Source: an uncultured Eubacteriales bacterium (lineage in GTDB: Bacteria > Bacillota > Clostridia > Lachnospirales > Lachnospiraceae). Taken from it: 35,464 nt of DNA. Every line of letters starts with the position of its first letter. Within the stretch, counting starts at the first letter, position 1. The translations under genes were made by a program, and so were the position numbers. The DNA lies in contig OMZA01000017.1 in NCBI GenBank assembly GCA_900315425.1, forward strand, positions 1-35,464, written 5' to 3'. Positions 1 to 35,464 of the stretch are shown piece by piece. The notes under the pieces are model-generated. The model saw nothing but the letters and a program-made list of their open reading frames with translations. It did no database searches and was not told where the DNA came from.

Positions 1-19
1 ATTTTCGGGAATTTACGAC

Positions 20-145
20 TGTGGAGTGTACAAGAACTTGTGAGTAGTGCGTTATTTGTAACCACCAAAGCATACACTTTGAAGCAGTAAGAAGTATCCG
101 CGAGGACTTCAATTTCTCGATGTGTTTGAGTATATTTAAACACAT
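20..145 (+). other. Possible structured 5' leader of the Ldh2 gene
   Basis: No convincing gene lies in the first 163 bases; short open frames run in from the window edge and stop at 43, 47 and 90. Several hairpins can be drawn: a long-range stem AGTGTA (25-30) with TACACT (73-78) enclosing ACAAG/CTTGT (30-41) and GTTA-TTTG-TAAC (51-62); then GAAGT..CC-GCGA-GG..ACTTC (91-110), closed by a GNRA tetraloop; then TGTGTTT/AAACACA (121-144). The density is suggestive of a leader RNA or the 3' part of a non-coding RNA, but AT-rich DNA gives such stems by chance and I recognise no known riboswitch class. Confidence 0.25.
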
Positions 146-163
146 TTTGAGTGGCAGGTTTGT

Positions 164-1279
164 ATGGTAGAGACTAGACCGTTTGTGGAATGGGATTTGA
201 TGAATAATTTCATGGTGGATGTTTTTGAAAAATATGGAGTTCCCAGAGAAGACGCTATGATTTGTGCGGATGTTCTTCTTGAAAGTGATAGAAGAGGAAT
301 TGAAAGTCATGGATGTAATAGATTCAAACCTATTTATTTGGACAGAATTAAAAAAGGAACTTTGCTTCCTAAGACAAATATTGAGATTATAAAGGATACG
401 CCAACTACAGTTGTTATGGATGCTCATGACGGAATGGGTATGGTAGCCAGCCATAAGATGATGGAAATGCTTATTGAAAAAGCAAAAAAATACGGAATGG
501 CAGGTGGAAGTATTTGTAATTCCACGCATTTTGGAATTGCAGGCTATTGGACAACGATGGCAGCAAAGGCAGGAATGATTGGGGTTTGTGGAACGAATGC
601 CAGACCGTCAGTTGCTCCAACATTTGGCGTGGAGCCAATGATGGGAACTAATCCGCTTACATTTACAATGCCAACGGATGAAGAGTTTGATTTTAATTTG
701 GATTGTGCTACATGTATTATTCAAAATGGTAAAATCGAATTCTATGAGAGATCTGGAAAACAAACACCTAAAGGTTGTGTTATTAATAAAGATGGTGAGA
801 CGATAACAGATTCAGCTACCATTTTAAAGGAAATGAGAGCTGGTAATGCGGCACTTCTTCCTCTTGGGGGAATGGGAGAAGAAACAGCCGGATACAAGGG
901 ATATGGTTTTACAACCGTTGTGGAAATCTTATCGGCAGCTCTTTCCGGAGGACAATTTTTAAAGGCTTTAAGCGGAGTCGGCGAAGATGGAAAACCACAA
1001 ATGTATCATCTTGGACATTTCTTTTTTGTTATTAATCCAGAATTTTTCATGGGATTGGATACATTTAAGAAAACAGCAGGAGATATATGTAGAGGGTTGA
1101 GAGCATCTAATAAAGCACCGGGAGAAGAGAGAATTTATACTGCCGGTGAAAAGGAATATCTGGCATGGCTTGATAGAAAAGATAAGGGCGTGCCTGTTGG
1201 TGAATCAATTCAGAAGGAATTAATAGCACTTAGGGATGAATGCGGATTAACACAGTATAAATTTCCTTTTGAAGGATAA
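164..1279 (+). CDS. Ldh2-family NAD(P)-dependent malate/lactate-type dehydrogenase
   Basis: A 371-residue protein, the usual length for the Ldh2 (malate/L-lactate/ureidoglycolate/sulfolactate dehydrogenase) family, which uses NAD(P)H to interconvert 2-hydroxy and 2-oxo acids in the cytoplasm by a fold unrelated to classical LDH. Family hallmarks are visible: N-terminal ADVLLESDRRGIESHG, the AGGSICNSTHFGIAGYW segment containing the expected catalytic His, the GTNPLTFTMPT segment with LDCAT shortly after, and GYKGYGFTTVVEILSAALSG near residue 250. The ATG at 164 has only a weak GGCAGG site; no better start fits the family N-terminus. A methyltransferase follows after 30 bases and is probably co-transcribed. 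The substrate cannot be told from sequence; family membership is secure. Confidence 0.9.
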   Translation: MVETRPFVEWDLMNNFMVDVFEKYGVPREDAMICADVLLESDRRGIESHGCNRFKPIYLDRIKKGTLLPKTNIEIIKDTPTTVVMDAHDGMGMVASHKMMEMLIEKAKKYGMAGGSICNSTHFGIAGYWTTMAAKAGMIGVCGTNARPSVAPTFGVEPMMGTNPLTFTMPTDEEFDFNLDCATCIIQNGKIEFYERSGKQTPKGCVINKDGETITDSATILKEMRAGNAALLPLGGMGEETAGYKGYGFTTVVEILSAALSGGQFLKALSGVGEDGKPQMYHLGHFFFVINPEFFMGLDTFKKTAGDICRGLRASNKAPGEERIYTAGEKEYLAWLDRKDKGVPVGESIQKELIALRDECGLTQYKFPFEG

Positions 1280-1309
1280 AGGTTTTGAAATAGGGAAAGA
1301 GGTGGAATA

Positions 1310-1927
1310 ATGTTTTGGGACAGAGTAGCAAATGTATATGACAAATTTGAAGATAGGGTAAATGCTGATGTAAATAAGAAAATGTGTTTGACGGTTACAA
1401 GTTACATTAATCACAGCGATGATGTATTAGAATGCGCATGTGGAACAGGAATAATTACAACTTATATTGGTATAAAATGTCACAAGCTTATGGCTACAGA
1501 TATTTCTAGAAAAATGTTAGACGTGGCCAAGGAAAAATGCAAAACCTTGGATAATGTTAGATTTAAAAGAGCAGAGATAACTTATCTAAATTGTCATGAT
1601 AATTTTTTTGACAAGGTGGTTGCAGGAAATGTTATACATTTACTAGAGGATGATGACGCAGAAGAAGCTATTAGCGAACTTGTCAGAGTATGTAAGGTTG
1701 GTGGAAAAATAATAATACCAACATACATAGATTCCGTAAATGAAGATGCCAAGCCAAGTAAAATATCCGTAGCATTGGATAAAATGGGTGTGGGATTCCA
1801 AAAATATTTTACGTATGAATCATACCAGGAGTATTTCTATGAATTGGGATATAAAGATATAGAATTTCAGCTGATTGAAGGCAAGATTCCATGTGCAATA
1901 GCAATAATTACAAAATATAATAAATAA
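1310..1927 (+). CDS. Class I SAM-dependent methyltransferase
   Basis: A 205-residue Rossmann-fold methyltransferase. Motif I is VLECACGTGIIT (about residues 38-49), followed by the acidic end of strand 2 (MATDIS) and a post-I helix; KVVAGNVIHLL and the LVRVCKVGGKIIIPTYID stretch are the usual motifs of the Methyltransf_11/25 clan. It is preceded by a good AGAGGTGG site 7 bases before ATG and followed at once by an intrinsic terminator. The small size and absence of a substrate domain fit a small-molecule methyltransferase; the acceptor is unknown. Its position after the Ldh2 gene suggests one transcript but not a shared pathway. Confidence 0.85.
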   Translation: MFWDRVANVYDKFEDRVNADVNKKMCLTVTSYINHSDDVLECACGTGIITTYIGIKCHKLMATDISRKMLDVAKEKCKTLDNVRFKRAEITYLNCHDNFFDKVVAGNVIHLLEDDDAEEAISELVRVCKVGGKIIIPTYIDSVNEDAKPSKISVALDKMGVGFQKYFTYESYQEYFYELGYKDIEFQLIEGKIPCAIAIITKYNK

Positions 1928-1928
1928 T

Positions 1929-1960
1929 AAAGGGCGATGGCATATGTCATCGCCTTTTTA
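1929..1960. terminator. Bidirectional intrinsic terminator between convergent genes
   Basis: Stem GGCGATG (1933-1939) pairs with CATCGCC (1948-1954), flanked by an A-run on the left and TTTTT on the right, so it can end both the methyltransferase transcript (+) and the lipid kinase transcript (-). Confidence 0.85.
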
Positions 1961-1971
1961 GTTATGAAAAT

Positions 1972-2823
1972 TCAGACTCTTACGGTGTATTCCGTTACAT
2001 CTCTAATGGTTTCGCCATCTATCTGTATAGCTCTTGGTTCGCTAAAGGTTACGTGGATACTTCTGCCAGGAAGTAATTGAGCCAGACTTGGTTTTCCTAC
2101 ATGTTTTCCTTTGAATATTTTTGGAAAGTTGAGCAAGCTGTGTAAACGCCCTTTGTTATAGTATAAAAGCACTGATTGGAAGTGCGCCTTGTTTAATCTG
2201 TTTTGTCCCGGGGCTGCCATCATTCCACCACCCAGGTAACGTCCGTTCATTGTTGAAGCTAACCATACTTTTTTATAGTGCTGTTTAACTCCGTCAATTT
2301 CTATTATGGCATCGCATGGTTTATATTTTGCCAAAAGTCCATCAAGAGCAATAGTTGTGTAATTGACTTTTTTACCTTTAGCACGAAGGTCATCTGCTGC
2401 TGCAGTACAATATCCATCAATACCAAAGGATACGTTATTTATATATTTGTAAGATTTTCCATTGACGGTTACAGTAGGTAAAAACCTAAGGTATTGATCG
2501 ATAACCACAGGACCTTGGTTTTTCTTGCCGCCTATGTCTTTGTAAAAATCATTTCCCGTTCCTGTTGGAAAGTAATAAATATGATGATTGTGATTAATGC
2601 CATTTGTTCTATTGATGAACTTATGTAGGCTACCATCGCCACCAGTGACAATAATGCCGTCCTCATCCTCAAGGTTGTCAAAAAATGATTGATAATCATT
2701 TATTTCGAGTACATCTTTGAAAATAAGTTCATCGTTTGGTAGGAACTTAGAAACCCCGTCAGCCTTTGATCTGCTTGAATCGTTGCGATCAAGTCTGTGA
2801 TATAAAACATAATATTTAGACAT
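1972..2823 (-). CDS. Diacylglycerol/lipid kinase family protein (DgkB/YegS type)
   Basis: A 283-residue member of the DAGK catalytic-domain family, soluble or peripheral enzymes that phosphorylate lipids such as diacylglycerol with ATP at the inner face of the membrane. The nucleotide-binding motif GGDG is at residues 61-64 (VTGGDGSLHKF), followed by FPTGTGNDF, the second family signature, and a C-terminal beta domain ending IQIDGE-x-TVRV. The open frame extends 20 residues upstream, but the start at 2823 is preceded by AGAAGGAGA with good spacing and gives the normal family N-terminus. The gene has its own extended -10 promoter. Some members (BmrU, YegS) have uncertain lipid substrates, so the exact lipid is not assigned. 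Confidence 0.88.
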   Translation of the reverse strand: MSKYYVLYHRLDRNDSSRSKADGVSKFLPNDELIFKDVLEINDYQSFFDNLEDEDGIIVTGGDGSLHKFINRTNGINHNHHIYYFPTGTGNDFYKDIGGKKNQGPVVIDQYLRFLPTVTVNGKSYKYINNVSFGIDGYCTAAADDLRAKGKKVNYTTIALDGLLAKYKPCDAIIEIDGVKQHYKKVWLASTMNGRYLGGGMMAAPGQNRLNKAHFQSVLLYYNKGRLHSLLNFPKIFKGKHVGKPSLAQLLPGRSIHVTFSEPRAIQIDGETIRDVTEYTVRV

Positions 2824-2853
2824 AATAATATCTCCTTCTCTCATTACAAAATA

Positions 2854-2883
2854 ATTATAGCATTTAAAAAGTATACATGACAA
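2854..2883 (-). promoter_or_regulatory. Promoter of the lipid kinase gene
   Basis: Read on the minus strand: -35 TTGTCA (2883-2878), 18-base spacer, extended -10 TGCTATAAT with the hexamer at 2859-2854. Transcription would start about 25 bases before the ATG at 2823. Confidence 0.75.
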
Positions 2884-2893
2884 TAATTTTAAA

Positions 2894-2923
2894 TTGAAAA
2901 ATATGTGATGGTGTCATTAATTT
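2894..2923 (+). promoter_or_regulatory. Possible promoter of the candidate small RNA
   Basis: TTGAAA (2894-2899) followed after 17-18 bases by TTAATT/TAATTT (2917-2923). Weak -10 match; proposed mainly because a strong terminator at 3034 needs a transcript and no gene on the plus strand enters from upstream. Confidence 0.3.
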
Positions 2924-2929
2924 GTCATA

Positions 2930-3071
2930 GGTGGTATGTTAATATGAAATCAGTAGAAGGAAGCATATCAAAAGAATAGGCATTTTATATGATTCCTCCT
3001 TCATTCTCCTCTCTCAAAAAAATATAAGTCATGAAGTCACAGTCCACAGGGACTGTGACTTTTGTGTTTTA
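2930..3071 (+). ncRNA. Candidate small RNA with CU-rich segment and intrinsic terminator
   Basis: The plus strand between the divergent lipid kinase and antiporter genes has no clear gene, yet contains a near-perfect terminator (3034-3071). About 20 bases before it lies a CU-rich stretch at 2993-3015 (TTCCTCCTTC and TTCTCCTCTC) complementary to ribosome binding sites, the arrangement seen in Firmicute regulatory RNAs that act by blocking Shine-Dalgarno sequences. A possible 11-codon reading frame (2944-2979, MKSVEGSISKE) preceded by AGGTGG sits at its 5' end, so a leader peptide or dual-function RNA is also possible. Expression is inferred. Confidence 0.4.
3034..3071 (+). terminator. Strong intrinsic terminator upstream of the antiporter leader
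   Basis: A 12-bp perfect stem, AAGTCACAGTCC (3034-3045) with GGACTGTGACTT (3050-3061), loop ACAG, followed by TTTGTGTTTT. It insulates the antiporter from upstream transcription or ends the candidate small RNA. Confidence 0.85.
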
Positions 3072-3080
3072 TTGTGATAA

Positions 3081-3147
3081 AATAGGAAATTGATTTTAAT
3101 AGCTTAGGTGGGGAAACCGGCTATAGCTTTGCCTAATGAGGCATAAC
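3081..3147 (+). promoter_or_regulatory. Possible structured leader of the cation antiporter
   Basis: Between the terminator and the RBS (AAGGAG, 3148-3153) is a less AT-rich segment that can fold in alternative ways: TTAGG (3104-3108) with CCTAA (3132-3136), TAGC (3100-3103) with GCTA (3120-3123), and a local GCCT-AATG-AGGC hairpin (3131-3142) just before the RBS. Competing pairings next to an RBS suit a cis-regulatory RNA, and fluoride-, Li+- and Na+-sensing riboswitches are known to precede antiporter genes. I could not match it to the consensus of any of these. Confidence 0.3.
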
Positions 3148-3161
3148 AAGGAGATGCAAAA

Positions 3162-4343
3162 ATGCTGTTAAGTATTGCTTTGATACTAAGTCTGGGAATG
3201 TTCCTGGGATGGGTATGTAAAAAGATAAAATTACCAAGTCTTATAGGTATGTTAGCTACGGGAATTATTCTAGGTCCATACGTCCTAGATGTGGTTGATG
3301 TATCTATTCTAAATATATCCTCAGAATTAAGAAAAATTGCACTAATAATAATATTAACCAGAGCAGGTCTTGGTCTTGATGTGTCAGGGCTAAAGAAGAT
3401 TGGAAGAAGCGCATTTTTGATGTGTTTTGTACCTGCCAGCTTTGAATTAATAGGGATGTTGCTTATAGGACCAAAGTTGCTAGGACTTACACTTTTGGAG
3501 TCAGCAATAATGGGCTCGGTTCTTGCAGCGGTTTCACCGGCGGTTGTAGTGCCAAGAATGGTGAAACTTATGGATGAAAAATATGGAACTAAGGAAGGAA
3601 TTCCTCAGCTAATATTAGCAGGGGCGTCAGTAGATGATGTTTATGTAATCGTATTATTCACCACATTTACAGGAATGATGAAGGGTGAGGGAGTATCGGT
3701 GATTAATTTTATAAATATACCGATTTCAATAATACTTGGGATGGCAATAGGTTATGGAATAGGATATTTACTGGCAAAATATTTTGAAAAAGTACATATG
3801 AGAGATACTGTAAAGGTAAGCGTAATACTATCAATATCATTTTTCTTAGTTGTACTAGAAGATAACATGAAAACACCTATAACCTTTGCATCTTTAATTG
3901 CCATAATGTTTATAGGAATCAGTCTAAGCAGATACAGAGAAAATGTAGCCAAAAGAATATCTTTGAAGTTTGGAAAAATGTGGGTTGTTGCAGAAGTATT
4001 CTTATTTGTACTGGTTGGATGTTGTGTAAATATAAAATATCTTGGAAAGGTTGGAATCGTAGCACTTGCTGCAATATTCTTAGCATTGGTATTTAGAATG
4101 GCAGGGGTATTTATATGCCTGATGGGAACAAAGTTAAACAAAAAAGAGAGATTATTTACCATGATGGCGTACACTCCAAAGGCCACAGTTCAGGCGGCAA
4201 TTGGCGGAATGCCATTGGCAATGGGATTTGCCTGTGGGGATATGGTTTTAAGTGTTGCAGTTTTGGCAATTGTGGTGACGGCGCCCTTAGGGGCATTTGC
4301 CATAGACAGTAGTTACAAAAAACTGTTAAAACATGAGAATTAA
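3162..4343 (+). CDS. CPA2-type cation:proton antiporter (Na+/H+ or K+/H+ exchanger)
   Basis: A 393-residue, almost wholly hydrophobic membrane protein with about 11-13 predicted transmembrane segments and no cytosolic KTN/RCK domain. The family signature is visible: GMLATGIILGPYVL in the first helices, the ALIIILTRAGLGLD segment, and the AGASVDDVYVIVLF helix with the paired aspartates expected to bind the cation. RBS AAGGAG lies 8 bases before ATG. It probably exchanges intracellular Na+ or K+ for protons for pH and salt homeostasis. The gene is monocistronic, with its own leader before and terminator after it. A second CPA2 protein is encoded at 10972; the two differ clearly in sequence. Confidence 0.88.
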   Translation: MLLSIALILSLGMFLGWVCKKIKLPSLIGMLATGIILGPYVLDVVDVSILNISSELRKIALIIILTRAGLGLDVSGLKKIGRSAFLMCFVPASFELIGMLLIGPKLLGLTLLESAIMGSVLAAVSPAVVVPRMVKLMDEKYGTKEGIPQLILAGASVDDVYVIVLFTTFTGMMKGEGVSVINFINIPISIILGMAIGYGIGYLLAKYFEKVHMRDTVKVSVILSISFFLVVLEDNMKTPITFASLIAIMFIGISLSRYRENVAKRISLKFGKMWVVAEVFLFVLVGCCVNIKYLGKVGIVALAAIFLALVFRMAGVFICLMGTKLNKKERLFTMMAYTPKATVQAAIGGMPLAMGFACGDMVLSVAVLAIVVTAPLGAFAIDSSYKKLLKHEN

Positions 4344-4390
4344 TAATCAATAAGAAATTGGAAATAAGTAAATTTGTGATTTTAATGGAT

Positions 4391-4427
4391 AATTCACAGA
4401 AAGTTCAATAATCTTTGTGAATTTTTT
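4391..4427 (+). terminator. Intrinsic terminator of the antiporter gene
   Basis: AATTCACA (4391-4398) pairs with TGTGAATT (4416-4423), extended by AAG/CTT after a two-base bulge, followed by a T-run to 4427. Confidence 0.7.
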
Positions 4428-4441
4428 CACAGCAGTCAATA

Positions 4442-4469
4442 TTGATTTTTTCTATCTTTTATGTATACT
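4442..4469 (+). promoter_or_regulatory. Promoter of pckA
   Basis: TTGATT (4442-4447), 16-base spacer, TATACT (4464-4469). The roughly 90-base leader holds an ACTATG/CATAGT hairpin (4516-4536) just before the RBS. TTCACA occurs at 4393, 4426 and 4511, which could be chance in AT-rich DNA or an operator. Confidence 0.55.
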
Positions 4470-4565
4470 TATATTTGGATTAATTTAATAGTGGATTTCT
4501 ATATAAAAAATTCACACTATGTATCATTTGCATAGTAAAAAAAACAAAGGAATGAGGTAAAACAA

Positions 4566-6179
4566 ATGGCAGAGTTAGATTTAACACAGTATGGTATTAA
4601 TGATGTTGCTGAGATCATCTATAATCCTTCATACGAGACAATTTTCGCAGAAGAGACAAAAGAAGGTCTTGAGGGTTATGACGTAGGACAGGTTACAGAA
4701 CTTGACGCAGTTAACGTTATGACAGGTATATTCACAGGACGTTCTCCTAAAGATAAATATATCGTAGTAGATGAGAATTCAAAGGATACAGTTTGGTGGA
4801 CAACTGAGGAGTATCCAAATGACAACCATCCAATGACACAGGAACAGTGGGAAGTTGTTAAAGAACTTGCAAAGAAAGAGCTTTCTGGAAAGAAACTTTA
4901 CGTAGTAGATGCATTCTGTGGAGCAAATGCTGATTCTCGTATGGCAGTTCGTTTCATTATGGAAGTTGCTTGGCAGGCACATTTCGTAACAAATATGTTC
5001 ATTAAACCAACAGAAGAAGAAAAGGCTAACTTCAAGCCAGACTTCGTTGTATATACAGCTTCTAAGGCAGCAGTTGATAACTACAAAGAGTTAGGAATTA
5101 ACTCAGAGACATGTGTAGCATTCAACATTACAAGCAAAGAGCAGGTTATTCTTAACACATGGTATGGTGGAGAGATGAAAAAAGGTATGTTCTCAATGAT
5201 GAACTACTTCCTTCCACTTCAGGGAATGGCTTCAATGCATTGCTCAGCTAACACAGATATGGACGGAAAGCACACAGCTATCTTCTTTGGACTTTCAGGA
5301 ACAGGTAAGACTACACTTTCTACAGATCCTAAGAGATTACTCATTGGTGATGATGAGCATGGTTGGGATGATAACGGTGTATTCAACCTCGAAGGTGGTT
5401 GCTATGCTAAGGTTATTAACCTTGATGCAGAAGCAGAGCCAGACATCTACAATGCAATCAGAAGAGATGCTCTTCTTGAGAACGTAACAGTAGATGATGC
5501 TGGAAAGATTGATTTTGCAGATAAGTCAGTTACAGAGAATACTCGTGTATCTTATCCAATTGATCATATTAAGGGAATTGCAGCAAACGTTAATGGTGTA
5601 TCAAACGGACCTGCAGCTGAAAATGTAATCTTCCTTTCAGCAGATGCTTTCGGAGTACTTCCTCCAGTATCAATTCTTGATGCAGAGCAGACAAAATATT
5701 ACTTCTTATCTGGATTTACAGCAAAACTTGCTGGTACAGAAAGAGGAATTACAGAGCCAACACCTACATTCTCAGCATGCTTCGGACAGGCATTCCTTGA
5801 GTTACATCCTACAAAATATGCTGAAGAACTTGTTAAGAAGATGGAGAAGAGCGGAGCAAAGGCTTATCTTGTTAATACAGGATGGAATGGAACAGGAAAG
5901 AGAATCTCAATCCAGGATACAAGAGGAATCATCGATGCTATCCTTAATGGAGATGTTCTTAAAGCTCCAACAAAGACAATTCCATATTTCAATTTCGTAG
6001 TTCCAACAGAGCTTCCAGGAGTTGATACAGGAATTCTTGATCCAAGAGACACATATGCAGATGCTGCTGAGTGGGAAGCAAAAGCAAAGGATCTTGCAGA
6101 AAGATTTGCTAAGAACTTCAAGAAATATGAGACAAATGAAGCTGGTAAGGCTTTAGTTTCAGCAGGACCACAGTTATAA
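4566..6179 (+). CDS. pckA: Phosphoenolpyruvate carboxykinase (ATP)
   Basis: A 537-residue cytoplasmic enzyme interconverting oxaloacetate + ATP and PEP + CO2 + ADP; in fermentative Clostridia it may also run toward oxaloacetate to make ATP and C4 acids. The length is normal for the ATP class. The kinase P-loop GLSGTGKTT is at residues 242-250, followed by the PEPCK-specific [36 protein letters not shown] near the N-terminus and [10 protein letters not shown] plus FSACFGQAF downstream complete the signature. Codon use is strongly biased (many CTT, ACA, GGA), consistent with high expression. It has its own promoter and a strong terminator, so it is probably a single-gene unit. Confidence 0.98.
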
Positions 6180-6206
6180 TTTTAGATTATAAATAAGCTT
6201 ATAAGG

Positions 6207-6249
6207 AGATACCCTGAAGCACATTTGGGGTATCTTCTATTTTTATTTT
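6207..6249 (+). terminator. Intrinsic terminator of pckA
   Basis: AGATACCC (6207-6214) pairs with GGGTATCT (6228-6235), followed by a T-rich tract to about 6249. No clear promoter is seen between it and the next gene at 6275, so partial read-through from pckA may feed the following operon. Confidence 0.8.
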
Positions 6250-6274
6250 GTACATTTGGAAAGAAGGTATGGAT

Positions 6275-7900
6275 ATGGCATGGTATGATGAAGCCAGATT
6301 TTATCACATTTATCCATTGGGATTGACAGGTGCGCCACAGAACAACGATTACAGTGAACCTGTAAATAGAATCAAGGAACTAACACCTTGGATAAAACAT
6401 ATAAAAGAGATTGGATGTAATGCTATTTACATAGGACCGTTATTTCAATCAGGTTCTCATGGATATGATACAACGGATTATAAGCTTTTGGATTCCAGAC
6501 TTGGAGACAACGAAGATTTGAAAAAATTTGTTAAAGATTGTCACAAGGAAGATATAAAAGTAATATTTGATGGAGTGTTTAATCACGTTGGAAGAGATTT
6601 CTTTGCTTTCCAGGATGTCAAACAAAACCGGGAGAATTCCAGATACACAGGATGGTTTTGTAACATAAACTTCTGGGGAAATAATGAATATAATGACGGG
6701 TTTTCATATGAAAACTGGGGCGGACACAATCTTTTGGTAAAACTTAATCAAAGAAATCCAGAGGTTATAAATTACATTTTAGATGTAATAAGATTTTGGG
6801 TAAGTGAATTTGATGTAGACGGAATCAGATTAGATGCTGCAGACGTTATGGATTTTGATTATATGAAGTCCATAAGGGGATTGGCAAATGTAGTGAAGGA
6901 AGATTTCTACCTTATGGGAGAAGTTATCCATGGTGATTATACTAGATGGGCCAATAATGATACATTACATGCAGTTACTAATTACACACTACACAAAGCT
7001 TTGTACTCAGGACATAACGAACACAACTATTTTGAGATTGCACATACTGTTAATAGGTTATATGATATGGCAGGAGGCAATCCGTTAGGACTGAGGTTGT
7101 ATAATTTTGTGGATAATCATGATGTGGCAAGGATTTATTCAAAGCTTTCAAATAAAGCTCATATGATTCCTGTACACATTTTATTATATACATTGCCAGG
7201 TATTCCATCCATTTACTATGGTTCGGAATTTGGCATAGAGGGAAATAAAGAAAATGGATCTGATGCATCTTTGAGACCACAGTTAAATCTTAAGGATTAT
7301 AAAGATGCTACAGACAAGAACCCGTTGACAAAGGTGATTGCTGCTCTAGGAAAAATTAGAGCAAAATCGCCAGCTCTATCATATGGTGGTTATACACAGT
7401 TACAGTTAACCAACAGACAGTACGCATTTTCTAGAAATGTAAACGGAGAGAATGTTATAGTGGTTGTTAACAATGATGATAACGATTGTATGATGACACT
7501 TCCATCTAATTCAGTTGAAGAATACGTAGGAGCTTTATCGGGAGAGCGTATTTATGCAGAAGGTGGAAATATTACCGTAAATGTGAAGGCTTGCGGAGGG
7601 GATATTTACCTGCCTCTTAATGATGTTATGGGAGAGTATAAGCCTGTAGATTATTCTAAAGTTTTAAAAGAAGTAGAAAAACAGGCTAAGAAAAAGGTAA
7701 AAGAGGAGAAAAAAGATACTTCGACATTGCCTAAAAAGGTTAGAAATGTACCATATGAAGAAATGACAGTTGAGGAACTTCAGGCATGCATAATTGGAAA
7801 AATGAGGAATAATGGAGAGGTTACAGATGAAATGAAACGAACAGTTATGGAAAATGTTTATCACGATTCACTGGTGAATTGGGTAAAGAGTTTTAGGTAA
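6275..7900 (+). CDS. GH13 alpha-amylase-family glycosidase with C-terminal extension
   Basis: A 541-residue TIM-barrel glycosidase. The GH13 conserved regions are all present: FDGVFNHV (region I), DGIRLDAAD with nucleophile D187 (region II), MGEV with acid/base E216 (region III) and FVDNHD with D280 (region IV), so it should be active on alpha-1,4-glucan or malto-oligosaccharide. There is no signal peptide, suggesting a cytoplasmic role on imported oligosaccharides or glycogen. I chose the ATG at 6275 because AAGAAGG is 7 bases upstream; in-frame starts at 6248 (TTG) and 6269 (ATG) lack proper spacing. Beyond the barrel and beta domain there is a Lys/Glu-rich linker and a 50-residue helical tail (from about 490) not usual for the family. 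First gene of a five-gene run. Confidence 0.9.
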   Translation: MAWYDEARFYHIYPLGLTGAPQNNDYSEPVNRIKELTPWIKHIKEIGCNAIYIGPLFQSGSHGYDTTDYKLLDSRLGDNEDLKKFVKDCHKEDIKVIFDGVFNHVGRDFFAFQDVKQNRENSRYTGWFCNINFWGNNEYNDGFSYENWGGHNLLVKLNQRNPEVINYILDVIRFWVSEFDVDGIRLDAADVMDFDYMKSIRGLANVVKEDFYLMGEVIHGDYTRWANNDTLHAVTNYTLHKALYSGHNEHNYFEIAHTVNRLYDMAGGNPLGLRLYNFVDNHDVARIYSKLSNKAHMIPVHILLYTLPGIPSIYYGSEFGIEGNKENGSDASLRPQLNLKDYKDATDKNPLTKVIAALGKIRAKSPALSYGGYTQLQLTNRQYAFSRNVNGENVIVVVNNDDNDCMMTLPSNSVEEYVGALSGERIYAEGGNITVNVKACGGDIYLPLNDVMGEYKPVDYSKVLKEVEKQAKKKVKEEKKDTSTLPKKVRNVPYEEMTVEELQACIIGKMRNNGEVTDEMKRTVMENVYHDSLVNWVKSFR

Positions 7901-7954
7901 CCATAACAGGTAGCTTGAGTGTTTGCAAATTATAAGGAAGTATGGAGAAAACTT

Positions 7955-10954
7955 ATGCTAGAGTTAAAAGAGATTAAAAAAGACTATCTTGCTGGAGAAA
8001 ATACCGTTCACGCTCTAAAAGGTATATCTCTTAAGTTCAGAAAATCTGAGTTGGTTTCTATTTTAGGACCTTCTGGCTGTGGAAAGACAACAATGTTAAA
8101 TATCATTGGTGGACTTGATCATTATACAGAAGGAGACCTTGTAATCAACGGAAGATCCACAAAGGATTTTAAAGACAGAGATTGGGATGCATATAGAAAT
8201 CATTCTATAGGATTTGTATTTCAAAGTTATAATCTTATTCCTCACCAGTCAGTTTTACAAAATGTAGAGCTTGCCCTTACCCTTTCTGGTGTTAAGAAGG
8301 CAGAGAGAAAAGCAAGAGCTATAAAAGCTTTAGAAGATGTAGGATTAGGAGATCAGATTAAAAAGAGACCAAGTGAGTTATCTGGTGGTCAGATGCAAAG
8401 AGTTGCTATTGCCAGAGCCTTGGTAAATGACCCGGATATAATTCTTGCTGATGAACCAACAGGTGCCCTTGATACTGAGACAAGTGTTCAGGTTATGGAT
8501 ATATTAAAGAAGGTTTCAGAGGACCGTCTGGTTATTATGGTAACCCACAATCCGGATTTGGCAAATAAGTATTCCACAAGAATTGTTCGCATGTTGGACG
8601 GTAAAATCACAGATGATTCAATGCCTTTAACAGATGAAGAGGTAAAAGTTGAAACAGCGGCTGATAATAAGGCAATAGAAGAGAGAAACTCAAAGAAAAA
8701 GAAGGAGAAGAAACCTTCAATGTCCTTTGCAACATCCTTTGGACTCTCTTTTAAGAACTTATTTACAAAGAAAGGAAGAACAATTTTAACTTCTTTTGCA
8801 GGGTCAATTGGTATTATAGGAATTGCCCTTATTTATGCCATATCTAATGGATTTTCAGGATATATTAATGAAGTTCAGGAAGATACTCTTTCATCATATC
8901 CATTGACAATAGAACAGAATCACACAGATTTATCTTCATTAATGAAAACATTTATGAATATAAATAATGGAAAAAGGAATCACGAAGACGATGCGGTATA
9001 TAAGAGATCTTCAGTGTACGAAATTATAAATGCATTTGCCACAAGTAATCAGAAAGAAAATGATCTTAAGAGTTTCAAATCATATCTTGATAAGGAACTA
9101 GAAGATAAGGATTCTAAGCTTTCAAAAGCAACAAATGGAATCCAGTATTCGTACAATTTAAAACCTCTTGTATATACAAAAAATGTGGATGGAGAAATAA
9201 TTCGTTCTGATGCAGATGAGGTTATGAATAATCTTATTTCTGAATATATGGGAGTGGATATGTCTACTATGTCGTCATATTCATCAAGCGGTATGATGAG
9301 CATGGGCACAAGTTCAACTCCATTATGGCAGGAGATGCTTTCAGGAGAAGACGGAGAGGTTATCAATCCATTAATAAAGAAACAGTATGACGTAATCTAT
9401 GGAGAGTGGCCTAAGGAATATAACGAGGTTGTTCTTGTAGTTGATGAGAATAACGAATTAAATGATATGGCACTGTATTCTTTGGGTCTTGAATCAGAGA
9501 CAGATATGGCAAAGATTATGAATGCGGCTATGAATGCTACAAGTATAGAGAATGATGGAAAACAGTCATGGACTTATCAGGAGATTTGTAGCAGAGATTA
9601 CAGAGTTGTATTTAATTCAGATTGTTATTCTTATGATGAACTAACAGGCCTCTATACAGATATGAGAGAAAATGAAACTGGTTTATCTTATTTATATGAC
9701 AATGGCATTAACTTAAAAGTTACAGGTATTATCAAACCAAGTGAAGATGCAACATCTGCAATGTTAACAGGTGCTATTGCCTATACAAAAGGCCTTACAG
9801 AATTTATTATAGAAAAAAATGGAGATTCAGAAGTTATACAGGCACAGTTGGATAATCCAGAGAAGGATGTTATAACAGGACTTCCATTTAAGGCTACTAC
9901 AGAACAGACAGATGCAGACAAAGCTCAGGCTTTAAAAACATATATTAATTCTCTTACAGATACAGAGAAAATTATGATGTATACTAAGATTGTCAGCATC
10001 CCTAAAGATGAAGAACTTCAGGCTATGTTAGATGCTTCAATGACAGGAGTTACTGTGGATATTATGAAACAGACATTAACTCAGGCATTTACACAGCAGA
10101 TGAATATGGATGCTACACAGGTAGAGCAGTACCTTGCTTCTATGACAGATGAACAGATTACAGAGTATTATACTCAGGCTGTTACAGAACAGATTAAGCA
10201 ACAGTATGCGGCTCAGGTTATGGCAGGTATGGAACAGATGACACCAGAGGCATCGCTTGCAGCCTTAGATACGCTTCTAAATGAGACTTCTGAGGCACAG
10301 TTGGCTTCATATTATGATCAGGTTATAGAATTCTCATCATCATCTTATGATGACAATTTAAATAAAATGGGATATGTTCAGTTGGATTCACCATCTATGA
10401 TTAATCTATTTGCAGCATCTTTCGAAGACAAGGATGTAATAGAGGGAGTTATTGCTGATTATAACAAGGGTAAGAAAGATGATGATCAGATTAAATATAC
10501 AGATTATATAGGACTTATGATGAGTTCTATAACAACAATTATAAATGCTATTACATATGTTCTTATAGCATTTGTAAGTATTTCTCTTATAGTTTCTTCG
10601 ATTATGATTGGAGTTATCACTTTAATTTCAGTTCAGGAGAGAACTAAGGAAATCGGTATTCTTAGAGCTATTGGTGCTTCTAAGAAAAATGTTTCTAACA
10701 TGTTTAATGCAGAAACAGTTCTTATAGGATTCACCTCAGGTCTTATGGGTGTTCTTATAACGGTATTGTTATGTATACCAATTAACATGATAATACATCA
10801 TTTAACAGATATTAATGAATTAAGTGCTTCACTTCCATTTGTAGTGGGCGTTGTATTGGTACTTATAAGTATGTTCCTTACACTTATTGCAGGAATTATT
10901 CCTTCAAGAAGTGCGGCAAAGAAGGATCCAGTGGTAGCACTTAGAACAGAATAA
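7955..10954 (+). CDS. MacB/FtsX-type ABC transporter, fused ATPase and permease, 999 aa
   Basis: N-terminal ATPase: Walker A GPSGCGKTT (residues 38-46), LSGGQ (142-146), Walker B IILADEP (about 162-168) and the H-loop VTHNP. A Lys-rich linker leads to TM1 (about 280-305), then a very large extracytoplasmic region (about 310-865), then three C-terminal TM helices of an FtsX permease with the conserved ERTKEIGILRAIGASKKNV loop. This is the type VII, mechanotransmission-style layout used for peptide, antibiotic or lipoprotein work at the membrane rather than simple transport. The outer region holds a Met/Ser-rich stretch (near 9250-9310) and three related helical repeats. The start at 7955 has GGAGA 6 bases upstream and matches the family N-terminus; the open frame begins at GTG 7919. 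Substrate unknown. Confidence 0.9.
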   Translation: MLELKEIKKDYLAGENTVHALKGISLKFRKSELVSILGPSGCGKTTMLNIIGGLDHYTEGDLVINGRSTKDFKDRDWDAYRNHSIGFVFQSYNLIPHQSVLQNVELALTLSGVKKAERKARAIKALEDVGLGDQIKKRPSELSGGQMQRVAIARALVNDPDIILADEPTGALDTETSVQVMDILKKVSEDRLVIMVTHNPDLANKYSTRIVRMLDGKITDDSMPLTDEEVKVETAADNKAIEERNSKKKKEKKPSMSFATSFGLSFKNLFTKKGRTILTSFAGSIGIIGIALIYAISNGFSGYINEVQEDTLSSYPLTIEQNHTDLSSLMKTFMNINNGKRNHEDDAVYKRSSVYEIINAFATSNQKENDLKSFKSYLDKELEDKDSKLSKATNGIQYSYNLKPLVYTKNVDGEIIRSDADEVMNNLISEYMGVDMSTMSSYSSSGMMSMGTSSTPLWQEMLSGEDGEVINPLIKKQYDVIYGEWPKEYNEVVLVVDENNELNDMALYSLGLESETDMAKIMNAAMNATSIENDGKQSWTYQEICSRDYRVVFNSDCYSYDELTGLYTDMRENETGLSYLYDNGINLKVTGIIKPSEDATSAMLTGAIAYTKGLTEFIIEKNGDSEVIQAQLDNPEKDVITGLPFKATTEQTDADKAQALKTYINSLTDTEKIMMYTKIVSIPKDEELQAMLDASMTGVTVDIMKQTLTQAFTQQMNMDATQVEQYLASMTDEQITEYYTQAVTEQIKQQYAAQVMAGMEQMTPEASLAALDTLLNETSEAQLASYYDQVIEFSSSSYDDNLNKMGYVQLDSPSMINLFAASFEDKDVIEGVIADYNKGKKDDDQIKYTDYIGLMMSSITTIINAITYVLIAFVSISLIVSSIMIGVITLISVQERTKEIGILRAIGASKKNVSNMFNAETVLIGFTSGLMGVLITVLLCIPINMIIHHLTDINELSASLPFVVGVVLVLISMFLTLIAGIIPSRSAAKKDPVVALRTE

Positions 10955-10971
10955 AACAGGAAGGCGATAAA

Positions 10972-12159
10972 ATGGATACGTTAGAAATTATAAGAAGTTT
11001 GGCAGTAATAATTATTTTCTCCAAGTTTTTTGGCTTGTGTGCAAGAAAGATAAAGGCTCCAGAGGTAGCAGGTGAAATCATAGCAGGATTATTAATTGGT
11101 CCTAGTGTTTTTAACTTTGTTCAAAAAGGAGACTTTATAGCTGGAATGGCCGAAATCGGTGTAATACTTCTTATGTTTTCCGCGGGTCTCGATACAAATA
11201 TTAACCAGCTGAAAAAATCCGGAATTAAAGCAACTATTTTGGCTTGTGTCGGTGTTGCAGTACCGTTTATTGGTGGATTTTTACTATATTCATATTTCTA
11301 TGGATTTTCTAAGCCTGGTTCAGAACATTTTACAATCGCATTATTTATTGGATGTATTTTAACGGCAACTTCAGTATCAATTACAGTTCAGGCCCTTAAA
11401 GAGTTAGGAAAGATTTCCACGGAAGTGGGTACAACTATTATGAGTGCAGCTATTATAGACGATGTCATAGGAATCATAGTACTTACAGCAGTTATTAGTA
11501 CTAAGAGTTCTAATACCAGCATTGGAATGGTGGCATTTAAAACAATATTATTTTTCGTATTGGTATTGATACTTGGATATTTGTGTTTTAGACTTATGGA
11601 GATAATAGATGAAAGGTATCCAAAGACAAGAAGAATTCCAATACTGGGATTGTTTTTAGCATTTTCTCTTTCATATATAGCTGATAAATATTTTGGAGTA
11701 GCAGATATCACTGGAGCCTTCTGTGCAGGTGTAATCTTAAGTTCACTTAGAGATTCAGATTATATTGAGAGGAAAATGGATATCAATTCATATATGATAT
11801 TTGGACCAGTATTCTTTACAAGTATTGGTCTTCAAACAGATTTGAAAAAATTAGACATGACAATTCTTTTGTTTTCAATATGTTTTGTAATTGTAGGATT
11901 GTTATGTAAAGTAGTGGGCTGTGGAATTACAGCTAAATTAGAAGGCTATAATTTAAATGACAGTCTAAAGATAGGTGTTGGAATGATGACTAGAGGAGAG
12001 GTGGCACTGATTGTCGCTCAAAGAGGTATTAAGTACGGATTAGACAGTAAATTCTTTACATCTGTTATTCTTCTTATAGTAATTAGCTCAATCCTTACAC
12101 CAATAATACTTAAGGCTTTGTATGCCAAAGAGGAATCTGTAGTAGAAACAAATGCGTAA
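10972..12159 (+). CDS. CPA2-type cation:proton antiporter (second copy type)
   Basis: A 395-residue membrane protein with about 12 transmembrane segments. The N-terminus has AGEIIAGLLIGPSVF (TM2), GVILLMFSAGLDTNINQLKKSG (TM3 and loop) and SAAIIDDVIGIIVL with the cation-binding Asp pair, all characteristic of the Na+/H+ exchanger/Kef-like CPA2 family; MMTRGEVALIVAQRGI near the C-terminus is also a family mark. No RCK domain follows. AGGAAGG precedes ATG and the gene begins 17 bases after the ABC gene, in the same operon. It is closer to the classical NapA/KefB pattern than the antiporter at 3162. The ion is unassigned. Confidence 0.9.
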   Translation: MDTLEIIRSLAVIIIFSKFFGLCARKIKAPEVAGEIIAGLLIGPSVFNFVQKGDFIAGMAEIGVILLMFSAGLDTNINQLKKSGIKATILACVGVAVPFIGGFLLYSYFYGFSKPGSEHFTIALFIGCILTATSVSITVQALKELGKISTEVGTTIMSAAIIDDVIGIIVLTAVISTKSSNTSIGMVAFKTILFFVLVLILGYLCFRLMEIIDERYPKTRRIPILGLFLAFSLSYIADKYFGVADITGAFCAGVILSSLRDSDYIERKMDINSYMIFGPVFFTSIGLQTDLKKLDMTILLFSICFVIVGLLCKVVGCGITAKLEGYNLNDSLKIGVGMMTRGEVALIVAQRGIKYGLDSKFFTSVILLIVISSILTPIILKALYAKEESVVETNA

Positions 12160-12171
12160 AGGAATTAATGT

Positions 12172-13032
12172 ATGAAAAAAAAGAAGGTATTAAAACAATT
12201 ATGGATTTTTGCAGTTATTGTGATACTTGTGGTAAGTGCTACAGGTTGTGAAAATAAGAAGAAAACAATTGATCCTAACAGTATGATGGTATATTTCATT
12301 AATGTAGGAAAAGGGGATTGTGCATTACTTCAATTTCAGAATAAAAACTATCTTATAGATACAGGATATGAAGAAACAGCTGATGATGTAGAGAAGTTTT
12401 TAAGAGACCATAATGTGGTAACTATTGATGGAATAATACTTTCTCACTATGACAAAGATCATGTAGGTGGTGCAGCTGATATAATTCACAATTTTACAGT
12501 GAAAAATATTTATATGCCGGAATATGTAGACAGTGGAAATAAATACGCAGAATTCATGGAAAAAGTAGAATTGTATGGACTTCAGGATAAGATAAATTAC
12601 GTAAAGGAAGATCAGACCATAACTGAAGGAAAAGTAACTATTGATTTATTTGCCTGTAAGGAAACCTACTATGAACAGGAAAATGATTATTCTTTAGTGG
12701 CTAAAGTGAATTATGATAAGGATACATACCTTTTCGCCGGAGATGCTGAAAAAGCCAGATTAAAAGAGTTGTTAACCTATGATGAGGCTACATTTAAGGC
12801 GGATGTGTTAAAGATTCCACATCATGGTGGATATAATAAAAAAGTTGATGATTTTGTTGAATTGGTGGCTCCTAAATATGCAGTCAGCACCAGTGAAACA
12901 GAAGACACTACTGAGCAGGAATTAAAAGATATAATGACTGAAAATAACATTACCTGTTACTATACTTGCAACGGAACAATTGTTTGTGAAAGTAATGGTA
13001 AGGGTGAGTATAAATGGAAAACTCTGAAATAA
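12172..13032 (+). CDS. MBL-fold lipoprotein, ComEC/Rec2-like metallohydrolase
   Basis: A 286-residue protein with a lysine-rich lipoprotein signal peptide ending in the lipobox SATGC (Cys26), so it should be anchored on the outer face of the membrane. The mature part is a metallo-beta-lactamase fold of the ComEC C-terminal type: FINVGKGDCALLQ, LIDTG, the metal motif LSHYDKDHVGG (H-x-x-x-D-H), FAGDAEK and IPHHGG. In ComEC this domain degrades DNA during uptake; free-standing lipoprotein versions are of uncertain function but may be extracellular nucleases or phosphodiesterases. No ComEC membrane domain is present. Lies 12 bases after the antiporter with AAAGGA overlapping its stop. Confidence 0.85.
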   Translation: MKKKKVLKQLWIFAVIVILVVSATGCENKKKTIDPNSMMVYFINVGKGDCALLQFQNKNYLIDTGYEETADDVEKFLRDHNVVTIDGIILSHYDKDHVGGAADIIHNFTVKNIYMPEYVDSGNKYAEFMEKVELYGLQDKINYVKEDQTITEGKVTIDLFACKETYYEQENDYSLVAKVNYDKDTYLFAGDAEKARLKELLTYDEATFKADVLKIPHHGGYNKKVDDFVELVAPKYAVSTSETEDTTEQELKDIMTENNITCYYTCNGTIVCESNGKGEYKWKTLK

Positions 13033-13044
13033 GGAATATTAGAT

Positions 13045-13836
13045 ATGACAGAGCTGGAAAAATATTATAATAAATTTAACGAAGATAAACGTTTAAAATC
13101 AAGGCATGGAATTGTGGAATACACCGTTTCCATGAAATACATTAAAGAATATTTAGATTCCTTAAAAGAATCTGAGAAATCCAATATTAGGATAGCCGAT
13201 ATAGGTGCAGGTACTGGAAGGTACAGCATTCCTTTAGCCGAAGAGGGTTATGACGTTACGGCAGTAGAGCTGGTGAAATATAACCTTGGTATTCTAAAAA
13301 AACACAGTTATAAGGTAAAAGCTTTCCAGGGAAATGCTCTTAAGTTAAAGAAACTAAAGGATAATGATTATGATTTGGTAATACTGTTTGGGCCTATGTA
13401 CCATCTTATTTCTTTTGAAGAAAAGGTACAGGCATTAAAGGAGGCCAAACGTATAGTAAAACCAGATGGAGTAATTATGGTTGCATATTGCATGAATGAT
13501 TACGCTATTATTATTCATGGTTTTAGAGATAACCATTTTAAAGATAGTATAAAAGATGGAAAAATCACTGAGGATTTCAGGTGTAACACCGATGAAAAGG
13601 ATTTGTATAGTTATGTAAGAATCCAGGATATAGATAAGGTGGATGAAGAAGCAGGGGTAAAACGTATTAAAATATTTACACCTGATGGTCCTTCTGATTA
13701 TATGAGGCCTGTTTTAAATTCCATGGATGATGAGACATTTATGGGGTTTATTAATTATCAGATGAGTGTTTGTGAAAGACCGGATTTGATTGGGGCAGGC
13801 TCTCATGTGGTGGATATAGTAAGAAAAGAGGAATAA
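13045..13836 (+). CDS. Class I SAM-dependent methyltransferase
   Basis: A 263-residue methyltransferase with motif I IADIGAGTGRYSIPLAEEG (about residues 45-63), motif post-I VTAVEL, motif II DYDLVILFGPMYHL and LKEAKRIVKPDGVIMVAY. The C-terminal 90 residues form a separate part without obvious motifs. AAGGA precedes ATG by 9 bases; it is the last gene of the run that began at 6275, 12 bases after the MBL lipoprotein. It is different in length and sequence from the methyltransferase at 1310. Acceptor unknown. Confidence 0.85.
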   Translation: MTELEKYYNKFNEDKRLKSRHGIVEYTVSMKYIKEYLDSLKESEKSNIRIADIGAGTGRYSIPLAEEGYDVTAVELVKYNLGILKKHSYKVKAFQGNALKLKKLKDNDYDLVILFGPMYHLISFEEKVQALKEAKRIVKPDGVIMVAYCMNDYAIIIHGFRDNHFKDSIKDGKITEDFRCNTDEKDLYSYVRIQDIDKVDEEAGVKRIKIFTPDGPSDYMRPVLNSMDDETFMGFINYQMSVCERPDLIGAGSHVVDIVRKEE

Positions 13837-13849
13837 CCCCTTTTAATTT

Positions 13850-13879
13850 TTGACATGATAATATAAAATATAAAAGTTA
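13850..13879 (+). promoter_or_regulatory. Tentative promoter of tyrS
   Basis: A consensus -35 TTGACA (13850-13855) sits in the 66-base gap before tyrS, but no good -10 lies at 16-18 bases; TATAAA at 13869 is only 13 away. The gap is too short for a T-box leader, so tyrS here is not under T-box control unless transcribed from further upstream. Confidence 0.35.
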
Positions 13880-13902
13880 GTACATTTGAAAGGAATTTTA
13901 TT

Positions 13903-15129
13903 ATGGAAATATACGAAGAGCTTGTGGCCAGAGGCTTGATTGCCCAGGTGACAGATGAAAAAGAGATTAGAGATATTGTAAATAACGGAAAAGCAACTTT
14001 TTATATTGGTTTTGACCCTACAGCAGATTCTTTACATGTAGGACATTTTATGGCTCTTTGTCTTATGAAGAGACTTCAGCAGGCAGGTAATAAACCAATT
14101 GCCCTAGTGGGTGGTGGAACAGCTATGATTGGTGATCCATCAGGAAGAACAGATATGCGTTCTATGATGACAATTGAAACCATCGATCACAACGTAGAAT
14201 GCTTCAAAAAGCAGATGAGCAGATTTATTGAATTTGGTCCAGGAAAGGCTCAGATTGTAAACAATGCAGATTGGTTAAGAGATCTTAATTTCTTAGATTT
14301 TATGAGAGAAATTGGTTCTGAATTCTCTGTAAATGAAATGCTTAGAGCAAGAGCTTATGTAAATAGAATGGCTAATGGTCTTTCTTTCTTAGAGTTCTCT
14401 TACATGCTTATGCAAAGTTACGATTTTTATAAATTATTCCAGGAATATGGATGCAATATGCAGTTTGGTGGAGATGATCAGTGGTCAAACATGCTTGGAG
14501 GAACTAATCTTATCAGAAAGAAACTTGGTAAGGATGCCTATGCAATGACAATTACTCTTCTTCTTAAACATGACGGTACAAAGATGGGTAAGACTGCAGG
14601 CGGTGCAGTTTGGTTAGATCCAGACAAGACTTCTCCATATGATTTCTACCAGTACTGGAGAAATATTGATGATAAAGATGTTCTTAAATGTATTAGAATG
14701 CTTACATTCCTTCCATTGGATCAGGTTAACGAAATGGATTCCTGGGAAGGTGAAAAATTAAATGAAGCTAAGAAGATTCTTGCCTATGAACTTACAACAC
14801 TTGTTCATGGAGAGGATGAAGCTAAAAAGGCTGAAAAAGCAGCTATTTCATTATTTGCAGGCGGTGGCGATGATGCTAACATGCCTACCACAGAACTTAC
14901 AGCCAATGATCTTACAGATGGAAGCATTGCTATCTTAGATATACTTGTGAAATCAGGTCTTGCAGCTTCAAAGAGCGAGGCTAGAAGATTGGTAACACAG
15001 GGTGGAGTTTCTGTAAATGATGAAAAAGTGGATGACATTGCTACAACCTATGATGAAGCTACTTTAACTGAAGGTATCAAAGTTAAGAAGGGTAAAAAGA
15101 AATTCCAGAAGATTGTTTTTAAAGCATAA
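13903..15129 (+). CDS. tyrS: Tyrosyl-tRNA synthetase
   Basis: A 408-residue class I aminoacyl-tRNA synthetase that charges tRNA-Tyr. The HIGH motif appears as HVGH (45-48) in the GFDPTADSLHVGH context typical of TyrRS, the tyrosine pocket region as SYDFYKL and GGDDQWSNM, and the KMSKS motif as KMGKT (227-231). An S4 RNA-binding domain is at the C-terminus (LVKSGLAASKSEARRLVTQGGVSVNDEKV). Length and order match the bacterial TyrS of Firmicutes. GAAAGGA precedes ATG. The GTPase-nuclease gene starts 32 bases after its stop, with no terminator between, so the two are likely co-transcribed. Confidence 0.97.
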   Translation: MEIYEELVARGLIAQVTDEKEIRDIVNNGKATFYIGFDPTADSLHVGHFMALCLMKRLQQAGNKPIALVGGGTAMIGDPSGRTDMRSMMTIETIDHNVECFKKQMSRFIEFGPGKAQIVNNADWLRDLNFLDFMREIGSEFSVNEMLRARAYVNRMANGLSFLEFSYMLMQSYDFYKLFQEYGCNMQFGGDDQWSNMLGGTNLIRKKLGKDAYAMTITLLLKHDGTKMGKTAGGAVWLDPDKTSPYDFYQYWRNIDDKDVLKCIRMLTFLPLDQVNEMDSWEGEKLNEAKKILAYELTTLVHGEDEAKKAEKAAISLFAGGGDDANMPTTELTANDLTDGSIAILDILVKSGLAASKSEARRLVTQGGVSVNDEKVDDIATTYDEATLTEGIKVKKGKKKFQKIVFKA

Positions 15130-15161
15130 TATTGGGATTTATACAGCAAAGACGGATAGAT

Positions 15162-17711
15162 ATGGTAATAGGAATATTAGCTCATGTTGACGCAGGTAAG
15201 ACAACTCTTTCGGAAACTATTCTTCATAAATGTAAAGTTATTAGCAATTTAGGAAGAGTAGATAAGGGAGATTCTTATCTAGACAACAATGAAATAGAGA
15301 AAAAACGTGGTATTACAATTTTTTCGGGTCAGGCAAATGTAACCTGGAAGGATACAGATATCACCATAATTGACACTCCGGGACATGTGGACTTTTCTTC
15401 TGAAATGGAGAGAAGTCTTGGTGTAATTGATGCAGCTGTGCTAGTTATCAGTGGAACTGAGGGAGTGCAAAGCCATACTGAAACATTGTGGAAACTCCTA
15501 GAACTCTATGGAGTTCCCACTTTTGTCTTTTTTAACAAAATGGACAGACAGGGTGCAGATATAGACAGTCTGATGCAGCAAATAAAAACAAAGCTGAGTC
15601 CGGACTGTATTTATTTTTCTAAGGATAATTCTGAAGAAATCTATGAAGCAGTGGCAGCAACTAGTGAAGCCGTTATGGAAAAATATTTAGAAAAAGGAAA
15701 TGTGGATGTAAAGGATATAACACAGGCTATATCTGAAAGAAAAATATTTCCTTGCCACAAAGGAAGTGCTCTTAAAGAAGAAGGTATAGAAGATTTTTTG
15801 GATACTTTAACTACCTATATGAATAAGAAGATTTATGCAAAAGATTTTTCTGCCAGGGTTTTTAAAATTACAAGAGATTCCAAGGATATGCGCCTTACCC
15901 ATGTTAAAATCACAGGTGGCTCATTAAAAGTGAAAGAAATGATTGGAGAGGAAAAGGTTAATGAGATTCGCATTTATTCAGGAGAAAAATACGAATCAGT
16001 TCCTAGTGTAAGTGCCGGATGCATATGTACATTGGTAGGACTAAACGAAACCTTTGCCGGACAGGGATTAGGAGCAGAAGAATCGGTTATACAACCAGTG
16101 CTTGAACCGGTTCTTAGCTACAGAGTTAGAATTAATTCCGGTGAAGACCCGGCAGTTCTTCTTTTGAAACTAAGAATTTTGGAAGAAGAGAATCCAACTC
16201 TTCATATTAATTGGATAGAAGAATTAAAAGAAATATACGTCCAGATTATGGGAGAAATTCAACTTCAAATACTTAAAAACGTAGTGGCAAATCGATTTGG
16301 GGCAGATATTGATTTTGATAAGGGTAATGTAGTCTATAAAGAGACTATTAAGACTGAAGTGGAAGGTGTAGGTCATTTTGAACCATTAAGACACTATGCC
16401 GAGGCTCATGTTTTATTAACACCTTTAGAGAGAGGTGCCGGCATTGTGGTGGAGAATGAGTGCAGCACGGATATTTTGGCAAAGAATTATCAGGCTACAT
16501 GCATTTCCTGCTTAAGTAAAAGAAAACACAGAGGTGTGCTAATTGGTGGGGAACTGACTGATGTAAAAATTACTTTAATAGGTGGAAAATCCCATCCAAA
16601 GCATACTATGGGTGGTGATTTTAGAGAAGCCTGTAACAGAGCTGTTAGACAGGGACTTATGATGACGGAAAGCATTTTATTAGAACCGTATTATGAGTTT
16701 GAATTAACGGTGCCAACTGCCATGACAGGAAGAGCTATGACGGATTTGGACAAAATGTATGCAAAGATTTCACCTCCAGAGATGGATGGAGATTTTGTCA
16801 CCATCAAAGGGATGGGGCCGGTGGATACCATGAGAGATTATCAAAAGGATGTTATGGCTTTTACCAGTGGAAAAGGGAAAATAGTATGTAACTATGGTGG
16901 ATACCATGAATGCCACAATCAGGATGAAATTATAGAGAAGAAAAACTATGATCCTGAAACGGATACAAAAAATCCTACCGGGTCAGTATTTTGTAAATCA
17001 GGTGCAGGTTATTATGTACCTTATGATGAAGTCAGAGATTACATGCACATTGAGATTCTAGAAGACGGAAGTAGTAATTCGCTTCAAAATAAGGTTTACA
17101 CTGTTACTAGTAATTATCATGATGAGTGGATTGGAACAAGTGAAGTGGATAATATACTTTCTTTGGCTACAGGTGCAAATAAGAAAGCAAGCGGAAAGTC
17201 TAATCCGTTTAAAAAGACCAAGGTGATTAGAGATTATTCTGATAATTCTTCATCAAAACCTAAGAAAACAGAAAACCGTGAGAATTATCTATTAGTTGAT
17301 GGTTATAATGTAATATTTGCCTGGGATGATTTAAAAGAATTGGCCAGAGACAATATTGATGCTGCCAGAGACAGACTTTTGGATGTTCTAAGCAATTATC
17401 AGGGTATTACCAATGAAAAGGTTATGGCAATTTTTGATGCATATAGGGTAAAGAATCATGCCACGGAAGTTATAGATTACCATAATATTAAAGTGGTATT
17501 TACAAAAGAGGCAGAAACTGCAGATCAGTTTATAGAAAAGTTTGCCCATGTAAATGGCAGGAAACATAATGTAACTGTTGTTACATCGGATGGTCTTGAA
17601 CAGATTATTATTGTAGGTCAGGGATGTAATCTGATTTCTTCAAGGGAATTTAAACTTATTGTAAAACAGAAAAACGATGAGCTTATGGAGAATTTTAATG
17701 CTAAATCATAA
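15162..17711 (+). CDS. TetM-like translation GTPase fused to a YacP/Rae1-like NYN endoribonuclease domain
   Basis: An 849-residue two-part protein. Residues 1-630 are an EF-G-like GTPase of the TetM/ribosomal-protection group: G1 AHVDAGKTT (7-15), G2 RGITI, G3 DTPGHVDF, G4 FNKMD, then the later domains ending VRDYMHIE (about 627). A Lys/Ser-rich linker (631-703) joins a NYN domain (704-845) beginning NYLLVDGYNVIF and carrying acidic residues D713, D759, D788 and D810 expected at the active site; this is the YacP/Rae1 family, whose B. subtilis member cuts mRNA in the ribosomal A site. The TetM drug-displacing loop (Ser-Pro-Val) is replaced by P479-K480-H481, so tetracycline resistance should not be assumed. 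Normal TetM proteins are about 640 residues. Start at 15162 gives the family N-terminus; the RBS is weak. Follows tyrS. Confidence 0.9.
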   Translation: MVIGILAHVDAGKTTLSETILHKCKVISNLGRVDKGDSYLDNNEIEKKRGITIFSGQANVTWKDTDITIIDTPGHVDFSSEMERSLGVIDAAVLVISGTEGVQSHTETLWKLLELYGVPTFVFFNKMDRQGADIDSLMQQIKTKLSPDCIYFSKDNSEEIYEAVAATSEAVMEKYLEKGNVDVKDITQAISERKIFPCHKGSALKEEGIEDFLDTLTTYMNKKIYAKDFSARVFKITRDSKDMRLTHVKITGGSLKVKEMIGEEKVNEIRIYSGEKYESVPSVSAGCICTLVGLNETFAGQGLGAEESVIQPVLEPVLSYRVRINSGEDPAVLLLKLRILEEENPTLHINWIEELKEIYVQIMGEIQLQILKNVVANRFGADIDFDKGNVVYKETIKTEVEGVGHFEPLRHYAEAHVLLTPLERGAGIVVENECSTDILAKNYQATCISCLSKRKHRGVLIGGELTDVKITLIGGKSHPKHTMGGDFREACNRAVRQGLMMTESILLEPYYEFELTVPTAMTGRAMTDLDKMYAKISPPEMDGDFVTIKGMGPVDTMRDYQKDVMAFTSGKGKIVCNYGGYHECHNQDEIIEKKNYDPETDTKNPTGSVFCKSGAGYYVPYDEVRDYMHIEILEDGSSNSLQNKVYTVTSNYHDEWIGTSEVDNILSLATGANKKASGKSNPFKKTKVIRDYSDNSSSKPKKTENRENYLLVDGYNVIFAWDDLKELARDNIDAARDRLLDVLSNYQGITNEKVMAIFDAYRVKNHATEVIDYHNIKVVFTKEAETADQFIEKFAHVNGRKHNVTVVTSDGLEQIIIVGQGCNLISSREFKLIVKQKNDELMENFNAKS

Positions 17712-17740
17712 ATGGAGGCTGGATTATGTCCAGCCTCCAT
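17712..17740. terminator. Palindromic hairpin shared by convergent genes
   Basis: A 12-bp perfect stem (17712-17723 with 17729-17740, TTATG loop) begins right after the GTPase stop codon. Its right half is the last coding stretch of the opposing reductase gene. No strong T-run follows on either side, but position and stability suggest bidirectional 3' end formation. Confidence 0.65.
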
Positions 17741-18452
17741 CTGCAGTAATTATTTGTCCGGTAAGATATGATGGACATTTATAAAGGTTGTAAGCTATTT
17801 CGGCGATTTCTTTGGTTGTGGCCATTCGTCCATATGGAATTTCGTCTTCTAAGGCTTTTATTTCTTCCTTATTAAGTCTTGCATTCATCTGGGTGTCCAC
17901 GGCGCCACAGGCCAATGCATTTACAGCTATATGACTTGGAGCTAATTCTTTGGCCAAAGCTTTGGTAAATGAATTGACACCGCCTTTTGATGCGGAATAG
18001 GCAACCTCGCAGGATGCGCCTACATTTCCCCAAACAGAGGAGATGTTTATAATGCTACCAGCCTGGTTGCTCAGCATATCTGGAAGAAATGTTTTGGAAA
18101 CGTAAAACATGGATGAAAGATTAGTATCTATTATATTAGACCATTGTGTAACATCCATATCCTGAGTAAGTCCAAAATAATCAATGCCGGCATTGTTTAT
18201 TACGGATGTTATGAGGATGTTTGAGTTATGAAGTTCATTATATAGAGCTGTTATACTTTGAAAATCAGCCACATTACACTGTTTTGCAACAACATCCACC
18301 TGGTAATCCTGACACATTGTTTTGGTTTCTTCTAATTCATTAAGGTGGGTTTGGGATACAATGACAAGATTATGTCCGTTTTTTGCAAAGGTTTTTGCTA
18401 TGGCTCTTCCGATGCCTCTGGAAGCACCGGTTATAAGTATGTATTTATTCAT
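17724..18452 (-). CDS. ymfI: SDR oxidoreductase, probable EF-P 5-aminopentanone reductase (YmfI-like)
   Basis: A 242-residue short-chain dehydrogenase/reductase: NADP-binding TGASRGIGRAIA at the N-terminus, NNAG, catalytic Ser-Tyr-Lys as ISSVWGNVGASCEVAYSASKGG, and C-terminal GQIITADGG. The S-x-WG-x-x-GASCEV-x-YS segment is the pattern I associate with YmfI, which reduces the 5-aminopentanone group on a lysine of translation factor EF-P, rather than generic FabG. If so, it supports translation through polyproline. GCGAGGA precedes the ATG. The gene converges on the GTPase-NYN gene with 12 bases between stop codons. FabG-like 3-oxoacyl reductase is the alternative. Confidence 0.75.
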   Translation of the reverse strand: MNKYILITGASRGIGRAIAKTFAKNGHNLVIVSQTHLNELEETKTMCQDYQVDVVAKQCNVADFQSITALYNELHNSNILITSVINNAGIDYFGLTQDMDVTQWSNIIDTNLSSMFYVSKTFLPDMLSNQAGSIINISSVWGNVGASCEVAYSASKGGVNSFTKALAKELAPSHIAVNALACGAVDTQMNARLNKEEIKALEDEIPYGRMATTKEIAEIAYNLYKCPSYLTGQIITADGGWT

Positions 18453-18500
18453 TATATAAGTCCTCGCTATGTTAAAAAATTGTCTATATTTTACTCTGTA

Positions 18501-18529
18501 ATTATAGCATAAATTGGAAATGTTTAACT
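18501..18529 (-). promoter_or_regulatory. Promoter of the YmfI-like reductase
   Basis: On the minus strand, extended -10 TGCTATAAT (hexamer 18506-18501) with a weak -35 AGTTAA (18529-18524) at 17 bases. Divergent from the hydrolase promoter at 18546. Confidence 0.65.
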
Positions 18530-18545
18530 ATTTCGTTATATTTTA

Positions 18546-18574
18546 TTGACAAACAAATATCGTTTTGGTATATT
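18546..18574 (+). promoter_or_regulatory. Promoter of the NlpC/P60 hydrolase gene
   Basis: TTGACA (18546-18551), 17-base spacer, TATATT (18569-18574). The start would be near 18581, leaving a leader of roughly 130 bases. Confidence 0.75.
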
Positions 18575-18602
18575 TTAAAAGGATTTTAGATTTTAATAAT
18601 TT

Positions 18603-18628
18603 TGTAACATTTATGACATTTATGTAAA
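18603..18628 (+). promoter_or_regulatory. Possible WalR-like direct repeat
   Basis: TGTAAC (18603-18608), five bases, TGACAT (18614-18619), then TGTAAA (18623-18628). WalR (YycF) binds TGTWAH-N5-TGTWAH upstream of wall-hydrolase genes. The first pair has the right spacing but two mismatches in its second half. The site is downstream of the -10, where binding would repress unless a further promoter exists. Confidence 0.3.
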
Positions 18629-18709
18629 ATTTAGTTAAATATGTTTCATTATTTTAAATAAAGGGAATAAGTAACAAAGCAATATAATGTAGAGAAAGGA
18701 ATGTCACTC

Positions 18710-20062
18710 GTGAGAAAGAGATATGCAGTTATCGTTGCTACTTCTTTATTAGCAACAACAGTTCTTGGAGCAGGAACAACATTAGCACAGTCTACCAGTG
18801 CAAAAAAGGTAGCCATACCATCAGCTGGAATCACAACAGTTTTAGATAGTTATGAAACAGCTGCCGATAAGAAGACAGAACTTGAAGCAATTGTTAAAGT
18901 CAATGTAGCAGCAAGCGAACAGAAGACACAGAAGATACAGAGTAAAAATACAGATGGCGATGATTCAATCTATGATGATATCGCAATTTCAAGCGTAGAG
19001 AATTTTGTAAACGTACGAAAGGAAGCCAATACAGATGCAGAGATAGTTGGTGTTATCTATGATGAATGTGCAGCAACTATTGAAAGCGAAGAAGGTGATT
19101 GGTATAAGATAAAATCTGGTAATGTAGAAGGTTATGTTGCTAAGATGTACTTCTTAACAGGAGAAGAAGCAAAAGCTAAAGCTATGGAATGTGGTTACGT
19201 TAATGCTAAAGTAACAACTACTACATTAAATGTAAGAACAGAGCAGAATGAAACAAGTGAGATTCTCACTCAGATTCCTGAAGGTGAGAAATACGACGTT
19301 ATCGAATATGGTAGCGGTTGGGTATATCTCAATATAGATGAAGATGTTAGAGGTTGGGTTTCTGATGATTACGTTACTGTATCAGTTGATTTCGATACAG
19401 CACTTACATTAGAAGAACAGCAGGCTAAGATTGCTGAAGAAGAGAGAATAGCTGAAGCAGCTGCAGAAGCTGAAAGACAGGCTGAAGAATACAGAAAGCA
19501 ACAGGAAGAAGCTGAAGCTGCAGCAGAAGAGGCTAAGAGACAGGAAGCTGCCCAAGCAGAGGAAGCAGCTCAGAATACATATAGTGAGCCTGAGACACAG
19601 GCAGAGGTAACATATAATGAGCCTGAGACACAGGCTACTTATACAGAGCCAGAGACTGAAGCAGCTGTTGAAGAAGCTCCAGTTGTAACAAGTGGAACAG
19701 GAAGTGCAGTAGTTGCATATGCAATGCAGTTCGTTGGAAACCCATATGTATATGGTGGATCAAGCCTTACAGGTGGAACTGATTGTTCTGGATTTACAAT
19801 GAGTGTATATGCACACTTTGGAATTAGCTTACCACATAGCTCAAGAGCACAGAGTGGTTGCGGAACTCAGGTAGCAGTAGATGCAAATACACTTCAGCCA
19901 GGAGACTTATTATTCTACACAAACGGTGGCTCAACAATCGGACACGTTGCATTGTATATAGGTGGAGGACAGATTGTACATGCTAGTACACCTTCATCAG
20001 GAATCATTGTTTCAAATGCATTCTATAGAACACCTGCATGTGCAGTAAGATTAGTAGGTTAA
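18710..20062 (+). CDS. Secreted SH3-NlpC/P60 cell-wall endopeptidase
   Basis: A 450-residue secreted peptidoglycan hydrolase. Layout: signal peptide (RKRYAVIVATSLLATTVLGAG), two bacterial SH3 domains (about 95-150 and 165-225, each with a VNVR/LNVR start), a long Ala/Glu/Gln-rich coiled coil (about 235-285), a short repeat region built on EPETQA, and a C-terminal NlpC/P60 domain with catalytic Cys359 in TDCSG, the partner His in GHVALY and a third polar residue in IVHAST. Such enzymes cut stem peptides between D-Glu and the diamino acid. I place the start at GTG 18710 because AGAAAGGA is 9 bases upstream; ATG 18701 abuts that site. It ends at a strong terminator. Confidence 0.92.
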   Translation: MRKRYAVIVATSLLATTVLGAGTTLAQSTSAKKVAIPSAGITTVLDSYETAADKKTELEAIVKVNVAASEQKTQKIQSKNTDGDDSIYDDIAISSVENFVNVRKEANTDAEIVGVIYDECAATIESEEGDWYKIKSGNVEGYVAKMYFLTGEEAKAKAMECGYVNAKVTTTTLNVRTEQNETSEILTQIPEGEKYDVIEYGSGWVYLNIDEDVRGWVSDDYVTVSVDFDTALTLEEQQAKIAEEERIAEAAAEAERQAEEYRKQQEEAEAAAEEAKRQEAAQAEEAAQNTYSEPETQAEVTYNEPETQATYTEPETEAAVEEAPVVTSGTGSAVVAYAMQFVGNPYVYGGSSLTGGTDCSGFTMSVYAHFGISLPHSSRAQSGCGTQVAVDANTLQPGDLLFYTNGGSTIGHVALYIGGGQIVHASTPSSGIIVSNAFYRTPACAVRLVG

Positions 20063-20076
20063 TAAAGTAAATATAT

Positions 20077-20110
20077 AGCCCATCTGGTGAAAACTGGATG
20101 GGCTTTTTTA
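20077..20110 (+). terminator. Intrinsic terminator of the NlpC/P60 gene
   Basis: AGCCCATC (20077-20084) pairs with GATGGGCT (20097-20104), followed by T-run to 20109. Confidence 0.9.
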
Positions 20111-20112
20111 TG

Positions 20113-20413
20113 CCCTAAAAGTAGAGAGTATAATGGTTAAGGTTCTTTTGTACCATAAAAGTAGATTGTAAAAGTCAAGTTTATTTTTTGTGCAATTTTG
20201 GATTTTAACCTTCAAGTTTTGCTGTTTTTACGACATTTTTGTGCAAAATAGAGAAAACAGAGTTTAAAGTACTTTATTTTATGCAATATAGTAGGATGAG
20301 TTTTGCACATAAAGTGCACAAAATGTGGATAAAATTCTTTGAAAACACTTTAAAATGCATGTATTTTGCAAAAAAAATGGTAGTTACCCACTAAAGTGTC
20401 CACATTATCCACA
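20113..20413. repeat. AT-rich region with DnaA boxes and iteron-like repeats
   Basis: A gene-free stretch after the terminator. It has a 13-base direct repeat CC[C/A]TAAAAGTAGA at 20113-20125 and 20153-20165, exactly 40 bases apart; TTTTGTGCAA at 20186-20195 and 20237-20246, TTTTATGCAA at 20277-20286, and an inverted copy TTTTGTGCAC (20323-20314); and two perfect DnaA boxes, TGTGGATAA (20324-20332) and TTATCCACA (20405-20413), the second abutting a 7/9 match at 20396-20404. The next gene starts at 20606. Origin-like composition is noted; function unknown. Confidence 0.5.
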
Positions 20414-20501
20414 TAAATCCATAATTATTGTCTACTGAACAAATGTTTTGTGAAATTTGTATAAAAACCATGTTAATAAGTTGGTTTAAAAGGCTATTTT
20501 C

Positions 20502-20529
20502 TTTACAAAATCCCTTAATATGTTATAAT
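20502..20529 (+). promoter_or_regulatory. Promoter of hpf
   Basis: TTTACA (20502-20507), 16-base spacer, extended -10 TGTTATAAT (hexamer 20524-20529). In the leader AAACAGC (20539-20545) can pair with GCTGTTT (20559-20565), exposing or trapping the SD-like GGAAGGAGG in its loop; the real RBS of hpf is the AAAGGAG near 20591-20597. Confidence 0.8.
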
Positions 20530-20605
20530 ATTTTCTATAAACAGCTAGTGGGAAGGAGGCTGTTTGATTTGATAGTTTCTAATAATGGGAAAAGGAGATG
20601 ACATC

Positions 20606-21133
20606 ATGAGGTTTATTATCACAGGAAGAAATATCGACGTTACTGAGGGTTTAAGAAACGCAGTCCAGGAAAAGATTGGAAAGTTATCTAAGTATTTTTC
20701 AGATGATACAGAGGTCCATGTAACTTTAAGTGTTGAGAAGGAAAGACAGAAGATAGAAGTTACGATACCAGTTAAGGGTAACATTATCAGATCAGAACAA
20801 GTAAGTAGTGACATGTATGTGTCAATTGATCTTGTTGAGGAGATAATAGAGAGACAGCTTAAAAAGTATAAGAATAAGATTATTGATAAAAATCAAGCTA
20901 GAGAAAACTTTAAAGCTGAATATATTGATAAGGACTACGATGAGGATGACACAATTAAGATTATCAGAACTAAAAAGTTCGGAATCAAACCGATGGATCC
21001 AGAAGAGGCATGTGTACAGATGGAACTTCTCGGACATAACTTCTATGTATTTAGAAATTCTGAGACAGACGAAGTTAACGTAGTTTACAAGAGAAAGAGT
21101 AACACATACGGTCTTATCGAGCCAGAATGCTAA
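20606..21133 (+). CDS. hpf: Ribosome hibernation promoting factor, long form
   Basis: A 175-residue protein that binds the 30S decoding region and, through its C-terminal domain, dimerises ribosomes into inactive 100S particles in stationary phase or stress. The N-terminal HPF/YfiA domain starts MRFIITGRNIDVTEGLRNAV and contains KLSKYFSDDTEVHVTLSVEK; after a charged linker the C-terminal domain reads RTKKFGIKPMDPEEACVQMELLGHNFYVFRN, the usual long-HPF dimerisation motif. The reading frame is open 7 codons further, but ATG 20606 has AAAGGAG about 8 bases upstream and the family N-terminus. Flanked by its own promoter and terminator. Confidence 0.96.
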   Translation: MRFIITGRNIDVTEGLRNAVQEKIGKLSKYFSDDTEVHVTLSVEKERQKIEVTIPVKGNIIRSEQVSSDMYVSIDLVEEIIERQLKKYKNKIIDKNQARENFKAEYIDKDYDEDDTIKIIRTKKFGIKPMDPEEACVQMELLGHNFYVFRNSETDEVNVVYKRKSNTYGLIEPEC

Positions 21134-21173
21134 TTATAGCAATTGGAACATATAATTAAATAGTTAACAACAG

Positions 21174-21206
21174 ACACCTGAAGTAACATGCTTCAGGTGT
21201 TTTTAT
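21174..21206 (+). terminator. Intrinsic terminator of hpf
   Basis: ACACCTGAAG (21174-21183) with CTTCAGGTGT (21191-21200), seven-base loop, then T-run to 21204. Confidence 0.9.
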
Positions 21207-21231
21207 ATGGATAACAACATATATTGTTCAC

Positions 21232-21260
21232 TTTACTAATAATATGATTGGTGTTAAAAT
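21232..21260 (+). promoter_or_regulatory. Promoter of secA
   Basis: TTTACT (21232-21237), 17-base spacer, extended -10 TGTTAAAAT (hexamer 21255-21260). Confidence 0.65.
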
Positions 21261-21297
21261 AAAAAAGCTATGGTTAAATTCAGCCAGGGAGGTCGTT

Positions 21298-23886
21298 ATG
21301 GGACTTATTACAAAAGTTTTTGGTACACATAGTGCCAGAGAAATTAAAAAAATCATGCCAATAGTAGATAAGGTAATGTCTTATAGAGCTCAGATGGTAG
21401 AACTGTCTGATGAACAGTTAAAGGATAAGACAACTGAATTTAAAGACAGATTGTCTAAGGGTGAGACATTAGATGACATTTTACCAGAGGCATATGCAGT
21501 TGTTAGAGAAGCAGCCAGAAGAGTTCTTAGTACAGAACATTATGAATGTCAGATTATGGGTGGAATTATTCTTCACCAGGGAAGAATTGCAGAAATGAAA
21601 ACAGGTGAAGGTAAAACACAGACATGTTTGTTACCATCGTACTTAAATGCCCTTGAAGGAAAAGGAGTACATGTAGTAACAGTTAATGATTATCTTGCAC
21701 ATCGTGATGCTGAGTGGATGGGACAGGTTCATAGATTTTTAGGACTTTCTGTAGGATGTGTTCTTAACAGTATGGACAGCAATGAGCGACGAGAAGCTTA
21801 TAATTGTGATATTACATACATTACAAATAATGAATTAGGATTTGATTACCTTAGAGATAACATGGCGGTTTATAAGAAGGACCTTGTTCAGAGAGGTCTT
21901 AACTTTGCCATTGTGGATGAGGTTGACTCAATTCTTATTGATGAGGCTAGAACTCCACTTATTATTTCAGGACAAAGTGGAAAGTCTACAAAACTTTATG
22001 AAGCATGCGATATTCTTGCTAGACAGTTAAAGCGAGGAAGCGATGTTCATGAATTAACAAAGATGGAAATCATCATGAACGAAAGACAGGAAGAAGACGG
22101 AGATTTCGTTGTTGATGAGAAAGATAAAGTTGTAACACTTACAGCAGAAGGTATTAAGAAGGTAGAAAGATTCTTCAACATTGAGAACCTTTCAGATCCG
22201 GAGAATCTTGAGATTAATCATAATATAATTCTTGCCTTACGTGCCCACAACTTAATGGCCAAGGATAAGGATTATGTTGTTAAAGATGATGAGGTTCTTA
22301 TTGTAGATGAGTTTACAGGAAGAATAATGCCAGGTAGAAGATATTCTGATGGTCTTCACCAGGCTATTGAAGCAAAGGAACATGTAAAAGTTAAGAGAGA
22401 AAGCAGAACACTTGCAACTATTACATTCCAGAACTTCTTTAATAAATATGCGAAAAAAGCAGGTATGACAGGTACTGCTCTTACAGAGGAGCAGGAGTTC
22501 AGAGAGATTTATGGAATGGACGTTGTTGAGGTACCAACAAATAAGCCAATTGCCAGAATTGATCTTGAAGACGCTGTTTATACAACTAAGAAAGGAAAAC
22601 TTAATGCTATTGTAAATGAGATTGTTGAGACTCATAAAAAGGATCAACCAGTTCTTGTTGGTACAATAACAATTGAGGCTTCAGAAGAACTTAGTGCACT
22701 TTTGAAAAAAAGAGGAATACCACATCAGGTATTGAATGCCAAATTCCATGAGAAGGAAGCAGAAATCGTAGCACATGCCGGTGAAAGAGGAGCGGTTACC
22801 ATCGCAACTAACATGGCAGGTCGTGGTACTGATATTAAGCTTGATGATACAGCAAGAGAAGCAGGCGGTCTTAAGGTTATTGGAACAGAGCGTCACGAAT
22901 CAAGACGTATTGATAACCAGTTAAGAGGACGTTCAGGACGTCAGGGAGATCCAGGTTCATCACAGTTCTTCCTTTCCCTTGAAGATGATTTATTAAGATT
23001 GTTTGGTTCAGAACAGAAGATGGAAAGTATGAAGAGTTCATTCCATCGTTTGGGAATTAGCGAAAATGATCAGATATCTGCAAAGATGTTATCAGGAACC
23101 ATAGAGAAGGCTCAAAAGAAAGTAGAGTCTAACAACTATGGAATTCGTCGTAATCTTTTAGATTATGATCAGGTGGCAAACCAGCAGAGAGAAATCATTT
23201 ACAAAGAAAGAATGGAAGTTCTTAATGGAGATAACATGAGAGATTCCATTTATAACATGCTTACAGATGTTGTAGAAAATGTTGTAGGTTCATACATTTC
23301 TGATGAGCAGAGACCGGAAGATTGGGATATGGTTGGTTTAAATGAAAGAATTATGCCAATATTTAATTTTGAACCAATTTCATTAAATGATGAGCAACAG
23401 AAGACATTTAAGAAGGCTGATCTTCTTCAGATGTTAAAGGATAAAGCTGTTAAGGCATACGAAGCTAAGGAAGCTGAATTCCAGGAGCCAGAACAGATAA
23501 GAGAAGTAGAGAGAGTAATTCTTCTTAGAGCTATTGATAGAAGATGGATGAATCACATTGATGATATGGAGCAGTTAAGAGAAAGTGCCGGACTTGCTGC
23601 ATATGGTCAGAAAGATCCATTGGTAGAGTATACACAGAACGCTTTCGATATGTTCCAGGAAATGACAGATGGTATCGAAGAAGATACTATAAATATGCTT
23701 ATGCATGTTAAGGTGGAACAGAAAGTTGAAAGAGAGCAGGTAGCTAAAGTAACAGGAACTAATAAAGATGATAGCGGCCCAAGAACTCCAAAGAAGAGAG
23801 AAACTAAGAAGATTTATCCAAATGACCCATGTCCATGTGGAAGTGGCAAGAAGTATAAATTGTGCCATGGTAGAGGAAAGGTGTGA
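21298..23886 (+). CDS. secA: Preprotein translocase ATPase SecA
   Basis: An 862-residue motor that drives secretory proteins through SecYEG. Walker A appears as MKTGEGKT (about 100-107), Walker B region as [20 protein letters not shown], then the PPXD, helicase motifs [12 protein letters not shown] and [23 protein letters not shown], the scaffold/HWD region and a C-terminal zinc motif [14 protein letters not shown] that binds SecB or ribosomes. Full length for a Firmicute SecA1. ATG 21298 is preceded by GGGAGG, 6 bases away; the frame is open 18 codons upstream but without a RBS. Followed by prfB at 6 bases, the widespread secA-prfB pair, so co-transcription is likely. Confidence 0.98.
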
Positions 23887-23892
23887 TTAAAA

Positions 23893-25018
23893 GTGGTTGA
23901 GTTAGATCAGTACAGATTTGATCTTGCTAAATATGAAGAACCTCTTAAAGATTTGAGGGATTCACTTTGACTTAGCTAATATAAGTCAAAGAATGGAAGA
24001 ACTAGAAAGAAATATGGAAGAACCCGGATTTTGGGATGATGCTGAAAAATCTCAAAAAGCGTCCCTTGAACTTAATCAGTTAAGGGCAAAGGTTGATAGA
24101 TATAAATCTCTTGAAACAGAGTTTGAAGATGTTCAGGCTTTAATAGAGATGGGAGACGAGGAAAATGATCCTGAGATTATCCCGGATGTTGAAGAAGCTA
24201 TGAAGGCATTTAAAGATAAGTTTGAAGAGATGAGAATTGGAACATTGTTATCTGATGAGTATGATAGAAATGGCGCAATTCTATCATTGCACGCAGGTGC
24301 TGGTGGAACAGAAGCTATGGACTGGACTTTGATGCTTTCAAGAATGTATCAAAGATACGCCGAAAGAAAGGGATTTTCAATTGAAGTATTGGATTTCCTT
24401 GACGGAGATGAAGCTGGTTTAAAATCTATCACACTTCAGATTAACGGTGAAAATGCTTATGGACTTCTTAAGTCGGAACATGGCGTTCACAGACTTGTAA
24501 GAATATCTCCATTTAATGCAGCGGGAAAGAGACAGACATCATTTTCTTCGTGTGACGTTATGCCGGATATTGAAGAGGATGTGGATGTAGAAATTAATGA
24601 TGACGATTTAAGGATTGATACTTATAGAAGTAGTGGTGCCGGTGGACAGCATATTAACAAGACATCATCAGCTATAAGAATCACTCATTTGCCTACAGGA
24701 ATTGTAGTTCAATGTCAAAATGAAAGATCTCAGTTTCAGAATAAAGACAAGGCTATGCAGATGTTAAAGGCAAAGTTGTATCTTTTGAAGCAACAGCAAA
24801 ATGCTGAGAAGACAGCGGATATTCGTGGAGAAGTAAGAGAGATTAATTTCGGAAGCCAGATAAGATCCTATGTAATGCAGCCTTATACAATGGTTAAAGA
24901 TTTGCGAACCGGATTTGAGACAGGAAATGTTGATGCGGTTTTAGATGGTAATCTGGATCCATTTATTGGGGCATATTTAAGATGGTTAAAATTAGGAAAA
25001 AAAGCAGATGAAAGTTAA
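23893..25018 (+). CDS. prfB: Peptide chain release factor 2, with programmed +1 frameshift
   Basis: RF2 recognises UGA and UAA stop codons. The gene is in two frames: GTG 23893 opens 25 codons ending ...LRDSL, then an in-frame TGA (23968-23970); the rest continues in +1 from 23969. The slip site is the canonical CTT TGA C, with an SD-like GAGGGA (23955-23960) just before it, so translation is autoregulated by RF2 level. The joined product is 374 residues: ...RDSL-DLANISQRMEELE matches the RF2 N-terminus. The stop-codon recognition SPF is at 205-207 and the catalytic GGQ at 250-252. This is not a broken gene. A terminator follows. Confidence 0.97.
23955..23971 (+). promoter_or_regulatory. prfB programmed frameshift site
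   Basis: SD-like GAGGGA (23955-23960), five bases after the GGG to CTT (23965-23967), in-frame TGA (23968-23970), then C. When RF2 is scarce the peptidyl-tRNA slips from CTT to TTT and reads GAC. Confidence 0.95.
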
Positions 25019-25026
25019 AAATATAA

Positions 25027-25058
25027 GGGGTGAGGTAAGTCCTCATCCCTGATTTTTT
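25027..25058 (+). terminator. Intrinsic terminator of secA-prfB
   Basis: GGGGTGAGG (25027-25035) with CCTCATCCC (25041-25049), one wobble pair, five-base loop, followed by TGATTTTTTT. Confidence 0.9.
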
Positions 25059-25112
25059 TATTATAGCGTTCATATATGGGGAAAAAATAGGTATTAGAAC
25101 CTGGGCAATCTC

Positions 25113-25142
25113 TTGACTTTAACATTAAAAATATGTTAGACT
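25113..25142 (+). promoter_or_regulatory. Promoter of the thrR-like/hom operon
   Basis: TTGACT (25113-25118), 18-base spacer, extended -10 TGTTAGACT (hexamer 25137-25142). A TGTGTGTC/GACGCACA hairpin or dyad (25162-25180, three-base centre, one wobble) lies between the start and the RBS and could be an operator. Confidence 0.55.
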
Positions 25143-25196
25143 TCTCCAAGTGAAATACAATTGTGTGTCTGTGACGCACAGAAGGGGATTGTTAAC

Positions 25197-25640
25197 ATGA
25201 AAGATGATAACAAATATTATGTCCTTCGAAAAAAGGCAGTTCCAGAAGTACTATTAAAGGTAGTAGAGGTAAAAAAACTTTTAGAATCAGATGTGAATCT
25301 ATCAATTCAGGAAGCTACAGAACGCATGGGACTAAGCAGAAGTTCTTTTTATAAATATAAGGACGATATATTTTTATTTCATGATAATGCCAGAGGCAGG
25401 ACGTTGACATTTGTAATGCAGATGAATGATGAACCAGGTTTGTTATCAAAGGTTTTGAAATTAATCGCAGAGTATAATTTGAATATACTTACAATTCATC
25501 AGGCTATTCCTATTAATGGAGTAGCAACTATTACAATGAGTATAGAAGTTCGTCCGGATGCAAAAGATATATCAGATATGATTGATGATATTAAGTCACG
25601 CCAGGGAATTTACAGTGTAAATATGCTTGGAAGTGAATAA
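25197..25640 (+). CDS. ACT-domain regulator, ThrR (PheB)-like
   Basis: A 147-residue protein with an N-terminal helix-turn-helix-like segment (SIQEATERMGLSRSSFYKYKDDIFLF, about 29-54) and a C-terminal ACT domain (LTFVMQMNDEPGLLSKVLKLIAEYNLNILTIHQAIPINGVATITMSIE). Size and layout match B. subtilis ThrR (old name PheB/YszB), an amino-acid-sensing repressor of hom-thr genes; older records call it chorismate mutase PheB. Placement directly before hom, in one transcript, supports the regulatory role. ATG 25197 has GAAGGGG 9 bases upstream; a TTG frame start at 25161 would begin within the dyad and is unlikely. Predicted, not proven, to bind threonine or a related amino acid. Confidence 0.85.
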   Translation: MKDDNKYYVLRKKAVPEVLLKVVEVKKLLESDVNLSIQEATERMGLSRSSFYKYKDDIFLFHDNARGRTLTFVMQMNDEPGLLSKVLKLIAEYNLNILTIHQAIPINGVATITMSIEVRPDAKDISDMIDDIKSRQGIYSVNMLGSE

Positions 25641-25675
25641 AATAAGTAATTATGTGAAAGGTACAGGTAAACAAA

Positions 25676-26884
25676 ATGATTAACATTGCAGTTTTAGGTT
25701 ATGGCACAGTAGGTTCAGGAGTGGTTGATGTTATCAACACTAACAAGGACATTGTAAACAAGAAATCAGGTCAGGAGATTAATATTAAATATGTTCTTGA
25801 TTTAAGAGAATTTCCTGGAGATCCTGTTATGGATATTCTTACACATGACTATAATGATATTTTGAACGATCCTGAAGTAGAGGTAGTTGCAGAAGTTATG
25901 GGTGGAGTAAACCCTGCATATACATTTGTAAAAAGTGCCCTTGAAGCAGGAAAGAGTGTTTGTACTTCTAATAAGGAATTGGTGGCAAAGCATGGTCCGG
26001 AACTTATTAAGATAGCCAAAGAACATAATAGAAATTTCTTCTTTGAGGCAAGTGTAGGTGGTGGAATTCCAATTATTCGTCCTTTAAATACATCTATTAC
26101 AGCAGACGATGTTATGGAAATCACAGGTATTTTAAATGGTACAACTAATTACATCCTTACAAAAATGAGTAAAGAGGGATTGGATTTTGATACAGTTCTT
26201 AAGGAGGCACAGGATCTTGGTTATGCTGAGAGAAATCCTTCTGCAGATGTGGATGGATTTGATGCATGTAGAAAAATTGCAATCTTAACATCTCTTGCAT
26301 ATGGTAAACATGTAGACTTTGAAGATATTTATACAGAAGGAATTACAAAGATTACAGATACAGATTTTAAATATGCCAATATTCTTGGAACATCAGTTAA
26401 GCTTTTCGGAAGTGCTGTAAAACAGGATGACAAGTATTATGCATATGTAGCTCCAGTTATGATTGGAAATAATCATCCACTTTACGCAGTAAACGACGTA
26501 TTTAATGCTATTATGGTTAAGGGAAATGTATTAGGACCAGTTATGTTCTACGGAAGTGGAGCAGGCAAACTTCCTACAGCCAGTGCAGTGGTATCAGATA
26601 TCGTAGATGCAATCAAGCATTTAAATGATAATGTTGAAGTAGAATGGACAGAAGAAAAACTTTCACTTACAGATTTCAATGAGTCAGTTAAGAAATTCTT
26701 CGTAAGAGTTAAGGCAACAACAGAACTTGCAGATGTGCAGAACATTTTTGGACAGGTTGAAAAAATTGAAGCTGGCGTTGACGGTGAGTATGCATTTATT
26801 ACAGATGCTATGTCAGAAGCTGATTTCAATTCAAAGGTAGAAAATCTTGAGGGATTCATTACTAGAATTAGAGTACAGGATTAA
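25676..26884 (+). CDS. hom: Homoserine dehydrogenase
   Basis: A 402-residue enzyme converting aspartate semialdehyde to homoserine with NAD(P)H, the branch point to threonine and methionine. The Rossmann motif GYGTVGSGV is at residues 8-16; VCTSNKELVAKHG, FFFEASVGGGIPIIRPL and GILNGTTNYILTKM are the family signatures, followed by YAERNPSADVDGFDACRKIAIL. The C-terminal 80 residues form an ACT-like allosteric domain (RVKATTELADVQNIFGQVEKIEA), as in the feedback-inhibited form. Follows the ThrR-like regulator by 35 bases with AAAGG and AGG before ATG. Ends at a strong terminator shared with tex. No thrC or thrB is next to it. Confidence 0.96.
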   Translation: MINIAVLGYGTVGSGVVDVINTNKDIVNKKSGQEINIKYVLDLREFPGDPVMDILTHDYNDILNDPEVEVVAEVMGGVNPAYTFVKSALEAGKSVCTSNKELVAKHGPELIKIAKEHNRNFFFEASVGGGIPIIRPLNTSITADDVMEITGILNGTTNYILTKMSKEGLDFDTVLKEAQDLGYAERNPSADVDGFDACRKIAILTSLAYGKHVDFEDIYTEGITKITDTDFKYANILGTSVKLFGSAVKQDDKYYAYVAPVMIGNNHPLYAVNDVFNAIMVKGNVLGPVMFYGSGAGKLPTASAVVSDIVDAIKHLNDNVEVEWTEEKLSLTDFNESVKKFFVRVKATTELADVQNIFGQVEKIEAGVDGEYAFITDAMSEADFNSKVENLEGFITRIRVQD

Positions 26885-26906
26885 TAATTATCGTAAAGAT
26901 GAAGAT

Positions 26907-26928
26907 AACCCCGCCAAATGGCGGGGTT
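26907..26928. terminator. Bidirectional terminator between hom and tex
   Basis: AACCCCGCCA (26907-26916) with TGGCGGGGTT (26919-26928). T-rich tract on the hom side; adjacent to the tex stop at 26933. Confidence 0.85.
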
Positions 26929-26932
26929 TAAT

Positions 26933-29092
26933 TTATTTGTTTCCAAGATTTTTCATTGTTAGGGCGATTCGTCCTTTTTTCTCATCTACGCTCATAACGG
27001 CAACGTCTACAATGTCACCTACATTTAGAACGTCTAAAGGATGTTTTATATATTTATCAGATATTTGAGAAATATGTACCAGTCCATCTTGATGAACTCC
27101 AATATCTATAAAAGCACCAAAATCAATAATATTTCTTACGGTTCCTTTAAGTATCATTCCTGGTTTTAAATCAGACATTTCTAAAACGTCAGATTTTAAA
27201 ATTGGTGTAGGCATCTCGTCTCTTGGATCTCGTCCTGGTTTTTCTAACTCCTTGATAATGTCCTTAAGTGTAGGTTCTCCAATTTCTAACTCTGCTGCAA
27301 GCTTCTTTGTATCTTTGGTAAGGAGTTTAAGAGCAGCTCTAGAGTCGGAATTTATACCGGTAGTTAAATCAAGACCGGTCTTTTTTAAGAGTGCATTTGC
27401 TGCTTTATAACTTTCAGGATGAACACCGGTATTATCAAGAGGATTCTTGCCATCTCTGATTCTAAGGAAACCGGCACACTGTTCAAAAGCTTTAGGTCCA
27501 AGCTTTGGAACTTTTAGTAATTCCTGTCTGGTGTTAAATAGACCATTTTCATCTCTATAAGTAACTATGTTTTTGGCAATTGCTTTTGAGATGCCTGAAA
27601 CATATTCTAGTAGACTTACTGAAGCAGTGTTAAGATCAACGCCTACTTTATTAACACAATCTTCGACTACACCGCAAAGAGATTCGCTAAGTTTCTTCTG
27701 ATTCATATCATGCTGGTACTGACCGACGCCAATGGACTTAGGGTCGATTTTAACCAGCTCAGCCAAAGGATCTTGAACACGTCTTGCCATGGAAGTGGCA
27801 CTTCTTTGTCCAACATCAAAGTTAGGAAATTCTTCTGTTGCCAATTTGCTGGCAGAATAAACAGAAGCTCCGGCTTCGTTGGTAATAAGATAAGAAACCT
27901 TAGTTTTACATTCTTTGATTATTTCCACAATAACCTGTTCGGATTCTCTTGAGGCAGTACCATTTCCAAGGGAAATGAGAGTAACACCGTGTTTATCAAT
28001 GAGTTCATGAATCTTTTTCTTGGTTTCATCAATTTTATTATGTGGAGCAGTTGGATATACAACTGTGGTATCAAGGACTTTTCCTGTAGCGTCTACAACT
28101 GCAATTTTACAACCTGTTCTAAAACCAGGGTCCCATCCGAGGACAATCTGATTGGCAATAGGTGGCTGCATAAGTAATTGTGAAAGATTTTTTCCAAAAA
28201 CTGAGATAGCGCCATCCTCAGCTTTTTCTGTAAGCTCATTTCTAATATCCCTTTCAATTGAAGGGAAGATAAGACGTTTGTAGCTGTCTTTAATAATTTC
28301 CTTAAGAATCTCGGTACAATCCTTGTTGGTATCTCTGATAATCTTTTTCTCAAGATAGCCATGTATACGATCTTCGTCAGCCTGAATTTTAACGGTGATG
28401 AACTTTTCTTTTTCGCCTCTGTTTATAGCTAGGATTCTGTGGCCTGGGATTTTTTTAACAGCTTCTGCATATTCATAATACATTTCGTAAACAGATTCAG
28501 CCTCAGGATCCTTTGCAGAACAAATAACATCTCCGTTATCAAATATATATTTTCTTATCCAAGTTCGTAATTCTGCGCTTTCGGAAATAAGTTCTGCTAA
28601 AATATCCATGGCATACCTTATAGCGGTAGCAGCAGAATCCACTTCCTTTTCTGTATCTACATAGGCTTTTGCTTCTTTGTAAATATCAGTTTGAGGTTGT
28701 TGTAAAAGAATCATATTTGAAAGAGGTTCTAGACCTTTTTCTTTGGCAATAGTAGCTCTTGTTCTTTTCTTTGGCCTATATGGAAGATATAAATCATCAA
28801 GGGCAACCATGGTTTCGGCCTTCTCGATATCAGATCTTAATTCATCTGTAAGTTTACCCTGTTCTTCAATGCTTTTAAGAATGGTTTCCTTCTTTTCTTC
28901 AAGATTTCTTAGATATACGAGGCGTTCATAAAGATTTCTAAGAATCTCATCGTCTAAAGAACCGGTAACCTCTTTTCTGTATCTGGCAATGAAGGGAATG
29001 GTGTTACCTTCATCGATAAGCTTAATAGCAGCTTCTGTTTGAGTAGGTTTGATACCCAGCTCTTTTGAAAGTGTGTTAATTATTGATGTCAT
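26933..29092 (-). CDS. tex: Tex family S1 RNA-binding protein
   Basis: A 719-residue Tex (YhgF-like) protein, a conserved transcription/RNA-associated factor. Layout: N-terminal helical region (SKELGIKPTQTEAAIKLIDEGNTIPFIARYRKE), the YqgF-like RNase-H domain (ILGWDPGFRTGCKIAVVD, ISLGNGTASRESE, GASVYSASKLATEEFP), HhH modules (SVSLLEYVSGISKAIAKNIVTYRDENGLFNTRQELLKVPKLGPKAFEQCAGFLRI) and a C-terminal S1 domain (LKGTVRNIIDFGAFIDIGVHQDGLVHISQISDKYIKHP). The HhH stretch is typical for binding nucleic acids. RBS AAAAGGAA precedes the ATG. Its promoter is at 29163-29190. Single gene. Confidence 0.96.
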   Translation of the reverse strand: MTSIINTLSKELGIKPTQTEAAIKLIDEGNTIPFIARYRKEVTGSLDDEILRNLYERLVYLRNLEEKKETILKSIEEQGKLTDELRSDIEKAETMVALDDLYLPYRPKKRTRATIAKEKGLEPLSNMILLQQPQTDIYKEAKAYVDTEKEVDSAATAIRYAMDILAELISESAELRTWIRKYIFDNGDVICSAKDPEAESVYEMYYEYAEAVKKIPGHRILAINRGEKEKFITVKIQADEDRIHGYLEKKIIRDTNKDCTEILKEIIKDSYKRLIFPSIERDIRNELTEKAEDGAISVFGKNLSQLLMQPPIANQIVLGWDPGFRTGCKIAVVDATGKVLDTTVVYPTAPHNKIDETKKKIHELIDKHGVTLISLGNGTASRESEQVIVEIIKECKTKVSYLITNEAGASVYSASKLATEEFPNFDVGQRSATSMARRVQDPLAELVKIDPKSIGVGQYQHDMNQKKLSESLCGVVEDCVNKVGVDLNTASVSLLEYVSGISKAIAKNIVTYRDENGLFNTRQELLKVPKLGPKAFEQCAGFLRIRDGKNPLDNTGVHPESYKAANALLKKTGLDLTTGINSDSRAALKLLTKDTKKLAAELEIGEPTLKDIIKELEKPGRDPRDEMPTPILKSDVLEMSDLKPGMILKGTVRNIIDFGAFIDIGVHQDGLVHISQISDKYIKHPLDVLNVGDIVDVAVMSVDEKKGRIALTMKNLGNK

Positions 29093-29162
29093 AAAATAGC
29101 ATTCCTTTTCTTAATTATTCAGCTATATTTATTCCTGTGTAAGGGATATAAATGCCGTATAT

Positions 29163-29190
29163 ATTTTAGCATTCTTTTTAATAATATCAA
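29163..29190 (-). promoter_or_regulatory. Promoter of tex
   Basis: On the minus strand TTGATA (29190-29185), 16-base spacer, extended -10 TGCTAAAAT (hexamer 29168-29163). Confidence 0.6.
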
Positions 29191-29245
29191 ATACGAAATG
29201 CATAGATAATGGAAAGAATTAATAGGAATTAAAACGGTGACAATG

Positions 29246-29274
29246 TTGTAAAGAAAATGTAATTGTGCTATAAT
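29246..29274 (+). promoter_or_regulatory. Promoter of the small membrane-protein pair
   Basis: TTGTAA (29246-29251), 17-base spacer, extended -10 TGCTATAAT (hexamer 29269-29274). Start near 29281, about 35 bases before the ATG. Confidence 0.8.
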
Positions 29275-29316
29275 AAATTTACTTTTGTAGTTAAATAATG
29301 AAGGAGGAAACATTGT

Positions 29317-29691
29317 ATGGAATCAAACAAGAAAATGTTGGGATATATCGGTCTTGGATGCAACTCATTAGCATTTATATTGGCATTTATTTTCTCAATA
29401 GTAACATGTTCGAGAACAGCAACTGAAAAGTGTAAAATTGATATTGAAAAAGAGGCGATTAAATATAGTCTTTCTCTTGCATGTATCGGTTGTATAATTG
29501 CAGCTATATTAGCTATTGTAGGTCTTGTACTTACAATCCTTTCTCATGAAAAGGGAGATAAGTTATCTATAATTACTCTCATTTCTCTTGTAGTAGGAGT
29601 TTTAGCTATTTTATGGGCAATAATTCCAATGGTAACAGTATGTGCTCACAGCTGTTCAGTAGCAAAAGCATTGACTAAGGAAATGTCGTAA
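29317..29691 (+). CDS. Small Cys-containing integral membrane protein, paralogue 1
   Basis: A 124-residue protein of unknown function with three strongly hydrophobic segments: SLAFILAFIFSIVTC, SLACIGCIIAAILAIVGLVLTIL and ISLVVGVLAILWAIIPMVTVC. Cysteines occur at LGCNS, VTCSR, EKC, LACIGC and VCAHSC, several at predicted membrane borders. It shares the opening pattern YIxLGCxxLA and overall layout with the next gene. A near-perfect AAGGAGGAAAC site precedes ATG. I recognise no named family beyond the general DUF-type small membrane proteins common in Lachnospiraceae. The good promoter and RBS say it is well expressed. Confidence 0.75.
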   Translation: MESNKKMLGYIGLGCNSLAFILAFIFSIVTCSRTATEKCKIDIEKEAIKYSLSLACIGCIIAAILAIVGLVLTILSHEKGDKLSIITLISLVVGVLAILWAIIPMVTVCAHSCSVAKALTKEMS

Positions 29692-29703
29692 AGGAGGAAA
29701 AAA

Positions 29704-30096
29704 ATGAACGATTCAATTAAAAGTATTTTATCATACGTATCTTTAGGATGCGGTGCACTAGGCGCTTTGCTTGTATTCCTCTGTGGAATTCTTACATGTG
29801 CTTTGCCTAAAGTAGGCGACGATGGTATAGAATTAAGATGGACATTTGTATTGGTAGTAATAGGATTTGTATTAGCTATTGTGGGATGTGTTGCAGGCGT
29901 TTTATCAATTTCAAAGGGACAGGATATGTCTACAATTAATATTTGTACAAAAATAGGTATCTTGACTTCAGTTGTAGCAATTCTCTTCTTCTTAACATCA
30001 TGTACATATGTATGTGGTTTCAAAGGTGGAGTTGAGGATGGCGTTAAGCATGCTTATAAAAAAGCATTTTCGGATTTCTCAAGCTATCTGAATTAA
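29704..30096 (+). CDS. Small Cys-containing integral membrane protein, paralogue 2
   Basis: A 130-residue paralogue of the preceding protein, starting SILSYVSLGCGALGALLVFLCGILTC, then VLVVIGFVLAIVGCVAGVLSI and IGILTSVVAILFFLTSCTYVCGF, with a short charged tail. The order of segments and the Cys positions near LGC, LTC and VC match its neighbour, so the pair probably arose by tandem duplication. AAAGGAGG lies 5 bases before ATG. Co-transcribed with paralogue 1 (12-base gap) and closed by the terminator at 30132. Function unknown. Confidence 0.75.
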   Translation: MNDSIKSILSYVSLGCGALGALLVFLCGILTCALPKVGDDGIELRWTFVLVVIGFVLAIVGCVAGVLSISKGQDMSTINICTKIGILTSVVAILFFLTSCTYVCGFKGGVEDGVKHAYKKAFSDFSSYLN

Positions 30097-30101
30097 TAAT
30101 C

Positions 30102-30130
30102 TTTATAAAGAAAATTAAATATGATATAAT
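30102..30130 (+). promoter_or_regulatory. Promoter overlapping the terminator, probably for the ycxB-like/tsaE operon
   Basis: TTTATA (30102-30107), 17-base spacer, extended -10 TGATATAAT (hexamer 30125-30130). Its start near 30137 falls inside the left arm of the terminator that follows, so new transcripts would lack the full hairpin. Confidence 0.55.
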
Positions 30131-30131
30131 G

Positions 30132-30157
30132 AGCGCAGGTTTATGCCTGCGCTTTTT
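30132..30157 (+). terminator. Intrinsic terminator of the small membrane-protein pair
   Basis: AGCGCAGG (30132-30139) with CCTGCGCT (30146-30153), six-base loop, T-run to 30157. Confidence 0.9.
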
Positions 30158-30217
30158 ATATATATAATTGGCGTGTGGAAAATAGCATAGGTAACGGACT
30201 AGAAAGAGGAAATAACT

Positions 30218-30724
30218 ATGAGTCAGGATAAAGAGATAAGTTTACATAGTGAAGTAGAGGTAAAAGATCTCTTTGAATTTATGATGGATTTTAATTATAA
30301 ATGCCTAAGAGGTGTGCTTACAGTTTTATTTAGCATAGCATGTATAGTAGGTGTTATAATTTTTTGGGGGAAATTAAGTGGAGTCCAAAGGGGTGTTATT
30401 ATATTTATACCTATTCTGTTTTTGGTAATATCACCAATGGAATATTACCTAAGAGCCAAGAGGCAAAAGAAAAAATCTTTTAGTCAGGCTACAGATTATG
30501 TTATGAATGAAGAAGGAATAACAATCAAAGTTGGTGAAGAAGAAGGAAAACTTCAATGGAGCGATATAGTAAGGGTTAAGACTACAAAGAATCTTTTGCT
30601 TATATATACTTCACCGGTAATGTCCTTTATAATTCCAAAGAGACAGATAGAAGATAAGTTTGATACTTTAAAGAATATTCTAGAAAATAATACGAAGTGC
30701 TATTATTTTAAAATGAAAAAATAA
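30218..30724 (+). CDS. YcxB-like membrane protein
   Basis: A 168-residue protein with two transmembrane helices in the first half (LTVLFSIACIVGVIIFW and GVIIFIPILFLVISPMEYYL) and a C-terminal domain with the YcxB pattern: YVMNEEGITIKVGEEEGKLQWSDIVRVKTTKNLLLIYTSPVMSFIIPKRQI. The family is widespread in Firmicutes without a firm function; the C-terminal fold resembles PH-like domains. AAAGAGG precedes ATG by 7 bases. It stands 23 bases before tsaE and is probably its first operon partner, although there is no known functional link. Confidence 0.75.
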   Translation: MSQDKEISLHSEVEVKDLFEFMMDFNYKCLRGVLTVLFSIACIVGVIIFWGKLSGVQRGVIIFIPILFLVISPMEYYLRAKRQKKKSFSQATDYVMNEEGITIKVGEEEGKLQWSDIVRVKTTKNLLLIYTSPVMSFIIPKRQIEDKFDTLKNILENNTKCYYFKMKK

Positions 30725-30747
30725 GAAAAGAAAGTGAGGATGAAACT

Positions 30748-31209
30748 ATGGATATCATGGAATACGAAACAAATTCCTCTGAAGAAACTTTTGAACTTGG
30801 AAAAGAGTTAGGAATGAAGGCTGTACCAGGAGAGGTAGTAACACTTTCTGGGGCATTAGGTATGGGAAAGACAGTGTTTGCAAAGGGATTTGCAGCAGGA
30901 CTTGGAATAAGAACGCCAGTTAGCAGTCCAACATTTACAATAATGAATCAATATAACGAAGGAAGACTTCCTATGTACCACTTTGACGTATATAGAGTTG
31001 AAACTGAGGATGAAATGTATGATGTGGGATATAGAGAATATTTCTATGGACAGGGAGTTTGCCTTATAGAGTGGCCTGAAAAAATCAAATCACTTCTTCC
31101 GGATAATTATATAAAAGTGGAATTTCACAGAAGTCTCTCAGAAAATTTTGATTACAGAAGAATTGTAGTAGAAAAAGTAGGTGGCGGCGTTGATATTAGC
31201 GATAGATAG
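30748..31209 (+). CDS. tsaE: tRNA threonylcarbamoyladenosine synthesis ATPase TsaE
   Basis: A 153-residue P-loop ATPase that works with TsaB and TsaD to add threonylcarbamoyl to A37 of tRNAs reading ANN codons. Walker A is GALGMGKTVFAKG (about 31-43), followed by SSPTFTIMNQY, the Walker B-like MYHFDVYRVE and LIEWPEKI, all family signatures. GAGG precedes ATG by 8 bases. Its 3' end overlaps tsaB. First in tsaE-tsaB-rimI-rnz-tsaD. Confidence 0.95.
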   Translation: MDIMEYETNSSEETFELGKELGMKAVPGEVVTLSGALGMGKTVFAKGFAAGLGIRTPVSSPTFTIMNQYNEGRLPMYHFDVYRVETEDEMYDVGYREYFYGQGVCLIEWPEKIKSLLPDNYIKVEFHRSLSENFDYRRIVVEKVGGGVDISDR

Positions 31210-31900
31210 TTCTTCATTGGTAGCTACGGTAGCAATTGTAAGCAGGGATACAGTAATAGCTGAATATACAACTAATTTAGAAAAGACACACTCCCAGACA
31301 CTGTTACCTATGATAGATGAAATATTTAAAATGACAGGGTTGGATAAAAAGAATTTAAAGGCAGTAGCAGTAACCAATGGCCCAGGATCCTTTACAGGAT
31401 TGAGAATAGGAGCGGCAACAGCAAAAGGAATAACTTTAGCTTTGAATATTCCTATAATAAGCATACCAACTCTTGAAGCAACAGCGTATAATATGAATTT
31501 TACTGAAAAACTCATATGTCCTATAATGGATGCCAGAAGACATCAGGTGTATACGGGAATTTTTAGATGTAAGGAGACAACACTTGAAGCAGTAATGCCA
31601 TCAAATGCCATGGCCTTAGAAGACTTACTTTTAGAGTTAAATAAACTTGGAGAAGAAGTTGTTTTTATAGGTGATGGAATTCCGGTATTTAAAGATGAGA
31701 TAGATAAAGAGTTAAATGTAAAACATTTCTTTGCCAGACAACCATTTGCCAGACAGAGAGCTGCTTGTGTAGGAAGCTTGGCATGGGATTACTACGATGA
31801 AGGCAAGGTGATGGATTCGGATGCGTTTGCACCAATGTATTACAGACTTTCCCAGGCGGAAAGAGAAAAGAATGAAAAATCCAAATGTCAGAATATATAA
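31190..31900 (+). CDS. tsaB: tRNA threonylcarbamoyladenosine synthesis protein TsaB
   Basis: A 236-residue ASKHA-fold scaffold partner of TsaD: N-terminal ILAIDSSSLVATVAIV, THSQTLLPMIDEIF and NGPGSFTGLRIG are diagnostic. The C-terminus (FAPMYYRLSQAEREK) is normal. I favour the TTG at 31190, with AGGTGG five bases upstream and the family start ILAID; the GTG at 31181 (adding three residues) is the alternative. It overlaps tsaE by 20 bases and rimI by 16, a sign of translational coupling. Confidence 0.93.
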   Translation: MILAIDSSSLVATVAIVSRDTVIAEYTTNLEKTHSQTLLPMIDEIFKMTGLDKKNLKAVAVTNGPGSFTGLRIGAATAKGITLALNIPIISIPTLEATAYNMNFTEKLICPIMDARRHQVYTGIFRCKETTLEAVMPSNAMALEDLLLELNKLGEEVVFIGDGIPVFKDEIDKELNVKHFFARQPFARQRAACVGSLAWDYYDEGKVMDSDAFAPMYYRLSQAEREKNEKSKCQNI

Positions 31901-32346
31901 CAGATAGTATTAGAAAAATGGACGAAAATGATGTCGACAGAGTAAGCGAGATTGAAAGGGAATGTTTTCAATCTCCCTGGTCGGCAAACTCTCTTTTGTC
32001 GGCCCTTAAAAGTGGCTCGGCAGATTTTTTTGTGTACGAAGAAAATAAAGAAATCATTGCCTATATGGGAATGTACATATGTGCAGGGGAAGGCGACATT
32101 GCAAATATTGCAGTATGTAGGGCATATAGAGGTAAAAAAATTGCATCTAAACTTTTGGATGCAGTTTTGAAATATGAAACAGAAAAATCTGTTAGGGAAT
32201 TTACCTTAGAAGTAAGACCTAGTAATAAAGTCGCCATTGTTTTATATGAGAAGAGAGGTTTTAAAGTGGAAGGCGTAAGAAAGAATTATTACGATTTTCC
32301 AAAGGAAGATGCTCTTATAATGTGTCGAAGAGATTCGGATAAATAA
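31885..32346 (+). CDS. rimI: Ribosomal protein S18-alanine N-acetyltransferase RimI
   Basis: A 153-residue GNAT acetyltransferase. Motif: IRKMDENDVDRVSEIERECFQSPWS at the N-terminus, GDIANIAVCRAYRGKKIASKLLDAVL with the acetyl-CoA Q/RxxGxG/A-type loop, and LEVRPSNKVAIVLYEKRGFKVEGVRKNYYDFPKEDALIM, the usual RimI C-terminus. It acetylates the N-terminus of S18 in E. coli, with possible wider N-terminal targets. The start lies inside tsaB, with weak RBS; ATG 31918 is the alternative. Located between tsaB and rnz, as in many Firmicutes between tsaB and tsaD. Confidence 0.92.
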   Translation: MSEYITDSIRKMDENDVDRVSEIERECFQSPWSANSLLSALKSGSADFFVYEENKEIIAYMGMYICAGEGDIANIAVCRAYRGKKIASKLLDAVLKYETEKSVREFTLEVRPSNKVAIVLYEKRGFKVEGVRKNYYDFPKEDALIMCRRDSDK

Positions 32347-32366
32347 CAAAGATATGGAGAATAAAA

Positions 32367-33278
32367 ATGCTTGATGTATGTTTGCTTGGATGCAGCGGTA
32401 TGATGCCGTTACCTAGAAGGTGGCTTACGGCATTAATGACAAGATATAATGGAAGCAGTCTCTTGATTGACTGTGGAGAGGGAACCCAGATAGCTATAAA
32501 AAGCAAAGGGTGGAGTTTTAAACCCATAGACACCCTCTTGATAACGCATTTCCATGCGGATCATATCAGTGGACTTCCAGGATTGTTGCTGACAATGGGA
32601 AATGCGGAACGAAAGGAGCCACTTACAATAGTAGGTCCTAAGGGTATAGAAAAAGTAGTAAATGCCTTAAGAATAATAGCACCGGAACTTCCATTTTCTA
32701 TAAAGTTCATAGAGCTGACGAAACCGGTTCATGAATTGTCTATAAATGGCTATGAAATCACAGCATTTCATGTAAATCACAATGTTACTTGCTACGGATA
32801 CACACTAAGAATTCCGAGAAAAGGCAAGTTTGATGTGGAAAAAGCCAATGAACAAAATATACCAAAAGTATGTTGGAACCGCTTGCAAAAGGGCGAGACA
32901 GTTCTGTTAGATGGTATTACATACACGCCGGACATGGTTATGGGACCGGAGAGAAAAGGTATAAAGGTAACGTACTGTACAGATACAAGACCGATGGATA
33001 TTATAGCTGAACAGGCCGAAGGGGCAGATTTATTCGTATGTGAAGGAATGTACGGTGAGAAAGATAAGATTGGAAAAGCCAGGGAATATAAACACATGAC
33101 ATTTTATGAAGCTGCCAAACTTGCAAAAAAAGCCCAGCCAAAGCAGATGTGGCTTACACATTACAGTCCGTCTCTTATAAGACCTGAGGAATATATGAAA
33201 GATGTCAGGAAGATATTTCCACGTTCCTATCCGGGTAAAGATGGAAAAACTGTGGAGATTGGATTTCAGGAGGATTAA
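32367..33278 (+). CDS. rnz: Ribonuclease Z
   Basis: A 303-residue metallo-beta-lactamase-fold endonuclease that trims the 3' trailer of tRNA precursors lacking encoded CCA. The metal motif is THFHADHISGLPG (about 59-71); FHVNHNVTCYGYTLR, GPERKGIKVTYCTDTRP, EGMYGEKDK and LTHYSPSL follow in the RNase Z order, with the exosite region around 150-200. GGAG precedes ATG. It lies within the t6A operon, an uncommon but sensible tRNA-maturation grouping. A CCA-less tRNA-Ser gene is 2 kb downstream. Confidence 0.95.
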   Translation: MLDVCLLGCSGMMPLPRRWLTALMTRYNGSSLLIDCGEGTQIAIKSKGWSFKPIDTLLITHFHADHISGLPGLLLTMGNAERKEPLTIVGPKGIEKVVNALRIIAPELPFSIKFIELTKPVHELSINGYEITAFHVNHNVTCYGYTLRIPRKGKFDVEKANEQNIPKVCWNRLQKGETVLLDGITYTPDMVMGPERKGIKVTYCTDTRPMDIIAEQAEGADLFVCEGMYGEKDKIGKAREYKHMTFYEAAKLAKKAQPKQMWLTHYSPSLIRPEEYMKDVRKIFPRSYPGKDGKTVEIGFQED

Positions 33279-33281
33279 AAA

Positions 33282-34310
33282 TTGAATACAAAAGACGTAT
33301 GCATTCTTGGAATAGAAAGTTCCTGTGATGAGACAGCTGCTTCAGTGGTTAAAAACGGAAGAGAAGTGTTATCAAATGTTATTTCATCTCAGATAGCCAT
33401 TCACACTGAATACGGCGGAGTAGTTCCAGAGATTGCATCAAGAAAACATATAGAAAATATTAATTTTGTAATAAAGAAAGCCTTAAGTGATGCAGATAAA
33501 ACCTGGGATGATATAGATGCTATAGCAGTAACCTATGGACCAGGATTAGTTGGTGCACTTTTGGTAGGAGTATCTGAAGCCAAAGCGCTGGCTTTTGCTT
33601 TGGACAAACCTCTAATAGGAGTTCATCATATAGAAGGACATATTTCTGCAAATTTTGTAGAGAATAAAGAATTAGAACCACCATTTTTGTGCCTGGTAGT
33701 ATCAGGTGGACATACACATTTAGTTATTGTTAAAGATTACGGAAAATACGAATTAATAGGTAGAACCAGAGATGATGCAGCAGGTGAAGCCTTTGACAAG
33801 GTGGCAAGGTCAATAGGCCTTGGATACCCTGGAGGACCAAAGGTAGATAAGCTGGCAAAGGAAGGAAATCCGGAGGCTATAGAATTCCCAAGAGCCTCAG
33901 TTCGAGATTCGGAATATGATTTTAGTTTTAGTGGGCTAAAGTCTGCAGTTTTAAACTACTTAAATCAATGTGAAATGAAGAATATTGAGGTAAATAAAGC
34001 AGATGTGGCCGCATCCTTCCAGAAAGCAGTGGTAGATGTTTTAGTGGATCACTCCATGAAGGCTGTAGAGAACTATGGATTTGATAAAATAGCGATAGCT
34101 GGAGGTGTAGCATCAAACAGCGCTATCCGTGAAGCGTTTTCAAAAGAATGCGCAAAGAGAAATATTACATTTTACCATCCATCGCCAATATTCTGCACAG
34201 ATAATGCAGTAATGATAGCTTCAGCGGCATATTACGAGTATTTAAATGGCGTGACTCACGGATATGATTTAAACGCAGTTCCAAATCTAAGATTGGGAGA
34301 AAGAATATAA
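33282..34310 (+). CDS. tsaD: tRNA threonylcarbamoyladenosine synthase catalytic subunit TsaD
   Basis: A 342-residue ASKHA-fold enzyme that transfers threonylcarbamoyl to tRNA A37. The start is TTG 33282 with CAGGAGG 8 bases upstream, giving [16 protein letters not shown]. The metal-binding HxxxH is in [14 protein letters not shown] (His116, His120); [26 protein letters not shown] and [10 protein letters not shown] are all present. Three bases separate it from rnz and one from ispD. Gene order tsaE-tsaB-rimI-rnz-tsaD gives the whole TsaBDE complex in one transcript; tsaC is not here. Confidence 0.97.
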
Positions 34311-34311
34311 T

Positions 34312-34989
34312 ATGATAAAAGCAATTGTACTCTCGGCAGGAAAAGGCACGAGAATGAACATGAACATAAGTAAGCAATACATTGAAGTACTGGGATTCCC
34401 AGTACTTTATTATACTTTAAAAGCATTTGAAGACGCTGATGTGGATGAGATAATAATAACCACAGGTAAAGACGATGTGGATTTTGTAAAAAATGATATT
34501 GTGAATAAATATAATATCTCAAAGATAACTCATGTGGTACCAGGTGGAAAAGAACGCTATGATTCTGTAATGGAAGGACTTAATTATGTCGAAGATGATG
34601 ATTATGTCCTTATTCATGATGGGGCAAGACCTCTTATTAAAAAGGATACAATAAATAATATAATCCGGGAAGTAAAGGAAAAATCTGCAGTCATAGCAGC
34701 TGTTCCTGTAAAAGACACAATAAAGATAGTTGAGAACGGAGTAGCTATATCTACTCCTGACAGAAGAAAACTTTATCAAATACAAACACCCCAGGCTTTT
34801 AGGGGAGAAATAATAAAAAACGCATATAAGGAAATGGTAAAAATAAAGGATACAACCATAACTGATGATTCAATGGTAGTGGAAAAGTATTCTGAATATA
34901 GAGTAAGTGTAGTGGAATCAGACTATACAAACATTAAAATAACCACAAAAGAGGATATTGATATTATGAAAACTTTCCTAAAAAAATAA
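34312..34989 (+). CDS. ispD: 2-C-methyl-D-erythritol 4-phosphate cytidylyltransferase
   Basis: A 225-residue nucleotidyltransferase of the non-mevalonate isoprenoid pathway, converting MEP + CTP to CDP-ME. CTP-binding AIVLSAGKGTRMN (4-16) with KQYIEVLG, then VPGGKERYDSVMEGL, VLIHDGARPLI, AVPVKDTIK, QIQTPQAFRGEII and TDDSMVVE are in family order. Length is normal. It begins one base after the tsaD stop and is probably at the end of that operon. IspD/TarI-type proteins share this fold, but no neighbouring teichoic-acid gene argues for TarI. Confidence 0.9.
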   Translation: MIKAIVLSAGKGTRMNMNISKQYIEVLGFPVLYYTLKAFEDADVDEIIITTGKDDVDFVKNDIVNKYNISKITHVVPGGKERYDSVMEGLNYVEDDDYVLIHDGARPLIKKDTINNIIREVKEKSAVIAAVPVKDTIKIVENGVAISTPDRRKLYQIQTPQAFRGEIIKNAYKEMVKIKDTTITDDSMVVEKYSEYRVSVVESDYTNIKITTKEDIDIMKTFLKK

Positions 34990-35031
34990 TCCACTTATGT
35001 GGATAAAATATGTGGAAAAATTTGTGGAAAA
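34989..35031. promoter_or_regulatory. Triple DnaA-box-like cluster upstream of the tRNA/rrn promoters
   Basis: TGTGGATAA (34998-35006) is a perfect DnaA box (reverse orientation), followed by TGTGGAAAA at 35011-35019 and again at 35023-35031, starts 13 and 12 bases apart. ATCCAC/GTGGAT (34989-35004) is an inverted repeat around the first box. Confidence 0.5.
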
Positions 35032-35047
35032 TATGCCGATATTTGCG

Positions 35048-35076
35048 TTGACATTACAGTTCTATAGTGATATACT
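35048..35076 (+). promoter_or_regulatory. Near-consensus promoter upstream of tRNA-Ser (P1)
   Basis: TTGACA (35048-35053), 17-base spacer, TATACT (35071-35076). Confidence 0.75.
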
Positions 35077-35141
35077 TTGTCTTGCGCTGAAAAAACAGCA
35101 TATAAAAAATTACGAACATTAAAAAAAAATAAAAAAACATC

Positions 35142-35170
35142 TTGACAAAGAGATTTGCTTGATGTAGACT
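35142..35170 (+). promoter_or_regulatory. Promoter of tRNA-Ser (P2)
   Basis: TTGACA (35142-35147), 17-base spacer, TAGACT (35165-35170). Preceded by an A-tract (35120-35137) resembling an UP element. Start near 35177, nine bases before the tRNA. Confidence 0.85.
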
Positions 35171-35185
35171 TACAAAGTCGCTCGT

Positions 35186-35271
35186 GGAGAGGTATCGAAG
35201 TGGTCATAACGAGGCGGTCTTGAAAACCGTTTGTCCGCAAGGGCGCGTGGGTTCGAATCCCACCCTCTCCG
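35186..35271 (+). tRNA. tRNA-Ser (anticodon TGA)
   Basis: Acceptor stem GGAGAGG (35186-35192) pairs with CCTCTCC (35264-35270), discriminator G 35271. Anticodon stem GCGGT/ACCGT with TGA at 35221-35223, a serine UCN anticodon; long variable arm typical of tRNA-Ser; T arm GTGGG-TTCGAAT-CCCAC. No CCA is encoded (next bases TTA), so 3' maturation needs RNase Z and CCA-adding enzyme. Confidence 0.97.
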
Positions 35272-35274
35272 TTA

Positions 35275-35288
35275 GATGCGAAAGCATC
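35275..35288 (+). other. Small GNRA hairpin downstream of the tRNA
   Basis: GATGC-GAAA-GCATC with no T-run after it, so probably not a terminator; may be a processing or spacer structure within a tRNA-rrn transcript. Confidence 0.4.
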
Positions 35289-35308
35289 AAAAATAAAAAA
35301 CTTTTCGC

Positions 35309-35464
35309 TTGACAACATTGTTGGAAAGTGATATAGTAATCGAGCTGTCGCAAAGATGACAGGTCAAAAATGAACATTGATAACTAAACAGTAATTAACT
35401 AACCATCCCTGAAAATTCTAAATAAATTTTCAGCGAACATCGTTTTTGAAAACGATTTCCAAAA
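35309..35464 (+). promoter_or_regulatory. Strong promoter and leader, probably of an rRNA operon (P3)
   Basis: TTGACA (35309-35314), 17-base spacer, TATAGT (35332-35337). Downstream: CTGTC/GACAG hairpin (35345-35362), a box A/antitermination-like stretch TGAACATTGATAACTAAACA (35371-35390), and two inverted repeats, CTGAAAATT/AATTTTCAG (35409-35433) and ATCGTTTT/AAAACGAT (35439-35456). The region is gene-free to the window end. This matches the pre-16S leader of Clostridia; the rRNA itself is outside the window, so the assignment is inferred. Confidence 0.6.

What the first reader, a model, noticed from the sequence alone, without database searches (positions are those of the whole stretch)
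15162..17711. Translation GTPase fused to an A-site-type mRNA endonuclease domain
The sequence shows a full TetM/EF-G-like GTPase (1-630), a basic linker, and a YacP/Rae1-type NYN domain with four acidic residues (D713, D759, D788, D810) in the positions expected for catalysis. TetM-like factors enter the A site and contact the decoding centre; free-standing Rae1 of B. subtilis cleaves mRNA in that site. Joining them suggests a self-delivering ribosome-rescue or mRNA-quality-control factor that could clear stalled ribosomes or cut messages in the A site using GTPase-driven entry. I know of no functional description of such a fusion. Its place after tyrS and next to a YmfI-like EF-P reductase fits a stalling-related role.
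Basis: partly seen in the sequence, partly recalled or inferred. Interest (0 to 1): 0.85.

Follow-up and report, generated by a model that had tools for sequence, protein, structure and literature searches.

The report
Translation GTPase carrying Rae1 mRNA nuclease
Many gut clostridia carry one protein that joins a ribosome-binding GTPase to a nuclease known to cut messenger RNA inside the ribosome; such proteins have been labelled tetracycline resistance, but the evidence here points to a widespread mRNA-cutting factor whose ribosome docking has passed to the GTPase part.

Summary
In detail: 15162-17711 (+) is one intact 849-aa gene with an EF-G/Tet-type GTPase (to about 631), a flexible linker (634-702) and a Rae1/YacP NYN domain (706-849) whose nearest solved fold is B. 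subtilis Rae1. In 134 fused homologues D713, N716, D759, D788 and D810 never vary. The architecture is in print: Atkinson 2015 noted it in ten Clostridiales as a possible resistance device. Added here: (1) it is near-core in the window's family (123 of 150 genera in one frame); (2) the fusion looks single in origin, inside a GTPase subfamily apart from TetM, with Lys480 where TetM has Pro509; (3) in 12 of 12 fused genomes checked no rae1 lies beside rlmB, its usual place; (4) catalytic residues are kept while residues typical of free Rae1 (Arg120, a C-terminal Glu/Arg motif) are relaxed or lost. Best reading: a ribosome-targeted mRNA endonuclease whose docking passed to the GTPase. Cleavage and its timing are inferred. 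The tyrS/YmfI neighbourhood argument fails.

The parts
15162..17711 (+). CDS of the GTPase-NYN fusion, 849 aa, ATG start, stop included
   Evidence: 133 further fused homologues in single frames
15168..15824 (+). G domain (residues 3-221): P-loop AHVDAGKTT, DTPGHVD, NKMD
   Evidence: PF00009 E 2.2e-54; D10 G12 K13 T15 D71 T72 P73 G74 D77 K126 D128 134 of 134, N125 128 of 134
15846..16058 (+). domain II (residues 229-299), below Pfam cut-off
   Evidence: PF22042 22.6 bits against 27
16104..16316 (+). domain III (residues 315-385)
   Evidence: PF14492
16323..16664 (+). domain IV (residues 388-501) with subfamily signatures GHFEPLRHYAE and H-x-KHT-x-GGDFR
   Evidence: PF03764; signatures shared, with exceptions, by fused and close unfused rows and absent from TetM-type rows
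16599..16601 (+). codon of Lys480, aligned with tetracycline-site Pro509 of TetM
   Evidence: K in 130 of 134 fused and 26 of 27 close unfused; alignment with TetM; role of Pro509 from PMC8161019 passages
16677..16922 (+). domain V (residues 506-587)
   Evidence: PF00679
16911..17054 (+). C-terminal segment of the GTPase (residues 584-631), with conserved Cys584 and Cys611; close unfused relatives end about here
   Evidence: BLAST matches of close unfused relatives end at query residue 619-632, apart from the shortened L091
17061..17267 (+). flexible linker (residues 634-702) with one predicted helix 659-673
   Evidence: pLDDT under 50; 634-705 region 55-122 residues long, median 73, in 134 fused proteins
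17277..17708 (+). Rae1/YacP NYN nuclease domain (residues 706-849), lacking the last ~25 residues of free Rae1
   Evidence: PF05991 profile 1-138 of 166; Foldseek best match 5mq9 Rae1 E 1e-11; tail 41 residues after S809 against 66-69 in most free Rae1 rows
17298..17300 (+). codon of catalytic-position D713
   Evidence: 134 of 134 fused, 52 of 52 free Rae1
17436..17438 (+). codon of catalytic-position D759
   Evidence: 134 of 134 fused, 52 of 52 free Rae1
17523..17525 (+). codon of catalytic-position D788
   Evidence: 134 of 134 fused, 52 of 52 free Rae1
17589..17591 (+). codon of catalytic-position D810
   Evidence: 134 of 134 fused, 52 of 52 free Rae1

Best explanation
The gene encodes a Rae1-type mRNA endonuclease, the only one in this assembly, covalently attached to a translational GTPase that now does the ribosome docking. 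The GTPase, an EF-G-shaped relative of TetM with its own domain-IV tip, binds ribosomes whose A site is empty or stalled. GTP hydrolysis releases it, and the tethered NYN domain, on a linker of about 70 residues, cuts the mRNA in or next to the A site, sending the truncated complex to ribosome rescue and mRNA decay. Shown here: domain make-up, intact GTPase motifs and nuclease active site, a tree consistent with one fusion, near-core distribution, no rae1 at its usual locus in fused genomes checked, loss of free-Rae1 residues. Inferred: ribosome binding, cleavage of mRNA, the A site as the place of cutting, and the order GTPase first, cut second.
For: Rae1 fold and active site: PF05991 2.6e-46, 5mq9/5mq8 as the only PDB folds with E under 0.001, D/N/D/D/D in 134 of 134. 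Live GTPase motifs. In 12 of 12 fused genomes checked the rlmB surroundings hold no rae1, in 8 of them with sigH nearby, whereas rae1 lies beside rlmB and/or sigH in 16 of 18 stand-alone loci. Free-Rae1 residues relaxed in fusions: Arg120 52 of 52 free against 67 of 134 fused; Arg168 48 of 52 against 22 of 134; 51 of 134 fused have under 8 residues past position 150. B. subtilis R166P, in that C-terminal motif, was recovered among mutations read as loss of Rae1 function (PMC6613710 passages; alignment). Unfused GTPases of the subfamily sit in genomes that have a YacP: 26 of 27 in the order sample. The same domain-IV signature occurs in fused and unfused members. Near-core presence: 123 of 150 genera. 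Rae1 of B. subtilis is described as acting in the A site (passages in PMC6613710, PMC10100781, PMC12320835).
Against: No experiment on any member was found in the searches run. Domain IV of an EF-G-like factor and Rae1 would both occupy the A site, so they cannot act there at once; sequential action is assumed. Some fused genomes count a second YacP (G021, G050, G171, G197; a stand-alone frame was seen for G171 and G197), so the fusion does not always replace free Rae1. In the order sample 108 of 134 non-fused genomes with YacP have no such GTPase, so free Rae1 does not generally need it. The co-occurrence test is modest (Fisher p 0.018, no correction for kinship). 15 of 150 family genera lack both domains, so the function is dispensable.
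Confidence: 0.6

Rival explanations
1. Order reversed: the NYN domain cuts first, as free Rae1 does, and the GTPase then clears the cut complex, by moving or splitting the ribosome like EF-G or a Tet protein.
For: GTPase is EF-G-shaped (Foldseek E 2e-54 to ribosome-bound EF-G); TetM appears to need GTP hydrolysis for its own release (PMC8161019 passages); the unfused GTPase occurs with free Rae1, compatible with consecutive steps.
Against: Does not by itself explain relaxation of Arg120 and of the C-terminal motif in the fused nuclease, since that nuclease would still have to dock alone.
Confidence: 0.18
2. The nuclease matures or trims rRNA or tRNA on the ribosome and the GTPase is an assembly or quality-control factor, not an mRNA-decay factor.
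For: Atkinson 2015, citing the NYN-domain paper, gives rRNA/tRNA maturation as the proposed role of this domain; free rae1 often sits beside rlmB, a 23S methyltransferase gene.
Against: Passages read describe B. subtilis Rae1 as cutting mRNA in a translation-dependent way; the active site is of that family and fold.
Confidence: 0.12
3. A tetracycline-resistance protein with an added RNase, as Atkinson 2015 suggested and as some NCBI labels imply.
For: tet_protect is the best NCBIfam model (429 bits); annotated as TetM/TetW/TetO/TetS family in Agathobacter rectalis; TetM is its best match in the PDB sequence search.
Against: Far below NCBI's cut-off of 775, which a true TetM-type protein of the same family passes (L098 851 bits; but three Tet-like rows also fall below: L101 703, L100 513, L090 453); Pro509 replaced by Lys480 in 130 of 134 (of six Tet-like rows only L098 and L099 have Pro there); near-core distribution; TetM-type proteins of 31% identity occur as separate genes in some of the same genomes.
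Confidence: 0.07
4. A stress or anti-phage effector that shuts translation down by cutting mRNA on ribosomes when triggered.
For: A nuclease joined to a ribosome-type NTPase resembles, in outline, ribosome-directed killers (recalled, no call).
Against: No PADLOC model matched at E 0.01; no recurrent neighbours, hence no sign of an island or antitoxin; near-core distribution.
Confidence: 0.03

Closest known systems
Clostridial Tet proteins with a YacP-like NYN domain (Atkinson 2015, PMC4342817)
   Same: Same architecture; very probably the same family, reported from ten Clostridiales species.
   Different: Treated there as Tet resistance proteins that gained a domain; here placed on their own GTPase branch, near-core in one family, with rae1 missing from its usual locus. 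Its list of species (Additional file 8) was not seen.
Rae1/YacP of Bacillus subtilis (PDB 5mq8, 5mq9)
   Same: NYN fold (TM-score about 0.8 by query length) and the acidic active site.
   Different: Free protein, co-transcribed with yacO, the RlmB homologue; has the Arg120 equivalent and a C-terminal Arg that the window protein lacks.
TetM/TetO ribosomal protection proteins (NF012153, PDB 3j9y)
   Same: EF-G-like GTPase; TetM-type proteins of the same family are about 29-31% identical.
   Different: Domain-IV tip differs (Lys480 against Pro509); below NCBI cut-off; NYN domain.
Unfused GTPases of the same subfamily (27 rows: L066-L089, L091, L123, L124)
   Same: Same domain-IV signatures; 39-48% identical over the GTPase part.
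   Different: End near residue 631; of the 27 genomes assigned as unfused in the order sample, 26 also have a YacP.
SmrB / MutS2-SMR (ribosome-collision nucleases; recalled, with titles seen only in reference lists)
   Same: A nuclease domain brought to stalled ribosomes, in MutS2 by a fused ATPase (recalled).
   Different: Unrelated domains; whether collisions matter here is unknown.

Membership tests
Rae1/YacP (PF05991) | Score over the curated cut-off | tested here: met
   158 bits against 24.6
Rae1/YacP (PF05991) | Acidic active site D, N, D, D, D | tested here: met
   134 of 134 fused and 52 of 52 free
Rae1/YacP (PF05991) | NYN fold of B. subtilis Rae1 | tested here: met
   Foldseek 5mq9 E 1e-11, TM 0.81-0.82, rmsd 1.7-1.9
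Rae1/YacP (PF05991) | Arg120 and C-terminal Glu/Arg motif of free Rae1 (a feature found here, not a published criterion) | tested here: not met
   Window has Leu at 120 and no tail; so a variant, not a typical free Rae1
Rae1/YacP (PF05991) | Translation-dependent mRNA cleavage | not testable with these tools
   Needs an experiment
Tet ribosomal protection proteins | NCBIfam NF012153 cut-off 775 bits | tested here: not met
   429 bits; L098 851 bits passes; Tet-like L101, L100 and L090 do not
Tet ribosomal protection proteins | Pro509 in the domain-IV loop at the tetracycline site | tested here: not met
   Lys480; K in 130 of 134
Tet ribosomal protection proteins | Confers tetracycline resistance | not testable with these tools
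   Needs an MIC test
Elongation factor G (TIGR00484) | Cut-off 659.4 bits | tested here: not met
   316.7 bits
Translational GTPase superfamily, EF-G/Tet branch | GTPase motifs and domains G, III-V | tested here: met
   domain II seen only below cut-off; fold like EF-G

The most novel reading that the evidence does not exclude
A GTP-clocked messenger-RNA endonuclease: the GTPase samples ribosomes with an empty A site, and only those that stay stalled through a GTPase cycle have their mRNA cut by the tethered Rae1 domain. In a large group of gut clostridia this is usually the only Rae1, so the choice of which stalled ribosomes lose their message would be made by a translation factor.
Probability: 0.3. 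Interest if true: 0.85.

Novelty: new variant of a known kind. Interest (0 to 1): 0.6.

Why it matters
Rae1 is one of few endonucleases described as cutting mRNA on the ribosome, and how it picks ribosomes is unclear. A lineage that welded it to a translation factor, has no rae1 left at the usual locus and let free-Rae1 residues decay points to the GTPase as the selector, and to which residues of free Rae1 may do that job; both can be tested directly. It also shows that at least some copies of a near-core gut-clostridial gene are annotated as tetracycline resistance, which, if common, would distort resistome counts.

Tried and rejected
Frameshift or joined-gene artefact: rejected, 134 fused proteins in single frames. 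Conserved operon with tyrS or ymfI: not found; L040 alone shares the window's upstream methyltransferase gene (59% identity). Phage origin: the hit in a record named Bacteriophage sp. (MT835514) lies among FeoB, RsmH/MraW, a glutamyl/glutaminyl-tRNA synthetase, a RelA/SpoT-domain protein and a sugar kinase, so that stretch looks like bacterial chromosome; the second such record (MT835563) was not examined. Replacement of EF-G: the assembly shows no EF-G over the cut-off, but ribosomal protein S12, usually encoded close by (recalled), is missing too, so an assembly gap is the simpler reading. Defence system: no PADLOC match. NYN tree: too poorly resolved to date the fusion (support 51); the GTPase tree was used, a quick search with SH-aLRT only. 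The promoter scan gave no more than shuffles (20 against 20.8) and the terminator scan 5 against 2.3. In the PDB search of the NYN part, TAL-effector repeat chains also scored E 1e-9 to 1e-5 but with no stretch passing on its own. Positions 101 and 150 first looked typical of free Rae1 and failed the 20-protein check. Papers: Leroy 2017 and Condon 2018 on Rae1, and Li 2013 on TetO, are not held, so whether Condon 2018 on Rae1 distribution mentions the fusion is unknown. Statements about print rest on the searches.

Biases to know: 26 of the 32 first free Rae1 proteins are top Pfam scorers, so 20 further ones, picked by hand from lower rows, were added. Most of the 134 fused ones are best matches to the window (83), are not checked for near-copies, and are no random sample; L053 is cut by a contig end, so at least one of the 51 missing tails is not real. 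Rows left out: five partial fused loci (L001, L014, L017, L023, L028) before the 51-row set, and EF-type rows L062-L065 before the tree. In the order sample four genomes with pieces at contig ends or short frames (G084, G159, G164, G174) were left unassigned, and sample classes were assigned by hand from the listings. The listings are cut, so weaker rows were not seen one by one.
Full report
What is there. The window holds one intact gene at 15162-17711 (+), 849 codons from ATG. Pfam gives GTP_EFTU 3-221, EFG_III 315-385, EFG_IV 388-501, EFG_C 506-587 and NYN_YacP 710-845, all over cut-off, and domain II at 229-299 under it. An AlphaFold2 model from a 48-row alignment (40 fused, 8 unfused) has mean pLDDT 85 and pTM 0.67; the only long stretch below 50 is 634-702. 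Foldseek places the whole model with ribosome-bound EF-G (E 2e-54). The NYN part modelled alone (pLDDT 89) matches B. subtilis Rae1 5mq9/5mq8 at TM about 0.8 and no other PDB entry with E under 0.001. Sequence search agrees: TetM first for the whole protein, 5mq8/5mq9 first for the NYN part (E 6e-24).

Prior art. Atkinson 2015 (PMC4342817; [quoted passage not shown] So the architecture is known; no test of function was seen in those passages. The ten searches listed no later study of it in the held library; I saw listings only, apart from passages of the papers named in this report. Leroy 2017 and Condon 2018 could not be read.

Distribution. In the window's family, one genome per genus, 135 of 150 have NYN_YacP. 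In 9 it is a stand-alone frame of 174-260 aa; in 123 it lies in a frame of 516 aa or more together with a GTPase match, one of which (G375, 690 aa) matches the GTPase only to residue 392; in 3 (G285, G337, G368) contig ends or a stop leave the pair apart or unclear. The 15 genera without NYN_YacP have no GTPase of this subfamily either (best match E 1.9e-31 or weaker). In the order sample 210 of 246 have NYN_YacP; by hand I assign 74 genomes as fused, 27 as having an unfused close GTPase and 4 as unclear. In the phylum sample 155 of 299 have NYN_YacP and 21 have a GTPase match at E 1e-85 or better: 18 fused, 2 close unfused and 1 Tet-like, the last three all with a YacP.

One fusion, own GTPase branch. 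In a tree of 84 GTPases the 51 fused ones form one clade (SH-aLRT 99); two unfused proteins (L082, L083) are its sisters (93), 25 other unfused ones form the next group (92), and six Tet-like proteins are the outgroup (quick search, no bootstrap). Fused and close unfused proteins share domain-IV signatures that TetM-type proteins lack. Where TetM has Pro509, which sits in the tetracycline site and contacts C1054 (PMC8161019 passages), this subfamily has Lys480: 130 of 134 fused, 26 of 27 close unfused; of the six Tet-like rows only L098 and L099 have Pro. NCBI's Tet model scores 429 bits for the window, 408 and 421 for two unfused relatives and 851 for the TetM-type L098, against a cut-off of 775; Tet-like L101, L100 and L090 score 703, 513 and 453. 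By these tests it is not a Tet resistance protein.

The usual rae1 locus is empty. Stand-alone rae1 lies beside rlmB and/or sigH in 16 of 18 loci examined (exceptions L015, L092), in several as cysS-mrnC-rlmB-rae1-sigH. In 12 of 12 fused genomes chosen, the window's included, rlmB is found with no rae1 match within the 1.5 kb taken on each side; mrnC and cysS accompany it in 11 (neither was matched in L127) and sigH in 8. In L130, L132 and L133 rlmB and sigH lie a few tens of bases apart. In these genomes the nuclease is seen only as the tail of a translation factor (one NYN_YacP match each). Exceptions exist elsewhere: G021, G050, G171 and G197 have a fused gene and two YacP matches, and G282 has a second one at a contig end.

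What selection kept and dropped. Across 134 fused proteins D713, N716, D759, D788 and D810 never vary, and the GTPase motifs almost never. By contrast Arg120 (L094 numbering) is present in 52 of 52 free Rae1 proteins but 67 of 134 fused; Glu165 in 49 of 52 against 34 of 134; Arg168 in 48 of 52 against 22 of 134; and 51 of 134 fused proteins, the window's included, end before or within 8 residues of position 150 (20 of the 52 were added as a lower-scoring check, and in them positions 101 and 150 proved variable). In B. subtilis the R166P change was recovered among mutations interpreted as loss of Rae1 function (PMC6613710 passages), and chain residue Arg165 of 5mq9 aligns with Arg168. My reading is that catalysis is kept while ribosome docking, which free Rae1 must do for itself, has passed to the GTPase. 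That these residues serve docking is inference.

The unfused pair. If the GTPase and Rae1 work together, genomes with the unfused GTPase should also have Rae1. In the order sample 26 of 27 do, against 108 of 141 other non-fused genomes (Fisher p 0.018); the one exception is a 77% complete assembly. In the family sample 5 of 9 genomes with stand-alone Rae1 have the unfused GTPase, one of them shortened, against 0 of 15 without (p 0.003). Neither test corrects for kinship, and 108 of 134 non-fused genomes with YacP lack this GTPase.

Mechanism. Passages read describe B. subtilis Rae1 as an A-site mRNA endonuclease, proposed to enter stalled ribosomes. Tet-type factors bind at the same site, with domain-IV loops reaching tetracycline. 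Both cannot sit there at once, so I favour sequential action on a tether of about 70 residues (55-122 in 134 fused proteins): the GTPase docks on ribosomes with an empty or stalled A site, GTP hydrolysis withdraws domain IV, and the NYN domain cuts. The reverse order is the main rival.

Context. The reductase does pass NCBI's YmfI model (251.8 against 238 bits), but it is convergent, a perfect 12-bp inverted repeat lies at the ends of the two genes (17712-17740), and within the flanks held tyrS recurs in none of 33 other fused loci and YmfI only as matches of about 30% identity in two. With flanks of up to 4 kb no neighbouring family recurs in more than 9 of 84 fused loci.

Verdict. A real, widespread and under-described fusion, first noted in 2015. 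The evidence added here moves it from a resistance curiosity to a probable ribosome-directed mRNA nuclease with outsourced docking. Function remains untested.

Noticed in passing
window 16911-16913 and 16992-16994 (Cys584, Cys611): The GTPase subfamily carries conserved Cys584 (134 of 134 fused, 26 of 27 close unfused) and Cys611 (127 of 134, 24 of 27) before its C-terminal helix; role unknown, possibly metal or redox.
   Followed up: partly
whole assembly G000: No EF-G over the model cut-off and no ribosomal protein S12 found in the window's assembly; probably a gap at the str operon.
   Followed up: yes
L232 (MT835514.1, 9288-23792): A GenBank record named Bacteriophage sp. holds a full fused gene among bacterial housekeeping genes; the record looks mislabelled.
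   Followed up: yes
L233 and L234: Full fused genes on large plasmid records of Agathobacter rectalis (252 kb, annotated TetM/TetW/TetO/TetS family) and Monoglobus pectinilyticus (518 kb, annotated translation factor GTPase family protein).
   Followed up: partly
plasmid hits H3-H20: Ligilactobacillus salivarius plasmid records carry a protein about 47% identical over residues 1-636 only, also annotated as Tet resistance; its domain-IV tip was not examined.
   Followed up: no
window protein residues 2-628: A phage protein family, phrog_6880 (translation elongation factor), scores 448 bits, more than NCBI's Tet model; its members were not looked at.
   Followed up: no
window 17712-17740: Perfect 12-bp inverted repeat with a 5-base loop directly after the stop codon, overlapping the end of the convergent ymfI gene; not called as a terminator by the scan.
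   Followed up: partly
genomes G021, G050, G171, G197: Fused gene and two NYN_YacP matches in the same genome, useful for asking whether two such nucleases share substrates.
   Followed up: no
genomes G285, G380, G375: G285: GTPase and NYN lie in separate frames on one contig; G380: the GTPase itself is split near residue 370; G375: a 690-aa frame joins NYN to a GTPase matched only to residue 392. Error, decay or variation.
   Followed up: no
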